Shown here piece after piece: positions 1 to 64,000 of a DNA stretch of 64,000 nt (position 1 is its first letter; every line of letters begins with the position of its first letter). The notes beneath the pieces were generated by a model. It was not told the origin of the DNA. It did no database searches and worked only from the letters and a program-made list of their open reading frames with translations. The position numbers were made by a program, and so were the translations under genes. The DNA is from Deltaproteobacteria bacterium. Lineage in GTDB: Bacteria > Desulfobacterota > Binatia > HRBIN30 > JACQVA1. The stretch lies in NCBI GenBank assembly GCA_016178705.1, contig JACOST010000015.1, forward strand, positions 62,001 to 126,000, read 5' to 3'.

Positions 1-1263
1 ATCGAGTCGGCTGCGTCAATGTTCCCAGCCTTCGGTGGCCGGCGTGAAGGGATCGAAGGCCTACGCCGAGCGCTTGACGACGCCCGTGCCTGCGGTAGCC
101 GGAACCTGGAGATCGGTTCCGTCGCCAACTTGGCCATGTTGCTGACGCAGATCGGCGACCGCGCCAACGCGCTGCCGCTGCTGGCCTGGTTGGAGCGCCA
201 CTTACCGGCGGACTCTCCCATGACCTTCTTGCTTGTCGTTGCTTGCGCAGTCGCGAACACCTACGACGGCGCCTTTGATGACGCCGTAGCAGCTCTCCGT
301 CTCCACTTCGAGAAGCCGCACGAAATCGGGATTGGCCCCGCCGCCGCCCTGGTGGCGTACCTCACTGAAGATAGAGAGCTCGCGCAGACGGCGTTGGCCG
401 TCGTCGAGCGCAGCAATGTGACGGGAGTCTTCGAAGGGGCCAAGTGGTGGGCCGTGGCGAGCCTCGCCGTGCTCGACGGCAACGTCGCCGAGGCGCGGCG
501 CTCCTTTCGCCGCGGTGTCGCGGTCGACCCATTGCCCAACCAGAAACTCTTCCTGCTCTGCTGCCACGCCGAGGTCGAGCTGGGCAGTGGTGATCTGGCG
601 GCGGCCGAGGCGCTGCTCGACGAAGTGGAACGCGGCGGTGAGGGCACTGAGCTGCACATCATCATCGCCGGCTCCGGCTTGACGCGCGCCTACACTGAGC
701 GCGAGCGCGGCAACGCGCCAGCGGCTCAGGCACGCGCGCACGCGGCACTGCAGCGCGCGGTGAAGCATGAGCTGGGCCTGGTAACGACGGACGCGCTCGA
801 AGCGCTCACGATCCTGGCTGTCGACAGCGGAGACATGGCCTTGGCTGGCCGGCTCCTCGGTGCCGCGGAAGCGTTTCGACAGCGCACGGGCTACCGGCTG
901 CGTCATGCGTACGAGCGGCGGGCGATCGAGGCGATCCGTGCACAGCTCGATCCGGCGCGCATCGAGGAAGGTGCGCGCCTGTCGCTTGAAGAGGCCGCCG
1001 AGTACGCGCAGCGCGGACGCGGTGAGCGCGGCCGCCCCGATCACGGCTGGGACAGTCTGACGCCGTCCGAGCAACGCGTCGTCGAGCTGGTCGCCGCCGG
1101 GCTGCCGAACCGCGATATCGCCGCCAAACTCTTCGTCAGTCTGGCGACGATCAAAACGCATCTCGTTCACGTCTACACCAAGCTCGACGTGCGCACGCGT
1201 ACGGAGCTTGCGGCAGCAGCGACCCGCAGAGGGCTTGGCGGCGAGGAAGGCGCGCAGCGATGA
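1..1263 (+). CDS. LuxR-type transcriptional regulator, C-terminal part (5' end outside window)
   Basis: The frame is already open at base 1, so this is the C-terminal part of a longer protein; the first ATG inside the window is at 19. About 330 residues of Ala/Leu-rich helical, TPR-like sequence precede a LuxR-type helix-turn-helix in the last ~70 residues (LTPSEQRVVELVAAG, NRDIAAKLFVS, TIKTHLVHVYTKLDV). In MalT/LAL-type regulators such repeats follow an N-terminal ATPase, which would lie upstream and cannot be seen. The stop codon overlaps the start of the next gene as ATGA, so regulator and P450 are probably translated together and the regulator may control the P450 (inference). The inducing signal is unknown. 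Confidence 0.85.
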   Translation: MESAASMFPAFGGRREGIEGLRRALDDARACGSRNLEIGSVANLAMLLTQIGDRANALPLLAWLERHLPADSPMTFLLVVACAVANTYDGAFDDAVAALRLHFEKPHEIGIGPAAALVAYLTEDRELAQTALAVVERSNVTGVFEGAKWWAVASLAVLDGNVAEARRSFRRGVAVDPLPNQKLFLLCCHAEVELGSGDLAAAEALLDEVERGGEGTELHIIIAGSGLTRAYTERERGNAPAAQARAHAALQRAVKHELGLVTTDALEALTILAVDSGDMALAGRLLGAAEAFRQRTGYRLRHAYERRAIEAIRAQLDPARIEEGARLSLEEAAEYAQRGRGERGRPDHGWDSLTPSEQRVVELVAAGLPNRDIAAKLFVSLATIKTHLVHVYTKLDVRTRTELAAAATRRGLGGEEGAQR

Positions 1264-2459
1264 CTGACCAGGTTGATGCCCAAAGCGCAGCCCAACACGC
1301 GCCGATGGAGTTCGAAGGCAGCGAGCTGGATTTCTGGCAGGATCCGCACACGGCGTTGCGTGTGGCGCGCGAGCACCATCCGCTGGCGTGGCTGCGTGGA
1401 TTCTCGGCGTGGCTGGTTTTGCGCTACGGCGATGTTGAAGCGTTGCTCGGCGACCGGCGGCTGACCAGCGATTACGGCGGTCTCGCCGATGGCGCGCTTG
1501 GGCGCGTGTTCAGCGGCTTCCTCGCCAATCAGCAGGGCGCCACGCACGCCCGCTTGCGGCGTCTGGTGATCACCGCCTTCACGCCGCGGCGCATCGAAGA
1601 AGCGCGCCCGGCGATTCGTGACATTACGCAGCGGTTGCTCCGGTCCTTACCGTACGGCGAAGTCGTCGACTTTCAACGCACGGTCGCCGATGAACTAACG
1701 GTGCACGTGATCTGTCGCATCCTCGGAATTCCGGACGAGGACATCTCGCAGTTCTCCGCTTGGACCACACAGCTAACGAGCGGTTCCGCGTCGCCCGTGC
1801 CGTCGGACGAGGCGCAGCAGGCGGCAGCCAATCTGCACGAATACATCGGGGCGCTCGCCGCTCGTTGCCGATCTGCGCCACGCAACTCGCTCTTGGATGC
1901 GCTCATCGCTGCCGAGGCAGATGGACAGCGACTCACCTCCAACGAACTGGCGAACGTGGTCATGAGTCTGCTCATCGGCGGTCACGACTCGGTGCGCAGC
2001 TTCCTCACCATCGCGACCTGGGTCGTGCTCCGCCACCCCGATGTCTTCGACCGGTTGCGCGCGGATGCGAGCGGCGTCGGTGATGTTGTCGAAGAGGTGC
2101 TGCGGTTCGAGTCGCCACTCATGGGTGTACCGCGGGTTGCCACCGAAGCGTTGCGTATCGGCGACGTCGAGATTTCAGCGGGGAGTCGTGTGCTCCTGCA
2201 GATTATCTCGGCGAACCGCGATCCACGGCGCTTTCTCGACCCCGATCGGTTCGACCCGAGCCGGGATGCGAGCGCTCAGCTCGCGTTCGGTCGCGGCATG
2301 CATTTCTGCGTCGGCGCCGCCCTCGCCCGAATCGAAGCGCAGGAGTTGTTGCTCGAATTGGCATCGAGAAATCCTCCTCTCACGCTCGTCGACGCGCCGC
2401 GCTGGGTGCCGTTTTCACCATCGCGACGGCTCGAAGCGCTGAGCGTACGGACGCGGTGA
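1260..2459 (+). CDS. Cytochrome P450
   Basis: A soluble 399-residue bacterial P450, expected to insert one oxygen atom from O2 into an organic substrate using electrons from a ferredoxin partner. Hallmarks are present: C-helix HARLRR near residue 96, I-helix GGHDS at 240-244, ExxR at E279-R282, and the haem-thiolate loop FGRGMHFCVGAALAR with ligand Cys350. The I-helix acid-alcohol pair is D-S rather than the common D/E-T, a tolerated variant. No ferredoxin or ferredoxin reductase gene is adjacent. The start is fixed by the ATGA overlap with the LuxR-type gene. The substrate cannot be inferred; nearby lipid-type genes make a fatty acid, steroid or terpenoid possible. Confidence 0.95.
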   Translation: MTDQVDAQSAAQHAPMEFEGSELDFWQDPHTALRVAREHHPLAWLRGFSAWLVLRYGDVEALLGDRRLTSDYGGLADGALGRVFSGFLANQQGATHARLRRLVITAFTPRRIEEARPAIRDITQRLLRSLPYGEVVDFQRTVADELTVHVICRILGIPDEDISQFSAWTTQLTSGSASPVPSDEAQQAAANLHEYIGALAARCRSAPRNSLLDALIAAEADGQRLTSNELANVVMSLLIGGHDSVRSFLTIATWVVLRHPDVFDRLRADASGVGDVVEEVLRFESPLMGVPRVATEALRIGDVEISAGSRVLLQIISANRDPRRFLDPDRFDPSRDASAQLAFGRGMHFCVGAALARIEAQELLLELASRNPPLTLVDAPRWVPFSPSRRLEALSVRTR

Positions 2460-2515
2460 CCGACCCAACGGTACCACCGTCCGGCGGACATCAAATGTTG
2501 GAAGTCGGGCCCCGC

Positions 2516-2998
2516 CTACTCGAAGAACACCTTCAGGTCGTTGTCGTCCGCCAGGTGAAACTGATCGCGACTGCGGATCAGTCGCTTGCGATGGCGCGGA
2601 AACTCGCCGATCTCCATGTCGCGATGCTCGCCGCCCATCAAGTAGACGAGATCCTGGTCGAAGGGATTGCGCAGGTTGTGGCCAACCGACGGCGCGGTGA
2701 AACCCATGAAGTCACCCGGGCCAACTTCGAACTCTTCGTCGCCGATCTCGGCGATGCCTCGCCCGGAGAGGATGTAGATGAACTCCTCTTCGGTGTGGTG
2801 GAAGTGGTAGACGAACGATTCCTTCTCCGGCGGGACGCGGCCGATGCTGATGCCGACGCGTTGCAGGCCGGTCATCGTGCTCAACGAGCGCAGATGAATT
2901 TCCGAGTTCGGGTTGAGCGGATGGTTGAACACAAACGCCGTCAGTTCAGTGATCGCGTTTGCCCGCAGCAGCGGACTAGGCTTTCCGGTGGTGCTCAT
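2516..2998 (-). CDS. Cupin domain protein
   Basis: A single-domain cupin of 160 residues. The first metal-binding motif is visible as HFHHTEEEFIYILSGRG and the second as GDFMGFTAPSVGHNLRN, so a bound metal is likely. Members include dioxygenases, isomerases and small-molecule sensors; the reaction here is not predictable. The start at 2998 (MSTTGK) is chosen because AGGAGG lies 7 bases before it; an in-frame codon 12 residues upstream has no such site. It ends about 55 bp after the convergent P450 gene, and the DUF420 gene lies upstream on the same strand. Confidence 0.85.
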   Translation of the reverse strand: MSTTGKPSPLLRANAITELTAFVFNHPLNPNSEIHLRSLSTMTGLQRVGISIGRVPPEKESFVYHFHHTEEEFIYILSGRGIAEIGDEEFEVGPGDFMGFTAPSVGHNLRNPFDQDLVYLMGGEHRDMEIGEFPRHRKRLIRSRDQFHLADDNDLKVFFE

Positions 2999-3038
2999 CT
3001 GACGTTCCTCCTGTGAGCGCGCCGCGCTCGGCATCGAG

Positions 3039-3464
3039 TCAGTACGTCTTCTGGTACAGCAAATAGTAAATCAGCCAGCCGCTGGCGGCAACGTAGAGCC
3101 AGATCGGCAAGGTGATGCGCGCCAGCCGGCGATGCGCGACGAAGTCGCGCTTCTTCAGCGCGAGGTAGATCAGACGCAGCGCCATCGGCCCCACCGCCAT
3201 CGCCAGGATCACGTGCGGAACGAGATTTGCGAAGTAGACGGCGCGCCAGGCGCCGGTGCCGGCAAACAGCTTCGATCCATACAGCGACCAACGCGTGACA
3301 TAGGCGACGAGAAACAACCCGGCAAAGGCGGTCGCCGTCAGCATGCACGTGCGATGGCGCGGCATGTCACGCTGGAAGCGAATGAAGTACCAGCCGATCA
3401 GTAGGCTGACTCCGCTCAGCACGATGCAAGTGGTACTGACGGCGGTGAGGAGGTGGAGCGACAT
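3039..3464 (-). CDS. DUF420 family integral membrane protein
   Basis: A 141-residue protein with about four hydrophobic helices and the features of the DUF420 (YozB-like) family: an N-terminal helix followed by FIRFQRDMPRHRTCM, then VAYVTRW, NLVPHVILA and RHRRLARITLPIW-like segments. In other bacteria DUF420 genes often sit near cytochrome oxidase and haem assembly genes and the conserved His residues suggest metal or haem binding; no oxidase gene is near here. The ATG at 3464 is preferred to the GTG two codons upstream. Function unknown. Confidence 0.8.
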   Translation of the reverse strand: MSLHLLTAVSTTCIVLSGVSLLIGWYFIRFQRDMPRHRTCMLTATAFAGLFLVAYVTRWSLYGSKLFAGTGAWRAVYFANLVPHVILAMAVGPMALRLIYLALKKRDFVAHRRLARITLPIWLYVAASGWLIYYLLYQKTY

Positions 3465-3537
3465 CGTCACCGCTCTTCACCGCGGGCGTCCATCGATCCA
3501 CGGTCGACCTGGTGGGTGCGCTCGACGCCTCGCAACC

Positions 3538-4344
3538 TTACACGTCCCACACCAGGCGTGTGCCGCCGGCATCGCCGAGTAACGCCACCGGGTTGGTCTT
3601 GTCGATGTGACCGATCAGGCCGTTGTAGATGCTGTAGCCTACCAACTCGCGCAGACGCGGCGAAAAGCCGGCGGCGATCTCGCGCGGAATGCCGAGTTGC
3701 TGATTCTCTTGCTGGCGGATGTAGCCGGCGCAGTAGTTCATCGCGATGCCGATGCGGCGCTGATCGGTGCGATTGGCGCCGCCGCCGTGCCACAGGCTGC
3801 CATGCCAGACCAGCACGCTACCCTTCGGCATCTCCGCCGGGATCGACTCGTAAACCTCCCCGAACGTCGGCGAGTGATCCGACAAATGCGAACCGGGAAT
3901 CACGCGCGTCGCGCCGTTGATCTCGGTGAAATCGGTGAGCGCCCACATCGTGTTGCACACCGTCGGCACATGCGGCTTGGCGATCGGCAGCAGTTGATCG
4001 TCGGCATGGATCGGCTGTGTGATCTCACCGCCACAGATCGCGATCGACGACAGCGACGAGATCAAACAACCGGGATCGAGTACGCCCTCGACGATCGGCA
4101 ACACGCTCTCGTGCGCCGGGATGCGTTCGAAGGCCGCGCCGTGGACGAGCAGGTTGTAAATCCGCACCGTCTTGCTGCCCTCAAACGGATTGTTGGCCGG
4201 CTTGACGTTGAGCTGCCGCTCCAGCCGGTCGAGGTCGGCGACAAGGTCATCGATCAGTTGCGGCTCGATAGCGTGCTCGATGATGGTGAAGCCGTCGCGG
4301 TGAATGCGGTCGAGATGCGTCGTGATCGAGTTGGTGTCAGGCAT
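3538..4344 (-). CDS. Phytanoyl-CoA dioxygenase family protein (Fe(II)/2-oxoglutarate oxygenase)
   Basis: A 268-residue PhyH-type oxygenase. The iron facial triad is visible: His113 and Asp115 in QPIHADDQ and the distal His186 in LWHGGGANRT, followed by an Arg (QRRIGIAMN) expected to hold 2-oxoglutarate. The family hydroxylates substrates ranging from branched acyl-CoAs to secondary metabolites. Length is typical. It lies alone between the DUF420 gene and the cyclotransferase-like gene, on the same strand. The active-site set is complete, so it is probably active; substrate unknown, but hydroxylation of a branched lipid would suit the acyl-CoA genes elsewhere in the window. Confidence 0.9.
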   Translation of the reverse strand: MPDTNSITTHLDRIHRDGFTIIEHAIEPQLIDDLVADLDRLERQLNVKPANNPFEGSKTVRIYNLLVHGAAFERIPAHESVLPIVEGVLDPGCLISSLSSIAICGGEITQPIHADDQLLPIAKPHVPTVCNTMWALTDFTEINGATRVIPGSHLSDHSPTFGEVYESIPAEMPKGSVLVWHGSLWHGGGANRTDQRRIGIAMNYCAGYIRQQENQQLGIPREIAAGFSPRLRELVGYSIYNGLIGHIDKTNPVALLGDAGGTRLVWDV

Positions 4345-4393
4345 GAGTCCATCCTCTGTCGCTGCGGGATACTACAAGCGGCTCGCCGGGCGA

Positions 4394-4936
4394 TCAACGG
4401 CGCAAGCTGCGCATGGCCTCGTCGATCATCGGTCGCAGGCGCTGTAGTTCTTCACTCTCGGCGCACGCGGGAATTGTGCGCAGGAACGCGACGTAGTCAT
4501 CGGGGAGGCCATGCTCGATGGCGCCTTCGATCAACATACTCATGTAGCGCGTCGACGGTTGCAGCGTCGGATCCCGGCGCTCCGAACTCAGCGTGAACGC
4601 GGCCAGCGCATTCGTCGGAGCGCTCCGGGGCGCACGCAAGGGGAACACCGTCGTCGCGACGCGCTCGTAGTTGCCGATCAGCACGCCTTCCGTCAGATCG
4701 ATATGAGGGAGGTCGTCCTCGGCGACTTCGAACGCGACGCCGAGGGTTTCCGCCGCGGGATCCGGAACGATATTGGCGAACGAGTTGCCGCTGGAGAACA
4801 GCGGTGGCTTGTCCAACACCAGCCGCCAGCCCGGCGCGCGCGCCGGTAGCGCGCGATGGAACTGGACACCGCGGCGCCCGCGCAGCGTGGCGCTCTGCAT
4901 GTTCGAGCCGTAGGCGAAGTACCAAGCCGTGGTCAC
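4394..4936 (-). CDS. Gamma-glutamylcyclotransferase-like (GGCT/AIG2 fold) protein
   Basis: A 180-residue protein opening with the family signature WYFAYGSNMQSATL, where the YGSN loop binds the gamma-glutamyl group. A conserved acidic residue in GVAFEVAEDDLPHID is in the right region to be the general acid/base. Enzymes of this fold release 5-oxoproline from gamma-glutamyl amino acids, but many bacterial members are uncharacterised. The start is GTG and overlaps the stop of the small upstream gene (4933-5166) by four bases (GTGA), indicating translational coupling. Confidence 0.85.
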   Translation of the reverse strand: MTTAWYFAYGSNMQSATLRGRRGVQFHRALPARAPGWRLVLDKPPLFSSGNSFANIVPDPAAETLGVAFEVAEDDLPHIDLTEGVLIGNYERVATTVFPLRAPRSAPTNALAAFTLSSERRDPTLQPSTRYMSMLIEGAIEHGLPDDYVAFLRTIPACAESEELQRLRPMIDEAMRSLRR

Positions 4937-5166
4937 GACTGGCTGCTCAGAAACTCGCGGCCTTTGTCGGTGAGGACAAACGCGTCGCCGGCGAATACGA
5001 CCAGTTCGTCAGCGACGAGCCCTTCCATGAGTTGCGAGAACGCCTGGTGCCCCGCTTGGTAGAAGACCAGGCTATGCGTGTGCAACTCGCGCATCGGAAT
5101 CGAGCCGCCCTTCTTGGCGACGAACTTCATCAAGCCGACACGGGCCGCGGGTACGTCTACCGCCAT
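4933..5166 (-). CDS. Small uncharacterised protein, possible winged-helix domain
   Basis: A 77-residue protein, not recognised. The pattern SQLMEGLVADELVVF followed by AFVLTDKGREFL resembles the last helix and wing of a small winged-helix domain, where a phrase like LTDKGREFL is common. It is coupled by GTGA to the cyclotransferase-like gene downstream. The start at 5166 is chosen because AGGAG lies just upstream; that ribosome-binding site falls in the first unit of the heptamer array at 5172-5278, so expression of this pair may depend on the array. Confidence 0.65.
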   Translation of the reverse strand: MAVDVPAARVGLMKFVAKKGGSIPMRELHTHSLVFYQAGHQAFSQLMEGLVADELVVFAGDAFVLTDKGREFLSSQS

Positions 5167-5171
5167 TTCGC

Positions 5172-5278
5172 TCCTGGTTTGTGGTCGTTGGTTTGTGGTC
5201 CTTGGTTTGTGGTTTCTGGTCGCTGATACTAGCCCCACCGCGAATCAGAGACCAGGGACCACGAACCAGAAACTAGGG
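5172..5278. repeat. Inverted pair of degenerate heptamer arrays
   Basis: From 5172 to 5220 seven consecutive 7-base units fit NNNTGGT with no slippage (TTGTGGT three times, also CCTTGGT and CGTTGGT). From 5244 to 5278 about five units fit the reverse complement ACCANNN (ACCAGGG, ACCACGA, ACCAGAA), with variants ATCAGAG and ACTAGGG. The two arrays face each other across a spacer of about 23 bases and could pair as a long imperfect hairpin. They fill the gap between the small gene starting at 5166 and the SDR ending at 5286. Confidence 0.85.
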
Positions 5279-5285
5279 ACCGTTT

Positions 5286-6188
5286 CTACATATATTCCGG
5301 CTGCCGCGAGAGCTTGCCGAACAGTTCGTCCTTGCGCGCGATCAGATCGCGCGCGCTGAGGGCGTCGCCGGGTTTGCTGATTTGCGCGACCTGATGCCAG
5401 CCCTTCACCAGCGCGACCTCACCGCCCCACACGATAAAGCCTTGGCCGTTGATGTCGCCGGCTTGCTCGCTGGCGAGGAAGGTGACGAGTTGCGCCGGCC
5501 ACGCTGGATGGAACACGTCGAAGCCGCTCTCGGGCTTGGCGAACATATCGTGATTCGGCATCGTGTCGGTCATGCGGGTGCGGGCGCGCGGCGCGATGTA
5601 GTTGCACGTCACGCCGTACTTGCCCATCTCGCGCGCGATGCTGATCGTCAACGCCGCAATCGCCGCCTTCGCCATCGCATAGTTGCTGTTGCCGGCCGAG
5701 CCCATCAGACCTGCTTCCGACGACGTATTGATCACCCGGCCGTACACGCTGCTGCCCTTCTTCGCCTGCTCGCGCCAGCGCACGCAGGCGTGACGCGTCA
5801 TCGCGAAGTGGCCTTTGCAATGGACGCGCAGCACCAGATCGAACTCGTCTTCGGCCATGTTGAAGTTCATGCGGTCGCGCAGCACGCCGGCGTTGTTGAC
5901 GACGATGTCGAGCCGTCCGAACGTGTCGTACGCCTGGTCGATGGTGCGGCGCGCGCCGTCCCAGGTGGCGATGTCTTCATAGTTCGCGGCCGCATTGCCG
6001 CCAGCGGCTTTGATCTCGTCGACGACCTTCTGCGCCGGCGTCTGATCCTTCCCTTCGCCGGCCACCGAGGTGCCAATGTCGTTGACAACAACCTTCGCCC
6101 CCTCTTTGGCGAGCGCCAATGAATGTTCGCGGCCAAGCCCTTGGCCGGCGCCAGTGACGACCGCAACTTTCCCGTCGAGTAGACCCAT
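5286..6188 (-). CDS. Short-chain dehydrogenase/reductase (MFE-2 type)
   Basis: A 300-residue SDR expected to oxidise or reduce a hydroxyl/keto group with NAD(P). It has the cofactor loop TGAGQGLGRE near the N-terminus, NNAG, the catalytic Ser in INTSSEAGLMG and the YxxxK in NYAMAK. The insert and length resemble the 3-hydroxyacyl-CoA dehydrogenase part of multifunctional enzyme type 2, so a 3-hydroxyacyl-CoA substrate is plausible but unproven. GGAGG precedes the ATG by 9 bases. It is transcribed toward the heptamer arrays at 5172-5278. Confidence 0.9.
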   Translation of the reverse strand: MGLLDGKVAVVTGAGQGLGREHSLALAKEGAKVVVNDIGTSVAGEGKDQTPAQKVVDEIKAAGGNAAANYEDIATWDGARRTIDQAYDTFGRLDIVVNNAGVLRDRMNFNMAEDEFDLVLRVHCKGHFAMTRHACVRWREQAKKGSSVYGRVINTSSEAGLMGSAGNSNYAMAKAAIAALTISIAREMGKYGVTCNYIAPRARTRMTDTMPNHDMFAKPESGFDVFHPAWPAQLVTFLASEQAGDINGQGFIVWGGEVALVKGWHQVAQISKPGDALSARDLIARKDELFGKLSRQPEYM

Positions 6189-6289
6189 GATTGCATGCCT
6201 CCGCGTGTTGATGATGATGCGCTGGCCGCACGCCAGCGAGCGCTGCTAGTAGTAAGGCGACGCGAGCGAGTCAATGGAAATGCTCAGCC

Positions 6290-8182
6290 CTACGTTTGGA
6301 ACACCACCATCGCCAACGGCGGGAGGGTGATGCGCAGCGAGTACGGGCGCGCGTGGGCTGGTACCGATTCGGCCTCGACACCGCCGGCGTTTCCCAGATT
6401 GCTGCCGCCGTAGATCTCGGCGTCGCTGTTGAGCCGTTCGCGCCAATGGCCGCCGTGCGGAACGCCGATCATGTAGTCGTGCCGCGGGATCGGTGTGAAG
6501 TTGCACGCGATGACGGCGACGTCAGTGGCCGACGCCCCGCGGCGGAGATAGCTGAGCGTGCTATCGTCGCTTTCGTGGCAATCGATCCACTCGAAGCCGA
6601 TGGGATCGCAGTCGAGTTCGTGCAGTGCCGGCTCGCCGCGATAAAAGGTGTTGAGGTCGCGCACCCAGCGTTGCACGCCGCGATGCGGCGCGGCGTCGAG
6701 CAGATGCCAATCGAGGCTGCTGTCGTGATTCCATTCCCGCCATTGGCCGAAGTCGCCGCCCATGAACACCAGTTTCTTGCCCGGCTGCGTATACAGGCCG
6801 CCGAGCAGCAGCCGGAGGTTGGCGAACTTCTGCCACGCGTCGCCCGGCATCTTGTCGAGCAATGAGCGCTTGCCGTAGACGACTTCGTCGTGCGACAGCG
6901 GCAGCACGAAATTTTCCGTGAAGGCGTAGAGCTGCCGAAAGGTGAGATCGTTGTGGTGGAACTTGCGATGAACGGGGTCGCGACTGAAGTACTTCAGCGT
7001 GTCGTTCATCCAGCCCATGTCCCATTTGAAGCCGAAGCCGAGGCCACCGAGATACGTCGGCCGCGACACCATCGGCCATGAGGTCGACTCTTCCGCGATC
7101 GTCACTCCTCCCGCGTGCTCGGCGTAGACGCGCTCGTTGAAGCGGCGCAAGAACGCGACCGACTCGAGATTCTCGCGGCCGCCGAACTGGTTGGGGATCC
7201 AATCACCGATCTGACGCGAGTAGTCGAGGTAGAGCATCGACGCCACCGCGTCCACGCGCAACCCGTCGATGTGATAGACGTCGAGCCAGAACAGCGCATT
7301 GCTGATCAGAAAGTTGACCACTTCCCAGCGCCCGTAGTTGAAGATCAGCGTGTCCCACTCGCGGTGCTTGCCCTGGCGCGGGTCGGCGTGTTCGTACAAG
7401 TGAGTGCCGTCGAAGTAGGCGAGTCCGTGCTCGTCGCTGGGAAAGTGTGCCGGCACCCAGTCCATGATGACGCCGATGCCGCGCTGGTGCAGCGTGTCGA
7501 TCAAGAACATGAAATCTTGCGGCGTGCCGAACCGACTGGTGGGGGCGAAGTAGCCGATGGTCTGATAGCCCCACGAGCCGTCGAACGGATGCTCGGTGAG
7601 CGGAAGAAACTCGACGTGGGTGTAGCCCATTTCGTTGACGTACTGCGCCAGCTTGGGCGCGGCTTCGCGATACGTCAGCCAGCGGTTGCTTTCCTCGGGT
7701 ACGCGCATCCACGAGCCGAGGTGGACTTCGTAGGTGGCCATCGGCGATCGAGTCGGATCGGCGGTGCGCCGCGCGTTCATCCAATCGTCGTCGCTCCAGG
7801 TGTAGCCGGCGAGATCCCACACACGCGACGCCGTGCCGGGCCGGATTTCACTGGTGAACGCGTAGGGGTCGGCCTTCTGCACGCGATAGCCGTTACGTTG
7901 CGAAGCGATCGCGTACTTGTAGAGCGTGCCGGCGCCGACCGCCGCGATGAAGCACTCCCAAATGCCGGCCTCTTGGTGACGCAACGTCATCGGGTGTCGC
8001 ACGGCATTCCAGCCGTTGAAGTCGCCGACTACCGCCACGCTCGCCGCGTTGGGCGCCCACACGGCGAAGCGCGTACCATGTTGGCCGTCGATTTCATCGA
8101 GGTGCGCGCCGAGCTTTTCGTAGCTGCGGTAGTGCGTGCCCTCAGCGAGCAAGTGGATATCGTAGTCGGTGATGAGGGCCAT
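6290..8182 (-). CDS. glgB: 1,4-alpha-glucan branching enzyme
   Basis: A 630-residue GH13 branching enzyme that makes alpha-1,6 branches in glycogen. An N-terminal CBM48 module ([20 protein letters not shown], about residues 39-58) precedes the catalytic barrel. Conserved regions include the nucleophile Asp311 in [15 protein letters not shown], the acid Glu364 in TIAEES, and [10 protein letters not shown]. Length matches the shorter GlgB forms. It is alone: no glgA, glgC or glgP lies in the window, so glycogen synthesis genes are elsewhere. It lies 21 bp downstream of the SDR gene 8204-9049 on the same strand. Confidence 0.96.
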
Positions 8183-8203
8183 TCGTCGCGCGACTCCGGG
8201 CGC

Positions 8204-9049
8204 TCACACGGTTTCGAACTGCCGGCGGGCGCGCGCGCCGGTGGTGCGGCTGATCCAGGCGACGACACCGGGCAAGAACCGCTTCAGAAAGTAGATGAAC
8301 CACGCTTCGGGCGATACTGGGGCGACCGCACGGTTGCGTTGCACGGCTTTGAGAATGTTCGCTGCGACACGTTCGGGGGTGTAGTTGCGGCGCTGATACG
8401 TCGCGACCATCGCGCGGCGGAACTCCGGCTTGGCCGCGATGCCGCGCATCGGTGACGTGGTGGTAATCGCGGTGTTGATGATGCCTGGACAGATCGCAGT
8501 GACGCCGATGCGGTACCGGGTCAACTCGGCGCGCAACGCCTCCGACAACCCGAGCACCGCGAACTTCGTGGTGCTATACGCCGAGAGCGCTTCGGTCGCC
8601 GCGAACGCCGCTGCCGAGGCGACGTTGATAACATGACCGCCGCGGCCACGCGCCACCATCTTCGGCAAGAAGAAGTGGCAGCCGTAGATCACGCCGCGCA
8701 AGTTGATCCCGACGATCCATTCCCAGTCGTCAAGGCTCGTATCGAGGAATCCCGCGCCGAGGCCGACCCCGGCGTTGTTCATCAGGATATCGAGCGCGTC
8801 GACCCGGGCGTGCACCGCGTCGGCAAACTCGCTCATGGCCTCGCGACTGGCGACGTCGACGCGGCGCGCGAACACGTCACCCCCGAGCGCACGGATCCGT
8901 TGCTCGCTCTCCGCGAGATTCGCTTCGTTGACGTCGCAGATGACCAGGCTAGCGCCGCGGCGCGCGAACGCGAGCGCAGTGGCCTTGCCGATGCCGCTCC
9001 CGGCGCCGGTGACCAACACGGTCTTCCCGCTCAGGTTGGTAATGTCCAT
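8204..9049 (-). CDS. Short-chain dehydrogenase/reductase
   Basis: A 281-residue classical SDR with TGAGSGIGKA for cofactor binding, the acidic residue of VICDVNEAN at the end of the second strand (favouring NAD(H)), NNAG, and a catalytic YSTTK. The C-terminal ~45 residues are Arg-rich and hydrophobic (AWFIYFLKRFLPGVVAWI), which suggests membrane attachment, as seen in some SDRs acting on lipids. It is upstream of glgB with a 21-bp gap, although no metabolic link is evident. Substrate unknown. Confidence 0.88.
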   Translation of the reverse strand: MDITNLSGKTVLVTGAGSGIGKATALAFARRGASLVICDVNEANLAESEQRIRALGGDVFARRVDVASREAMSEFADAVHARVDALDILMNNAGVGLGAGFLDTSLDDWEWIVGINLRGVIYGCHFFLPKMVARGRGGHVINVASAAAFAATEALSAYSTTKFAVLGLSEALRAELTRYRIGVTAICPGIINTAITTTSPMRGIAAKPEFRRAMVATYQRRNYTPERVAANILKAVQRNRAVAPVSPEAWFIYFLKRFLPGVVAWISRTTGARARRQFETV

Positions 9050-9415
9050 GCATGCTCTTTCGCAAGCAGGAACGCCGCGGTCAACCCAAGGTTTGCCCAG
9101 GGTTCCTCCGATCAGTCGTCGAATACCATCAGGCCGGTTGCGTGATCCAGGTGGGCGCAGCCATCGGCCTGGGTGATTGCCACGGCAGATGCCGCGACCT
9201 ATGAGTTAGCCGCTTTGCTCATCCAATTGCCCATCCGTCAGCGATTGTACGGAGCAGAAGACCATAGGCCGAGTGCTTGCCCCTGTTCATTCTTGTAGCG
9301 CTGGCTTGCCGAGAATTGTCAGTTGAGCGGTGATTGCGTAACGGTGACCTGTGGCGTACCGAACTAGAATTGTGGTACATGCATTGCACAGATCGACTGT
9401 GACGGAGAGGGACAA
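9050..9415. other. Intergenic region upstream of the pilin-like gene
   Basis: This 366-base stretch separates the divergent SDR and pilin-like genes. No convincing reading frame, RNA gene or repeat is seen in 9050-9360. The last 45 bases hold a sigma-54-type promoter (listed separately) and a ribosome-binding site, GGAGAGGG, 6 bases before the ATG at 9416. Confidence 0.6.
9373..9388 (+). promoter_or_regulatory. Candidate sigma-54 (RpoN) promoter of the pilin-like gene
   Basis: TGGTACATGCATTGCA matches the -24/-12 consensus TGGCACG-N4-TTGCA, with the invariant GG (9374-9375) and GC (9386-9387) exactly 10 bases apart. The expected transcript start near 9399 is just before the ribosome-binding site at 9401-9409. 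Sigma-54 promoters drive pilA in Pseudomonas and Myxococcus, so the context fits. An activator gene is not visible nearby. Confidence 0.6.
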
Positions 9416-9838
9416 ATGCTGCGTCAAGAGCGAATGCAGGCGATGCGATCGGAACGTGGGTTCACGTTACTCGAACTGCTGGTGACTGTCGCCCTCATCG
9501 GAATTTTGAGCGCGATGGCCATCTCGGCCTTCGGGTCGTACCGCCGCCGGGCATACGAAGCGGTGTCCATGGGCTACATTCGGAGCTGGGTGGCTGGCCA
9601 GGAATTGTACATTGATACCAACAACCACTATGCCGACGCCGACACGCAGCTACAGGGCTTGATCCGAATCCGTCCTCCCACAAACGTACCCTACTTGTTC
9701 ACGATTGAGTCTGGGGCTACGGCGACCGATCACTGGTGGGGTCGCGCCACGCCGACCGAGTCGGGGCTCCACCATCTGTACATCGACGAGACTGGCATCA
9801 TGCTGACGTCGCTCAGCGGGCCACCCGCAGGTTCGTAG
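9416..9838 (+). CDS. Type IV pilin-like protein (prepilin)
   Basis: A 140-residue protein with a class III signal: the leader MLRQERMQAMRSERG is followed by FTLLELLVTVALIGILS, the prepilin peptidase site being G-F and the conserved Glu at +5. The hydrophobic helix continues into a soluble globular part containing two Trp and little Cys. Major pilins and pseudopilins cannot be separated here. No other pilus assembly genes (pilB, pilC, pilD, pilQ) are in the window, so it is an orphan. Upstream is a sigma-54-type promoter at 9373-9388. Confidence 0.88.
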   Translation: MLRQERMQAMRSERGFTLLELLVTVALIGILSAMAISAFGSYRRRAYEAVSMGYIRSWVAGQELYIDTNNHYADADTQLQGLIRIRPPTNVPYLFTIESGATATDHWWGRATPTESGLHHLYIDETGIMLTSLSGPPAGS

Positions 9839-9949
9839 CGTTCGCGCCGATATCCTTGCCGATTTGATTGCGTCCTCGCCCACCGTTGCTTCGCGTCGGC
9901 GTGCTGCGGTAGGGTTGCACCAAAGCCCCCCTGCATCGGAGGATACGCA

Positions 9950-10342
9950 ATGGCTGAACGAAAATTCCTCGTTCCCAAAGGCACTGAAATGCTGCGCGAC
10001 CAGTACCATTTTTCGCAGGGCGTGCAGGTGGGCAACACGATCTACGTTTCGGGACAGGGCGGCTGGGACGCGAAGTTTCAACTTGCCGACAATGTCGCGG
10101 CGCAAGCGCGGCAAGCGTTCCGCAACATCGAGACCGTTCTGAAGGAAGCTGGTGCGTCGCTTGACGACGTCGTCGAGATCGGTTCGTTCCATCTCGACAT
10201 GGACCAAATGGGCGCGACGGTCGAGGCGATGCGCGAGGCGTTCCCGCGGCATCAGCCGGCGTGGACTGCCGTTGGCGTCACACGCCTCGCGATGCCGGCA
10301 ATGCTGGTCGAGATCAAAGCGGTGGCGATCAAGCAAGGATAG
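9950..10342 (+). CDS. RidA family protein (YjgF/YER057c/UK114)
   Basis: A 130-residue member of the RidA/YjgF superfamily, whose archetype hydrolyses reactive enamine/imine intermediates from PLP enzymes. The conserved YVSGQGGWDA and the Arg in GVTRLAMPAMLVEIKAVA, the position that binds the substrate carboxylate in RidA, are present. It may belong to a Rid subgroup other than archetypal RidA because the N-terminus and the YHFSQGVQVG segment differ. CGGAGGA lies 7 bases before the ATG. It is monocistronic and convergent with the SDR gene at 10412-11260. Confidence 0.9.
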   Translation: MAERKFLVPKGTEMLRDQYHFSQGVQVGNTIYVSGQGGWDAKFQLADNVAAQARQAFRNIETVLKEAGASLDDVVEIGSFHLDMDQMGATVEAMREAFPRHQPAWTAVGVTRLAMPAMLVEIKAVAIKQG

Positions 10343-10411
10343 CGCAGCCTTCACCGCAGAGTCGGAAGGCGTAGCAGGGCCGGACCCAGTCCGCGACTTC
10401 GACGCCAGGGA

Positions 10412-11260
10412 CTACAACGCCAAGGCGCGACACAGCACCCACTCGAACAGTGCTTGCGGGAGGAGTCGCTTCAACGGCACCACGATGCGTTGTCCCAACA
10501 TGCCGACGCTGTAACGTAACTTGGGTGACGGATTGCGCAGGATCTGCTCGACCAAGAGCGCGACCGGTTCGGGCGTTGGGGCACCGGCCTCGTCCTTTTC
10601 CTGCGTGAGTTTGAATTTCTCGAACGCCGCGCGGTAGGTGTCGTTGCTCTCGGTGCCGTTGACCGTCCGCCGCGTTACCGCCAGTTGACTGCGAAAGTCG
10701 CCGGGCTCGATGAGCACAACCTTCACGCCGTGCCGCCGTGTTTCCAGGCGTAGGCTCTCGCTCATGCCTTCGAGCGCGAACTTGCTCGCGCTGTACAGTC
10801 CGCTGAACGGCAGGCCGAGCACGCCGGCCAGCGAGCTGATGTTGACGATATGCCCGCCACCTTGACGGCGCATCGCTGGCAGAACCGCGCGGCACACGCG
10901 CAGGACACCGAAGAAGTTGGTTTCGAGTTGCGCCTTGGCTTCCGCGATCGACGTGTCCTCGATCGCACCCATCCACGCATTGCCGGCGCAGTTGATCACT
11001 GCGTCTATATGCCCAGCCTTCTCGACAATGCCGCGCACGCCCAATTCCACGGAGCGGTCGTCGTCGACGTCCATCGCGATCATTTCCACTGCTCGGTGAT
11101 CGCCAGCCGCCGGGACTCGCCGCTGCGCGCCAAACACGTGGTAGCCGCGTGCCGACAAATGCTCGGCGCACACCTTACCAATGCCTGACGATGCGCCGGT
11201 GATGAGGACGACTTTCTGGATTGCTCCAGAGCTATCGAGTGACCTGCCCAACGCGGTCAT
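10412..11260 (-). CDS. Short-chain dehydrogenase/reductase
   Basis: A 282-residue classical SDR: cofactor loop TGASSGIGKV, NCAGNAW in place of NNAG, catalytic Ser in INISSLAGV and YSASK. The GAQRR after the second strand, with basic residues, hints at NADP(H) preference. The C-terminal part is longer than in the smallest SDRs and ends in LLPQALFEWVLCRALAL, similar to retinol/steroid dehydrogenase-like members that sit on membranes. Substrate unknown. It is separated from the methyltransferase gene (11337-12158) by 76 bp on the same strand. Confidence 0.9.
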   Translation of the reverse strand: MTALGRSLDSSGAIQKVVLITGASSGIGKVCAEHLSARGYHVFGAQRRVPAAGDHRAVEMIAMDVDDDRSVELGVRGIVEKAGHIDAVINCAGNAWMGAIEDTSIAEAKAQLETNFFGVLRVCRAVLPAMRRQGGGHIVNISSLAGVLGLPFSGLYSASKFALEGMSESLRLETRRHGVKVVLIEPGDFRSQLAVTRRTVNGTESNDTYRAAFEKFKLTQEKDEAGAPTPEPVALLVEQILRNPSPKLRYSVGMLGQRIVVPLKRLLPQALFEWVLCRALAL

Positions 11261-11336
11261 GTCCAGCCCTCCTCCTCTGGCGAGACTACGTCTGCCTCAG
11301 AGGCGCCGCCGAAGTGCGGCGGCGTCAGTTTCGATA

Positions 11337-12158
11337 TCAACGTACTCGCTCAAACCCGAGTTCGCGTAGCTCGCTTGCGCCAATGCCTTCCAGCGTGCCC
11401 GCATTTCGTGCGCACCACAGCACGCGGTCGAGGGACGGCTCGAGGTGCTGATCTGACCAAGGACTCCATTCGCGCCGCCACAACTCGTGGAATCCGGCCG
11501 CCCGTAGGATGCGGCTCATCTCCCTATCATCGTGCAGGTATTCGAAGAGCGTTGTCTCGTGCTTGGTGAAACCCCTTGCCCCATCCTTCACATAGGCGAT
11601 CATGCGTGCACTCGCGCGACGGGCTCGTGGCTGCCAGTCGCACTCCATCACCAGGTCACCTGTCGGTCCCTCCATGAGATACGTTTTACCAGCCCAGTAC
11701 GCCTCGAAGCAGAAGCGGTTCAGCGCATCGAAGATCAGGAGGCCACCGGGGAGGAGGCTGGCGCGGGTTCGGGTGAACATGCGCCGGAGGTAGGCAAGCG
11801 AGGATATGTGATTCACGATGTCGGCACAGGCGACAGCCAAGGCGCAGTCGAGCCCGCTTGGAAAGGCGTCCAACCCGCTCCGTAGGAACCGCACTCGACC
11901 ATCGAACCCCGCGCAACGACCGCGGGCGAGCGCCAGCATGCTACGCGATTGATCGACGCCGATCACGGATCGCCCGGTTTGGGCGATCGACAATGTCACG
12001 AGCCCGCTACCGCAACCGAGGTCGAGAATCGGCGCTTCCGAGGATGACCGGCGTAGCAGTGGGCGAACCGCGGCGAAGAAGGCGCGCGCGACTTCGATGT
12101 GCGAATCTTGCTCGTAGGTTCGCGCGAACGCTTCGTAGGGATCGGGACGATTCGCCAT
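11337..12158 (-). CDS. Class I SAM-dependent methyltransferase
   Basis: A 273-residue methyltransferase. The SAM-binding motif I is ILDLGCGSGLVTL near residue 48, followed by VIGVDQSRSMLALAR (motif II, acidic Asp for the ribose) and a motif like LLPGGLLIFDALNRF. The ATG at 12158 (MANRPDP) has AAGGGA 8 bases upstream; a TTG six codons earlier lacks one. The acceptor is unknown. It lies downstream of the epimerase gene on the same strand with a 64-bp gap. Confidence 0.88.
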   Translation of the reverse strand: MANRPDPYEAFARTYEQDSHIEVARAFFAAVRPLLRRSSSEAPILDLGCGSGLVTLSIAQTGRSVIGVDQSRSMLALARGRCAGFDGRVRFLRSGLDAFPSGLDCALAVACADIVNHISSLAYLRRMFTRTRASLLPGGLLIFDALNRFCFEAYWAGKTYLMEGPTGDLVMECDWQPRARRASARMIAYVKDGARGFTKHETTLFEYLHDDREMSRILRAAGFHELWRREWSPWSDQHLEPSLDRVLWCARNAGTLEGIGASELRELGFERVR

Positions 12159-12222
12159 TCGGACTAGTCCCTTCAAACCAGATTGCAGTTGCCGGAAACG
12201 GTTGCGAGTGCGCCGCCCATGT

Positions 12223-13137
12223 TCAACTCCGCAACGTCAGCTCGGGATGGCGTGCCGCGATCATTCGCCGCAGGCCGTCGCGCCAGTGAACCGTGGTGTG
12301 GCCGATGAGTTCGTGCATGCGCGTGAGGTCGACGGTGATGCTGCCGATCGTTTTGTCGGTGGTGACGAACTTGGGTTCGTGCCCGGTGAGCTGACCAAGA
12401 TAGCCGCACCACTCCTCGATGCTCGCCGCGTCACTGCCGCCCCAGTTGAGGACCGTCGCGGGCACCGACGCGATCGCGAGTAGCTTCGGAATGTGAGCGA
12501 AGATGTCGTCTTCGTGGATCGGATTGAACAAGTTGGGCTGTTCCGGATTCAGCGGGATCGGTCGACCGGCGAGCAGCCAATCGAGATGCATCGCTGGCCA
12601 GCCGCCGTTGTTGCCGTATGGCACGCTGAGGCGGACGATCGTCGTCGGCAGATTCCATTGCCGCGCACTGAAGCGCGCCATCGTTTCCGCGGCAATCTTG
12701 CAGATGCTGTATGTCGGGAGCATCACCCGGTGGTTGTCGCCGAGGGCATCGGTTTCCTTCAGCGGCCGATGCCCCGCGTGTTGATAGACACCGGCCGACG
12801 AGCACTGCAGCCAGGCTTTGGCTTTTCGGCAGTGATACATCAACCGTCCGGTGCCCTCGGCGTTGGCGGCGAGATCGGAGGCGAAGTCGCCGTCGCGGCT
12901 CTTCATTACGGCGAGATTCAGCACGTAGGTGAAGTCGTCGGGAACCTGCGCGAACGAGTCGCTGGCTAGATCGGCTTGCAGGCACTTCACGCCGATGGCT
13001 TCGAGTCGAGCACGATCGGCCGCGTTGCTGAAACGCGCGAGCCCGTGGACATCATTGTGCCTCACCAATTCGCGCGCAATCGGGAAGCCCACCTGGCTGG
13101 CGGGGCCGGTGATGAGGATTTTCTCGTCACGCAGCAT
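12223..13137 (-). CDS. NAD-dependent epimerase/dehydratase family protein
   Basis: A 304-residue extended SDR. The N-terminal cofactor motif is changed to ITGPASQVGFPIA (classic TGxxGxxG has Gly where Ala/Gln stand). The catalytic Ser is in QCSSAGVYQH and the YxxxK is YSICK. Such proteins act on nucleotide sugars or on isoprenoid/steroid 3-hydroxy groups; no sugar-nucleotide genes are adjacent. The unusual glycine-loop variant deserves note but the fold is clear. It starts with ATG at 13137 and precedes the methyltransferase gene. Confidence 0.85.
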   Translation of the reverse strand: MLRDEKILITGPASQVGFPIARELVRHNDVHGLARFSNAADRARLEAIGVKCLQADLASDSFAQVPDDFTYVLNLAVMKSRDGDFASDLAANAEGTGRLMYHCRKAKAWLQCSSAGVYQHAGHRPLKETDALGDNHRVMLPTYSICKIAAETMARFSARQWNLPTTIVRLSVPYGNNGGWPAMHLDWLLAGRPIPLNPEQPNLFNPIHEDDIFAHIPKLLAIASVPATVLNWGGSDAASIEEWCGYLGQLTGHEPKFVTTDKTIGSITVDLTRMHELIGHTTVHWRDGLRRMIAARHPELTLRS

Positions 13138-13194
13138 GGTGCTCTTACAATGGCGCGGCCGAGAACACGCTCGCTGCCGACCCGCGCGGTGAGA

Positions 13195-13581
13195 CTACTT
13201 GGGAACCTTCGCGCCCTGCGCTTTGCAGCCCGCTGACAGCTCGGCTTCGTGCTGCTTGAGGCACTTCATCACCCGGCCCCCGCCTAACTCGACGCCCTTG
13301 CAAAATTTCTCGCGATCCTCTTTGCAGGGGCCTTCGCCTTTCTGTGCCGCTGTGAAGTGACTTTTGCATTCGGTTGACAGCTCGGCCTCGTGCTCCTTCA
13401 AGCACTTGACGATGCGGCCGGCGCCAGCCTGCGTGTCTTTGCACAGCCGCTTGATGTCTTGAGCGCAGGCTTCTTCCCTCGCCCAACCAGTGACGGGCCA
13501 AAGCGTCAGCACCGCTATACCGGCGAGCCCAATGATCGCCGCGGTTGGGGTTATGTGCCTCAGAACTCTTAACGGATGCAT
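13195..13581 (-). CDS. Secreted Cys-rich repeat protein (GLG1-like repeats)
   Basis: A 128-residue protein with a signal peptide (hydrophobic LAGIAVLTLWPVTGWA, then cleavage before REEACA). The mature part holds two near-identical Cys-rich repeats: each has C..D..+(L/F)CK, a G.GR(I/V)(V/M)KCL run, then (E/Q)HEAELS..CK. This is the pattern of the Cys-rich repeat of Golgi apparatus protein 1 (PF00839 type), also found in some bacterial secreted proteins. The start at 13581 is fixed by AAGGAGG 7 bases upstream. It lies 10 bp downstream of the inositol monophosphatase gene. Function unknown; disulfide-bonded and periplasmic by inference. Confidence 0.8.
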   Translation of the reverse strand: MHPLRVLRHITPTAAIIGLAGIAVLTLWPVTGWAREEACAQDIKRLCKDTQAGAGRIVKCLKEHEAELSTECKSHFTAAQKGEGPCKEDREKFCKGVELGGGRVMKCLKQHEAELSAGCKAQGAKVPK

Positions 13582-13591
13582 GTAACCTCCT

Positions 13592-14398
13592 TCAGTTCGT
13601 CTGCGGCGCACCATCGAGGCGCGTCGTGAGTACTTGGACCATGGCCGCGTGGATGGCGCCGTTCGATGCGGCGGTCTGCTTCCCGTGGAGATCGAGCGGC
13701 GCGCCACGGAAGTCGCTGATCGTGCCACCCGCTTCGTGGATGATAAGTGCGCCGGCCGCGATGTCCCATGGGCTCAGCTTGAACTCCCACACGCCGTCGA
13801 GGCGACCACAGGCAACGTAGCAGAGATCGAGCGCGGCCGAGCCGCCGCGACGAATCCCTTGCGCACGGCGCATCATGTCGTCGACAAAGCCGAGGTAGTA
13901 GTCGGCGTGCGTGCGTCGATCGTACGGGAAGCCGGTGCCGATCAAGGCCTGCCCAAGATCGCCGACGGTGGAGACGTGGATCGGCTGACCGTTGAGCGTG
14001 GCGCCATTGCCAAGACTGGCCACAAAGGTTTCGTCGCGGATCGGGTCGTGGACAATGCCAAACACCAGCTCGCGCCCGCGGGCGAGACCGAGCGAGACGG
14101 CAAAATGCGGAAAGCTGTGGACGAAATTGGTGGTGCCGTCGAGCGGATCGAGATACCAGATGTAGTCCTCCGAAGCCGCTGCCGCCGCGCCAGTCGAACC
14201 TTCTTCCGCGACTATGCGATGCTCGGGAAACGCGCGCCGCAAATGCCCGACGACGATCGCTTCCAACTCACGATCGGTTTCGGTTACGAGATCGACCGGT
14301 CCCTTGTGATGAACCACCTTGGGATCACGCCACACCGCGCGTAGCCGGTCGCCCGCCTCCGCTACCGCCTGCCGCGCGACCGCCTCGAACGAGTCCAT
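13592..14398 (-). CDS. Inositol monophosphatase family protein
   Basis: A 268-residue Mg-dependent phosphatase. It has the metal-site motifs EEGS (VAEEGST), DPLDGTTNFVHSFPHFAVS, and the C-terminal WDIAAGALIIHEAGG. The family dephosphorylates inositol-1-phosphate, histidinol phosphate or PAP; bacterial SuhB members also affect rRNA antitermination. The start at 14398 (MDSFEAVARQ) matches family starts; a longer form 19 residues upstream is less likely. The Cys-rich secreted protein follows after 10 bp, so the two may be co-transcribed, without an obvious link in function. Confidence 0.92.
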   Translation of the reverse strand: MDSFEAVARQAVAEAGDRLRAVWRDPKVVHHKGPVDLVTETDRELEAIVVGHLRRAFPEHRIVAEEGSTGAAAAASEDYIWYLDPLDGTTNFVHSFPHFAVSLGLARGRELVFGIVHDPIRDETFVASLGNGATLNGQPIHVSTVGDLGQALIGTGFPYDRRTHADYYLGFVDDMMRRAQGIRRGGSAALDLCYVACGRLDGVWEFKLSPWDIAAGALIIHEAGGTISDFRGAPLDLHGKQTAASNGAIHAAMVQVLTTRLDGAPQTN

Positions 14399-14572
14399 GT
14401 TGGCGTGACGACTCCCATAACCATCGCCGGGAATCAAGATGTGCACGCACAGCACAGCGCATGAGGCGTAAGCGTCAGTCGACCGCCGTCAACGTTGGCT
14501 CGATGACGACAACGTGGCGCCGCGATTCCGCGCAGATGCGGGTACGTAGCTCGACTGCCGAGGGCACAATGG

Positions 14573-15244
14573 ATGCTCCACTTCCCGCGCATGATGCCCG
14601 CTACGCCGCGTGCCGCAATTCTCCTGCTTGTCTTAACCATGCCCGCCACGGTGTATTCGCATCCAGGCGGGCTCGATGTGTATGGTTGCCACCACGATAC
14701 GACGACGGGCGACTATCATTGTCATCGCGGCCAGTTCGCTGACCGACATTTCGTTTCGCAGCAGGCGATGTTGGAGCACAGGGCCTCGGCGCGTGCTCAC
14801 ACCGCAGCTTCACCACCGGCCGTCGTTCGGTTGCGTACGGTCACTCGCGTTGTCGACGGCGACACGCTGGTGCTCGACGGCAACGAGAAGGTGCGCTTGA
14901 TCGGAGTCGATACACCGGAGACCGTGCATCCGCGCAAACCGGTTCAGTTCTTCGGCAAGGAAGCGTCGGACTTCACCAAGCGGATAGCGACCGGGAAGGT
15001 GGTGCGGCTGGAGTTCGATCAGGCCAACGCGCACTTGGGGCACAAGGATCGCTACGGCCGTACGCTCGCCTACGTGTATCTGCCGGACGACGTGATGCTG
15101 AACCGAGAAATCATCCGCCAAGGCTACGGCCATGCGTACACGAAGTATCCGTTCCGCATGACCGACGAATTCCGTAGCGTCGAGCGCGACGCGCGCGAGC
15201 ACGGCCGAGGATTGTGGGGCGAGGCGGTCGCCGCCGGGCATTAG
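14573..15244 (+). CDS. Secreted YHYH-domain/thermonuclease (SNase-like) fusion
   Basis: A 223-residue protein with a signal peptide (AAILLLVLTMPATVYS), then a short His/Cys module HPGGLDVYGCHHDTTTG-YHCH typical of YHYH domains that precede secreted nucleases, then a staphylococcal nuclease fold from about residue 83. Catalytic features are visible: VDGDTLVL (metal Asp), RLIGVDTPETVHP (Arg and Glu region), DRYGRTLAYVYL (second Arg). It probably cuts nucleic acids outside the cytoplasm, using Ca ions as the family does. It might start at 14591 instead. It is monocistronic. Confidence 0.9.
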   Translation: MLHFPRMMPATPRAAILLLVLTMPATVYSHPGGLDVYGCHHDTTTGDYHCHRGQFADRHFVSQQAMLEHRASARAHTAASPPAVVRLRTVTRVVDGDTLVLDGNEKVRLIGVDTPETVHPRKPVQFFGKEASDFTKRIATGKVVRLEFDQANAHLGHKDRYGRTLAYVYLPDDVMLNREIIRQGYGHAYTKYPFRMTDEFRSVERDAREHGRGLWGEAVAAGH

Positions 15245-15298
15245 CAACCACAACGCTCCCGTTGCGATCCGCCTAGCGACTGCGCTAGGGCGAGTTGC

Positions 15299-16447
15299 AT
15301 GAACCTGGTCGTCGACGCGGACGGACACGTATTGGAGCCGCCCGACGTGTGGGCGCGCTACATCGACCCGGCCTATCGCGCGCGAGCTATTCGCGTTCGC
15401 CGCGGTGACGACGGACGCGACGCGCTCGAAATCGACGGCCGTCCGGCGCGTCTCACCACACCCGAGATGCTCGGCGGCTTCGGCGGCATGGGCAAACCCA
15501 TCGAGGAGCTTGCGATAGCGTCGCTCTCCGGCCGCTATGCCGAGAACGCTCCGTTGGCGGCCACCGATCCGGCGGCGCGGCTCGCGTTGCTCGATCGCGA
15601 CGGGATCTCGCACGCGGTGCTCTATCCCAGTCTCGGTCTGCAATGGGAAGCCGAGGTCAGCGATCCGCAATACGCGCTGGCGCATTGCCGCGCCTACAAC
15701 CGGTGGATCGAGGAATTCTGCGCCGGTAGTGGCGGGCGGCTCATTCCTATCGCGCACTTGTCCCTGGGCGATGTCGATGGCGCTGTGGCCGAGTTGCACC
15801 GCGCCGTGCGCGCCGGCGCGCGTGGCGCATTCGTGCTGCCCTTTACGTTGAGCGGTCTGCCGCACGGTCACCCGGCGCACGATCCGCTGTGGGCGGCGGC
15901 GCAAGATCTCGACGTGCCGATTGCGATTCACACCGGCATTGATCCTCCGGCGCGCGATCTCCATCGCCGGTTCGACGGTCTGACTTGGCCCGAAGGTGTG
16001 ATGTCCGGCATCTGGTACCTCCAACTCATGTTCCCCCAGGCCGTGCAGCAAGCGTTCTCGACGTTCTTTGTGTTCGGTACCTTCGATCGCTTCCCGCGGC
16101 TCAAGCTTGTCGTGCTCGAATCGGGTGCCGGCTGGCTGGGATTCTGGATGGATCGGATGGACGCGCTGTACAAGGGACCGCTGCGCGTGACCATGCCGTT
16201 GGAACAGCTTCCCAGCAGCTACGTGCGCCGGCAGTGTTGGATCTCCGCCGATCCCGACGAAGGGACGCTGCCGTTGATGCTGGAGTACGTCGGCGACGAT
16301 CGCTTCGTGTGGGCGACCGACTTCCCTCACAGTGATCACGACGCGAACTACATGGCTGAGTTGCGCAAGCTGGCCGACGGGCTGGCTCCTGTGCGCCGCC
16401 AGCGATTGCTCGGCGACAACGCTGCCGCGCTCTATCGACTCGCGTAG
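15299..16447 (+). CDS. Amidohydrolase family protein (ACMSD-like)
   Basis: A 382-residue TIM-barrel protein of the Amidohydro_2 (ACMSD/2,3-dihydroxybenzoate decarboxylase-like) family. The metal-binding DADGHVLEPPDVW lies at the very start; His in AIHTGID, the ESGAGWLGFWMDRMD motif and the Asp in WATDFPHSDHD complete the expected site. Members decarboxylate or hydrolyse aromatic or cyclic carboxylic acids, and many occur in aromatic and steroid degradation clusters. It lies 54 bp after the nuclease fusion gene on the same strand; the link is probably positional only. Confidence 0.88.
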   Translation: MNLVVDADGHVLEPPDVWARYIDPAYRARAIRVRRGDDGRDALEIDGRPARLTTPEMLGGFGGMGKPIEELAIASLSGRYAENAPLAATDPAARLALLDRDGISHAVLYPSLGLQWEAEVSDPQYALAHCRAYNRWIEEFCAGSGGRLIPIAHLSLGDVDGAVAELHRAVRAGARGAFVLPFTLSGLPHGHPAHDPLWAAAQDLDVPIAIHTGIDPPARDLHRRFDGLTWPEGVMSGIWYLQLMFPQAVQQAFSTFFVFGTFDRFPRLKLVVLESGAGWLGFWMDRMDALYKGPLRVTMPLEQLPSSYVRRQCWISADPDEGTLPLMLEYVGDDRFVWATDFPHSDHDANYMAELRKLADGLAPVRRQRLLGDNAAALYRLA

Positions 16448-16462
16448 TTGGCGGGCCTGCGT

Positions 16463-17128
16463 TTACTCGATAGCTGGCGCGGTGCGCGCTTCGCGGCGGG
16501 AGCGTAGGTACTCGATGATCGGTGGCATGATCGACAACACGACAATCGCCACGATCACGTAATGGAAGTTGCTCTTCACCGCCGGCATGTTACCGAAGAA
16601 GTAGCCGGCGACCACGAATGACATCACCCAGGCGATGCCGCCGATGACGTTGAACGCCGCAAACTTCGGATAGCCCATCTGCCCAATGCCGGCGACGAAC
16701 GGGGCGAAAGTACGAATGATCGGCATGAAGCGCGCCAAGATGATCGTCTTCCCGCCGTACTTCTCGTAGAACTCGTGTGTGCGGCGGAGGTGCTCCTTGT
16801 TGAGCAAGCGCGACTGCTCGCGGTTGAACACCTTCGGCCCGACCCGAAAGCCGATCGAATAGTTCACGGCGTCACCGGCGACGGCGGCGATGCACAGCAA
16901 CGTGAGCAGTAGCGGCAGGCTGAGCGGCGACCCCTCGATAGACGCCAGCGCACCGACGGCAAACAGCAGCGAATCACCCGGCAGAAATGGCGTGACCACC
17001 AAGCCGGTCTCGCAGAACAGAATTACGAACAGCAGCAGATAGAGCCACGGCCCGAGCATGCCGGCCCAGTCGTTCAGATGAACGTCGAGGTGAAAGAAAA
17101 TCTCGAACAGTTGTCGGACTAGATCCAT
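16463..17128 (-). CDS. DedA family membrane protein
   Basis: A 221-residue inner-membrane protein of the DedA/VTT family. It shows the family features: FCETGLVVTPFLPGDSLLF near the N-terminus, the reentrant region with GDAVNYSIGFRVG, then the basic FYEKYGGKTIILARFMPIIRTFAPFVAGIGQM with the conserved Arg residues, and two C-terminal helices. DedA proteins are linked to lipid-carrier (undecaprenyl phosphate or phospholipid) flipping and membrane homeostasis. Length is typical. It is convergent with the amidohydrolase gene and divergent from the haem-binding secreted protein. Confidence 0.93.
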   Translation of the reverse strand: MDLVRQLFEIFFHLDVHLNDWAGMLGPWLYLLLFVILFCETGLVVTPFLPGDSLLFAVGALASIEGSPLSLPLLLTLLCIAAVAGDAVNYSIGFRVGPKVFNREQSRLLNKEHLRRTHEFYEKYGGKTIILARFMPIIRTFAPFVAGIGQMGYPKFAAFNVIGGIAWVMSFVVAGYFFGNMPAVKSNFHYVIVAIVVLSIMPPIIEYLRSRREARTAPAIE

Positions 17129-17314
17129 GCGTGTCTCCGGGTGTGGCCGCCTCGCTCACAGGACGTAACAGAGTGCGGCAGTGCTCTCAATGGGCGCGCC
17201 GTTCCGATCTTGGTGCAACCCGTGTCTTGCGAGCCATTGGTCCGCCACCGGCGTGATTTGCAGCAATCTGCGCCTTGGCTGCATCTCTGCAGAGGAGACT
17301 TTGGAGATGCGGAT

Positions 17315-18565
17315 ATGCGTTTGCTTGAACGACAGGTGGTCAAGACGAGCGGGCTTGCAATGTTGCTGCTGGCCCTGCCGCTCAGTACTCGGCTGGCGGC
17401 CGCAGAAGATGCAACCGTCTACTGGAACAATCTCGGTATGCACCCGGTGGGGCAGGTGTGGGTGAACCAGCATCCCGACGCGGTTGAACTGGGTGACCTG
17501 GCGCGGTGTCCGGCATGCCACGGCGCGGACTACCGCGGCACCGCTATCTCGCGCACGCGCGCGGATCGGGTGTTGCACACCGAGTTCGGCACCAAACACT
17601 TCTGGCCAGGTTTTCAGGTGGGGTGCTATACCTGCCATATTGGCCCAGGCGGTGACGATGCAAATCCGAATCATCCACCGCTCGTGAGTGACGCCGCGGC
17701 CGCGACATCGGCCGACACGCCGGCGATGATTCGCCTCAGCGCCAGTGATGCCGACGGCAACCCACTGACCTTGCGCGTCGTCTCGCAACCAACTCATGGC
17801 ACCGTGGAACTGAGCGGAACGGTGGCCACCTATGTTGCCGATGCCGGGTTTTTCGGCTCGGACATATTCACGTTCGCCGCGTGGGATGGATCGAGCGATT
17901 CCAACCTCGCCAGCGTGGCGATCGACGTCGTCAACGGTTTGTCCGGCAGTGCGCCAGCATGTCCCGGAGATTGCAGCAACGACGGCGCCGTGACTGTCGA
18001 CGAGTTGATTCACTGCGTCAGTATCGCGCTCGGTGCACCCCTGGGTGATTGTCCGCCATGCGATGTCAGCGGCGATAACTTGGTGACCGTCGACGAGCTG
18101 GTACAGGCGGTGACGGCGTCGTTGAACGGCTGTTCTGGGCAACCGGCGCCAACTGGAGCAGCGACGGCCACGCCGACACCGACTCCGACGCCACGTTCGA
18201 GCGAGGCGCCGACAGCGACACCGACGATGCCAGCATCCGCGACGCTCGCGGACGTGCAGGCAATCTTCACCAGCAGTTGCACGGATGCGGCTTGTCACAC
18301 CGCCGCAGATCGGGCCGGCGATCTGGTGTTGGAGCCCGGCAGCTCGCACGCCGCGCTCGTCGGTGTGTTGCCAGCAAACCCCGCGGCGCTGAGCGACGGG
18401 TTGCTGCGCGTCAACCCGGGCAATCCCGCCGCCAGCTTCCTCGTAACCAAGCTCACCACTCCGCTGCGTGGGCAAGGGTCGAAGATGCCGATCGGCAAGC
18501 CGTCACTCACCACGGCGCAGATTCAAGTGATCCGCGACTGGATCACGCACGGAGCGCTGCCGTAA
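17315..18565 (+). CDS. Secreted c-type haem protein with cadherin-like, dockerin-like and cytochrome-type domains
   Basis: A 416-residue exported protein. Order: signal peptide (LAMLLLALPLSTRLAAA), a segment with two CxxCH haem-attachment motifs (CPACH, CYTCH), a tandem/cadherin-like beta domain (DADGNPLTLRVVSQPTHGTVEL), a paired VTVDEL module (CPGDCSNDGAVTVDEL then DNLVTVDELVQAV), a short Thr-Pro linker, and a C-terminal domain with CTDAACH and a GDLVLEPGSSHAALV run as in large cytochrome-like modules. The start at 17315 has TTGGAG and AGAGGAG upstream. It likely works in the periplasm or at the surface, perhaps in electron transfer. Partners unknown. The same VTVDEL module ends the giant protein at 20549-25258. 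Confidence 0.82.
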   Translation: MRLLERQVVKTSGLAMLLLALPLSTRLAAAEDATVYWNNLGMHPVGQVWVNQHPDAVELGDLARCPACHGADYRGTAISRTRADRVLHTEFGTKHFWPGFQVGCYTCHIGPGGDDANPNHPPLVSDAAAATSADTPAMIRLSASDADGNPLTLRVVSQPTHGTVELSGTVATYVADAGFFGSDIFTFAAWDGSSDSNLASVAIDVVNGLSGSAPACPGDCSNDGAVTVDELIHCVSIALGAPLGDCPPCDVSGDNLVTVDELVQAVTASLNGCSGQPAPTGAATATPTPTPTPRSSEAPTATPTMPASATLADVQAIFTSSCTDAACHTAADRAGDLVLEPGSSHAALVGVLPANPAALSDGLLRVNPGNPAASFLVTKLTTPLRGQGSKMPIGKPSLTTAQIQVIRDWITHGALP

Positions 18566-18615
18566 CTACTAGTGGCGTGTCTCATAATCGCGTTTACCGA
18601 TCCGCTGACGCAACT

Positions 18616-18682
18616 GGGAGGGCGAGGCTTCTGCCGAGCCGCACGGTGCATGCCAAGCGGCTCGCCGGGAGGCTCGCCTCCC
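18616..18682. repeat. Palindromic intergenic element, possible bidirectional terminator
   Basis: Imperfect arms at 18616-18642 and 18657-18682 (left end GGGAGGGCGAGGC, right end GCTCGCCTCCC) pair over about 22 of 27 positions around a 14-base loop. It lies between two convergent genes, where it could end transcription from both sides. The sequence style (GGCGAGG...GCCGAGCCGC) resembles dispersed palindromic repeats seen in other GC-rich genomes. Confidence 0.7.
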
Positions 18683-18705
18683 GTTTCGAATCTCGAGACG
18701 CGGCA

Positions 18706-19320
18706 CTAAAGACCCGAGCGCGTTCGCACATCGTCGGCGCTGCGCTCATCGAGGTGCGCCGTGCAGTTGAGTAGCCGCACGACATATGGTGGCGCGGTGT
18801 CGATGATGGTCAGCGAAGTATTGCCCCAGCGCTGCGGGGCGGCGACACCCGCCGGCAATTGCAGATGCCTCTGCGCCAGTGAGGCACACACGAGTCCGTG
18901 GGTGACCACGGCGAGATGCCCGCGGGCGCGAGTCGCGGCGTCGGTGATTGCGACCCACGCGCGATCGACTCGCTGATGAAACTCCATCCAGCGCTCGCCG
19001 CCAGGTGGCTCGTAATCCGGCCCCAGGATGTCGACGTCGAAGTCCGCATACGCTCGCCCCCGGATGTCGCCGTAGTTGCGCTCTTGCAGGAGCGCGTCGA
19101 GCCGGAGCGTGGCGCGGGTCGTGGCTTGCACGATTTCAGCGGTTATGCGCGCCCGCGGGAGATCGCTCGTGATCACGTTGGTGATGCCTTCACCGGCAAG
19201 TCGGCGCGCGAGCAGCCCGGCTTGGGTGATGCCGCGCTTGCTCAGCGGCGCTTCAGGCGTTTGCACTACGCGCGCCGCGTTCGAATCGGTTTCGCCGTGT
19301 CGGATGAGATAGATCGCCAT
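18706..19320 (-). CDS. Histidine phosphatase family protein
   Basis: A 204-residue phosphoglycerate-mutase-like phosphatase. The catalytic motif IYLIRHGETDSNAA is at the N-terminus, with the RHG histidine as the phospho-acceptor; the second Arg is in TSDLPRARITAEIV, the acid is Glu in LLQERNYGDIRG, and the second His is in LAVVTHGLV. All four catalytic residues are present, so it is probably active. Substrates in this family range from sugar phosphates to nucleotides and proteins. The start at 19320 (MAIYLIRHG) is chosen as the family norm. Confidence 0.92.
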   Translation of the reverse strand: MAIYLIRHGETDSNAARVVQTPEAPLSKRGITQAGLLARRLAGEGITNVITSDLPRARITAEIVQATTRATLRLDALLQERNYGDIRGRAYADFDVDILGPDYEPPGGERWMEFHQRVDRAWVAITDAATRARGHLAVVTHGLVCASLAQRHLQLPAGVAAPQRWGNTSLTIIDTAPPYVVRLLNCTAHLDERSADDVRTRSGL

Positions 19321-19457
19321 CGCGCGACGGTCAGACACGTTCGCCGCGCGGCTGTCAATCGGAGAGGACGCAAAATTGTAAGGATACAGCTCGCGCTGGG
19401 TCGCCTCAACCCGCATCGCATTTCGTACCGTGTTGCGCGTTGTGCTATCAGACTTCC

Positions 19458-19709
19458 ATGGACGATAGTATGAAAACCCTGCCAGGCTACCGTTGGGTCA
19501 TCATCGATCCGGAACTGCTCGGTGGGCAGCCGGCGATTCGAGGAACGCGATTGTCCGTGGCGCATGTGCTCGCGTGTCTTGCTGAAGGGATGACCGGAAC
19601 AGAGATCGCGATCGACTACGCGGGCTTCCCGCCCGAAAGCATTCCTGAGGTTCTTCGTTTCGCGTCCGAGGAACTTGAGCAGCGTCGCGGCGCCAATGTG
19701 GCTGCTTGA
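19458..19709 (+). CDS. DUF433 antitoxin-like protein
   Basis: An 83-residue DUF433 protein (VapB45-like antitoxin family). The signature GGQPAIRGTRLSVAHVLACL, followed by GMTGTEIAIDYAGFPPESIPEVLRFA, is clear. DUF433 proteins usually precede a DUF5615 PIN-like toxin, and that is the case here: the toxin gene begins 14 bp before this one stops. The start is ATG at 19458 or 19470. The toxin is cut short (see 19696-19887), so this antitoxin may be a leftover of a decayed module. Confidence 0.85.
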   Translation: MDDSMKTLPGYRWVIIDPELLGGQPAIRGTRLSVAHVLACLAEGMTGTEIAIDYAGFPPESIPEVLRFASEELEQRRGANVAA

Positions 19710-19887
19710 CCACAACGTTCCTGTTCAGTTGCGGGAGGTACTGGTCGAGTTCGGAATCGAGGCGGACACGGCCTTTGGGCGCGGCTGGCAAGCGTTGCGC
19801 AACGGCGATCTGGTCGAGACCGCCATTCGGCGGAGTTGCAGTGACGGTAGGCGTGATCGGCGGATACGCGTCGCCCGTCCACGGTGA
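19696..19887 (+). pseudogene. Truncated DUF5615 PIN-like toxin
   Basis: The first ~45 residues match a DUF5615 toxin (MWLLDHNVPVQLREVLVEFG, then DTAFGRGWQALRNGDLVETA), including the N-terminal LLDHN acidic motif. After that the sequence turns into an Arg-rich tail and stops at 63 residues, whereas family members run to about 110-120 and carry further acidic residues. No other frame continues the family pattern, so this looks like truncation rather than a simple frameshift. It overlaps the DUF433 gene by 14 bp. Probably inactive. Confidence 0.7.
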
Positions 19888-19906
19888 CGCGGGCGGCTCC
19901 GGAGGG

Positions 19907-20227
19907 CTACTCGACCTCGACACGATAGCTGATGACCCATAGGTCAAGTTGCTCGAGACGCGCCTTCCAGCGACCTTTGAATTGCCGCATCCATTGCCGA
20001 TTCTTGGGCGTGTCGGGCGCATCGACAACCAGCTTCACGAGGGTGTCGCGGTACGTCACGCCGCCCTGTCGCCAATGGCCCTCGACCTTCTGCGTTTCGT
20101 AACTTGCCGCGCCGAAATGATCGACGATTTGCAGCACCGCCTCCGCAAGCCAATCGGGCGGCACCTCGCGCCCATCATTGAACTGAAGTGGGAGCAGCAC
20201 CTCGAATCGCCGCCACCTGCTGCTCAT
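19907..20227 (-). CDS. Conserved-looking hypothetical protein (106 aa)
   Basis: Not recognised as a named family. The 106-residue protein is compact and Trp-rich (MSSRWRRFEVLLPLQFNDG at the start; GHWRQGGVTYRDTLVKLVVD and NRQWMRQFKGRWKARLEQLDLWV further on), with no signal peptide or membrane segment. Its start at 20227 lies inside the 3' end of the 74-residue gene 20175-20399, overlapping it by 53 bp. The Arg/Trp/Lys content could suit nucleic-acid contact. Tightly overlapping small gene pairs like this are often toxin-antitoxin modules, but no known fold is visible. Confidence 0.6.
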   Translation of the reverse strand: MSSRWRRFEVLLPLQFNDGREVPPDWLAEAVLQIVDHFGAASYETQKVEGHWRQGGVTYRDTLVKLVVDAPDTPKNRQWMRQFKGRWKARLEQLDLWVISYRVEVE

Positions 20228-20399
20228 AGGTCGCCTTTCCCTTGACGATGAACGGAATGCTCTGATCGGCGAGGGCTTCCAGCGCCGCTTCCGGCACGAG
20301 ATGCTCGCCGGTGCGGAGGACACGACCTGAGAAGCGGCCAAGCATGAAGCCCAGCGCGCGCTTCTCGGTCTCTCGATCCGGGAAGGTGATCGTCACCAT
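20175..20399 (-). CDS. Small hypothetical protein (74 aa), partner of 19907-20227
   Basis: A 74-residue protein of unknown function, beginning MVTITFPDRETEKRALGFM and continuing with SGRVLRTGEHLVPEAALEAL. A good ribosome-binding site (GAAGGAGCGAGACC) precedes the ATG at 20399, which supports real translation. Its last 53 bp overlap the start of the 106-residue gene, so the two are translationally linked. No motif identifies it; the short acidic first partner and basic second partner fit an antitoxin-first order only by analogy. Confidence 0.6.
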   Translation of the reverse strand: MVTITFPDRETEKRALGFMLGRFSGRVLRTGEHLVPEAALEALADQSIPFIVKGKATYEQQVAAIRGAAPTSVQ

Positions 20400-20522
20400 G
20401 GTCTCGCTCCTTCAAACATCGCTCGAAGTCTACCACTGATGATTCGACGCGCGCAAAGCAAAGCGTTGCCAACCGCGCGCACGAGTTCGTCGACCGAGAT
20501 CATAAGGTACTCCGTGCCTCCG

Positions 20523-20557
20523 ACTGCCTACTGCCCTCTGTCTACTGCCTACTGTCT
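20523..20557. repeat. Degenerate heptamer array overlapping the 3' end of the giant secreted-protein gene
   Basis: Five uninterrupted 7-base units of pattern CTGYCYN (CTGCCTA, CTGCCCT, CTGTCTA, CTGCCTA, CTGTCTC). The stop codon of the minus-strand gene at 20549-25258 and its last codons are read from these units, so the array seems to have landed at, or created, the gene's end. Confidence 0.8.
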
Positions 20558-23500
20558 CTCCGCGCATCTACTCAGCGCGATGTTCACCCCTTGGATCAAC
20601 TCGTCGACCGTCACGTCCGTGCTGTGATCGGCATCGAACTGCGGACAATCGCTGAGCGGTGACACTCCGAGCGCGATGTTCACGCCTTTGACGAGCTCTT
20701 CGACGGTGACGGTGTCGCTGCTGTCGCAGTCGCCGGCGCAGGGGATTGCTGTTGCGGTCGGCGGTAGCGGCGTTGCGGTTGGAGTCGCTGTGACGGTAGG
20801 CGCAGTCGTCGGACACGGAGTCGGAGAGGCGTGCGGCGTTGTAGTCTGACTCGCAGTCGGGGGCGGGCTGATGACAGCCGTGTTGTTTGGCGTCACAGCG
20901 ATCGATGGGGTGCCGGCGGTAGAGAGCGTCGGCGTCGCGGTGTTGATTGGCGTTTCTGTGGGCGAATTGGTCGCCGTCGGCAGTAGCGGAGAAGTGGTTG
21001 GACTACTTATCGCTGTTGGCGTGAGCGTCGGAACTGGCGTCGCGGTCGGAGTGTCCGCTTCAGTGCTACTCGGCGCGAGTGTGGGAGTTACGCTGAACGA
21101 CTCCGTGGCGGTGGGGGCTACCGTGTCTGTTCGCGTTTGAGTGGCGGTCAGCGTCGCCGTTTCTATTGGCGCGCTGGTCGCGGTGTTTGTCGGTATCGAG
21201 GTAGCAGTCGTCGTGGGCAAATCTGTCATCGTCTCTGGCGGCGTCGCGGTGGGCGTTGCTGACGGGCTGGTGCTCGACGTGAAGGTTACTGGGGCCGAGT
21301 TGGTCGGCACGGGCGTCGTGCTCGCCGTACTCGTTGGAGTAACGGTGGGAGTACCGGACGGCGTGTCGGTAGGCGTCTCTGTAAGCGTTCTCGTTGCGCT
21401 GTGGGTTGGTGACGACGTTGACGACGCTGTCGCTGTGCCCGTACTAGTCGCGGTGAGCGTATGCGTCGGGATTGCTGTCAGTGTTGACGTGCGGCTCATC
21501 GTCCAGGTCGCGGTGGGCGTCAACGTTCCAGTCGGCGTAACGGTTGCCGTTTGGGACGGTGTGAAACTTGGGCTTGCCGTGGCGCTGGTAGTCGGCGTGA
21601 ACGACGGCGTGCCGGTGAACGAAGCGGTAGGAGTCGGTGTTGGTGCTTGCGATGGCGAGCTGGATGGCGTCGGGCTCGCCGTTGAGGTCGCGGTGCTCGT
21701 CGCTGTGGCGATAGATGTGCTCGTCGCCATCGAAGTGATCGTGGCCATCGAGATCGCTGTCGCAGTGAACGTGCTCGTGGGGGTGGACGTTGGCGTCCGG
21801 GTGGGTGTCTGAGTTGCTGTGCTCGTACTCGTCCGGGTCGGTGTGGGTGAGTTGGTCGGTGTGCGAGTGGGCGTATCGCTCGGTGTTGAGGACGGCGTTC
21901 TCGTTGCTGTAGCGGTAAGGGTGTTCGTTGGGGTCGAAGTGCCCGTGTGGGTTGCAGTGGATGTCGCAGTGAATGTGCTCGTGGGGGTCGCCGTTGGCGT
22001 CCGGGTGGCTGTCTGAGTTGGTGTGTTCGTACTCGTCCGGGTCGGTGTGGGTGAGTTGGTCGGCGTGCGGGTCGGTGTATCGGTCGGTGTGGAGGTCGGC
22101 GTTCTCGTTGCTGTAGCGGTGGGGGTATTCGTTGGGGTCGAAGTGCCCGTGTGGGTTGCAGTGGATGTCGCAGTGAATGTGCTCGTGGGGGTCGCCGTTG
22201 GCGTGCGAGTGGCGGTCTGAGTTGGTGTGCTCGTACTCGTCCGAGTCGGTGTCGAAGTGGCGGTGTTGCTTGGTGTCGCAGTCGCGGTTCGCGTTGGCGT
22301 GTTGGTAGCGGTCTGGGTCGGCGTATTCGTGGGCGTTGCCGTCGCGGTGCCCGTACTCGTTGCTGTCCGCGTCGGAGTGTTCGTGGGCGTACGAGTCGCA
22401 GTTGCTGTTGCCGTTCGAGTCGGCGTGCGCGTGGGCGTCGTGGTCGGTGTGGGCGTTGGCGTGTTGGTCGGCGTTGGCGACGACGTGGACGTGGCGGTGA
22501 TAGTTGCGCTTGGCGAAGCTGTTGGAGTTGGACTCGCGCAAGCGCACTCCGGTCTGCTGAGCGCGTCGGCGGCGCACGCCTCATCCCATTGAACCTCGCA
22601 GCACCAGATGTTGGCGGTGCAGACCACGCTTCGACAGCTTGGATTCACACATCCAGGGCCTACTTCGGCTATACAGCAGTCGCCACTCGGGGTCGGCGTC
22701 GGCGTCGCGGTTGCCGTAGGCATCGGACTCGGGGTTGCTGTCGGCGGCGGTGCAGCGGCGTCAAGGTTAATCTGGTCAATAGCCATGCTGTTGTATGGGC
22801 TATCGCACTCGTACCCCTCCAGCCTCAGGTGGAGATTCTGTCCGCTGCTTTGGATCGCATATGGCTCGAAGCTGAAGTTGCCCGTCCTGTTTGCAGCAGT
22901 CGCTGTGCCTGCGATGCTACCATCAACGTTGATCGTAAAATCCAGACTCACAGGGCTAGCCATCGGTTGGGAGCCGGACGATGAGATGCCAACCCTCCCA
23001 AGCTGTACTCCGTTATCGTAGAGGGCGACGCTGGTCGAACCTCCCGCTCCGGGATTCTGGAACAACTCGACGCCGTAACCGCCATAGAAGCTGCTACCAG
23101 TGCTCCGTATCGTTACGAAGTGGGCAAAGCCGTCCTGATTCGGGCCGCAGCCAATCAACTGGGCGCGCAGGTGAGCTGGGAAAGAGAAGGCCAGCGACCG
23201 GTACACACCGGCACCGCTCACCCCAAGAAGTCTGTTTCCTGCGATCGAGATGTTGCCGAACTGCTCGGTCCATCCGTTCCCGGCATCGGCCGAATCCGGC
23301 CGATTGAAATCGTCTTGGAAAGACACAGCACCCGGGGTCGGCGTCGGGCCGCTTGGTGTAGCCGTAGGCGGCAGCACGCCTGTGCCGTTTACGGCGATAT
23401 CAATCTCGTACGTTGTCGGGTCGCACACTGGCGGGCTGAATTGTGAACATCGCAGGTACGTGATGCCAACGGTGGCAATCGCTGATCCGGCTGCGGATGG

Positions 23501-25258
23501 AGCGAACGCCACCTGGAATGCACTTGAGGAATTGCCTGCGAACATCGTATTCGACGCGGGTCCACCGGACACAACGAATGCCCCTCCCATGCCTCCCTTG
23601 CTGGCAATGTTTTGCAGACGCATAGGATTGGTGGACACCACACGGAACGCCACGCCTGTGGCGGCGCCAGTTTGGCCGACAAGTGTGTCTGGAAAATTGA
23701 TGCCTCCAGGCCAGACTTGGACGTACCCGTCAGATATCTGCCCCGGAGGAGTCGGAACCTGTGTGGCGGTCGGCAGATTCGTCCATGTGCGCGTTGGTGT
23801 CGCGGTGGGAGTCGCGCTGGGCTGCTGGGTGCCTGTCGATGTTCGGGTTGGAGTTAGCGTCGGCGTACGAGTGGGGATTGCTGACGGCGAGCTTTGACAA
23901 TCGGGAACGGCGAGGTACTCGCACTGACCGGTGATGCACCTTCCTGTTGTGCACTCTGGGCCACTCACGCATTCCGTATCCTGACAACAGCTAGTCCCCG
24001 TGGCGCTCCCTCCAGACGAGCTCGGCGCGATGCATGCTGAAAGTGCCGTCACCGCAACTACCTCCGTGTAGTAGTGCCGACCACCGATTACCGCGTGTGA
24101 GGCCACGAAATAGGTTTTCGGTTCCGGGAAGGAAACGACATCATTGAAGATACCCTGTCCGGTCTTCGCTGAAGTGCGATTGCACGACGGGCGACCATCG
24201 CAGGTGGCGGCTGATACGTCCTGAATCGTGTCGACGTGGATGTTTGTGTGGGTCGTTGGCGTGTTAACGAGCCAGTAGAGGCGAAGGGAGCTTCCCGCAG
24301 ACACCAACGATGGAGGCAGCGCCGCCCATTGGAAAGGACGGCGCTCCCACAACCGGACGTTCAGTCCGGGCAGGTCTGGTCGGTAAGGATCTGGCCCTTT
24401 GCCCGCCAGGTCGCCTTCCCAACCGTAGGGATCAACGGGAATATCGTCTTTTCTCACCTCGAAATGGAGATGAACAGGGAATGCGTTAGCTTTACCGCTG
24501 CAGCCACGGCCACCCGCGGTCCCGATCTGGGTCCCGCGACCAACGAACTTAGAAGGTTCGTACGCGCCTGACGCATTTGTCACGCTCGAATCCAGCGTGT
24601 CCAAATGCAGATAGACGGTCGAGTAGCCTCCGCCGTGGTCGAGGTAGACGGCCCCGCAGCAACCGGCCGTGCAGCCACAACTCGCGCTGCAAGTACCGCT
24701 GCTGCGCGCTATCGTTGTCCCGTCGGCGGCGGCGTACACTGGGAGGGGCTGACCGTTGGTTGAGAAGTCGTATCCGGGGTGCCCGTCGTAGTAGAGACGT
24801 GTCTTGTCGCTGTCACCACTGTAGCTTCCGTTGACCATGAAACTTGGCTGTGTGTCACTTCCGAACCCGTGAAGAAGCGAGCCGCCAAACGATACTGGAT
24901 TAGAATCGGGGTTTGTGTCGCCAACTTCACCCGTGAACGCTCGGACTCGGCTGTCCGGGACATAAGCAGCGGGCGTCTCGTGGTCCATGACGGTGACTAT
25001 GCTTGCGCTCCATGGGTCGACGGAGGGGCCGGTCTGAAGAGGGAACGAGAGCGGGAACGTCTCGGCCGAAGCATCACGTGCAGATGCCGCAACCAGGCAC
25101 CCAAGGAGCAAGACGCGCCAAGAGGGGCCAAGCTCGGTGTGGCGCGCTCGCCTTCGAGGGTGAGCGCCCTCGGTGGGGTGTCGCACCGTGAGCAGCAACG
25201 CTCTGGCGAAGATGGCGATTTTACGCGCCCCACTTCTGATTCGTACCCGGTCGCTCAT
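20549..25258 (-). CDS. Giant secreted M23 (LytM-type) peptidase with Thr-Pro repeat region and C-terminal dockerin-like pair
   Basis: A 1569-residue exported protein. Order: long basic N-region, signal helix ([19 protein letters not shown], about 48-65), M23 peptidase (about 150-300) with zinc ligands His160 and Asp164 in HPGYDF and H263/H265 in HLHFEVR, a Cys-rich segment, an ASH-like beta domain (choice-of-anchor D type), a concanavalin-like domain starting DDFNRPD, a Cys-rich [10 protein letters not shown] module, about 550 residues of Thr/Pro/Ser repeat, and a C-terminal VTVEEL/VTVDEL pair. The family cuts peptidoglycan cross-links or peptides; here it probably acts at the cell surface on a long stalk. 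GGAAGG precedes the ATG; a GTG at codon 25 is an alternative. The 3' end lies in a heptamer array. Confidence 0.88.
21770..22260. repeat. 204-bp tandem repeat in the Thr-Pro coding region
   Basis: Two nearly identical units, 21819-22022 and 22023-22226, each encode 68 residues of the Thr/Pro/Ser stalk; part of a further copy lies on each side. The period is a multiple of three, so unit gain or loss keeps the frame. Differences between copies are scattered single bases, indicating a fairly recent duplication. Confidence 0.85.
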
Positions 25259-25471
25259 CGAGAACCTTCCCTGTCTCCCTGAGCAGCGCTACTGTGATTC
25301 CGCTCGTGACTCGCCTCTGCTGCGCCTTGATCCGTTCGGCGACAACGGTTATCTGCCTTTGAATCATGAAGCCCCCTCTCCATCCGTTGCGCGGCAACGG
25401 GTAGTCCTTCACTGTCTGTAGGCGCTCCACTTTCACGCCATTCGCTCCACTTTCGTCCGCTGCCGCAGTTC

Positions 25472-28400
25472 TCATTCCTCCCACCTGATTTCTTGGGGCG
25501 GGTTGTATCGGAAGGCGTGGCGCTCGTAGGTAATGTGCCGCTCAAGATGCTCGCCGAGCGGAGGGCTGCTTCGCTGGATCGCGGCGCGGGCGCGAACGAT
25601 CGCTTTGGAGATATTCTTTCGGAGCTGATCAATTGTGTTTCCCACGTTGCCGCGACGGAGCTGGCGCTCGATCGCATCGCGTTCGACATCGATTGCGGCG
25701 AGTCGGGCCGCGTCGTTGAGGCGCGACGCTTCGCTGCGCTCGTGGAGCAAATCGCGCAAGCGCGCTCGGCAGGCGCGTAGCGCCCGCGCATCGAGCGCCG
25801 GTTCACCATTATCGAGCTGCATCACTTCCAGATGGTCGTCGCAAACCAGGGCGGCGCTCGGTGCTGCGGAGGTAACCGCTCGCTGCAAATCGATGACGGA
25901 AATCCAGCGTCCAGGATTGCGCAGCAGATGCGCCACATAGTGCAGCGCCTGCGCCTGGCGCACGCGAACCGGCCGGCCTTGCCAGCGCACGGTCCAGCGC
26001 TTGCCGTCGAAGCGGAAGACGTTCTGCGGCTGGGGTAGGCGCAATGCTTGTTCCCGCAGCGCCAGTGTCTGCCGGAGGTAGCCGTTCATCCCGAGCTGCT
26101 CGTAGGTGGCGATGGCGTCGCTGAGGAGCGTGAGAGGCGTGCGCGGCTCTGTTGGTGGGGAAATCCCCCCTTGCCCCCCCTTTTCAAATGGGGGTTCTTC
26201 ACCTTCAGCGATTCGGATCAGCATCTCGGCGTACTGGTGTTGCGTGCGGGCGACGAAGCCGCGCGCACCTAACCGTGCATTCATGGTGAGCGCGGCTTCG
26301 AAGTGGTGCGCGGCGATGTCCCATTGCCGCATCAGCGCCGCGAGGAGCGCGAGCGCCCGCGACATCGATCCGTCGCAGGCTTCGCCGAAAGCCACTACTA
26401 CGGTCTGCTCCGCGTATGGAAGCAGCGCGTCGTACAACACGCGCGCTCGACGGGTGTCGCCGAGCGCGACGCAGGCATGCGCGAGCTTTTCCATTGCGTT
26501 GATCCAGTTGGCGTCGCGCGGAATGTCGCCGAAGTCATTTGCCGCAAGTCGCTCGAACTCCGCGCGAGCCTCCGCCACGCGCCCGACTTCCGCATAGAGC
26601 AGTGTGAGACCGCAGCGGATCGCGGGCATGGTGGGGTACTCGTCCGCGAACCAGCGGATCTGGTCGGTGATCTCTTCGAGCCGTCCCTGATCGCGGCGCA
26701 ATAAGAAGAATTGGGCTCCGAAGGCCAGCGCGCGGTTGGGGCTGTGCGCTCGTTCGCCAAGGTGCAGCGCCTCGTCGATGAGGGGCCCGGCTTCGGCAAG
26801 GCGCCCCGCCAACAGGGCGCGCATCGCGCGATAGACCGCGACACGCCAGAGATCGAACGAGCGGCGTAAGCTGTGTGCTTGCCGCGCGCAGATGTTTAGC
26901 TCGATGTCGACGCCACGGATATCACCGAGCGCGAGCAGGTCGACCAACCGCCAACTGTGACCTTCCAGCTCCAGTTTCGAAGCGTCAATCGATTCGGCCA
27001 ATTGAATCTGGCGATCGGCCATGGTCAGTCGCTCTCGCGCATTGTCGGGCCCGAGCAGGGCGAAGTGCGCATCGCCGATCACTTCGGCGAGCACGCGGGT
27101 ATCCCCAGCCTCCTCGGCGAGCGCGAGTGCTTCGCGGCTATTGCTCACGCGCTCCTCTACCGTTCCAGTGAAGTACTGCATCATTGCCAGCTTGCCGAGC
27201 ACACACGCGCGCCATACCGGCTTGCCGCCATCGAGGCGCGCGTTCGCTTCGGTCAGCAGCGCAATGGCGGTGTCGTCGACCTGCGGATCGACATCGCCGG
27301 GGTTGGCGTAGTGCAGCGCCGCTTCGGCGAATAGCTCCGACGCGTCGAGTTCACGAGCGCGGCGCAACGCTTCGAGCAATGTACGGCGCCCCTCGATCGT
27401 TTCACCGACACACATCTGTGCTTCGCCCAACGCCACGAGCAATTCGACGCGTTGTCGCGCGCCGGCTTCGCCCGCATCGGCCATCGTGTCGAGTATTCGC
27501 AGAGCGCGCTGGTAACTTCTCGCGGCTTCCTCGTGTGCGAGACGCCCCGTTGCCGTACGGGCGGCGCGGATGGTGACGTCGAGTGCTCTTGCGGCGGTGC
27601 CGGTCGGGATCGCCTGGAGCAGATGGTGCGACAGCTCGTTGAAATCACCGTCCGGCAACGACTCCAACGCGTCGGCGGCGGCGCGATGTAAGCGGGCACG
27701 TTCGGTCGGCGACAGATCCTCGTACACCGTGTCGCGAATCACGGCGTGCATGAAACGCAGCCAACCTCCCTCGTCAGGCATCTCGCTGATGATGCGAGCC
27801 GCGTGAGCCTCGGCGAGGAGATCCGCCACATTCGATACTCTGTCGTCATCGGGACCGTACACGCGTGCCGCGGCGGCGACGGCAAGCGCGGAGAATTCTC
27901 GGCCGAACACCGCCGCCATCCGCAACGCGAGTTGGCATTGTGGCGAAAGCCTCTCGACCCGGCGCCGCAGGATCAGGCGCAAACCCTCGGGTACGGTCAT
28001 CGCCACTGCGTCAGTCCAGTTGACGAGCGGCCGGTCTTCGGCGGCGAGCTGCCGCACGAGTTCTCGCACGTAGAACGGGTTACCGTCGGTCTGCTGGTGC
28101 AGCGCGCTCATCAGAGCGTCGGGGGCGTCTTGATCGATCGCGTGAGCCACGAACGCTGTGACCTCAACCGGGGAGAGACCACTCAACGGTAGTACGCGGG
28201 CGCTCGTGACCAACTCGCCAAGGACTTCATGCAGAGGACTCTGCGTCGCGACCTCGGTGTCGCGATAGGTGGCGATGATGAGGAGGGGAACGCTCGCGAG
28301 TTCACGCGCCACGAAGTGCAGGAGCCGGAGCGAAAGAAGGTCGGCGCGGTGGAGATCTTCGACGACGAGGGTGAGCGGCTCGCGGCTCGCGGCGCGGCGT

Positions 28401-28828
28401 AGAAAGCCGACGACGCTCTCGAACAAACGCAGACGGCCCTGTTGCGCATCGATGGTGGGAGCCGTCGTCAGGTTCGCGAGGCGTTTGCTCAAATGCGGCA
28501 CGAGCTGGAGGAGATCCGCCGCGCCGGGGCCGAGCGTCTGACGCAACACCCGAGCGGTGTGTCGCCGCGAATAGCTGTCGATGATTTGAGACCAGGGCCG
28601 GAACGCCGCGGCCCCATCGCTTTCCCAGCAACGTCCCCACAGAATCGGCGCACTGCTCTGGGCAGCGAACTGCTCCAACAGCGTTGTCTTCCCGATCCCT
28701 GACTCGCCTCCGATGAGCACCAACCGGCCGTGACCCGTGCGCGCGCCGTCGGATGCTTCCCGAAGCGCTGCCAACTCGTCGCTGCGCCCGACGAAGATCG
28801 TGTCGATGTCTGCTGCTCTCGACCTCAT
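25472..28828 (-). CDS. Giant AAA ATPase/TPR signalling protein (LuxR/MalT-like without LuxR HTH)
   Basis: An 1118-residue STAND-like protein. The N-terminus has FVGRSDELAALREA and the Walker A GGESGIGKTTLLEQF (about residues 38-52), then LTLVVEDLHRADLLS as Walker B, followed by roughly 600 residues of TPR-like helical repeats. The last ~190 residues carry a distinct domain (FRFDGKRWTVRWQGRPVRVR, then RQAQALHYVAHLLRNPGRW, ending RHITYERHAFRYNP) seen at the C-terminus of other ATPase/TPR regulators, perhaps a winged-helix output. No LuxR HTH is present. A palindromic repeat is inserted in frame at 26160-26200 (about residues 876-889). Target unknown. Confidence 0.88.
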   Translation of the reverse strand: MRSRAADIDTIFVGRSDELAALREASDGARTGHGRLVLIGGESGIGKTTLLEQFAAQSSAPILWGRCWESDGAAAFRPWSQIIDSYSRRHTARVLRQTLGPGAADLLQLVPHLSKRLANLTTAPTIDAQQGRLRLFESVVGFLRRAASREPLTLVVEDLHRADLLSLRLLHFVARELASVPLLIIATYRDTEVATQSPLHEVLGELVTSARVLPLSGLSPVEVTAFVAHAIDQDAPDALMSALHQQTDGNPFYVRELVRQLAAEDRPLVNWTDAVAMTVPEGLRLILRRRVERLSPQCQLALRMAAVFGREFSALAVAAAARVYGPDDDRVSNVADLLAEAHAARIISEMPDEGGWLRFMHAVIRDTVYEDLSPTERARLHRAAADALESLPDGDFNELSHHLLQAIPTGTAARALDVTIRAARTATGRLAHEEAARSYQRALRILDTMADAGEAGARQRVELLVALGEAQMCVGETIEGRRTLLEALRRARELDASELFAEAALHYANPGDVDPQVDDTAIALLTEANARLDGGKPVWRACVLGKLAMMQYFTGTVEERVSNSREALALAEEAGDTRVLAEVIGDAHFALLGPDNARERLTMADRQIQLAESIDASKLELEGHSWRLVDLLALGDIRGVDIELNICARQAHSLRRSFDLWRVAVYRAMRALLAGRLAEAGPLIDEALHLGERAHSPNRALAFGAQFFLLRRDQGRLEEITDQIRWFADEYPTMPAIRCGLTLLYAEVGRVAEARAEFERLAANDFGDIPRDANWINAMEKLAHACVALGDTRRARVLYDALLPYAEQTVVVAFGEACDGSMSRALALLAALMRQWDIAAHHFEAALTMNARLGARGFVARTQHQYAEMLIRIAEGEEPPFEKGGQGGISPPTEPRTPLTLLSDAIATYEQLGMNGYLRQTLALREQALRLPQPQNVFRFDGKRWTVRWQGRPVRVRQAQALHYVAHLLRNPGRWISVIDLQRAVTSAAPSAALVCDDHLEVMQLDNGEPALDARALRACRARLRDLLHERSEASRLNDAARLAAIDVERDAIERQLRRGNVGNTIDQLRKNISKAIVRARAAIQRSSPPLGEHLERHITYERHAFRYNPPQEIRWEE
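26160..26200. repeat. Palindromic repeat inserted in frame within the AAA/TPR gene
   Basis: On the plus strand CCCCC and GGGGG arms (26176-26194 around CTTTTCAAAT) follow AAATCCCCCCTTG. Read on the minus strand it gives PPFEKGGQGGI, a peptide known from dispersed CCCCCC...GGGGGG DNA repeats in many bacteria. It lies between two TPR-like segments and keeps the frame. Confidence 0.8.
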
Positions 28829-28930
28829 GACTCGCGGTTACTCGGTCGCACGCATAGAGCGGGCGCGCGGCGCGCGTCAAGTCGGCCACGGACGATTGTA
28901 GGGGCAGCGCCGCCGTGGAAGAGTGCCCCC

Positions 28931-29998
28931 ATGGGCGAGATCGCCGGGATTCATCACGCCAATGTGTCGCGCTTCTTTCGCGAGCACGTGCCCGGCGGTG
29001 ATTGCGCGCTGATGTTCTCGTTGATCAGCGGCGGCCGCTCGAATTTGACATATCTGGTGCGCGGCGGTGAGCGCGAGTGGGTGTTGCGCCGGCCGCCACT
29101 CGGTCACGTGTTGCCGACCGCTCACGACATGGCGCGCGAGTACACCGTGTTGTCGGCGCTGGCGCGCACCGACGTGCCGGCGCCGCGACCCATCGCGCTG
29201 TGTGATGATCCGGCCGTCAACGAGATGCCCTTCTACGTGATGAACTTCTGCCAAGGCGTTGTCCTCGCCACCGAGATGCCGCCGGGTTACGCGCCGACTG
29301 AATCCGATCGCCAGCGTATCAGCCAGGCGTTGGTGGACACGCTGGTCCGCCTCCACGCCGTCGACTATCGCGAAGTTGGGCTTGAGAGTTTTGGACGACC
29401 CGACGGCTACATCGAGCGACAGGTGCGGCGTTGGGCGCAGCAATGGGAGCGTTCGAAAACCAGCGCGCTGCCCGAGATCGACGAATTGATCCGGCGACTC
29501 AACGCGGCGCTACCGCCATCGCCCGCTGCGACCATCGTTCACGGCGACTATCGCCTTGGCAACATGGCCCTCGATCCGAACGATCCGGGCCGCGTCGTGG
29601 CGATCTTCGATTGGGAGATGGCGACCCTCGGCGATCCGTTGTCCGACCTCGGCTACACGCTGATCTACTGGTACGAAGCTGGTGATCCTGAACAAGACGG
29701 CGGCGTCGGCACGATGGCGCGCTTCACCGCCAAGCCGGGCTTCTTCACCCGCGCCGAAATCGTCGCCGCCTACGCCCAGCACAGCGGCCGCAACGTCGAT
29801 GCGATCGAGTTCTACCAAGTGCTGGCGCTCTACAAGTTGGCAATCATCAGCGAAGGCATCTACGCCCGCTACCTGCAAGGCAAGACCTACGGTGAAGGGT
29901 TCGCAGGGATGGCTCGCTCCACCAGCGCCCTCGCGCAGCGCGCGCTGCGGATCGCCGAGACCGCGAGCGACGCGCGATTGCGTGGGCTACGCAGCTAG
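28931..29998 (+). CDS. Phosphotransferase family protein (APH/ACAD10-11-like)
   Basis: A 355-residue aminoglycoside-phosphotransferase-like kinase. It has the nucleotide-binding start MFSLISGGRSNLTYLV, the Lys-position strand EWVLRRPP, the catalytic loop IVHGDYRLGNMAL and the metal-binding FDWEMATLGDPLSDLGYTL. The closest type is the kinase domain of ACAD10/ACAD11, which phosphorylates 4-hydroxyacyl-CoA in fatty acid degradation; such stand-alone kinases are common beside acyl-CoA dehydrogenases. The start at 28931 is chosen by homology; longer forms read through a region with no family match. It diverges from the AAA/TPR gene. Confidence 0.88.
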   Translation: MGEIAGIHHANVSRFFREHVPGGDCALMFSLISGGRSNLTYLVRGGEREWVLRRPPLGHVLPTAHDMAREYTVLSALARTDVPAPRPIALCDDPAVNEMPFYVMNFCQGVVLATEMPPGYAPTESDRQRISQALVDTLVRLHAVDYREVGLESFGRPDGYIERQVRRWAQQWERSKTSALPEIDELIRRLNAALPPSPAATIVHGDYRLGNMALDPNDPGRVVAIFDWEMATLGDPLSDLGYTLIYWYEAGDPEQDGGVGTMARFTAKPGFFTRAEIVAAYAQHSGRNVDAIEFYQVLALYKLAIISEGIYARYLQGKTYGEGFAGMARSTSALAQRALRIAETASDARLRGLRS

Positions 29999-30007
29999 CG
30001 AGCGGCG

Positions 30008-30280
30008 TCACTCTCGCCAACCAGGTGGTAGCGGTAGTTCGCGATCGCCGACCTTCGCAGGCAGGGCACGAATGAGAACGCGCGTATCGCTTCCGAAGTA
30101 CATGCTCTCGACGTCGAGCTTGAGCGGTGCGTCCTTCCCTGCCTCAATGGTCGTATCGGTCCGATAGCGGAGCGTGTCGCGCGGCTTTGATTCTTCACTC
30201 GCCATCAGAATGACCTCGTAGCGAATGCCTACGACGCGCTGACTATGGCGATTCAAGACCTTTCCCCGAATCTTCGCCAT
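30008..30280 (-). CDS. Hypothetical protein (90 aa)
   Basis: A 90-residue soluble protein starting MAKIRGKVLNRHSQRVVGI, rich in beta-type segments (IRYEVILMASEE, TRVLIRALPAKVG) and lacking signal peptide or membrane segment. It looks like a small beta-sandwich but is not recognised. It follows the GT-C-like membrane protein gene by 4 bp on the same strand, so both are probably one transcript, and the protein may assist that enzyme. It ends 9 bp from the convergent phosphotransferase gene. Confidence 0.6.
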   Translation of the reverse strand: MAKIRGKVLNRHSQRVVGIRYEVILMASEESKPRDTLRYRTDTTIEAGKDAPLKLDVESMYFGSDTRVLIRALPAKVGDRELPLPPGWRE

Positions 30281-30284
30281 GCGA

Positions 30285-31637
30285 CTATGGCCGCAGCTTC
30301 TGTACGAGTGTCCAAGGAATCAGGAGCCGATCGATCGTCATCTCCTGCCACGTGAGCGCGTCGCGACGGGAGATCAAGCCGAGACGATACTGCGTGAAGC
30401 AGAGCCCGTTCCACACAACGAACAAGCTGAGCAGGACCGCCCACGACGCGGTGCGCATGCGTTGGCGCGAGGCTGAGAGCAGAGCGGCGAGCGAGAGGGC
30501 GAACAGCGGCAACAGGCCGGTGAAGCGGCGTCCGCCGAATGCGTCGCCCGCCCACCAGTCTGCCGCCGCGCTGCTCACGTAGAGCTGCACGAGAAACGAC
30601 CCGACTGCGACCAGTGCCAGTGCGCGCTGGCGGCGCCACAGCGGTACGATGCCGAACGCAGCCAACAAGAGGACCGGGTGCCAGCTCAACATACCGTGAC
30701 GCGACGAGATCAGCGTCGCGAGCGGATGCGGGCTCGCCCACAGCATGAAGTTACTTCCCTGCGGAATGATGAGCGGAGTTCCGTACACTGTTGCCCACAT
30801 GATCATCTGAGGAACGAAGCCGATGGCGAATCCCGCCGTCAGCGCCAGTGCGTTGCCCGCTAAGTCCGCGATCGACGGTTGGCGCCGGTGAATCCTCACG
30901 ATCAATTCTATGATCGGCACGACGAGCACTACCCCCTCTTGCCAGCGCACCAACGCGACCAGCGCGCCCGCCAGACCGAGCGTAAACCACCACGTGCGTG
31001 GGCGCGGGCGCGTCGGCGACGACCACATCCACAAGAACAGCGCGTTCGAGAAGATCGTGAGTCCGTGTGACATCGAGGGTTCCGCGATCGTGTAGTAGAT
31101 GGCGGCCGTGGCCCACCACATCGCCAAGGTGGCCAGCAGTGCGACGGTCACATCGTACAGCCTCCGTAGCAACCAGTACGTCAGCAGGAAGCCCGCGCTC
31201 GCGTAGCCGATCGTCGCGATGCAGACGGCGCTCTCGTAAAGATAGCCCACGCCGTCGACCGGAATCGCCACACCGAGTCCGGCAATCAGGAGCGAGAGGG
31301 TGTGCGCGAGACAGAAGAACGGCAGCCAGAGGAGCGCCGATCCGATCGCGAACGGATTCGCCGGTAGCCGCGTCGCCGTCGGCTCAATCGAGACGCCGAG
31401 TCGCTGATAGTCGTTGGTGAAGTCGAGATCGTGATCCAACACGATCGAGCGGACAATCGCGTAGTAGCGAAAACCATCGGAGCCGATCAGGTGGCCGTCG
31501 ACGCGCGGCAACGGAATGGTCGCGACAAAGATCGCCAGGCAGAGCGCGCCTGACGCCACGATCCAACGCACCGCCTGTCGATCGTCGCGTGGCCAGTTCA
31601 GCGGCCGCCAACCTTTCCTCGGCTCTGTCTGCGCCAC
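30285..31637 (-). CDS. Polytopic membrane protein, GT-C-type glycosyltransferase-like
   Basis: A 450-residue integral membrane protein with about ten hydrophobic helices. After the first helix the periplasmic loop PLPRVDGHLIGSDGFRYYAI carries acidic residues (VDG, SDG) placed like the catalytic Asp of GT-C enzymes (PMT/ArnT type) that use lipid-linked sugars. Later loops contain MSHGLTIFSN and SRHGMLSWHPVLL. Length fits the family. The donor and acceptor are unknown. The start is GTG at 31637. The 90-residue gene follows after 4 bp. Confidence 0.75.
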   Translation of the reverse strand: MAQTEPRKGWRPLNWPRDDRQAVRWIVASGALCLAIFVATIPLPRVDGHLIGSDGFRYYAIVRSIVLDHDLDFTNDYQRLGVSIEPTATRLPANPFAIGSALLWLPFFCLAHTLSLLIAGLGVAIPVDGVGYLYESAVCIATIGYASAGFLLTYWLLRRLYDVTVALLATLAMWWATAAIYYTIAEPSMSHGLTIFSNALFLWMWSSPTRPRPRTWWFTLGLAGALVALVRWQEGVVLVVPIIELIVRIHRRQPSIADLAGNALALTAGFAIGFVPQMIMWATVYGTPLIIPQGSNFMLWASPHPLATLISSRHGMLSWHPVLLLAAFGIVPLWRRQRALALVAVGSFLVQLYVSSAAADWWAGDAFGGRRFTGLLPLFALSLAALLSASRQRMRTASWAVLLSLFVVWNGLCFTQYRLGLISRRDALTWQEMTIDRLLIPWTLVQKLRP

Positions 31638-31653
31638 TCGCCCCTCGCGTTGA

Positions 31654-32079
31654 TCAGGCTGAGAGGACCCTGAAACCTTCCTTCTCGGCCGCCTCGGCCA
31701 GGCGCTCGTCGAAGGTCACGAACTCGATCGCCGCGGTGCGCTCTTCGATCGCCACCAACGCGGCCGCCAAGTGGAGCGCGTCTGCGGCGCGCAGCGGGTG
31801 CACCTCCAGCAACCGACGGGCGCGTGCGCGCGCGGCGTCGTAGCGGATGACTTCGTTCCACGCCTGTTCCAACTTGGTGAGCCGCTGCTTGGCCACCGTG
31901 AACCGTCGCCGATCGAGTCGCCCTTCCCGGCGCTTACGCGCGAGCGCCGAGATGACTTCGGTGCTCGCAAGCGCCCACACCAATACGACGGGATCGTCGC
32001 GCAACCACGACCGGCAGGTGCGGCTGCTGACTTCCGCGCAGACGAGCGGCACGATGGCCGACGAATCCCAGAACCTCAC
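31654..32079 (-). CDS. PIN-domain toxin, VapC-like ribonuclease
   Basis: A 141-residue PIN-domain protein expected to cleave RNA with Mg. The first acidic motif is FWDSSAIVPL, the second Glu is in ASTEVISALARK, and the third cluster is RAADALHLAAAL followed by EFVTFDERLAEAA. All conserved acidic residues are present. The GTG start at 32079 overlaps the stop of the antitoxin gene by four bases (GTGA), the usual arrangement of a VapBC module. A possible longer form starting upstream overlaps the antitoxin more and is unlikely. Confidence 0.9.
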   Translation of the reverse strand: MRFWDSSAIVPLVCAEVSSRTCRSWLRDDPVVLVWALASTEVISALARKRREGRLDRRRFTVAKQRLTKLEQAWNEVIRYDAARARARRLLEVHPLRAADALHLAAALVAIEERTAAIEFVTFDERLAEAAEKEGFRVLSA

Positions 32080-32372
32080 CGCGCCTTCCGCTCTTCTAGA
32101 AGTGCATCCAAAACACCACACGGTTTTCCTGGTGGGTCGGTGTCTAAGAGACTTTTGTCGATGGCACCCGTCCCGCGGTGGATCAATCCCTTGCGCTCCA
32201 TCTCAGCCAGCGCCTCGGTTCCGATCCGGCGTCCGTGCGATCCATCGGCGATGGGAATGATCTGGGCCACAGGCACGTCGCGATCGAGAATCCGAATCAC
32301 TTCTCCTTTGCGCACGAGCGCCAGGTACCGGCTCAGATGATTCTTCACCTCGGATATCTTGGCCTGCTTCAT
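32076..32372 (-). CDS. VapB-type antitoxin (Phd/YefM-like)
   Basis: A 98-residue antitoxin. The N-terminal MKQAKISEVKNHLSRYLALVRKGEVIRILDRD is the Phd/YefM-like DNA-binding fold (KISEVKNHLS and the RKGEVIRI strand), and the C-terminal half, disordered and charged, should wrap the toxin. It overlaps the VapC-like toxin by four bases. Just upstream, ACATAGCTATGT at 32380-32391 is a perfect palindrome placed where an autoregulatory operator would be. Confidence 0.9.
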   Translation of the reverse strand: MKQAKISEVKNHLSRYLALVRKGEVIRILDRDVPVAQIIPIADGSHGRRIGTEALAEMERKGLIHRGTGAIDKSLLDTDPPGKPCGVLDALLEERKAR

Positions 32373-32379
32373 CTGGCTA

Positions 32380-32391
32380 ACATAGCTATGT
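32380..32391. promoter_or_regulatory. Candidate VapB operator (perfect 12-bp palindrome)
   Basis: ACATAGCTATGT is its own reverse complement and lies 8-19 bases upstream of the vapB-like start on the minus strand. Antitoxins of this type commonly repress their own promoter at such palindromes. Confidence 0.5.
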
Positions 32392-32441
32392 CGGTTGACT
32401 TCGGCAAGGCAACTCAGCCGGCGGAATTGCAGAGCGTAGCG

Positions 32442-34040
32442 CTAACTGCCCTCGTTCTCGATTCGCGCTTCGGCAGTGCGCCGCAGCGCCGGCTTCTCGA
32501 TCTTGCCCGACCCGGTCCGTGGGACCTCGGCTTCGCTGATCAGAAACACGTGACGCGGAACTTTGTAGCTCGCCAGGGAACTTTTGCAGAAGTCGCGGAG
32601 CGTATCCGGGCTCGTGTCCGCGCCGGCGTGCAACACGACAAAGGCGGCGATGTTCTCGCCGCGCACCGGATGTGGGACGCCGACGACGTGCGCGGCTTTG
32701 ACGGCGGGATGGCGCGCCAGCGCTTCTTCAACTTCAACGGCGGCGACGTTTACACCGGCGGTCTTGATCACGTCTTTCAGTCGCGTGGCGAAATGGAGAT
32801 ACCCGTCGTCGTCGAAATAGCCGAGGTCGCCGGTTTTGAAGAACCCGTCGGCGTCGAACGTATTCGCGCGCGGCACTTTGTAGTAGCGCTCCATCAAGGT
32901 TGGGCCCTTCACGTGGATCTCGCCGGCTTCGCCGACGGCGACCGGTTGGCGCGTCTCGGGATTCACGATCTTGACCGTCATGCCGTCGAGCGGTTTCCCG
33001 AACGTGCCAGTGCGAATCGCCTCGGCATCGTCCCAGCGCGCCGCGGTGACGCAGGTTGCGGTTTCCGACATGCCGTAGACACCGATGGCGACGTGGTCGC
33101 TGCCGAGCAGTTGCGTCGCGAGTTGATGGTTGGTGCCCTTCTTCAGCCGCAGCGTGTGCTTGGCGAAGTCGGGATGTTCGAGTAGTGGCCCGGCTTGATG
33201 CCAGCCGGCCATGATCGTGCAGCGCTCGCGCTCCAGGAGCGTGAGCGCGCTGCCGGCGTCGACGGTTTCCTGCAAGACGATGCGGCCACCGCCAGCCATA
33301 GTCGCGAGTGCCCCGAGAATGAAGCCGCCGCTCCAAAACAGCGGCATGTGACCCCACCACGCGTCGTCCGGCGTGATGCCGAAGCACGGCGCCAGACGCC
33401 GCGCGGAGATCGTCAGCGCGGCGTGGCAGTGCAATACCGCCTTCGCTTGCGCGGTGGTGCCGGAGGTGAAGAAGATCGTTGCCCAATCGGCCGGCGATAC
33501 GGTGCGCTCCAGCGCATCGAGGAAGGCGTTGTCGCATTCCGGTTGCACGTCGCCCCACCGCTCGGCGCCGGGCGCGCTGCCATCGAGCAACACCACGCGC
33601 CGCAGCGCGGGTGCGCTCGAAGAGCGCAGTTGACCCGGTTCGCTGCGGCGCAACTCGGGGATGATCTCGTTCACGCTGGCGAGATAGTCGTGCTTCAAAA
33701 ATCCCGGCAGCATCAGCAGGGTCGACACGTCGCCGTGCGTTAGCGCGTAGGCGATTTCGTCGCGTTTCCACAACGTGGAGAACGGCGCCAGGATTGCGCC
33801 GATGCGCAGCGCCCCGAAGGCGATTGGTAGCCAGTCGAGGCGGTTCGAACAGAGAAAGCCGACGCGCGCGCCTTTGGTGACGCCGAGCGCGATAAGCTTC
33901 TTCGCCGCAACGCGACTCGCCTCGCGCAACTCGGCCCATGTGAGCCGCGCCGTGACCGCGTCGCGCGGCGCATACGCGATCGATTCGGCGTTCGAGTCGC
34001 GCGCCGCAACTGAGTCCAGAAACGCGCCTAGTGTCTCCAC
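32442..34040 (-). CDS. AMP-dependent acyl-CoA synthetase/ligase
   Basis: A 532-residue ANL-family ligase that activates a carboxylic acid to its acyl-CoA through an acyl-AMP. The phosphate loop is FFTSGTTAQAKAVLHC, the adenine motif YGMSETATC, and the hinge region is DGFFKTGDLGYFDDDGY. The C-terminal catalytic Lys is in PRTGSGKIEKP. The GTG at 34040 with GAAGGA upstream is favoured as start; longer forms read into the palindrome-containing intergenic region. It lies downstream of a CoA transferase and another ligase on the same strand. Acid specificity is unknown. Confidence 0.92.
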   Translation of the reverse strand: METLGAFLDSVAARDSNAESIAYAPRDAVTARLTWAELREASRVAAKKLIALGVTKGARVGFLCSNRLDWLPIAFGALRIGAILAPFSTLWKRDEIAYALTHGDVSTLLMLPGFLKHDYLASVNEIIPELRRSEPGQLRSSSAPALRRVVLLDGSAPGAERWGDVQPECDNAFLDALERTVSPADWATIFFTSGTTAQAKAVLHCHAALTISARRLAPCFGITPDDAWWGHMPLFWSGGFILGALATMAGGGRIVLQETVDAGSALTLLERERCTIMAGWHQAGPLLEHPDFAKHTLRLKKGTNHQLATQLLGSDHVAIGVYGMSETATCVTAARWDDAEAIRTGTFGKPLDGMTVKIVNPETRQPVAVGEAGEIHVKGPTLMERYYKVPRANTFDADGFFKTGDLGYFDDDGYLHFATRLKDVIKTAGVNVAAVEVEEALARHPAVKAAHVVGVPHPVRGENIAAFVVLHAGADTSPDTLRDFCKSSLASYKVPRHVFLISEAEVPRTGSGKIEKPALRRTAEARIENEGS

Positions 34041-34081
34041 TGAGATCCGTCCTTCATTCAGATGGGTCCGCGCTACGATCA

Positions 34082-34115
34082 GCGAGGGAAAACCCACGGC
34101 GGGGTTTTCCCTCGC
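34082..34115. repeat. Perfect 14-bp-arm hairpin, copy 1
   Basis: Arms 34082-34095 (GCGAGGGAAAACCC) and 34102-34115 are exact reverse complements with a six-base loop. It shares the core GAGRGGAAAACC with the hairpin at 34625-34656. Confidence 0.85.
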
Positions 34116-34231
34116 GAGTTTCTTGCAAGCCTGCCCCCGTGCGCTCGGGCGCCCGATGCTCCGCTGGGCGTCGGCACGCGAAGTGAATTCGCGCACCTCC
34201 CTTTCGCGCCCGCGGCGCTCGGCGGAGCCGG

Positions 34232-34258
34232 CCCTGAGTAGCCAAGCGTATCGAAGGG
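34232..34258. repeat. Dispersed-repeat motif (GAGTA...GTATCGAAGG type)
   Basis: The string CCCTGAGTAGCC followed by AAGCGTATCGAAGGG matches a sequence style that recurs between genes of many unrelated bacteria. Its inner and outer parts can pair (CCCT with AGGG). Confidence 0.45.
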
Positions 34259-34624
34259 GGCCGCGTGATTGTGACTCGGCCTCGCGCGATCATTCTCTGC
34301 CTGCGACACGGCGCTACGCCACCAATGATGGGCTGCTGAACGCAAGCGGTGGCCTCTGGGCTTCCTTGTTTCAGCGCTTGAGGCTTGTGCGACTATCTCT
34401 GAATTTTCATCAGGGTGTGTCCGCTCTCTGCTCTTTGCGGGGCATCCGACTCCGACAGTCGGTGGAAGCACTGCCCTGCAATGCATCCACGCAGAGGCCG
34501 CCGCTCGATCAGTCCATTCAGCGCTGGCGGGAAAGAGCGAGTGCGCCAACTTGGTTCCAACGCGCGGGGCCGACTCGGCATGACGCGACCCATTTGCCCC
34601 GCTCCGAGGCGGGAAAGGAGAGCG

Positions 34625-34656
34625 CGAGAGGAAAACCGGCCGCGGTTTTCCTCTCG
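34625..34656. repeat. Perfect 14-bp-arm hairpin, copy 2
   Basis: Arms 34625-34638 (CGAGAGGAAAACCG) and 34643-34656 are exact reverse complements with loop GCCG. It is closely related to the hairpin at 34082-34115. Confidence 0.85.
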
Positions 34657-34755
34657 TACGGGCGCAGGGGCGCAGCCCCGCATCCGGCGCTTCCGGCGCT
34701 ACATGATTGCTGCGACCGTTCATTTCATCCGCGCGTATGAGCGAGACACACGGAA

Positions 34756-35952
34756 TCACCCGCATGCTCCCACGTTGCGCAGGCGCGCGATCTCGTCCGC
34801 CGACTTGCCGAGTTCGCGCAGAACATCATCCGTATGCTCGGCGAGACCCGGTGGCGGGATGCGCAGCGAGCCGGGCGACTCGCTCATGCGGAACAATACG
34901 TTCATCGTCTTGAACGGGCCATGCTTCGGATGCTCCCAGTCGGCCACCGAGCCGATCGCTCCCAGTTGCTCCATCTCGAAGAGATCTTTCAAACTGTTGA
35001 CGCGGCACGCGGGGACATCGAAGTCGTGGCACAGCTTGAGCCAGTGTGCGCACGTATTGGTGCGAAAGATGCCGTGCAGGATGGCGAGGAACTCCGCGCG
35101 GTTTTCGCAGCGCGCGTTGTTGGTGGTGAACTTCGGGTCCTTGAGCACGTCGGCGCGGCCCAGTCCGTCCATCAAGCGCTTGCAAAAAGCGTTGGTGAGA
35201 CAGGCGACGATGAAATAGCCGTCGTTGGCTTGGAACGCTTGATACGGCACGAGGTCCGGATGACCATTGCCGAACTTTTGATACTCGTGGCCGGTGTTGA
35301 GGTAGGCCGTCGAGATGTCGGCCAGCAGCGAGATCGCCGCGTCGAGCATGGCTAGATCGATGCGTTGGCCGAGCCCGGTCTGCGTGCGGTGGAGCAGCGC
35401 CAGCGCGATGGCGTAAGCCGCATACGCACCGGCGGAAATGTCGGCAATGGGTCCCGCGGCTTTCGCCGGTGGACCGTCGGGAAATCCGGTCAGCCCCATC
35501 ATCCCCGCGGTCGCTTGCAGGATGAGATCCATGCCGGGGTCTTGCGCCATCGGTCCGACGCTGCCGAAGGCGGTGATCGAAGCGTAGATCAGGCGCGGGT
35601 TGAGCGGCTGGAGTTGCGCGTAGCCCAGGCCAAGCCGGTCCATGACGCCGGGGCGAAAATTTTCTACGAGCACATCCGCCGTCGCAACCATTTCCTTGAC
35701 CAGCGCCGCGCCGTCGCGATGCTTGATGTCGACGCCGACGGATCTCTTGTTGCGGTTGAGTCCCCAGAAATTGAAGCTGCCGACCTTCGGATCAGCGCCG
35801 CGCGCGTAGCGGATGCTGTCACCGCGGCCGGGCTTCTCGATCTTCCACACGTCGGCGCCCATGTCGCCCAGCAGCGTCGTACACCACGGCCCCGCGGCTT
35901 GATGGCTGACATCGATGACGCGAATGCCTTTCAACGGTCCTCTATTTTCCAT
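34756..35952 (-). CDS. Family III CoA transferase (CaiB/BaiF type)
   Basis: A 398-residue CoA transferase expected to move CoA between carboxylic acids. It has the N-terminal GIRVIDVSHQAAGPWCTTLLGDMGADV-type start, the motif RNKRSVGVDIKH, and the catalytic Asp region RIDLAMLDAAIS. AAGGTG precedes the ATG at 35952; a start ten codons earlier would read into the decamer repeat at 35971-36000 and is rejected. It is downstream of one ligase and upstream of another on the same strand, so substrate acids may be activated by ligation or by transfer. Confidence 0.93.
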   Translation of the reverse strand: MENRGPLKGIRVIDVSHQAAGPWCTTLLGDMGADVWKIEKPGRGDSIRYARGADPKVGSFNFWGLNRNKRSVGVDIKHRDGAALVKEMVATADVLVENFRPGVMDRLGLGYAQLQPLNPRLIYASITAFGSVGPMAQDPGMDLILQATAGMMGLTGFPDGPPAKAAGPIADISAGAYAAYAIALALLHRTQTGLGQRIDLAMLDAAISLLADISTAYLNTGHEYQKFGNGHPDLVPYQAFQANDGYFIVACLTNAFCKRLMDGLGRADVLKDPKFTTNNARCENRAEFLAILHGIFRTNTCAHWLKLCHDFDVPACRVNSLKDLFEMEQLGAIGSVADWEHPKHGPFKTMNVLFRMSESPGSLRIPPPGLAEHTDDVLRELGKSADEIARLRNVGACG

Positions 35953-35970
35953 AGTTTCACCTTGCTTCGA

Positions 35971-36000
35971 ATCGGTGTTCATCGGCGTTCATCGGCGGTT
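35971..36000. repeat. Degenerate decamer array
   Basis: Three in-phase 10-base units TCGGTGTTCA, TCGGCGTTCA and TCGGCGGTTT lie in the 60-base gap between a ligase gene and a CoA transferase gene. The design (constant part, variable part, exact period) resembles the heptamer arrays elsewhere in the window. Confidence 0.65.
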
Positions 36001-36012
36001 TCGTTCCCTCCG

Positions 36013-37554
36013 TCAACTGAACTGCTCCTTGAGCAAATTGGTCTGCACCTTGTTGGCGGCGTTGCGCGGCAAGGCTGCGATGAACTCGATGCGGCGCGGC
36101 TTCTTGAAACCAGACAGGCGTTGTCCCGCAAACTCCGTCAGCGCCGCCGCGTCGAGTTGCGCGCCGTCACGCGCCACTACGATGGCGGTGACTTGCTCGC
36201 CCCATTTCGGATGCGGGGTGCCGATCACCGCAACATCGGCAACATCCGGGTGAGTGCGCAGCACGTCTTCCACTTCCACCGGCGACACGTTCTCGCCCCC
36301 GGTTATGATGAGCTGCTTCACCCGGCCGGTGATGAAGAAGTAGCCGGCGTCGTTCTGGCGGCCGAGGTCGCCGGTATGCAGCCAGCCATCGCGGATAGCC
36401 GCGGTGGTGGCAGCCGAGTCGCGAAAGTAGCCCTGCATCACCGTCGGGCCGCCGACAACCAACTCGCCTTCTTCGCCGGCGGCGGCGAGTGATCCATCGG
36501 CACGCCGTACGGCGACCATCACGTAGGGATTGGCGCGGCCGACGGTCCCTTCATGATCGAACACGCTGCTGCCGCGCGCCATCGCGACGCCGTTGGTCGA
36601 CTCGCTCTGCCCGTAGGCTTCGATGATCTCCGCACCATCGAAGATGCCGGCGAGGGCACGCTTGGCATCCATCGGTGTGGCGGCTCCGCCGACGGTGACC
36701 TTTGCGACTGTCTTGCGCACTGCGGCGGGGATGTGTTTGAGCGACACCACGTCGAACACCATGCCGGCGATCAACGGCAGATCCGTAATGCCGAAGCGCT
36801 CGGTCGCTTCTAAGAGCACGCCTAGATCGAACTTGTCCATCAACACCGCCGTGGCGCCGTGCAAGACGCGACAGAGCAGATGCGAGACGAACACGGGCGT
36901 ATGCGTGAGTGGGCTGATGCAGGCGCCGACGCCATCGGCGCGATCACCGCGCGCGGTGGCACAGGCCAGCGTCGACCACAGCAAGTTGGCGTGGGTGATC
37001 ATCACGCCCTTTGGCGCGCCGGTGGTGCCCGAAGTGTAGGCGAGCACCGCAAGATCGTCTGGTCGCGGCGCGCGGGGTGCGCGCGCGCGCGGCTGAGAGC
37101 GCGGGCGGCGCACCACTTGCGGTTGCAGCGGCAGCGTGGGTTCGCAGACGAACGCCGCGCGGCCTGTGGCAACCGCCGCCTCGCGCGCGACCTCGGCGCG
37201 CGCGCTGTCGCACAGCAGCGCCTTCGCGCGCGCGTGCGTAAGCAGGTGCGTGGTCTCCGCCACGGTTGAGCGCACCGAAATCGGGACGGCGACCCCGCCG
37301 AGGCCCCACACCGCGAACATCGTGGCCGCTAGCGCCGGTTCGTTTGCGGCCATCACTCCGAGGTGATCGCCGGCCCCGAGGCCGTGCTGCGCCAGCCATG
37401 CGGCTAGTTCGTGCGCCGCGGCTGCCAGCTCCCCATACGGAATGTTGCGCCCGCGGAAGACCAGACCCCCGGCGTTCCGTCGTCGCTGCGCTTGCAGATC
37501 GAGGAAGTCGAGTGAAGAGGGAAGCAGCAGACGGGGGGACACGTGCGCTCGCAT
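36013..37554 (-). CDS. AMP-dependent acyl-CoA synthetase/ligase
   Basis: A 513-residue ANL ligase with phosphate loop LAYTSGTTGAPKGVMITH, adenine motif EAYGQSES, the DGWLHTGDLGRQND hinge, the GRVKQLIITGGENVSPVEVE motif and C-terminal NAANKVQTN with the catalytic Lys. It probably activates a fatty, aromatic or alicyclic acid. It heads a minus-strand run with the CoA transferase 34756-35952. Its start lies 11 bp from a palindromic site at 37566-37579 that may be an operator. Confidence 0.93.
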   Translation of the reverse strand: MRAHVSPRLLLPSSLDFLDLQAQRRRNAGGLVFRGRNIPYGELAAAAHELAAWLAQHGLGAGDHLGVMAANEPALAATMFAVWGLGGVAVPISVRSTVAETTHLLTHARAKALLCDSARAEVAREAAVATGRAAFVCEPTLPLQPQVVRRPRSQPRARAPRAPRPDDLAVLAYTSGTTGAPKGVMITHANLLWSTLACATARGDRADGVGACISPLTHTPVFVSHLLCRVLHGATAVLMDKFDLGVLLEATERFGITDLPLIAGMVFDVVSLKHIPAAVRKTVAKVTVGGAATPMDAKRALAGIFDGAEIIEAYGQSESTNGVAMARGSSVFDHEGTVGRANPYVMVAVRRADGSLAAAGEEGELVVGGPTVMQGYFRDSAATTAAIRDGWLHTGDLGRQNDAGYFFITGRVKQLIITGGENVSPVEVEDVLRTHPDVADVAVIGTPHPKWGEQVTAIVVARDGAQLDAAALTEFAGQRLSGFKKPRRIEFIAALPRNAANKVQTNLLKEQFS

Positions 37555-37564
37555 TGTCGATTCA

Positions 37565-37579
37565 ACTAACGAGTGTTAG
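37565..37579. promoter_or_regulatory. Candidate TetR-type operator
   Basis: CTAAC-GAGT-GTTAG (37566-37579) is an inverted repeat in the gap between the ligase (minus) and a membrane protein (plus). The string ACTAACGAGTGTT matches 10 of 13 positions of a site at 51471-51483 upstream of the DUF35-thiolase operon. Confidence 0.4.
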
Positions 37580-37621
37580 CTATGGGGTCAAGGAACGTTC
37601 AGGACTAAAGTGCGTGGGTCA

Positions 37622-39172
37622 ATGCGCTCATGGATTCGGCCGGTGATCGCGGCGCTCCAGCTCGCGGTGATCGTGGTGATTCTACTCAGTTGTGTCCTCT
37701 ACAGTGTCGTGTACATCGCGCGTTGGCTCGACGATACGACCTACCACATTCCGGCGGCGGTCCGGATCGCGCACAGTTGGAACCCGTACGCGGTCGACTC
37801 GCCGGTGGATTCGCACTGGTTCCCGGCGGGCGCCGAGACGCTGGTGGCGGTGCTGGTGTGGGCAACCGGCTCGCTCTACGTCACGAACCTCTCGGGAGCG
37901 CTGTGCGCGATTGCGATTGCGGCGTTGATGTATCGTTTCGCGGGACTGTGGTCGAGTGACCCGCTGCCCCGTCTCGCGACCGTAGCGTGTGTGTGCACGA
38001 TCCCGTTGCTCATCGGTCAATCGCTGGCGTTCTACATTGACATTCATCTGGCGCTGCTGGTGTGTCTCTCGGTCTATCTGCAGGCCGTGTCGTTGTTGCG
38101 GCGCGATGCACGCTACGCCTACGTGGGTCTGACCGCAGCGATCCTGACGGCGAGTGTAAAGTACTCGGGATTGCAGTGCGTGCTGGTTCTCGCTCCCGCG
38201 AGCGCGTTCTGCGTGATGCGGGCGGCGGCCCCGCGACGGCCACGGGCCGACGCCGTTGCGCTGCTGGCCATCGCGCTGGCGTTCACGGCGGGCTGGTATG
38301 TGCGCAATTGGATGTACCGCGGCAATCCGATCTTCTCGTTGGCGGTGCCCGGATGGGCTCAGCCGCTCCTGTCGGTGAGCCCAGCGCCGTACGAGGCCGA
38401 CGAGGTCGATCCGTTGCATGTGCGAGCGTCGCCGAAGACGGGGTGGCCGCATCCGTGGATGCCGCAGTCGTGGCTCACCCACGACTACAAACCGGACATG
38501 ACGCACGATGCCTTCGGTGCGAGCGCCGTGGTGTCACTGGCCTGCACCTTGGTGTCCCTCGTGCTGTTGCCATGGCTGCCGGCACGCGAGCGTGAAGTGT
38601 GGATCTTCACCGTGCTCCTTGCGACGTTGCTGGTCGTGACCTTGCCCAGCCAGGCGCACGTGCCACGCTACATCCTCTGCGCTCCACTGCTCGCTGGACT
38701 TAGCCCGGCGGTGCTGGCGTGCGTCGCCAGTAGGCGCGCAGCGCGCGGGGTGATCGAGGTGCTGTGCGTGGGGATGCTCGCACTGAGTGCGAGCTACGCA
38801 TACGTGAACCTGTTGGCGCCGGGAACCGAGTGGACCAAGCTGCGCGTCGCCGCGTCGTACCTGTGGCCGTATCGTCCGCATGGGTTACGGCAGGTTGGGT
38901 ATGCCCAGCCTGGGCACTTGCGGATCGGCTACACGTCGGGTCAGGGCAACATGATCGCTTTGCTCTACGATCCGCACCTCACCAACGAGTTGGTCCCGCT
39001 CCACTACCGGAACTACGTCTACAATCACGGGCACGAGGTTGCGTCGCCGGAGGAGTTCGTCGCCCGCGTCCGTGCGCTGCACCTCGACTACATTCACATC
39101 TTTGACGAACAGTATCCCGGCGCGGCGCTGTTGCGCGCCAACTTTCCCGACCGGGTGATGCCGCGGCAATAG
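37622..39172 (+). CDS. Polytopic membrane protein, GT-C-like, function unknown
   Basis: A 516-residue membrane protein with about ten hydrophobic helices. After the first helix, a loop with ARWLDDTTYHIPAAVRIAHSW has the acidic and aromatic pattern of GT-C glycosyltransferases (the DD after the first helix), and a large C-terminal soluble part contains repeated Tyr and His (YGxxYxYGH-like segments, LHYRNYVYNHGHEV). It may add sugars to a lipid or protein outside the membrane. The ATG at 37622 is preferred to a GTG four codons earlier. It is divergent from the ligase. Confidence 0.65.
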   Translation: MRSWIRPVIAALQLAVIVVILLSCVLYSVVYIARWLDDTTYHIPAAVRIAHSWNPYAVDSPVDSHWFPAGAETLVAVLVWATGSLYVTNLSGALCAIAIAALMYRFAGLWSSDPLPRLATVACVCTIPLLIGQSLAFYIDIHLALLVCLSVYLQAVSLLRRDARYAYVGLTAAILTASVKYSGLQCVLVLAPASAFCVMRAAAPRRPRADAVALLAIALAFTAGWYVRNWMYRGNPIFSLAVPGWAQPLLSVSPAPYEADEVDPLHVRASPKTGWPHPWMPQSWLTHDYKPDMTHDAFGASAVVSLACTLVSLVLLPWLPAREREVWIFTVLLATLLVVTLPSQAHVPRYILCAPLLAGLSPAVLACVASRRAARGVIEVLCVGMLALSASYAYVNLLAPGTEWTKLRVAASYLWPYRPHGLRQVGYAQPGHLRIGYTSGQGNMIALLYDPHLTNELVPLHYRNYVYNHGHEVASPEEFVARVRALHLDYIHIFDEQYPGAALLRANFPDRVMPRQ

Positions 39173-39190
39173 TCGGGCTCGATTGATCCG

Positions 39191-40309
39191 TTAGGGTTGC
39201 GGCGCGTCGTCCACCGGTTCGTGCAGGGCGACGAACACCGTCTTGCCGCCGGCGATCTTGCGAATCACCAACCAGTCGCCTTTGTACGCTTTGTGATCGT
39301 ACGGCCCCAGACTCATGTGCGTGCGCGGGCCGCCGTTGGCCGCGGGCAGCATGCGGACCTTCTCCAAACCTTCCTTCAAGCCTTTGGCGGTCAGCAGATT
39401 CGCCCGCGCCAGGCCCTCGGCGATCAGGCGGGCCGTGTCGTAGCTGAGCGCGGTTACGGTGTGATCGCGACGCTTGCCGAGCTTGGCGGCGAGGCGATCG
39501 AACAGCGGCAGCAAGCGCGGATTGTCTTCACACATCTGATCAATGCCGTGCCAGCCTTCGAGCGCGGCCATCCATTCGGGCTTGGCGTAACAGAACTGAA
39601 AGGCGGTGGTCATGATGCGCGGCGGATTCCAGTTCAAGCTGGTGAACATCGGCGCCATCAAGATGGTCGGATAGCCGTAGCCGAGATAGGCGAGACAGTC
39701 GGGCCGCTGGTCGCGAATCTTCCGCAACGTGTTTTCGAGATCGTCCGGGACCTGCGTCGTGTACGCTTCAATCAGCACGTCGAGCCGCTGCTGCGCCGCG
39801 TAGTAGCGGAAGTTCGACGCGTACTCGACGCCGCCGGGACTGATCTCGTGGATCATCCCGACGGTCTTGTAGCCGGAATTGCGGATCCACGTCGCCATGA
39901 TCGCGGCTTCCTCGGCAAGGCCGCCGTTGCCGAGGTTGAAGCAGTACTCGCCGAAGTAGCGATCGGTCCCGGTCCACGTGATCGCGGGGACGCCGGTCGC
40001 ATTGATCACCGGCGCGAGCGCGAGCGAGTTGTCCGTGATCAGCGGGCCGATGGTACACAGCACGCCTTGGTGCACGAGATCGAGGTAACCGTCGATGGTG
40101 TTCTTCGCTTCGAGCCGCGGCAGGCCGATCGCTTCCTTCACCAGCAACTCGACCGGCCGGGTGATCACGCCCTGCTCGTACGCTTCGTCGAAGGCGAAAC
40201 GCAGCGTGGCGAGAAAGTCGTCCTTCGTCCCCATGTCGAGATCGATGAGCACACCGATTTTCGTCGGGGCAAACGAGAGTCCGTGTGGCGTCTGGCGTTG
40301 CTTGCTCAT
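39191..40309 (-). CDS. Substrate-binding protein of branched-chain amino acid type, without signal peptide
   Basis: A 372-residue type I periplasmic-binding fold (Peripla_BP_6/LivJ-like): IGVLIDLDMGTKDDF at the start, GPLITDNSLALAPVINATGVP and the hinge region GYKTVGMIHEISPGG. The N-terminus is polar (MSKQRQTPHGLSF), with no hydrophobic signal segment, so it seems cytoplasmic. No transporter permease or ATPase genes are adjacent; instead it follows an acyl-CoA ligase, transglutaminase-like and CoA transferase genes on the same strand. It may sense or carry a degradation intermediate. GAGGTGA precedes the ATG at 40309. Confidence 0.85.
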   Translation of the reverse strand: MSKQRQTPHGLSFAPTKIGVLIDLDMGTKDDFLATLRFAFDEAYEQGVITRPVELLVKEAIGLPRLEAKNTIDGYLDLVHQGVLCTIGPLITDNSLALAPVINATGVPAITWTGTDRYFGEYCFNLGNGGLAEEAAIMATWIRNSGYKTVGMIHEISPGGVEYASNFRYYAAQQRLDVLIEAYTTQVPDDLENTLRKIRDQRPDCLAYLGYGYPTILMAPMFTSLNWNPPRIMTTAFQFCYAKPEWMAALEGWHGIDQMCEDNPRLLPLFDRLAAKLGKRRDHTVTALSYDTARLIAEGLARANLLTAKGLKEGLEKVRMLPAANGGPRTHMSLGPYDHKAYKGDWLVIRKIAGGKTVFVALHEPVDDAPQP

Positions 40310-40324
40310 CGTCTTCACCTCGGA

Positions 40325-40382
40325 CGCACCCTGAAGGGTGCGGCTACAAACCCGTCGCCGTAGCCGCAGGCTTCAGCCTGCG
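40325..40382. repeat. Double-hairpin (cruciform-like) dispersed repeat
   Basis: Two perfect hairpins, CGCACCCTGAAGGGTGCG (40325-40342) and CGCAGGCTTCAGCCTGCG (40365-40382), flank a third stem formed by CGGCTAC (40341-40347) and GTAGCCG (40360-40366). It lies between a ligase and the substrate-binding protein gene. Similar GCACCCT...AGGGTGC / GCAGGCTTCAGCCTGC pairs are a well-known kind of bacterial intergenic repeat. Confidence 0.8.
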
Positions 40383-40392
40383 CTCCCTTCGC

Positions 40393-42111
40393 CTATTCCT
40401 CCAACCGATCCGCGTGCCCCGCCTGCGCGAAGCGTTCGCGGAGCGCTGCGAGGTCGTCCCGCGTAAACGGGCGAAACTCGCTCGCGCCTCGCGGCCGCCA
40501 ATACACCGGGTCGGCGAGTCGGTCGACAAGAAACTTGTCGCGTTTGAGCACGCGCTTCAGCACCTTGTTGGTGTGAGTGACGGCCACTTCCGTCGCGACA
40601 CGCACGAACATCGGCCGCCAGCGTGGCGGCAGGTTCGCCGCGCCGTCGATGAATTGCGTGAACGCCGCGGCATCGAAGCTGGTGCCGGTCTGCAGCAGGA
40701 GGGTCGCCATCACCTGATCCCCGGCTTCGGGGTCGGGCACGCCGTACACACTGGCCAACATCACGTCGGGGAACTGCGTGAGGCTTTCTTCGATCGGACG
40801 GCCGAGAAAATTCTCGCCACCGACGCGCAACCACTCGGCGTCGCGCCCGGCGAAGTAGATGAAGCCGTCGGCGTCGCGGTAGCCCAAGTCGCCGGTGTGG
40901 AACCAGCCGTCGCGCGTGCGTTCGCGGGTCGACGCCTCATCCTTGTAGTACCCTTCGAACAGGAACACGCCGCCGGTGTTGACGATCTCTCCAACCGCTT
41001 GTTCGGCGTTGAGCAGGTGCGCGGTTTCATCGAAGCGCGCCGTCGGGCACTCGTTGCCTTGCTCGTCGAGAATCTTCACGCCTTCGGCCCGTCCGAGGCT
41101 GCGCACGGGATCGCCCGCTTGGCGTGAGAAGCCGACGCCGACTTCGCTGGCGCCGTAGCCGTCGATCACCTCACAGCCGAAGCGCTGCGCGAACGCTTCA
41201 ATGTATTGCCGGGGTGCTTCGTTGCCGTACGCCAGCCGCAGCGGATTCTCCGCATCGTCGGGTCGCGCCGGCGTATCCATGATGTAGGCGAACGGTGTGC
41301 CGACGTAGTTGAAGAGCGTAGCGCGATAGCGGCGGACATCGGCGAGGAAGTTGGTCTTGCTGAAGCGGCGAGTGAGAGCAATGCCACCGCCAGCCGAGAG
41401 TGCAGGAATCAGCGCCAGGATCTGCGCGTTGGCGTGATACAGCGGCATGGCACAGTAGACCGTATCGTCCGGCGTGAAGTGACACATGTGCAACGACGCG
41501 CCCCAGCCCAGCATCATCAACCTTCCGTGACTGTTGAGCACGCCCTTCGGCGCCTTGGTGGTGCCGGAGGTGAAGATGATCATCAAGAGGTCCGTCGGTT
41601 CGACCGGGACATCTGGATCATCAGTCGAAACTGTGGCGAGGGCTTCGTCGAGACCGCGCCACGGTCCCGATGCGGCGCCGGCGACTAACACCGTAACGTG
41701 CAATTGTGAATCGTTCCGCAGGGCCGCCTCGAGTTGCTCGGCATAGCGTGGTTCGACGACGATGAGCTGGCAGTCGGCGTAGGCGATGTCGCGCGCGAGG
41801 AATTCGCCGGTACGGGTTGGATTGAGCCCGACAAGCGACGCACCCGCCAGCGCGCAGCCGCTCTGGGTGAAGACGAATTCCGGCAAATTGTCCATCAGCA
41901 CGCCGACGCGAAATGGCCGCGTCGCATCGCGATGGCGCAGGAACAGGTTGGCGTAGCGGCAGGCTTCGCGAAAGGTTTCGACAAATGTCCAGCGCGCGTC
42001 CTCGCAGCGCAGAAATACGCGGTCCGCGCTGTCGGCGGCGCGCGCGCGCAAGGCGGCACCCATCGTCGGCGATGGCGAGGCGTTTGGGAGTGGGGCGGTG
42101 ATCGAGTCCAT
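40393..42111 (-). CDS. AMP-dependent acyl-CoA synthetase (FATP/ACSVL-like)
   Basis: A 572-residue ANL ligase with phosphate loop IIFTSGTTKAPKGVLNSH, adenine motif GYGASEVGVGF, the DGWFHTGDLGYRDADG hinge and GRDAEWLRVGGENFL. The long type with a divergent adenine motif (GASEV) resembles very-long-chain/bile acid-type synthetases. The C-terminal Lys is in VLKRVLKRDKFLV. It is in the middle of a four-gene minus-strand run (CoA transferase, transglutaminase-like, ligase, substrate-binding protein), probably one operon. Substrate probably a long or cyclic acid. Confidence 0.92.
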   Translation of the reverse strand: MDSITAPLPNASPSPTMGAALRARAADSADRVFLRCEDARWTFVETFREACRYANLFLRHRDATRPFRVGVLMDNLPEFVFTQSGCALAGASLVGLNPTRTGEFLARDIAYADCQLIVVEPRYAEQLEAALRNDSQLHVTVLVAGAASGPWRGLDEALATVSTDDPDVPVEPTDLLMIIFTSGTTKAPKGVLNSHGRLMMLGWGASLHMCHFTPDDTVYCAMPLYHANAQILALIPALSAGGGIALTRRFSKTNFLADVRRYRATLFNYVGTPFAYIMDTPARPDDAENPLRLAYGNEAPRQYIEAFAQRFGCEVIDGYGASEVGVGFSRQAGDPVRSLGRAEGVKILDEQGNECPTARFDETAHLLNAEQAVGEIVNTGGVFLFEGYYKDEASTRERTRDGWFHTGDLGYRDADGFIYFAGRDAEWLRVGGENFLGRPIEESLTQFPDVMLASVYGVPDPEAGDQVMATLLLQTGTSFDAAAFTQFIDGAANLPPRWRPMFVRVATEVAVTHTNKVLKRVLKRDKFLVDRLADPVYWRPRGASEFRPFTRDDLAALRERFAQAGHADRLEE

Positions 42112-42132
42112 GGCAGAGGTGGGCAGGGCTGA

Positions 42133-42777
42133 CTAGCAATTGCGTGGCTTCGGATACCAGCCAAGTTTGCCGGCTTCAAACAGGCGAAGGTCGATGCGAC
42201 CGAGATCACGGCGCATCGCGGGGCTGAGCAGCTCGAAGTGCCGAATGTCGTGCAAGTAGCTCGGTACGGTCCACAGATCTTCTTCGGTGGTCATCCACTC
42301 CAGATCATCGAAGCGCGACAGGTCCACCGCGACCGAGTAGCGGCGCAGCGTCTTCTCGCGCCGGAGATTGAAATACGATTCGAAGTACGAGAGCGCGAGC
42401 TCGCGCAAACTGCGGAAGACCGGTTCACGGAAGCGGAGGCCGGAGTAGTTGGAGAATGCGATGGCTCCCCAACGAGCGTTGCGTCGGAAGATCGCAACGA
42501 CGTGGTCGTCGTCCTGCTCCGCTTCGAGATCCATGATCAGCGGCCGATGCCCGTGCAATCGCAGCACCGCCGCCGCGAACATCGCGCCGTCCATGCACTG
42601 CGCCGTCCGCTCCCGCAGCACGCGGCGCGGTGAGCGGCAGCCGATCCCCTTCGCATCGTAGTCGATCTCGTCGAGGTATTCTTGGATGCGCCACTCCGGC
42701 TGTAACCGCGCGAGGAACCCCGCCTCGCGCGGCGTGAAGCCGAAGGTGCGGCCGTTGAGCCGGGGAGTTCGCTGCAT
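42133..42777 (-). CDS. Transglutaminase-like superfamily protein
   Basis: A 214-residue protein with a transglutaminase-like core: Cys61 in RTAQCMDGAMFAAAVLRLHG, His92 in DDDHVVAIF and a following WGAIAFSNYSGLRFREP where Asn110 stands in the Asp position. This Cys-His-Asn arrangement occurs in a bacterial subfamily of unknown substrate. The start at 42777 (MQRTPRLNG) is right after the CoA transferase stop (gap 4 bp), so translation is coupled. Its presence inside an acyl-CoA operon is unexplained; it could act as a protease or hydrolase. Confidence 0.75.
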   Translation of the reverse strand: MQRTPRLNGRTFGFTPREAGFLARLQPEWRIQEYLDEIDYDAKGIGCRSPRRVLRERTAQCMDGAMFAAAVLRLHGHRPLIMDLEAEQDDDHVVAIFRRNARWGAIAFSNYSGLRFREPVFRSLRELALSYFESYFNLRREKTLRRYSVAVDLSRFDDLEWMTTEEDLWTVPSYLHDIRHFELLSPAMRRDLGRIDLRLFEAGKLGWYPKPRNC

Positions 42778-42781
42778 TGCA

Positions 42782-43990
42782 CTAGGCAATGATGCCGCTC
42801 GCGCGCAGAGTCGCAAGGCGAGCGGTGTCGTAACCCGCCTCACGCAGCACTTCGTCGGTGTGTTCGCCAAGACGTGGCGGGTGACGGCGCAGGGTCGGGG
42901 GCGTATCGTGCAGGCGCACCGGATTGCGAAGGTAGCGGATCGTTCCGGCCTCAGCGTGCTCGGCTTCGAAGACGGTGCGATTGGCGGCCACCTGTGGATC
43001 GGCGAGGAACTCGGGTATGCCGTTCGCCGGCGCCAGCGGCGCACCGAAGCGGCGCGCCCGTTCGACCACCGTTGCGGTCGGCAGCTGACGCAGTGCGGTT
43101 TCGATCTGCGGGATCAGTTCGACGCCGTTGACGATGCGCAGCATCAAGTTGGCGTAGCGCTCGTCGCCGATCAGATCTTCGCGTTCGAGGACGCGGCAGA
43201 TCGCGTGGAATTGCGAGTCCTCGATGATCATCATCACCACATGGCCGTCGGCCGTCGCCCAGGCGCGATGAATGTCGGTCAGATTTGGCAAGTGTTTCCA
43301 CTCGTCGGCCGGCAGGAAGGTCTCGCGGGTGAGTGCTTCGGGCAGCACGAACGCGGCGAACGCGTCGAGCATGGCCAGATCAACGAGCTGACCGCGTCCG
43401 CCCGTGCGCTCGCGCGCGAGCAAGGCCGCGAGCACGCCGTAGGTGGCGGTGAGCGCGGTCGACTTATCGGCGATCATGCTTTTGACCAGTTCGGGACCGC
43501 GAGCCGCTCCTTGCACCGGCATGAAGCCAGTCAGTCCCTGGATCACCGTGTCGTAGGCCGGATGATCGGCATACGGGCCATCCGGCCCGAAGCCGCTGAT
43601 GGCGAGGTAGACCAGCTTGGGATTGCGCGCGCTCAGCGTGGCGTAGTCGATGCCCAAGCGCGCGGCGACCTTGGGACGGAAATTCTGCACGATGACGTCG
43701 ACGCCGCCGGCGAGTCGTTGCGCGATGGCTTGTCCGTCAGTGTGCTTCAGGTCGATCACGACGCTGCGCTTGTTGCGGTTGAAGTGCGTGAACATCGCGC
43801 TCAGACCGCCCTTGAATGGTGGCCCCATCATGCGCGTGCTGTCGCCGCGTGGGGCTTCGATCTTGATCACCTCGGCGCCGAGATCACCGAGGATCATTGT
43901 GCACATCGGTCCGGAGAAGACGGTGGAGAAGTCGAGCACAGTCAGACCGGCACACGGGCCGGTGGACTTGCCGTTGAGCACGACGTTCAT
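42782..43990 (-). CDS. Family III CoA transferase (CaiB/BaiF type)
   Basis: A 402-residue CoA transferase with GLTVLDFSTVFSGPMCTMILG near the start, RNKRSVVIDLKH, NFRPKVAARLGIDY, and the catalytic Asp in QLVDLAMLDAF. It is first in the four-gene minus-strand run ending with the substrate-binding protein, 4 bp before the transglutaminase-like gene. It differs clearly from the other family III member at 34756-35952, so the two are not a recent duplication. The acid pair it serves is unknown. Confidence 0.93.
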   Translation of the reverse strand: MNVVLNGKSTGPCAGLTVLDFSTVFSGPMCTMILGDLGAEVIKIEAPRGDSTRMMGPPFKGGLSAMFTHFNRNKRSVVIDLKHTDGQAIAQRLAGGVDVIVQNFRPKVAARLGIDYATLSARNPKLVYLAISGFGPDGPYADHPAYDTVIQGLTGFMPVQGAARGPELVKSMIADKSTALTATYGVLAALLARERTGGRGQLVDLAMLDAFAAFVLPEALTRETFLPADEWKHLPNLTDIHRAWATADGHVVMMIIEDSQFHAICRVLEREDLIGDERYANLMLRIVNGVELIPQIETALRQLPTATVVERARRFGAPLAPANGIPEFLADPQVAANRTVFEAEHAEAGTIRYLRNPVRLHDTPPTLRRHPPRLGEHTDEVLREAGYDTARLATLRASGIIA

Positions 43991-44033
43991 GCGTCGCGTT
44001 TATCAGATTCAGGTGAGCGGACGCCAGACGAAA

Positions 44034-44068
44034 CGCAAAAGTCAAAAGTCAAAACGCAAAATGCAAAA
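44034..44068. repeat. Degenerate heptamer array (NNCAAAA)
   Basis: Five in-phase units CGCAAAA, GTCAAAA, GTCAAAA, CGCAAAA and TGCAAAA lie between a CoA transferase and a NIPSNAP-like gene. Constant CAAAA plus two variable bases is seen in each. Confidence 0.85.
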
Positions 44069-44080
44069 CTCGGATGGGTC

Positions 44081-44115
44081 CTTGACTTTAGACCATGGAC
44101 TTTGGACTCTGGACC
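44081..44115. repeat. Degenerate heptamer array (NNNGACY)
   Basis: Five in-phase units CTTGACT, TTAGACC, ATGGACT, TTGGACT and CTGGACC end 5 bases before the ATG at 44121. This second array is 12 bases from the first and differs from it in sequence but not in period. Confidence 0.85.
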
Positions 44116-44120
44116 CTGTG

Positions 44121-44795
44121 ATGCTCTACCTACACGAAGTCATCGACATCATCGGCGACGGGCAGCAGGCGTACCTCGACACGGTGGGCGAGCGCGCGCA
44201 GCACTCGGAGCGTGAAGGCATCTCGCGCCTAGTGGGAACATGGAAAGTGATCGGCAGTACGAACCGCTGGCCGCGCGTCGTCAACCTGTGGGAGATGGAT
44301 GGCTGGGATCACTGGGCGGCGACGCTGGAACGTCAGTTCCTTCCAGAGAAGAAGGACCCGCACTTGGCGCCGTGGTGGAGCAAGGCGACGCAGTGGCGGA
44401 GCGGCGGCTTCGATCGCATCCTCGAACCGGCCGCGTTCTCGCCGACGCGGGATCACCTGCGCGCGACCGGATTGAAATCGTGGGTGTGCGTGCACTCGAT
44501 CGTGCGTTTGTCGCCGGGGCGCTGCGAGGAATACCTTGCCGCGGTCGGCGAGCTGCTCCTGCCCTTGCTGCGCGCGCATGGGTTCACGTTGATGGGGGCG
44601 TACGCCGCGCCCATGCGCAGCGACGAAGCGATCGTGTTGTGGGCCGCGCCCGATTTCCGCGCGCTGTCTCAGTGGTACGCGACGCGCCGCAACGATCCGG
44701 CGACCCGCGAATGGACGGCGCGCGTCACCCCATTGCGTGAGGAGTTCGAAACCATGTGGCTGGTGCCGTCGACGTACTGCTTCTTCCATCCGTAG
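44121..44795 (+). CDS. NIPSNAP family-like protein
   Basis: A 224-residue protein of two ferredoxin-like halves in the style of NIPSNAP proteins: the first strand MLYLHEVIDIIGDGQQAYL, then NRWPRVVNLWEMDGWDHWAATL, and the second half starting SWVCVHSIVRLSPGRCEEYL with GFTLMGAYAAPM. Bacterial members are small-molecule or stress related but unproven. The start at 44121 is by homology. No clear ribosome-binding site is seen; the heptamer array at 44081-44115 ends just upstream. It is divergent from the CoA transferase, which hints at a shared promoter region. Confidence 0.75.
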   Translation: MLYLHEVIDIIGDGQQAYLDTVGERAQHSEREGISRLVGTWKVIGSTNRWPRVVNLWEMDGWDHWAATLERQFLPEKKDPHLAPWWSKATQWRSGGFDRILEPAAFSPTRDHLRATGLKSWVCVHSIVRLSPGRCEEYLAAVGELLLPLLRAHGFTLMGAYAAPMRSDEAIVLWAAPDFRALSQWYATRRNDPATREWTARVTPLREEFETMWLVPSTYCFFHP

Positions 44796-44876
44796 CGTAG
44801 CGTGCTCCGTTCCCGTTGTGTTTCTCGGCGAACCGTCCGATGATTTGGTCCGCTGAGCAAACATTGGAGGTGCGTT

Positions 44877-45248
44877 ATGGTGAAGACCGAGGGCCTGTAC
44901 CACATCCACTTGGTCGTGCGTGATCTCGATCGCGCACTGGACTTCTACCGCGGCGTCTTCGGGATGCAGGAGATGTTTCGCTCCGGAGCCTCGATGGTAT
45001 TCCTCAATACGCCGGGGAGCCGTGACTTGATCACGTTGAACGAAAATGCCGCCGAGGCCGGGAAGGCCGGCGACGGTGGCGGCATTGCCCATTTTGGATT
45101 TCGCATGACCGATGCGGCACAACTCGACAGCGCGATTCGTGATGTGGAAAGTGCAGGTGGGCAACTGCTCAGTCGCGGCGAGCACGCGCCGGGTGTCCCC
45201 TATGCTTACGTCCGCGATCCCGACGGCTACGTGATCGAGCTTGGATAG
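44877..45248 (+). CDS. VOC (glyoxalase/bleomycin resistance) family protein
   Basis: A 123-residue single VOC domain. It has the pattern LYHIHLVVRDLDRALDFYRGVFGMQEMF with the first metal His in HIHLV, then AHFGFRMTD and YVRDPDGYVIELG, where the Glu and His are metal ligands. Members isomerise, epimerise or cleave small metabolites; specificity unknown. GGAGG precedes the ATG by 6 bases. It follows the NIPSNAP-like gene on the same strand after 81 bp and is convergent with the crotonase gene. Confidence 0.88.
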   Translation: MVKTEGLYHIHLVVRDLDRALDFYRGVFGMQEMFRSGASMVFLNTPGSRDLITLNENAAEAGKAGDGGGIAHFGFRMTDAAQLDSAIRDVESAGGQLLSRGEHAPGVPYAYVRDPDGYVIELG

Positions 45249-45293
45249 ATCGTGGGGTGAGCCCAGCGACTCCTGACGTACCTCGCAACTCCG

Positions 45294-46211
45294 TCACCGC
45301 TTCTTCGATTTTGTAGCGCGCGGCCGGACTACGTTCTCGCGTTTCGGTTGTCGCGTCTTCGGCGCCTGGCTGTAGTCGCCGAAGGGGCCGTCGCGCTTGG
45401 CAATGGCCGCGCCGACGCCTTGTTTGCCGGCGACCTCGACGAAGCGAAGCGCCTCGGGTGTGTTGCGCATGAAGCCGTCGAGAATCGGCCCGAGGGTCTG
45501 GGTGGCGTGCAGGCCCATGTTTTCGTACGCCTGATTGACGATCAGCTTCATTGCCGCGAGCTGCGACAGCGGAATCTGCGCGAGCCGTTCGGCAGTGTGG
45601 CGCACCTCGTCCTCGAGCTGCGCGAACGGCACCGCCTTGTTGATGAGATCGATTTCCGCGGCTTCCTTCCCGCTCAGCGCTTCGCCCGAGAGTGCGAGCC
45701 ACTTCGCCTTGGTGAGTCCAAGACGATACAGCCACATGCCGGTGAGGTAGCAACCCCAGACGCGCGAATAGGGCGTGCCGATCTGAGCATCCTCCGAGGC
45801 GATTACGACATCGGCGCACAGCGCCATGTCGGAGCCGCCGCCGACGCACCAGCCGTGGATCTGCGCGATCACCGGCTTGGGACTGCGCCACAGGCTCATG
45901 AACTTCGGAACCGGTCCGGCGAACGTGCTGGTCGCGCCGATCATGTCCTTGCCCGGATCCCAGCGACCGTCGGTTTCGAGCAGGTCTTTGAAGTGGCTGA
46001 AGTCGTCGGAGAAATCGAAGCCGGCGCAGAACGCGCGCCCGGCACCGCGCAGGATGATCACGCGCACGTGGCGATCACGATTCGCGGCGATGACCGCCTG
46101 CTCGATCTCGTCAGGCATCGGCGGCACGATCGTGTTCAAGCGCTCGGGCCGATTGAGCGTGATCGTCGCGATCGCGCCATCGGTTTCGTAGAGGAGAGTC
46201 TTGTAGGCCAT
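45294..46211 (-). CDS. Enoyl-CoA hydratase/isomerase family protein (crotonase fold)
   Basis: A 305-residue crotonase. Oxyanion-hole segments AGRAFCAGFDFSDDF and GWCVGGGSDMALCADVVIA fit the family, as do the RPERLNT start and the C-terminal FMRNTPEALRFVE helix. The two catalytic Glu residues of classical hydratases are not where expected: GGGCEL is GGGSDM here and the xPExxLG motif is IGTPYSRVWG. It may therefore catalyse a different reaction such as isomerisation, C-C cleavage or CoA hydrolysis. GGAGG fixes the start at 46211. The C-terminus ends in a basic tail (RPRATKSKKR). Confidence 0.9.
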   Translation of the reverse strand: MAYKTLLYETDGAIATITLNRPERLNTIVPPMPDEIEQAVIAANRDRHVRVIILRGAGRAFCAGFDFSDDFSHFKDLLETDGRWDPGKDMIGATSTFAGPVPKFMSLWRSPKPVIAQIHGWCVGGGSDMALCADVVIASEDAQIGTPYSRVWGCYLTGMWLYRLGLTKAKWLALSGEALSGKEAAEIDLINKAVPFAQLEDEVRHTAERLAQIPLSQLAAMKLIVNQAYENMGLHATQTLGPILDGFMRNTPEALRFVEVAGKQGVGAAIAKRDGPFGDYSQAPKTRQPKRENVVRPRATKSKKR

Positions 46212-46265
46212 GTATCCTCCGGGAGTGATTTGCCTTTGTGTCAGGGCTCGGAGTAACACATCTCC

Positions 46266-46949
46266 ATGCCGGACCGCACGCCTGCGATTGCTCACCCCGC
46301 CGCCACCGTTGTTTTGCTCCGCGATAGCGACGGCGGATGCGAAGTGCTGCTGGTGCGCCGCAATGCGCAGTTGGCGTTTCACGGTGGGGCGTGGGTGTTC
46401 CCCGGCGGTCGCATCGATCGCGAAGACTACACGGCCGCTGGCAGTGACGACGTCATCGCCGCCGCGCGACACGGTGCAGTGCGCGAGGCTCGCGAGGAAG
46501 CCGGGGTCGACATCGCGGTCGACGCATTGGTGTTGGTGTCGCGCTGGATCACGCCCGATGTGCTCCCGAAACGGTTCGACACCTGGTTCTTTGCCGCCGA
46601 AGCAGGCGGGCACGATGTGCAAGTCGATGGCGCCGAGATCCACGATCACCGCTGGTTCCGTATCGCTGATGCGCTGGCGGCGCAGAAAGCCGGTGAGATC
46701 GACTTGCCGCCGCCGACGTTCGTGACGATTCTCGCGCTCACTCAACACCACAGCGTGCACGCTGCGTTGGCGGCGTTTGCGCGCGGTCCGATGCCGACGT
46801 TTGCTCCACGCGTGGCGACGCTCACCGAAGGGCCGTGCACGCTCTACGAAGGCGACGCAGGGTACCAAGACGGCGACGCCACCGCGCCCGGGCCGCGCCA
46901 CCGCTTGGTGATGATCGACGGCGGATGGCGCTACGAGCGCAGCGATTGA
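46266..46949 (+). CDS. NUDIX hydrolase
   Basis: A 227-residue Nudix protein of the larger kind seen in NUDT19-type or CoA-diphosphatase relatives. The Nudix box is GGRIDREDY...HGAVREAREEAGVD, with the REAREEAG core for Mg binding. The insert between G and R of the box is longer than the standard 5 residues, which is common in this class. It may hydrolyse CoA derivatives, a fitting housekeeping role beside acyl-CoA genes, but that is inference. It is divergent from the crotonase gene (54-bp gap) and followed by a perfect palindrome at 46957-46982. Confidence 0.88.
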   Translation: MPDRTPAIAHPAATVVLLRDSDGGCEVLLVRRNAQLAFHGGAWVFPGGRIDREDYTAAGSDDVIAAARHGAVREAREEAGVDIAVDALVLVSRWITPDVLPKRFDTWFFAAEAGGHDVQVDGAEIHDHRWFRIADALAAQKAGEIDLPPPTFVTILALTQHHSVHAALAAFARGPMPTFAPRVATLTEGPCTLYEGDAGYQDGDATAPGPRHRLVMIDGGWRYERSD

Positions 46950-46956
46950 ACCAATC

Positions 46957-46982
46957 AGGTTGCAAGAATCCTCTTGCAACCT
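46957..46982. promoter_or_regulatory. Perfect 11-bp inverted repeat: TA operator or terminator
   Basis: AGGTTGCAAGA (46957-46967) and TCTTGCAACCT (46972-46982) are exact reverse complements with a 4-base spacer. No T-run follows, which argues against a classic terminator for the Nudix gene. Its place 42 bases upstream of the antitoxin start fits an autoregulatory operator. Confidence 0.5.
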
Positions 46983-47024
46983 AGATGGCGTTTATGTACG
47001 ATTCGGGCACATTGAGGTGCCACG

Positions 47025-47378
47025 ATGAAACGGATCGGATTGGCGGAAGCGCGCGACAACTTGTCGAGTCTCGTCAATGATGCAGCGCACGGAGGGCACC
47101 GTATCGTCATCGAATCGCGGGGCCGGGCCAAGGCGGCGATCGTGCCGATGGCCGATCTCGCGCGGCTTGACGAGGTGGGCGCGGCGAGCCGCGAGGTCGG
47201 TAGCCCAATGCTCCGTTGGCTCGCCGAGACGCAGCGGTTGTTGCGGCGTCACCCCGCGATTGCCGCGGGCTCGACGTTGGAGGCCTTGCGTGAAGTGAGG
47301 GAGGGGTCCGTTGCCGAGTCGCCCGGTGTGTATCGACGCCAGCGTGGTACTCAAGCTGGTCGTCGTCGAAGACGATAG
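47025..47378 (+). CDS. Phd/YefM-type antitoxin
   Basis: A 117-residue antitoxin. The N-terminus MKRIGLAEARDNLSSLVNDAAHGGHRIVIESRG is the Phd/YefM DNA-binding fold; the middle (AKAAIVPMADLARLDEV) follows. A long C-terminal extension ends in a basic YRRQRGTQAGRRRRR tail read from the 68-bp overlap with the toxin gene. GAGGTG lies upstream of the ATG. It precedes a PIN-domain toxin in the usual antitoxin-toxin order. The unusual long overlap suggests the antitoxin's last residues may be an overprinting product. Confidence 0.85.
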   Translation: MKRIGLAEARDNLSSLVNDAAHGGHRIVIESRGRAKAAIVPMADLARLDEVGAASREVGSPMLRWLAETQRLLRRHPAIAAGSTLEALREVREGSVAESPGVYRRQRGTQAGRRRRR

Positions 47379-47754
47379 CCCGCACGCGCAGGCGTTGTGG
47401 CAATCGTTGGCGGCGCAAGGGGCGGAGCCAGTCGCCCCCGCGTTGCTTCTCTTCGAGTGCGTCTCGGTGTTGCGGCGATTGGTTGCGCGGCAGACGGTCC
47501 GAGCGAGCGCGGCCCGAATCGCATTGGATCAACTGCTCGCGCTACCGATCGCATTTCCAACCCCGGACGGTCTGGTTGATCGGACCTGGCAACTCGCGGC
47601 GCACTTCTACCAACCACAGGCGTACGACTGCTTCTACTTAGCCTTGGCCGACCTCTTGCGCATCGATTACTGGACCGCGGATCGGCGATTGTACAACTCG
47701 GTACGCGGGCAGCTTCGCTGGGTGCATCTGCTCGACGAACACGCCGAGTCGTGA
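47311..47754 (+). CDS. PIN-domain toxin, VapC-like ribonuclease
   Basis: A 147-residue PIN-domain protein. The acidic motifs are VCIDASVVLKLVVVED at the start, FECVSVLRRLV, AYDCFYLALAD and YWTADRRLYN. They match the quartet of PIN ribonucleases, so it should cleave RNA with Mg. The start is a TTG at 47311 inside the antitoxin gene; no later start lies before the first catalytic Asp, so the long overlap with the antitoxin seems real. Together with 47025-47378 it forms a second VapBC-like module in the window. Confidence 0.88.
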   Translation: MPSRPVCIDASVVLKLVVVEDDSPHAQALWQSLAAQGAEPVAPALLLFECVSVLRRLVARQTVRASAARIALDQLLALPIAFPTPDGLVDRTWQLAAHFYQPQAYDCFYLALADLLRIDYWTADRRLYNSVRGQLRWVHLLDEHAES

Positions 47755-47756
47755 GT

Positions 47757-48944
47757 TTAGCGCGGCAGGCCGAGCACGCGCTGCGCGATGATGTTGCGTT
47801 GCACTTCCGAGGTGCCGGCATAGATGGTGCCGGAACGCGACCACAGCAGCTCGTAGAACCAGAAACCGTCGTCGACCGCGCGCGCTTCACCGCGGGGCAG
47901 TAGACCGATGGGCCCGAGGATCTCGATCGCCGTATCTTTCAAGCGCTGCTCCAACTCGCTCCAGAAGATTTTCAACAGCGAGCCCTCCGCTCCCGGCACG
48001 CCGGTGCGGCGGATCTGGGTGACGTTGCGGTAGGCGGTGTAGCGCAGGATGGCGGCCTCGATCGCAAACTGCGCAACCTTCTGCCGGACGAGTGGGTCGT
48101 CGGCCGCGCGGGTACCGTTGCGTCGGGTCTTCTGCGCGAGGCGCGCGAGTAAGCGCTGCTCGGCTTGCAGGCGGACATGCGGTGTCGTCCCGGCACGCTC
48201 ATGACCGAGCGTGGTCATCACCACGTTCCACCCGCCGTTGATTTCACCGACGACGTTGGCTTTGGGCACGCGCACGTCGTCGAAGAACACTTCGTTGAAC
48301 CAAGCCTCACCGGTCATCTCGCGCAGCGGCCGAATGATGATGCCGGGACTCTTCATGTCGACCAACAGGAAGCTGAGCCCCTTGTGCTTCGCGCCCTCGG
48401 TGCTGGTGCGCACCACCAGCATGCACCAGTCTGCGTGCTGGGCGACGCTGGTCCAGATTTTCTGGCCGCTGACGTGGAACTCGTCGCCGTGCAGTTCGGC
48501 CTTCGTTCTCACCGAAGCGAGGTCAGAGCCGGCGTTGGGTTCGGAGAATCCCTGGCACCAGATCTCGTCGCCAGCAAGGATGCGCGGAAGAAATCGTTCC
48601 TTCTGCCACGGTGCGCCGCAGTGGATGAGGGTCGGCCCAACGAGGCTGAGGCCAATCTTGAGTGCCAGGATGTCGGGGGCGCGCAGGCGGGCGTACTCTT
48701 CATTATATATGAGCTGCTCGATGACGCTGGCGCCACGGCCGCCGTACTCCGTCGGCCAGGTGATGCCGGCCCAGCCCCCGTCGCGGAGTTTACCCTGCCA
48801 TGTGCGCGCGAACGCTACCTGCTCCGCGGGCGTTTCGGGTTGGCAATACGCGGATGTGCCCCAGCCGGCGGGCAGGTTCGCTGCGAGCCAGTCGCGAACG
48901 GTGGCGCGGAAGTGTTCTTCTTCAGATGTTGGGTTGAGGTCCAT
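47757..48944 (-). CDS. Acyl-CoA dehydrogenase
   Basis: A 395-residue flavoprotein that introduces a 2,3-double bond into an acyl-CoA, passing electrons to ETF. Segments include the FAD/substrate region WCQGFSEPNAGSDLASVRTKA, the loop VSGQKIWTSVAQHADWCMLVVRT and the C-terminal YAGTSEVQRNIIAQRVLGLPR. The type with GWGTSAYCQPETPAE resembles the long acyl-CoA dehydrogenases found in cholesterol and fatty acid catabolism. It is the last gene in the minus-strand operon of PaaK-like, thiolase-like and DUF35 proteins. No ETF gene is nearby. Confidence 0.95.
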   Translation of the reverse strand: MDLNPTSEEEHFRATVRDWLAANLPAGWGTSAYCQPETPAEQVAFARTWQGKLRDGGWAGITWPTEYGGRGASVIEQLIYNEEYARLRAPDILALKIGLSLVGPTLIHCGAPWQKERFLPRILAGDEIWCQGFSEPNAGSDLASVRTKAELHGDEFHVSGQKIWTSVAQHADWCMLVVRTSTEGAKHKGLSFLLVDMKSPGIIIRPLREMTGEAWFNEVFFDDVRVPKANVVGEINGGWNVVMTTLGHERAGTTPHVRLQAEQRLLARLAQKTRRNGTRAADDPLVRQKVAQFAIEAAILRYTAYRNVTQIRRTGVPGAEGSLLKIFWSELEQRLKDTAIEILGPIGLLPRGEARAVDDGFWFYELLWSRSGTIYAGTSEVQRNIIAQRVLGLPR

Positions 48945-48974
48945 AGGTCGGCGTGTCTTCGCTCTCGGCGTTGA

Positions 48975-49850
48975 TCAGTCTAGTGCCAGTACGGTGCCCG
49001 GTTCGCCGCACGTACAAGGTGAAGGGCATAACTGCGCGCGCACGCCGCTGGCATAGCGGAGCAACGGAGTATCGCCGCCGAGCGGGGTGAGGGCGAGGTG
49101 TCCGTCGATGATCTCGGCGACGATCGCGTCGTCGACGTGAAAACCTCCGTCTCTACACGAGTGCGCAACAAAGCTGCTTGCCTCCGGCACGGCGAGCCAC
49201 GTGCGCTGCCAACCGGTGAAACCCGTCGCATCGGACACCGGCGGCAGAGCCATCGGTGTCGCGCCGCGCCGCAGCCACACGATGCCGCGCCACCACGGAC
49301 GCGAGGCCGGGGGGGTCGCGCCGAACAAGCGCGGTGCGGCAACGGGGTCGAGCACCAGCACGTCCGGCTGGACGCGATCGACTAGCTCCCAGGCTTGCTT
49401 GGCGGCTGCATCGCTCTCGATCGCCCCGAGCGGCACATCCAACCCACTGAGGTCCTCGACTACGTCGCCGAGCAGCAGCGAGCCGGGTGTGACCAGTGCG
49501 CCGGGCAAAGTATTCGCGATCCGCATGCCGGCGGTCGCACCGAGTCGTCCGAGCATACGCGCGCCGGCCTGACGTTCCCGCGCGAGATCAGCCGCCGACC
49601 ACGTCAGCACGAGCAGATCATCGCCGCTGCCAGTGCTGCCTGCGCGTACCGGATGACCGGCGTCGGCGAACCGTCGCGAGCCGTGCGGACGATGGGCGAG
49701 CTGATCGCGAACGAGTTCTGCGCGGGTCGTCAGCGGCAGGCGCGCGAGTTCCTCGGTACCCGCCGCCGCGACGCGCTCCCGATAGAACTCTGATGGTGCG
49801 CGCTGGATGCGCGCGAACAACGCGCACAGCGCGGTGGCTTCGTCTGTCAC
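48975..49850 (-). CDS. PaaK-like (phenylacetate-CoA ligase family) protein, short form
   Basis: A 291-residue protein that resembles a shortened phenylacetate-CoA ligase. It opens with FARIQRAPSEFYRERV, has a phosphate-loop-like AGSTGSGDDLLVLTWSAADLARE and ends with a typical GDTPLLRYASGVRAQLCPSPCTCGEPG, where the Cys cluster of PaaK proteins sits. PaaK enzymes are usually about 430 residues with a second C-terminal lobe that carries a catalytic Lys; that lobe is missing. It may act with a partner or be non-catalytic. GTG at 49850 is preferred over a TTG three codons earlier. It follows the thiolase gene within the operon. Confidence 0.7.
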   Translation of the reverse strand: MTDEATALCALFARIQRAPSEFYRERVAAAGTEELARLPLTTRAELVRDQLAHRPHGSRRFADAGHPVRAGSTGSGDDLLVLTWSAADLARERQAGARMLGRLGATAGMRIANTLPGALVTPGSLLLGDVVEDLSGLDVPLGAIESDAAAKQAWELVDRVQPDVLVLDPVAAPRLFGATPPASRPWWRGIVWLRRGATPMALPPVSDATGFTGWQRTWLAVPEASSFVAHSCRDGGFHVDDAIVAEIIDGHLALTPLGGDTPLLRYASGVRAQLCPSPCTCGEPGTVLALD

Positions 49851-49862
49851 CCTTCGCAAACC

Positions 49863-51008
49863 TTAGTCGCGTTGCAAGATGTGAATCACGCACACGCTGC
49901 CGCCGCCCATCATGTGGCAGAGGCCGATGCGGGCGTTTTCCACCTGTCGCTTGCCCGCTTCGCCGCGCAACTGCAGCGTCGTCTCCCAAATCTGCGCGAG
50001 ACCGGTCGGGCCACCGGGATGACCGCGCGCGATCAGCCCGCCATCGGTCGAAACGGCGACGCGGCCATCACGTTCGAAGTCGCCTTGCTCGATGCACTTC
50101 TCCGCTTCGCCGACCTTACACAGACCGAGCAGTTCGTAGTATTCCAGCTCCTCGATGGCAAAGGCGTCGTGGACCTGCACGAGATCGAGATCGGAGGGAC
50201 CGACGCCGGCTTCCTCGTAGACATTCTTCGACGTGTCGATCGTCATCTGCGCGGGGCCGACCACCGGGCCCATGAACAGATGGCCGCGGGCGTATTTCTC
50301 GCTTTGCAGATCCGAGGCAGTCACGCGCACAACCGGACGATCCGGGCGCAGCTTCTTCGCGAGGTCGGCGCGGCCGACGATGGCGCACGCGGCGCCGTCG
50401 CCCATTGGGCACGACATCATGGTCGTGAGCGGCCACGCCACCATGCGCGCCCCGAGAACCTTCTCGGGGGTGATGAACGTATCGGCTTGCCGCTGCGCCA
50501 TCGGGTTGAGTGCGCCGTTGTTGAAATTCTTCGCCGCGATCTTGGCGAGATGCTCCGCCTTCATGCCGCGCTCGTGCATGCGGCGCGTGGCCCACAACGC
50601 GAAGAATCCGGCTGGAAGAATGGCATCCTCCATGTTTTCGGGCGCGGTGCCTTGGGTCGACTGCTGAATCATCGTCGTCATCTTGTCGAAGCCCAGCACC
50701 ATCACGACATCGGCGTGACCGGCGGCCACTTGCAAGCAGGCTTCGCGAAACGCGGCCGAGCCGGTGGCCGACGCGTTTTCGATCCGCTGCACCGGGATGC
50801 CGGTGAGGCCGAACTCCTTCATCACGCGCACACCCGACATCACCTGCGCGAAGATGTGGCCGACGTAGGCCGCGTTGACATCGCGGAACGAGAGGCCCGC
50901 ATCGCGCAGCGCAGCCATGCCGGCCTCGCGGGCCATCGTGGCGTTCGAGACGTCGTAGTACATCCCAAAACGGTACATCCCGACGCCAAGGACTGCGACG
51001 TCTCTCAT
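49863..51008 (-). CDS. SCPx/Ltp-type thiolase-like protein lacking the nucleophilic Cys
   Basis: A 381-residue thiolase-fold protein with LGVGMYRFG, the SCPx-type HDAFAIEELEYYE, and RGHPGGPTGLAQIWET. Where thiolases have ENACASG the sequence is IENASATG, so the nucleophile Cys is Ser80 (codon TCG). It overlaps the DUF35 gene by four bases (ATGA). Steroid-degradation retro-aldolases (Ltp2) have the same fold, no nucleophilic Cys and a DUF35 partner, so an acyl-CoA aldol-lyase is a better guess than a classical thiolase. This is inference; condensation or another activity is possible. Confidence 0.88.
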   Translation of the reverse strand: MRDVAVLGVGMYRFGMYYDVSNATMAREAGMAALRDAGLSFRDVNAAYVGHIFAQVMSGVRVMKEFGLTGIPVQRIENASATGSAAFREACLQVAAGHADVVMVLGFDKMTTMIQQSTQGTAPENMEDAILPAGFFALWATRRMHERGMKAEHLAKIAAKNFNNGALNPMAQRQADTFITPEKVLGARMVAWPLTTMMSCPMGDGAACAIVGRADLAKKLRPDRPVVRVTASDLQSEKYARGHLFMGPVVGPAQMTIDTSKNVYEEAGVGPSDLDLVQVHDAFAIEELEYYELLGLCKVGEAEKCIEQGDFERDGRVAVSTDGGLIARGHPGGPTGLAQIWETTLQLRGEAGKRQVENARIGLCHMMGGGSVCVIHILQRD

Positions 51009-51448
51009 CGTCCTGCCTCCACCGGCCGGAAGCGGACGATCACGATGTCGCTGCCCCCGTCTTCGCGTAACGTGTTGAGTTCGGCCTCCAGCGTTTGCCC
51101 GATGCGGAACTCGCCTTGCTTGCCGGCGAGTGGCAACTGCACGCGCGGCCCTTCGGGCAGATCGACTTGGCCAACGCCGTAGCCTTCCGCGTGTTCGAGA
51201 TTGCTCGAACCAAACAGCGGCAGGTGGACGAAGGTGTAGCTATACAATGTCCCGCGCGGCCCCAGCTCCACATCGCTCGTCTTCTCCGAGAGACATTCGG
51301 GGCGCGCGCAAATCGCCCGGCGCGGAAAGTAATGCTCACCGCAGTCCTGGCACTTGGTGCCGAGCAACTTCGGTGGCAGGCCAGGATCGTCGGGGATCGT
51401 GAAGTAGCCGGGTTTGATCGGCACCCGCGGCCGCGTCGCAGTGGTCAT
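51005..51448 (-). CDS. DUF35 OB-fold/zinc-ribbon protein
   Basis: A 147-residue protein with an N-terminal rubredoxin-like zinc ribbon (CQDCGEHYFP, CARPEC) and an OB-fold that carries VELGPRGTLYSYTFVHLP. DUF35 proteins dock to SCPx/Ltp-type thiolases and aldolases and may hold acyl-CoA. It overlaps the thiolase-like gene by ATGA, the classic pairing, and the two almost surely form a complex. A palindromic motif at 51471-51483 lies 23 bp upstream. Confidence 0.92.
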   Translation of the reverse strand: MTTATRPRVPIKPGYFTIPDDPGLPPKLLGTKCQDCGEHYFPRRAICARPECLSEKTSDVELGPRGTLYSYTFVHLPLFGSSNLEHAEGYGVGQVDLPEGPRVQLPLAGKQGEFRIGQTLEAELNTLREDGGSDIVIVRFRPVEAGR

Positions 51449-51470
51449 GGCGGCTTGAGGTATCCCAATG

Positions 51471-51483
51471 AACGTTTGTTAGT
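51471..51483. promoter_or_regulatory. Candidate operator upstream of the DUF35-thiolase operon
   Basis: On the minus strand the site reads ACTAACAAACGTT, matching 10 of 13 positions of the site at 37565-37577. Two lipid-type gene runs may share a repressor of the TetR kind; no tetR-like gene lies in the window. Confidence 0.35.
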
Positions 51484-51545
51484 CAAGTAAGGCGACGCTG
51501 CGCTGCTGTGAAGAGCAGCTGGCCGGCTCACGCTCGTGTTGGGTC

Positions 51546-52307
51546 CTAATTCGCTCGCGAGCGGATCGTGAGGTGGTGTACGCTGGCCGGGTCGGGTTGT
51601 GAGAGTTGGAAGACAACGGCGCGTGCGACCGCGTCGGGTTGCAGCGTCGGTGTCTTCGGGTTGAGCAACCCGAGTTCCTTCCAGCGCGTGATGGCGGCGG
51701 GCAGGATCGCCCTGTCGAAGTTCGATGCGAAGTCGGTGCCGCCGACATTGTGGATCTCGATCGTCATCACCCGCACGCCGCGCTCGGCGACTTCGGCGCG
51801 GAGGCCGTCGGACAGCGTGTGGATCGCGGCTTTGGACGCAGCGTAGACCGCGAGATAGGGCCACGCTTCGTGCGCGGAGGCCGAGGTCATGTTGAGAATG
51901 TCGCCGTGGCCGCATGGCAGCATGTGGCGCAGCGCCGCGCGGCAGGCGACGAGCGTTCCAAGCACGTTGGTTTCGAATATCGCGCGCCACTCGTCGGTGC
52001 GGCCCTCGGCGATCGCGCGCACGGTGCCGATGGCGGCGTTGTTGACGAGCGCGTCGAGTCGGCCGAAGCGTTCGACCGCAGTGGTGACGAGCCGTTCGAC
52101 CTGGGCTTCGTCGCGCATGTCAGTGGCGACGAACTCGGCGCTGCCGCCGCCGGTGCGAATCGCGGCGCACACCTCCGCCAGCCGCTCGGCGCGGCGCGCG
52201 CCGAGGACGACCTTCATTCCTTCAGCGGCCAATGCGCGTGCAGTTACCGCGCCGATCCCAGCCGATGCGCCCGTAACGACTGCAACCTTGCCTTCTAGTG
52301 CCGCCAT
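51546..52307 (-). CDS. Short-chain dehydrogenase/reductase
   Basis: A 253-residue classical SDR: TGASAGIGAV for the cofactor, NNAAIG as the NNAG variant, catalytic Ser in NMTSASAHE and YAASK. The sequence VLGARRAERL after the second strand suggests NADP(H). The start at 52307 is chosen because GAGGAG is 5 bases upstream of it; the ATG one codon earlier is too close. It is downstream of a VOC gene and upstream of the DUF35-thiolase pair on the same strand, but a ~100-bp gap separates it from that operon. Substrate unknown. Confidence 0.92.
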   Translation of the reverse strand: MAALEGKVAVVTGASAGIGAVTARALAAEGMKVVLGARRAERLAEVCAAIRTGGGSAEFVATDMRDEAQVERLVTTAVERFGRLDALVNNAAIGTVRAIAEGRTDEWRAIFETNVLGTLVACRAALRHMLPCGHGDILNMTSASAHEAWPYLAVYAASKAAIHTLSDGLRAEVAERGVRVMTIEIHNVGGTDFASNFDRAILPAAITRWKELGLLNPKTPTLQPDAVARAVVFQLSQPDPASVHHLTIRSRAN

Positions 52308-52324
52308 CATCTCCTCCTCGCGAC

Positions 52325-52696
52325 TCAAGGAATCAGCGCACGCTGAATGAACTCGACGCGGTTGCCGAACGGATCGCGGAACTCGAACCGCGTGTAGCCC
52401 GGGATCGGGATGCCATCGAGGGTCGTGGTGCCGTGTTGTTCGAGGCGTGCGCGCCAGCTGGCGAGAGCGCTGACCTCGTACGCGACGTGCGATTTGGTGG
52501 CGGTGCGATCTACGCCATCTTCCGTGCCGACGTGGACCTGGCTGTCGCCAACTTGCAACCACAAGCCGCCGCGGCCGCGCAGCTCTTCCGGCTTCTCGAC
52601 TTCGCGCAGACCGAGCACTCCGCAGTAGAACTGACGCGCCTGATCCTCGGAACCCTGCGGGATGGAGATTTGAGCATGATGCAGTCGGAGGATCAC
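52325..52696 (-). CDS. VOC (glyoxalase) family protein
   Basis: A 123-residue single VOC domain with LRLHHAQISIPQGSEDQARQFYCGVLGLREV, HVAYEV in the middle and FRDPFGNRVEFIQRA at the end, giving the usual His/Glu metal pattern. GTG at 52696 is the start. It precedes the SDR gene by 17 bp, so the two are likely co-transcribed. It is distinct from the VOC protein at 44877-45248. Possible substrates are small keto or hydroxy compounds; none can be named. Confidence 0.87.
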   Translation of the reverse strand: MILRLHHAQISIPQGSEDQARQFYCGVLGLREVEKPEELRGRGGLWLQVGDSQVHVGTEDGVDRTATKSHVAYEVSALASWRARLEQHGTTTLDGIPIPGYTRFEFRDPFGNRVEFIQRALIP

Positions 52697-52929
52697 GGTC
52701 AGCTACCTTCTCACGGGCAGGCTCGTTTTGCCACGAGCGGACTCGGCACATCCAGACCTGTGGCGATGGGACGGCGCGGTTGTGTGGGCTGGAGGCTACA
52801 CACTCCGCGGCGAAACCGCGAGCCAGCGAGGAATTGATTTGGATCACCTCCCCCCTTTGTTAGTGATGTGAGCGAGAGTATGATTGCCTCCGTCAACTTG
52901 CTCAGCTTGCAACTACGTGAGGACGTTGC

Positions 52930-53604
52930 GTGTCCACCGGAGTGACAACCGATCCGATTACAGTCTTGGTGGCGGACGATCATGCGATTGTCCGAGAAGG
53001 CATCGTCTCGCTGTTAGGCGCCGAGCCCGACCTGCTGGTGGTGGGGGAGGCTGCCGATGGGAAGGAGGCGGTGCAGACGGCGGAGCGGCTGCATCCACAA
53101 GTGGCGGTGCTGGATGTCTCGATGCCGCGGCTCAACGGCTTGACCGCCGCGTATCAGATACGCCGCGCGCTGCCCGACACTGCCATCATCGTGCTGACGG
53201 TTTACAACGACCAAGCGTACGTGACGCAAGCCCTCGGCGCCGGCGTGCGCGGCTATGTCCTCAAGCAGGCGGTGGCGCCCGAACTCGCGCAAGCGATCCG
53301 TGCGGTGCATCGCGGCGAGGTGTACCTCAGCGCCGAGATTGCGAACCTGACGCCGTGGTATTGCAAAGACGCGCGCTCAACCGGCAACGATCAGGACGGA
53401 CCTTTTGATGATCTGACCGTGCGCGAAGTCGAGGTGCTGCAACTGATCGCCGAGGGGCTGAGCAACAAGGAGGTCGCGCAAGAACTCCAGGTCAGTGTGA
53501 AGACCATCGAAACCCACCGCACCCGGCTCATGAGCAAGCTCGACATCCACGATACGGCAGGGTTGGTGCGCTACGCGATTCGGAAAAAGATCGTGCAACC
53601 CTGA
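52930..53604 (+). CDS. NarL/FixJ-type response regulator
   Basis: A 224-residue response regulator. The receiver domain has the acidic pair in VLVADDHAIVREG, the phospho-acceptor Asp in VAVLDVSMPRLNG, the Thr in IVLTVYND and the Lys in GYVLKQAV, all as in active receivers. A C-terminal LuxR HTH follows (LTVREVEVLQLIAEGLSNKEVA, VKTIETHRTRL). No histidine kinase gene is in the window, so it is an orphan here. It is convergent with the double-HTH gene set. The start is GTG at 52930. Confidence 0.93.
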   Translation: MSTGVTTDPITVLVADDHAIVREGIVSLLGAEPDLLVVGEAADGKEAVQTAERLHPQVAVLDVSMPRLNGLTAAYQIRRALPDTAIIVLTVYNDQAYVTQALGAGVRGYVLKQAVAPELAQAIRAVHRGEVYLSAEIANLTPWYCKDARSTGNDQDGPFDDLTVREVEVLQLIAEGLSNKEVAQELQVSVKTIETHRTRLMSKLDIHDTAGLVRYAIRKKIVQP

Positions 53605-53617
53605 GTGACGCTGCGGA

Positions 53618-53761
53618 TCAGGGCGCGCTCAGCCACAACCACAGCGCGCTTCCCAGGCCGACCCACAACAACACGCTCACTCCCAGCCCGCTCACAAAGC
53701 CCAGCAGCGGCAGGCTGGAGCGCTCAGGCGCGACTATCCACGTGTCGCCGCGAAGGTGCAT
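53618..53761 (-). CDS. 47-residue small membrane protein coupled to the double-HTH gene
   Basis: A very short frame of 47 residues. After MHLRGDTWIVAPERSS comes one long hydrophobic segment, PLLGFVSGLGVSVLLWVGLG followed by SALWLWL, which should span the membrane once. Its ATG overlaps the stop of the 54534-53761 gene as TGATG, a hallmark of translational coupling. Its codon use is like its neighbours' and it stops 13 bases before the convergent response regulator gene. Function unknown; a membrane partner for the DNA-binding protein is a reasonable guess. Confidence 0.6.
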   Translation of the reverse strand: MHLRGDTWIVAPERSSLPLLGFVSGLGVSVLLWVGLGSALWLWLSAP

Positions 53762-54534
53762 CACCGCCGTTGGGCCGGGGTGTAGTGGGGTCGTGCGGCG
53801 CCGGAATATGACGCGAGCGCGTGGTCCATGTTGGTCCCTTCGGTCGCCGATCCACTCAATCCGGCCACCCCTGCGGTGAGGAAGTGATCGAGCCAGCGAC
53901 GGATGCTTCCCTTGCCGAGGTGGAAGGCGTGGGCGACGGCGCTGATGCTGGCACCATCGGCGATGGCCAACACCGCACGGGCGCGTCGTGCCTGGTCGAT
54001 ACGGGGATGGCGCACGAGTTCGACCAGTTGGTGGCGGACCTCCGGTGAGATTGGCACTCCTTCCTTGCCCCGGCGCCAGAACTCCCGCGGGTGTTCGCTG
54101 ATGGCGAGCAGCTGACGTAACCGTTCCACACTGATGCTGGCGACGACGCGCTCGTGGACGAGATGATCGCGCAGCTTGTAGAGTGACCACGCGTTGAATG
54201 GTTCACCGAGCATCGCGGGCGAGGTATCCGCGCGGCGGTTGATCTCTGCGCGCGCGGCCGCGTCAAACACCACGTTCTTCGGTTTGCCGGCATTGCCGTG
54301 CCGCAGCCCCGCGAGGCCCTCGATGCGATACCTATTCAGCCAGCGGCGAACGCTGTCGCGATGCAAGCCTACGCTGCGGGCGATCGCGCTCAGCGGCAGG
54401 CCGTCGGCGCGGGCAACAATGATCCGTGCGCGGCGTGCGATTCCGCGCGGACCGTCCGCCGCGACGCGCTCGACTTCGGTGCGCGCTTCGGGAGTAAGTT
54501 CAAGACGACGAGCCGCATTTTTTCGGTAGTCCAT
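53761..54534 (-). CDS. Double helix-turn-helix protein, IS630-type HTH without DDE domain
   Basis: A 257-residue protein with two copies of the IS630-type (HTH_29/32, homeodomain-like) DNA-binding domain: RRARIIVARADGLPLSAIA...VRRWLNRYRIEGLAGL (residues ~30-80) and RRARAVLAIADGASISAVA...IRRWLDHFLTAGVAGL (~190-240). Between them lies a helix-rich linker (WSLYKLRDHLVHERV). An IS630 transposase would continue with a DDE catalytic domain, which is absent, and the frame is intact, so this looks like a domesticated DNA-binding regulator. It is coupled (TGATG) to a 47-residue membrane protein. Start ATG at 54534; 54543 is an alternative. Confidence 0.7.
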   Translation of the reverse strand: MDYRKNAARRLELTPEARTEVERVAADGPRGIARRARIIVARADGLPLSAIARSVGLHRDSVRRWLNRYRIEGLAGLRHGNAGKPKNVVFDAAARAEINRRADTSPAMLGEPFNAWSLYKLRDHLVHERVVASISVERLRQLLAISEHPREFWRRGKEGVPISPEVRHQLVELVRHPRIDQARRARAVLAIADGASISAVAHAFHLGKGSIRRWLDHFLTAGVAGLSGSATEGTNMDHALASYSGAARPHYTPAQRR

Positions 54535-54660
54535 GAGACGCATGCTGCCACATTTGGTGTGCGGCAATACTCAGGTGACAACCGGACAAAGCCCGAGAGA
54601 TACGCCCTACAACCGCAACGAATCGGCGCCCCGGTGTGATCGCGCGTACGGCTCTCGGCA

Positions 54661-56904
54661 TCATTCGGGGCAGATGCCGGTGCCGGGTTTGGTGGCGGTG
54701 AGTTCCAACATCACGATGCCATTGTGGCGCAGCCGCAGCGGTTGACACCGCAGTGGGGTCGGGCACGCCTGTCCACTGAGGTTGCGCGAATCGAACCGGA
54801 CCGCGCCGCTGGTGGCGCCGTCGGCGCGCGCCAGCACCACGAGCGTCGCGATCTGGTGCGTGCCCGCAAAAAGCTGGTACGGCCCGGCCGGAAGCCCGCT
54901 GGCCGTCGCCCGGAACTGCTCCGCGCCGTTGGCGCTGCGATAAGTAACCGCTCCGCTCGCGCCGCGCGCGCGGCCAGGGTTGTCGAAGCGGGCGCGCATG
55001 TGAACCCGCGGCGGGGCCTGAAACGGAAAGTCACCGCGGAACAGCACACGGGCGCTGATGTCGATCAAGGTCACCTGGTGCCCGCGGGGATCAACGCCGT
55101 TGAGCGGCGCGTGCGCGCGACCACTCGCTCCGACCGCGAACTCGATCACCGGATCGTCGTCGATGGCAAGCCGGTACAGCCCAGGACTCAGTCCGCGCAC
55201 CGCAACGGTACCGCGAGTCTGACTGCAGCGGGCACTGAGGGTGACACGCACGGTGCCGGAGGTCGCTGCCGGCTCTGGATAGAGGTAGCTCATGATGCTG
55301 CTGCCACCAACGACGGAGTGCGCTGTCGCTGGTGTGGCGAGCGATTGTGCGAGTGTCCAGGCGTCAGGAACGCCCCAGCCGGTTGGGAAGTCCCAGCCCG
55401 CGCCCGCGGTGTAGTGCCCGTTGCTGCCGGCAACAATGTCGGTGAAGGGGACGGTTGCGGCAGTTGGTTGCAGCGCCGCATCGCACAGCGCGGCACCGGC
55501 GGCGCCGATCGTGGGTTGCGTGTGCTGGCCGCGATACTGATTGATGAGCGCGAGCAACGCGGCCCAGATCGGCGTCCCAAGACTGGTCCCGCCGTACGCC
55601 CACCAGGTGCCGTTGTTGACGACGTAGTAACCGGTGGCCGGATCCGCGTTGAGCGCAACATCGGCCGACTGCCGCCAGCCGCTCAATCCGGTTTGCCACG
55701 TCGGCTGTTGCCACAGAGTGCTGGTGCCGCCACCGCTGCCCTGCCACGCTTGCTCGCCGACGCGGTAGCCCCTGTCGTCCACCGCGAGTGTGGTGCCGCC
55801 GATTGCAGTGACGAGCGGATCGGATGCCGGATAGTTCACCCCGAGCACATCCGGACCGCAGTCAAAGGCGCCGCTGTCGCCTGAGGCGGCGACGACGCTG
55901 ATGCCCAACGCAGCCGCCTTCTCGAAGATTGCGTGACTCTGATCGAGATACGCTCGCGGCATAGTGCGCTCGCACAGACCCCAACTGATGGTCATCACCG
56001 CGGCGCGATTCTCGCTGACGATGCGGTCGTAGACGCTGGTGAAGGTGGAGACGTAGCTATCGGCGCCCACGTAGGCGAGCACGCGCGCACCGGGGGCCAT
56101 GGCGCCGGCCCACTCGATGTCGAGCGTCGTTTCATCGATCGTGCGTGTGGCGGTGCCGCCGACCGGGATCACCTCGAGCAGGTCGGGCCGTCGCTCGATG
56201 CCGAGCGTGCGCCAGAACTCGCGGACATCGCTGAGCTGAAATCCGAACGCGGTCGCCACCGCGATGGTGGTGGCCCGACTGCCGTCGCCGCGCAGTCCGG
56301 CATCGTAGAACGGCGTCAGGTTATACGCCTGCGCGATTGCGCCGGGAGTGAAGGGCAAGCTCTCTTGCGATGGGATCCGCGGCCCGGTGTTGTTGGCGCG
56401 CAGCTGCGTCCGGTTCTCGGGGCTCTGAACGCTGGTGACGGTTGCGGCGAGGTACGCCGGCAGTGTTGGTTCGCGATCCGGCGCGTAGACGATGTGACCG
56501 CTGTCTTCATGCTTGATCACGCTCACGGCGAAGGTGCGCTCCACAGCGTCGATGGTGCCGTGGGCGTTGATCAAAAATCCGGAGGGGCTCACGTCGCTGA
56601 CGCTGAGACCCTGTTCGGTGAGATGCGAGACGATGGCCGCCACGTCGTCGTACGCCGGACCGAACCGCTCATCGAATTCGGCGGTACTGAGGTATTGGCG
56701 GTAGTGTGGCGAGTCTGGGTCGTGCAGTTGCAGCAGCAGTTGGGCGAGTTCCTGCCGATGGCGCACGCGGGGACCGACCACGACGGCGAGATCGGGCGCG
56801 GGAGCGCTCCGCAGCTGGGGATCACGCGCGAATGCGGCGACGGTGGTCGTGGCGATGGCGAAGGCCAGCGCGCTGGCTGCTACAACAAGGATACGGGTGG
56901 TCAC
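54661..56904 (-). CDS. Sedolisin (S53) family serine-carboxyl peptidase, secreted
   Basis: A 747-residue secreted protease. Signal peptide at the start (VVAASALAFAIATTTVAAFA), then a pro-kumamolisin activation domain (SPHYRQYLSTAEFDERFGP), then the S53 catalytic domain. Visible residues: Glu and Asp in DETTLDIEWAGAMAP, oxyanion Asp in VVAASGDSGAFDCG, nucleophile Ser in GGTSLGTPIWAAL, and a C-terminal calcium loop (FTDIVAGSNGHYTAGAGWD). It is followed by a ~200-residue C-terminal beta-rich extension not typical for the minimal family. It probably works at acidic pH outside the cell. Start is GTG at 56904 or TTG one codon earlier. Confidence 0.93.
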   Translation of the reverse strand: MTTRILVVAASALAFAIATTTVAAFARDPQLRSAPAPDLAVVVGPRVRHRQELAQLLLQLHDPDSPHYRQYLSTAEFDERFGPAYDDVAAIVSHLTEQGLSVSDVSPSGFLINAHGTIDAVERTFAVSVIKHEDSGHIVYAPDREPTLPAYLAATVTSVQSPENRTQLRANNTGPRIPSQESLPFTPGAIAQAYNLTPFYDAGLRGDGSRATTIAVATAFGFQLSDVREFWRTLGIERRPDLLEVIPVGGTATRTIDETTLDIEWAGAMAPGARVLAYVGADSYVSTFTSVYDRIVSENRAAVMTISWGLCERTMPRAYLDQSHAIFEKAAALGISVVAASGDSGAFDCGPDVLGVNYPASDPLVTAIGGTTLAVDDRGYRVGEQAWQGSGGGTSTLWQQPTWQTGLSGWRQSADVALNADPATGYYVVNNGTWWAYGGTSLGTPIWAALLALINQYRGQHTQPTIGAAGAALCDAALQPTAATVPFTDIVAGSNGHYTAGAGWDFPTGWGVPDAWTLAQSLATPATAHSVVGGSSIMSYLYPEPAATSGTVRVTLSARCSQTRGTVAVRGLSPGLYRLAIDDDPVIEFAVGASGRAHAPLNGVDPRGHQVTLIDISARVLFRGDFPFQAPPRVHMRARFDNPGRARGASGAVTYRSANGAEQFRATASGLPAGPYQLFAGTHQIATLVVLARADGATSGAVRFDSRNLSGQACPTPLRCQPLRLRHNGIVMLELTATKPGTGICPE

Positions 56905-57217
56905 CAATGCTCGCTTGCACGGCGGTCATTGCGCAACTCTTCCTTCGCAGGGGGCCTCCGCTTCGGGGATCGCAGCCGAGTCCGGGAGCCTGACTCAGCG
57001 TAGAGCAGCACATATACCACAACGAGAAAGCGCTCGGGCCAACTCGCAGCCGCTCGGGTGCGGTCACCCCCATGTCATCAAAGCAACGAACGGGGCGAGG
57101 GCATCGCGGTAGTGCCGATTCCCCGCGTTACCGGCGTTGCGCGCGGTTGTGGCCCGGCTACGTTTGACGCATCATGGGCCTCGCACTTTCGGTCCCTCAT
57201 TTGGTGTGCGAAGCCAC
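56905..57217. other. Divergent intergenic region
   Basis: The 313-base gap between the peptidase (minus) and the phosphatase (plus) genes has no convincing gene, RNA or repeat. Promoters for both must lie here, but no clear -35/-10 pair stands out. Confidence 0.5.
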
Positions 57218-57730
57218 ATGCCCTACCGACTCTCTGATCCTTCAGTGCCGCCGACGCGTGATCGCCGACCGGATCTCGACGAGGTGTGGCCGAATCTGTT
57301 GATTGGGGAATTCCTGCGTCCGGAGGACATCGCGTGGCTGGGTCGCGAACATCGCGTCAGCACGGTGTTCAGTCTGCAAGACGCAGACGATCTCGCGGCT
57401 ACTGGTCTCGACATCGACATTCTACAGCGCGCCTATGCCGCGGCTGGCCTGCGCTTTGAGCGGGTGCCGGTGCCGGACTACGAGCCGAGTCGCATGCTCG
57501 CGGTGCTGGATCGATTGCTGACCCAGTTGGCCGGTTCACTGGGTGGCGGCGAGCGCGTCTACCTCCACTGCAATGCCGGGATGAATCGCGCGCCGACGGT
57601 GGCGATTGCGTATCTGCACACGAACCATGGGTACAGCTTGCGCGCGGCCTGCGATCTCGTCAGAGCGCGCCGCACCTGCGCGCCGTACCTGCAACTGCTG
57701 CAGACGCACTTTGGTAAAGGCTCGCGCTGA
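57218..57730 (+). CDS. Dual-specificity protein phosphatase-like
   Basis: A 170-residue DSP-type phosphatase. The catalytic loop is VYLHCNAGMNRAP (HCxxGxxR), with the general acid Asp in PVPDYEPS upstream by about 40 residues and a family-like start EVWPNLLIGEF. All key residues are present, so a phospho-Tyr/Ser or sugar phosphate substrate is possible. Bacterial members act in signalling or on glucans. The start at 57218 (MPYRLSD) is chosen as the family-like N-terminus; a longer form has no support. It is monocistronic, 107 bp before tRNA-Leu. Confidence 0.88.
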   Translation: MPYRLSDPSVPPTRDRRPDLDEVWPNLLIGEFLRPEDIAWLGREHRVSTVFSLQDADDLAATGLDIDILQRAYAAAGLRFERVPVPDYEPSRMLAVLDRLLTQLAGSLGGGERVYLHCNAGMNRAPTVAIAYLHTNHGYSLRAACDLVRARRTCAPYLQLLQTHFGKGSR

Positions 57731-57837
57731 CTCGGCGTGCCAGCGATCGCGCGGGGCAACTTGAGCGCAACTTGCTAGAAGGGCCGGCGGCCTGCTACCT
57801 CATCGCTCGCTGTGACTGTTGGTGGGCGCACGCGATC

Positions 57838-57917
57838 GCGAGAGTGGCGGAACTGGCAGACGCGCTGGACTTAGGATCCAGTGGGCAACCGTGGGGGTTC
57901 GAGTCCCCCCTCTCGCA
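57838..57917 (+). tRNA. tRNA-Leu (anticodon UAG)
   Basis: Acceptor GCGAGAG (57838-57844) pairs with CTCTCGC (57910-57916), discriminator A at 57917. The anticodon stem CTGGA/TCCAG encloses loop CTTAGGA with anticodon TAG, reading CUA and related Leu codons. The T-loop GGTTCGAGTCC is standard and a variable arm of the class II type is present. The CCA end is not encoded. No integrase gene is next to it. Confidence 0.93.
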
Positions 57918-57955
57918 TTTCTGTCCTCACGTATACCCGCGCCTCTTTCCCGGAT

Positions 57956-57986
57956 TGTCCCCCACCGGAGCGTAAAGCGGGGGACA
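57956..57986 (+). terminator. Hairpin downstream of tRNA-Leu
   Basis: TGTCCCCC (57956-57963) pairs with GGGGGACA (57979-57986) around a 15-base loop, 38 bases past the tRNA. A short TTT follows. It may end tRNA transcription or be a small palindromic repeat. Confidence 0.45.
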
Positions 57987-58128
57987 TTTCCACGCGATTG
58001 CGGAATCGAAAGGACGCGACTGTGAGGCTCGATCATAGCGACCAGCTGCTTAGTCGCGATTGCGTGTCGTCAGACGTTCCGGAGGACGACGCCCGCGAAA
58101 AGCTCGGCATCCGCTCGCGCGCGTTCGC

Positions 58129-58719
58129 ATGATCGCCGAGTACCTCCAGCGTCTCGCGTGGGACCCGACCGCCCCAGTGCCCGCGGGGTGGCCGCACGGG
58201 TGGTGGGGAGTGCTCTTGCTCTTTTGCATTCCGGGCGGCTTGGGCATCCCGCCTGGCGTGCTGCTCGGCAACCACAGCGGTCTCGGCCCGATCGTCATGA
58301 GCGTCCTCTACTTCGCCTCGGACATCGTGCTGGCGTGTGTGTTCGAGCCGCTGCTCGTCATCCTGGCGGCACTGGCGGATCGCCTGTCGTTCGTGAGTCG
58401 CGCGGGCAAAGCGGTTCTCGCCATGATCACGCGAACGATGCCGGCGGGCAGCGCGTCGGCGCCGCTCGGAATCGCGCTCACCGCGTTCGGGGCCGGGCTC
58501 CCGTTCGGCCGCGCGCTCGCGGCCGCAGCCGGCTTTGGTCTGGTGTCGAGCTGGCTCTTCACCATCGCCGGCGACATGGCGTACTTCGGGCTCGGCATGG
58601 CCTCGACGCTGTGGTTCGATGACCTCCTCGGCGACCCGCGGATGGCGGCGTTGGCGGGACTCGCTGTCATGTTCGTCGTCCCGTCGATGATCCGCCGCTG
58701 GCAGCGGCGCGCGCGCTAG
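58129..58719 (+). CDS. Polytopic membrane protein of unknown function
   Basis: A 196-residue membrane protein with about five hydrophobic helices (GWWGVLLLFCIPGGLGIPPG, SVLYFASDIVLACVFEPLLV, GIALTAFGAG, AAAAGFGLVSSWLFTIAGDM, LAGLAVMFVVPS). No catalytic motif is evident. The start at 58129 (MIAEYLQRL) has no strong ribosome-binding site, but the upstream extension is Arg-rich and unlikely. It lies alone between tRNA-Leu and a Cys-rich secreted protein. A transporter or a membrane-stress protein is possible; no family is recognised. Confidence 0.6.
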   Translation: MIAEYLQRLAWDPTAPVPAGWPHGWWGVLLLFCIPGGLGIPPGVLLGNHSGLGPIVMSVLYFASDIVLACVFEPLLVILAALADRLSFVSRAGKAVLAMITRTMPAGSASAPLGIALTAFGAGLPFGRALAAAAGFGLVSSWLFTIAGDMAYFGLGMASTLWFDDLLGDPRMAALAGLAVMFVVPSMIRRWQRRAR

Positions 58720-58726
58720 GCGCTCT

Positions 58727-59080
58727 CTAGTCGTCGCCTGCGTCGGAGACCACAGTGCAGACTGGATACCCCGTGGCATTCGGCGGATTGAGGACGCCGT
58801 TCAACGCACAGGAAACCACGGCTCCGTGAGCACTGCAGGTGTCGGGAGCGTAGACGGTGTACGTGTCGTACAAGATGATCGATGTTCCCGCGGCGATCTG
58901 CGTTCCCCAGGCGGTGACACAGACAGGTGGGGGATTGTTGACGCAGGCACAGGTGCTTCGGTATCCACCTCCGCGGCCGCTGCCTCCGTGACACACCGCG
59001 TGTTGACCCGGAGGGCAAGTGATCGCCCCAGCCGGAGTCCCTAACAGCAAGATTCCCAACAACACCAACGTCGTCTTCAT
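58727..59080 (-). CDS. Small secreted Cys-rich protein
   Basis: A 117-residue exported protein with a clean signal peptide (TLVLLGILLLGTPAGA). The mature part has about nine Cys (CPPGQHAVCHGG, RSTCACVNN, PPVCVTAWG, CSAHGAVVSCA, YPVC) and so is probably held by disulfides. The glycine-rich SGRGGGYRSTCAC segment resembles short secreted Cys-rich proteins found in related genomes, but no family is named. AAGGAGAGG precedes the ATG at 59080. Convergent with the membrane protein gene. Confidence 0.68.
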   Translation of the reverse strand: MKTTLVLLGILLLGTPAGAITCPPGQHAVCHGGSGRGGGYRSTCACVNNPPPVCVTAWGTQIAAGTSIILYDTYTVYAPDTCSAHGAVVSCALNGVLNPPNATGYPVCTVVSDAGDD

Positions 59081-59411
59081 TGTCTTCCTCTCCTTTCCTT
59101 CGTGCAATGGCCGAGTTCACAGAGAGGGATGCAAAGGTTCCTCGGAATATTGCATGAGTCTCTCACGGCGGCGGCGCGCCAGAGTGGCGCGCGACGGTTG
59201 ATGCTGAAAACTCTCGGGCGCAGCCTACGCGCCAACTCTCCCAGCCGACGCGGCACGCACGACATACGCGCCACAGTGATCTATGCGTCGCACTCCGCTC
59301 GCGACACGCGTCACCCTGACGACCTCACACCTGCGCTGTTATCAGCCGCATGCGACAATGCTTTCCTTGAATCACTCCTGCGCGTGTGGTTAACGAATTC
59401 CTGGAGATCAT
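59081..59411. other. Intergenic region upstream of tig
   Basis: The 331-base gap holds no convincing gene. It must carry the promoter of the tig-clpP-clpX-lon cluster. A ribosome-binding GGAG is placed 5 bases before the GTG start of tig, but I see no clear promoter elements or CIRCE-type heat-shock operator. Confidence 0.5.
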
Positions 59412-60743
59412 GTGTACGAAGCAATGCTGAAGGTCGAAGTTGAGACAGTCGATCCGGTGCGGCGACGGTTGGCGATCGAAGTGCCGGAGCAGGAAGTGCG
59501 CGCGGAGATCGAGCGCGCGTATGGAGAGTTGAGCCGGCACGCCAAGGTGCGCGGGTTCCGCCCGGGCCGCACGCCGCGACCGGTGCTGGAGCAGTTGTTC
59601 GGCGATCAGGTGCGCGCCGATGTCTTCGGCAAGTTGATTCAGAAGTCCTACGAAGAGGCGCTGCGCGAACGCGGCCTCGCCGTAGTGAGCGAACCCAAGA
59701 TCGTCACGGAAAAAGCCGAGCCGGGGGCGGCGCTACGCTACTCGGCAACCGTCGAAGTAAAGCCCGACGTTGTGGCCGAGCGTTACACCGGCTTCCAAGT
59801 CACGCGGCCGCTGACGCCGGTGAGCGACGCGGACGTCGATGCCTATCTCACCCGGTTGCAAGAATCGCTGGCGCAATTGCAGCCGATTCTTGATCGCACG
59901 ACCGTGCGACATGGCGACGTGGTGACGTTGACCTACGAAGCGCGCCGCGAGCAGCGTCTGATCGGTCGCGGCGACAACCGTCTGGTCGAGATCGGCCGCG
60001 GCGCGTTCTCGGAGAATTTCGACGCGCAGATGGAAGGGGTTGAAGTAGGATCGACACGCGAGTTCGATGTGGCCTACGCACCGGATCACGCGAACGCGGA
60101 GTTGGCGGGGCACACGATCATCTTCCGCGTCACCGTTCACGCGTTGGCTCGCAAGGACGTGCCGGCGCTGGATGACGACTTCGCGAAGGATCACGGCGAG
60201 TGCGAGACGTTGGCTGCGCTACGCCAACGAGCGCGCCAACAGCTCGAAACGCAAGCGGCGCACCGTGCCGACGAGGCGGCACGCGCAGCGCTGATCGAAC
60301 AATTGGTGGCGGCCCACGACATCGTGGTGCCCGATGCGATGGTGCATCGCCGCGCCCACGGACTTGCCGAGGATGTGATGCAGTCGGTGCGTGATCCGCG
60401 TTTGCGCCAGAAGGACACGCACGGGCAGATCGAGCGTCTGGCCGGCGAGTTGGAACCTGAGGCGCGGCGGCAAGTGAAAGCGGCGTTGGTGCTCGAGGCG
60501 ATCGCACGCCAAGAAATGCTGGCGGTGAGTGATGACGAACTGCAGGCGCAGGTCGACGAACAGGTCACGCAAGCCGGCCGCAGTGCGGAGCAAGTGCGGG
60601 CGATGTATCAAGACAGCGACACGCGGGGCGCCCTGCGCGCCCGCATGCTGCAGCAACGCGCGCTCGATCTCGTGGCGACGCGGTCCACCATCACCACCAC
60701 CGAACACACGATCAGCGTTGCTGACGCGGAACAAAACGGCTAG
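59412..60743 (+). CDS. tig: Trigger factor
   Basis: A 443-residue ribosome-associated chaperone and prolyl isomerase. The N-terminal ribosome-binding signature is [17 protein letters not shown] (about residues 48-64), followed by the FKBP-type domain ([34 protein letters not shown]) and the helical C-terminal chaperone arms. It catches nascent chains at the tunnel exit. Start GTG at 59412. First gene of the tig-clpP-clpX-lon cluster, the common bacterial order; clpP begins 5 bp after its stop. Confidence 0.96.
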
Positions 60744-60748
60744 GATTT

Positions 60749-61372
60749 ATGCCAGATGAACGTCAGACCGTCGCCATGAGCCTGGTCCCTATCGTCGTTG
60801 AACAAACGGGGCGAGGCGAACGCGCCTACGACATCTACTCCCGTCTATTGAAAGACCGCATTGTCTTTCTCGGGACGCCGATCTCGGACGAGATCGCGAA
60901 TCTGATCACCGCGCAGTTTTTGTTCCTCGAATCCGAGGACCCGGAGAAGGACATTCACTTCTACATCAACTCGCCGGGCGGCTCGGTGACCGCCACTTTG
61001 GCCATCTACGACACCATGCAGTACATCAAGCCCGATGTCTCGACCCTCTGCTTAGGGCAGGCGGCCAGCGGCGCGGCATGGTTGCTGGCGGCCGGCTCGC
61101 AGGGGAAGCGCTTCTGCTTGCCGCACTCACGCATCATGATTCATCAGCCATTCGGCGGCGCCCAAGGCCAAGCCGCCGACATTGACATTCAGGCGCGCGA
61201 GATTCTCCGCATGCGTGAGCAGCTCAACGCCATCCTCGTGGCGCACACGGGACAGAACCTCAAGCGCATTGAGAAGGATATCGATCGCGATATGTTTCTG
61301 ACCGGGAAGCAGGCGGTCGAGTACGGCTTGGTCGATGAAGTGATCGCCAGTCGACCGACACGGAAAGTGTGA
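60749..61372 (+). CDS. clpP: ATP-dependent Clp protease proteolytic subunit
   Basis: A 207-residue serine peptidase that forms the 14-subunit chamber used by ClpX and ClpA-type unfoldases. The catalytic triad is visible: Ser107 in [11 protein letters not shown], His132 in [10 protein letters not shown] and Asp181 in DRDMF. The residues after the Ser (GAAW) differ from the usual MGA. Position between tig and clpX is standard. The ATG at 60749 gives a short propeptide; MSLVPIV at codon 10 is another possible start. Cytoplasmic. Confidence 0.97.
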
Positions 61373-61379
61373 GGGAGCT

Positions 61380-62633
61380 ATGGCCAAGCACGATAGCGAC
61401 CGCGGCGGAAACCTCGTCTGTTCGTTCTGTGGCAAGAGCCAGGATGAGGTGCGCAAGCTCATCGCCGGGCCGACCGTCTACATCTGCGACGAGTGCATCG
61501 ATCTGTGCAACGACATCATTGCCGAGGAGTGTGATCAGGAGGAAGGGCTCGCCTCCACCTCCGCCGTTCCGAAACCGTCGGAGATCAAGAAGGTCCTCGA
61601 TCAATACGTGATCGGTCAAGAGCGCGCGAAGAAGGTCCTCTCGGTCGCGGTGCACAATCACTACAAGCGGATTGATAGTCAGCTGGTCACCGGGGATGTC
61701 GAGCTGCAGAAGTCCAACATTCTCCTGATCGGCCCGACCGGCTCGGGCAAGACGTTGTTAGCCCAGACGCTCGCCCGCTTTCTGCAGGTCCCGTTCACTA
61801 TTGCGGACGCGACCAGCCTGACCGAGGCGGGGTACGTGGGCGAGGACGTCGAGAACATCATCCTCAGCCTGCTGCAGAACGCCGATTACGACGTCGAAAA
61901 AGCGCAGCGTGGCATCGTCTATATTGATGAGATCGATAAGATCTCCCGCAAGGGCGACAACCCATCGATCACTCGCGACGTTTCGGGCGAAGGTGTCCAG
62001 CAAGCGCTGCTCAAAATCATCGAGGGCACCACGGCCAGTGTGCCACCCAAAGGCGGGCGCAAGCATCCGCAGCAAGAATTCTTGCAAGTCGACACCACCA
62101 ACATCCTATTCGTCTGCGGTGGGGCCTTCGTCGGGCTCGAGGACATCATCCGGCGTCGCATCGGGATCAAGGGCGTCGGGTTCGGCGCCGACATTCGGCG
62201 CAAACAAGAGCGCAGTACGAGCGATCTGCTGCACGACGTACAGACCGAAGACCTGCTCAAGTTCGGGCTGATACCGGAGTTCATCGGACGCTTGCCGGTG
62301 ATTGCGAGCCTCGATGAGCTTGACGCCAGCGATCTCGTTCGCATCCTCAAGGAGCCGAAGAACGCGCTGACGCGGCAGTACCAGAAGCTCTTCGAGATGG
62401 AGGGCGTGCACCTGAAGTTCACCGATGGAGCGCTCACCGCGATTGCGCGCGAGGCGTTGAAGCGGAAATCCGGAGCCCGCGGGTTGCGAGCCATCTTGGA
62501 GAACACTATGCTCGAAGTGATGTACGATATTCCATCGCAACCGAACATCAAAGAGGTGTTGATCTCCGAAGAGGTCGTCACCAAGCACGAACAGCCAATC
62601 GTGCTCTACCAAAAAGCGGCGGAAACGGCGTAG
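61380..62633 (+). CDS. clpX: ATP-dependent Clp protease ATP-binding subunit
   Basis: A 417-residue AAA+ unfoldase that delivers tagged substrates to ClpP. It has the N-terminal zinc-binding domain (C14, C17, C36, C39: CSFCGKSQ...CDECIDLC), Walker A GPTGSGKT, Walker [11 protein letters not shown], the pore-loop motif GYVGEDV, and the IGF-like loop region used for ClpP docking. GGGAG precedes the ATG. The gene begins 7 bp after clpP, so they are co-transcribed. Confidence 0.97.
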
Positions 62634-62666
62634 GCGCCGGTGGCCTCCCAGGACGAGGACGAACGC

Positions 62667-64000
<1,334 letters not shown>

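Follow-up and report, generated by a model that had tools for sequence, protein, structure and literature searches.

What holds an array of degenerate heptamers in strict phase across an intergenic gap while the other letters of its units vary, and does such an array act upon the genes beside it? The question is raised by a locus in the window (i.e. the whole stretch of 64,000 nucleotides that was analysed), where two facing arms built on the unit TGGTNNN occupy the gap between a short-chain dehydrogenase (SDR) gene and a gene encoding a 77-aa protein (Table 1). An earlier note on this DNA had counted seven NNNTGGT units and about five ACCANNN units in strict 7-base phase, with the other bases varying, and had held that this is not a normal microsatellite. 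The seven units of the left arm stand as exact, with TGGT starting at 5175, 5182, 5189, 5196, 5203, 5210 and 5217 (units spanning 5175-5223), and are followed by a decayed eighth unit, TGATACT, at 5224-5230. The count for the right arm has to be revised to three exact and four near units, since on the plus strand ACCA is exact at 5251, 5258 and 5265 and carries one mismatch at 5237 (ACCG), 5244 (ATCA), 5272 (ACTA) and 5279 (ACCG). The loop is uncertain, as decayed units flank the spacer, and the arm-chaining run gave a gap of 3 nt. The strict phase is absent from dinucleotide-preserving shuffles of the window, 100 of which gave an expectation of 0.00 for the four-unit patterns of either arm. 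The units vary between neighbours and the array is not homogeneous, as the distinction from a microsatellite implied; a phase-variable microsatellite has identical units prone to slippage, but here adjacent units differ.

Table 1. Features of the window that bear on the heptamer arrays (positions within the window).
Feature	Position	Strand	Remark
Left heptamer arm	5175-5230	+	seven exact TGGTNNN units and one decayed unit
Spacer between the arms	5231-5236	none	read from sequence
Right heptamer arm	5237-5282	-	TGGTNNN on minus strand
AGGAG, putative ribosome-binding site of gene 4933-5166	5171-5175	-	edge of left arm; read from sequence
77-aa gene downstream of the array	4933-5166	-	without Pfam match
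AIG2-like/gamma-glutamylcyclotransferase-like gene	4394-4936	-	overlaps 77-aa gene
Short-chain dehydrogenase (SDR) gene, upstream	5286-6188	-	stop codon 3 nt from right arm
Second heptamer array, ACTGCCT-like units	20520-20557	none	overlaps 3' end of ORF 20549-25258 (-)
Another facing array pair	44020-44118	none	AAAGTCA-like, then TGACTTT/GGACTTT

Two other features of the window may be recorded in passing. The ORF at whose 3' end the second array lies encodes a protein of 1569 aa, in which a Peptidase_M23 domain is accompanied by a long tract rich in Thr and Pro that is encoded by 204-bp tandem repeats, and a pilin-like gene with an N-terminal methylation motif lies at 9416-9838 (+).

The same period runs through the genome to which the window belongs. 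Self-match was scored in 592 kb (C14:1-400000, contig C6 and the window), comprising 302 intergenic regions delimited by gene and start calls from a home-made caller; C6, which had earlier pattern matches, and the window are non-neutral choices, and C14 was not picked for arrays. At lags 7, 14 and 21 the threshold was passed by 26, 24 and 13 of the 302 regions, compared with 0.2, 0 and 0 in shuffles, and the other lags between 4 and 29 gave 0-4. C14 alone yielded 14, 11 and 6 of 200 intergenic regions at the same three lags and at most 3 at any other. When coding sequence was included, C14:1-400000 contained 16 lag-7 tracts, whereas three fifth-order Markov simulations yielded 0-1; 0-3 tracts were counted at lags divisible by neither 3 nor 7, and multiples of 3 reached 12, as coding sequence predicts. 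Shuffling had been proposed in the earlier note as the check on the phasing, and at lag 7 the shuffles fail to reproduce it; the search that it proposed for further arrays in the genome found them, with 53 overlapping matches to the pattern TGGTNNNTGGTNNNTGGT and other heptamers besides. At a slightly lower threshold 30 of the 302 regions pass, of which at least four (C14 498, 163153 and 165356, and C6 112753) are by eye not heptamer arrays and pass only at lag 14 or 21. By gene orientation, the 30 regions are 22 of the 182 co-directional gaps, 4 of the 46 convergent ones and 4 of the 74 divergent ones, and the difference between co-directional and divergent gaps is not significant (p 0.17). 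The gaps with arrays often lie within one operon (e.g. nuoK/nuoL, gltB/gltD) and the flanking genes are unrelated, including those for complex I, glutamate synthase, iron uptake, nucleoside hydrolase, sugar kinase and CoA-transferase, among others. Intergenic regions of this genome also contain dispersed REP-like repeats of the form GAGTAG...GTATCGAGGG (C14 163153-163302 and 165356-165689; C6 112753-113072), the copies being 81-95% identical among the matches listed.

The units of this genome fall by eye into several groups, namely TGGTYYS, GCGGAWT, AAAGTCN/NGACTTT, TCGTGAN, GCCATCA/GCTGATG and ACTGCCT. Where both arms are clear they belong to the same group and face each other, and one array, in gltB/gltD, combines two groups. 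The polarity is strict: TGGT units followed by ACCA units gave 15 overlapping matches at 8 loci and the reverse order none, and all nine chained TGGT arm pairs are facing. The same search in 57 other genomes found facing matches only in G003 (three) and reverse-order matches in G001, G018, G033 and G047 (one each). Unit statistics for the TGGT group were taken from 28 arrays with 126 units in the fetched parts of the genome, of which 98 were counted after the last units had been dropped. Positions 1-4 are nearly invariant (93-97 of 98 at each), which is partly built in because chaining tolerated at most one TGGT mismatch. The free positions 5-7 are T55/C41, T60/C34 and C49/G41, and such near-confinement to T/C, T/C and G/C looks like the effect of a constraint and not of decay without one. 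The likeness of units is no higher within an array (0.468) than between arrays (0.466). Relative to permuted order, it is lower for adjacent TGGT units (0.395, permuted 0.461; p 0.01) and higher for alternate ones (0.571, permuted 0.481; p 0.01); no significant alternation was found in GCGGAWT arrays, and as a general property alternation was rejected, for with all families pooled neighbours are more alike than permuted. Words of two or three units are not shared in excess between TGGT arrays.

As to function, it had been suggested that the two arms of the window array could pair as a long hairpin covering the AGGAG of the 77-aa gene, said to fall in the first unit, and that this could control the gene. 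The pairing is borne out by prediction, all five bases of the motif being paired in the minimum-energy RNA fold of the leader (-53.1 kcal/mol). That fold goes only modestly beyond shuffles, however (z -2.17, or -1.99 as DNA), compared with z values of -6.86, -5.61, -6.09 and -4.39 for the leaders of four other arrays. The placing of the motif is right in that it adjoins the left arm, but it has a single base in common with the first TGGT. SD-like motifs precede 5 of the 14 starts that have an array end within 25 nt and 147 of the 304 other starts (Fisher p 0.42); they are not enriched at array-near starts, and the AGGAG beside the unit therefore looks incidental. With a weak fold and no such enrichment, control of the 77-aa gene by the array is unsupported. 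Neither does the array resemble an intrinsic terminator, as the minus-strand sequence beyond the hairpin, GGAGCGAAATG, is by eye without a T run.

A broader form of the same idea would make the arrays RNA regulators, intercistronic hairpins that hide or expose a ribosome-binding site, or protect or process operon mRNA, and whose structure is selected. The strong predicted hairpins at the four other loci, the paired AGGAG, the strictly facing order and the location of arrays inside operons all agree with it, and over the nine TGGT hairpins the summed length of the longest GU-tolerant stem exceeds that of unit-shuffled arms (p 0.007). Three stem statistics were tried, and that value is therefore only suggestive, hinting at selection or at inverted copying; the longest exact match between arms is borderline (p 0.063) and the summed minimum free energy is ordinary (p 0.29). 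The order of the units in the window array folds no better than a shuffled order (p 0.45). An earlier in-register test of the arms with a whole-unit score was likewise negative, but it was poorly designed because the score rewards overlap length. Facing arrays are also present in convergent gaps, which have no start codon beside them, and most relatives are without an array at the same junctions (see below). Together with the weak fold in the window and the lack of SD enrichment, these results make selected RNA regulation an unlikely explanation.

Comparison with relatives had to be made at conserved junctions elsewhere in the genome, because the layout beside the SDR gene differs in G001, G007 and G013, which were compared by layout. 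For nuoL 17 loci from the order were considered, of which L131 was left out, L138 had no upstream gene and L137 had an upstream gene that was not NuoK-sized. Seven (L124-L130) look orthologous to the array-bearing locus (62-100% identity), and a Pfam match confirmed the upstream gene as NuoK in the window's genome as well as in G014, G001, G009 and G003. The nuoK/nuoL gap is 105 nt with a TGGT array in the window's genome and 86 nt with a facing GTCCAAA/GGACTTT array in G014; it is 107 nt without an array in G001, the closest relative, and 69 nt, again without an array, in G012, and it is 27 nt in G005, 6 nt in G003 and 2 nt in G009. The other ten loci mostly belong to a second nuo type, whose gaps measure 2-13 nt (2 nt in the window's own second copy), and in one of them, that of G010, the gap contains GGCAGTAAGGCAG. 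At gltB/gltD (14 loci) TCGTGAN and ACTGCCT units give a lag-7 score of 35 in the window's genome and weak GGCGANN-like units give scores of 9 in G008 and 11 in G012; G011 scores 9 at lag 7 and equally at lag 9, the G005 gap is masked by N, and the remaining gaps are of 3-119 nt without period 7. Upstream of an Hsp70-like gene (DUF2760 by Pfam in the window's genome only) there is an 83-nt TGGT array in that genome, a GCTGANN run in G005 (score 17), a weak array in G014 (score 10), and a gap of -4 to +4 nt in 5 of 13 relatives; in this set L414, L416 and L418 have uncertain upstream gene calls, and no gene was obtained at L420. Nothing about turnover could be read from the rpiA junction. Arrays thus occupy conserved junctions in few relatives and, where they are present, their heptamers differ from those of the window's genome. 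In samples of 21-115 kb from nine genomes of the same order, lag-7 scores of at least 12 were found in G014 (three), G012 (two), G008, G003 and G004 (one each), and none in the samples of G001, G002, G007 and G013 (the last only 21 kb); in these samples lag 7, with 8 matches, barely stands out from lag 24 (7) and lag 12 (5).

Steps of 7 nt are seen most directly in a single element of a single genome, that of G012. Triplets of GCGGAWT occur in 7 of 148 genomes of the class (one of them, G130, also matches the backward control), and all 18 loci of this pattern in G012 are copies of an element of ~140 bp that consists of a GCGGGCTTCGCCCGC palindrome, AACCCATT, a GCGGAWT array with facing arms and a tail that is conserved. 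Used as a query, the element gave 32 matches in G012, some of them partial, and a 55-bp piece with 93% identity in the window's genome (C28:67107-67162); none was found in the other 13 genomes of the order. In an alignment of 31 G012 copies (including L345) one copy, L406, is without the left arm, and the left array of the other 30 has four units in 18, five in one (L337) and three in eleven, counts that are not a fair sample because 18 of the 31 came from a pattern requiring three GCGGAWT units. Three orders of units occur among the three-unit copies (one in L398, one in L403 and one in the other nine), as would follow if the four-unit form had lost unit 3, unit 2 and unit 1 respectively, although substitution or growth from three units is possible. 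The right arm of L402 is longer by 14. Within the arrays every length change among the 31 copies is of 7 or 14, and outside them there are changes of -4 (L352), -1 (L394), 1 nt in the loop and -14 (L404, L405).

On another view, the array pairs would be the cores of REP/MITE-like elements, each of them inserted whole, which would explain the fixed polarity and the shared families. It is in keeping with this view that the G012 array lies behind a palindrome in a dispersed element, that a piece of that element occurs in the window's genome, and that Y1-type transposase genes are present there (six PF01797 matches). Against it, although 25 of the 29 array-bearing regions of this genome match elsewhere (62 of 273 for the others), TGGT regions match, by eye and among the matches listed (at most four for each region), only other TGGT arrays, and multi-unit words are not shared in excess between them. 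Nor was a period-7 tract found in the flanks of the eight Y1 genes that were inspected (the two on C6 in the window's genome and those of L374, L375, L376, L377, L378 and L379; the window genome's genes on C28, C29 and C30 were left out); L376 has one period-14 tract towards its end, away from the Y1 gene. Whole insertion is accordingly improbable, slightly more so than RNA regulation. Mobilisation of the arrays by RAYT transposases in particular was considered and gains no support from the inspected flanks, in which heptamer arrays were not seen, unlike the same-sequence hairpins that flank a RAYT gene in the case of REPs and BIMEs. Repeats of the form CCCAGGGC..GCCCTGGG flank both Y1 genes on C6 and those of L377 and L379, and strong Y1 matches overlap just loosely with the array-bearing genomes.

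A separate observation concerns the Rfam family Acido-Lenti-1 (RF01687), typed as an sRNA, which matches repeats beside RAYT-type Y1 genes in the window's genome, G012 and G003 (L077:14597-14641, L078:248-292, L377:1352-1396, and L379:1399-1443, 1973-2017 and 2036-2080) and had no match at four other Y1 loci (L374, L375, L376 and L378). In G003 it lies on both flanks of the Y1 gene in inverted orientation, and the family, which is named in at least three papers, may represent a REP doublet and not an sRNA.

Beyond the class, the TGGTYYS pattern was found in at least 120 stretches from many phyla, which among the matches listed are by eye mostly homogeneous microsatellites, the YYS being imposed by the pattern. 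When 768 kb from 120 such loci was scanned with the matched array excluded, period 7 was the commonest in these loci, themselves selected for having a heptamer array, with 77 tracts in 36 of the 120 (shuffled control, 2 at lag 7); lags 14, 21 and 28 gave 44, 35 and 22 tracts and other lags at most 19. None of 44 consensus heptamers from these loci is identical to a family of the window's genome, and 10 lie within one mismatch of one, compared with 10.2 for letter-shuffled heptamers, which rules out a universal heptamer sequence. The step is common to loci of many phyla and the heptamer sequence is not.

This result bears on the idea that a protein with a 7-nt step could bind the arrays, as DNA or as RNA, at sites selected genome-wide. 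The restriction of positions 5-7, and the equal likeness of units within and between arrays, would be expected if all sites conformed to a single consensus. Many proteins would however be needed for the several unrelated heptamers that one genome contains and for the different ones at the same junction in relatives, the neighbouring genes are without a common function, and there is no convergence of sequence across phyla; on balance a binding array would be a very improbable explanation.

The reading that is preferred here, with a probability of roughly 0.6, is that the arrays arise as tandem units are gained and lost, 7 nt at a time, and that mobile carriers account for part of their spread. 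Such gain and loss is directly visible in one relative; with substitutions making the units diverge, the letters would drift while the phase persists. Similar heptamers would spread as families within a genome, in G012 by way of the dispersed REP-like element; no carrier was seen in the window's own genome. Arrays would build up in intergenic gaps, including those inside operons, presumably because they do little harm there and 7 is not a multiple of 3. Transcripts that cross them could form long hairpins and may mildly affect operon mRNA. The phase, the period of 7, the several families, the turnover at conserved junctions and the length changes in multiples of 7 are observed; slippage would be the molecular cause, and the arrays would be nearly neutral.

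Several observations sit awkwardly with gain and loss. Local slippage alone does not account for families shared across the genome, nor for TGGT units that are as alike between arrays as within them. The pattern of neighbouring and alternate units, the constrained positions 5-7, the strict facing order and the GU-tolerant stems also count against this reading, as does the restriction of the 7n changes to a single element that itself shows a 14-nt difference outside its arrays, and the slight prominence of lag 7 in the small samples from relatives. A bolder and more tentative proposal, held at clearly less than even odds, is that a sequence-blind process with a fixed 7-nt step, perhaps inherent in a polymerase of replication or repair, or else due to an enzyme not yet recognised, builds the degenerate and often facing arrays at junctions, some of which are captured and spread by REP-like carriers, so that junctions come to be refilled by unrelated heptamers with the same step. 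As the period recurs without the heptamer sequence, and as the G012 copies differ by multiples of 7, the length of the step is itself testable. The question why it should be 7, as opposed to 5, 8 or 10, is put in the portion of the published literature considered here without being answered. The arrays also alter the spacing within core operons (nuo, glt) whose genes nearly touch in some relatives.

Among known systems, REP and BIME elements are dispersed intergenic hairpins associated with RAYT transposases. The G012 element resembles them in that its heptamer hairpin is joined to a REP-like palindrome, whereas the TGGT arrays of the window's genome share no REP-like head among the matches listed. 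The ribbon-helix-helix omega protein binds contiguous WATCACW heptads, and the heptamers of the window differ from these in sequence. TAACTGA direct repeats of Beggiatoaceae are built on one fixed heptamer, are intergenic, lie mostly just upstream of putative starts and have been suggested to have a role in translation, with one indirect repeat among 169 direct sets (MacGregor 2015, PMC4679880). As far as they are described in the part of that paper considered here, they differ from the present arrays, which are degenerate, use several heptamers and often form facing pairs; the units of the window array are TGGTNNN and not the exact TAACTGA heptamer. A 2007 study, cited in PMC4692102, reportedly found heptameric simple repeats to be over-represented in bacteria, with the DNA segment held by the polymerase suggested as a possible reason; compared with what is reported of it there, the over-representation is extended here to intergenic arrays of degenerate units, and the copies of one element are shown to differ in length by 7n.

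The closest counterparts are the GGGNATC and GGGGA(C/T)T heptameric repeats of Xanthomonas, with similar ones in Nostoc, which have conserved and variable positions (Rehm et al. 2015, PMC4692102). A Xanthomonas genome has some 185 sites, most of them in intergenic gaps flanked by aligned ORFs and few between divergent ORFs, Xcc has 70 facing pairs, and lengths vary between species; the repeats are generally without association to mobile elements and a G-quadruplex has been proposed for them (PMC4692102). The family of the window has tracts of GG only, its unit being TGGTYYS, and not the G-tracts of at least three that a quadruplex needs; the proposed G-quadruplex is therefore inapplicable and the family is classed as a variant and not as the same G4 repeat. 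The window's genome also differs in having several heptamer families, and the relatives in having different families at the same operon junction, neither of which was found among the listed titles and abstracts on bacterial heptamer or heptanucleotide repeats; in G012, unlike the repeats of Rehm et al. as far as the text considered here describes them, the array is carried on a dispersed element. In common with the Xanthomonas and Nostoc repeats there is a tandem 7-nt unit with fixed and variable positions at many, mostly intergenic sites, often between aligned ORFs and some of them facing. The array of the window is a real, non-random feature and one instance of a widespread class.
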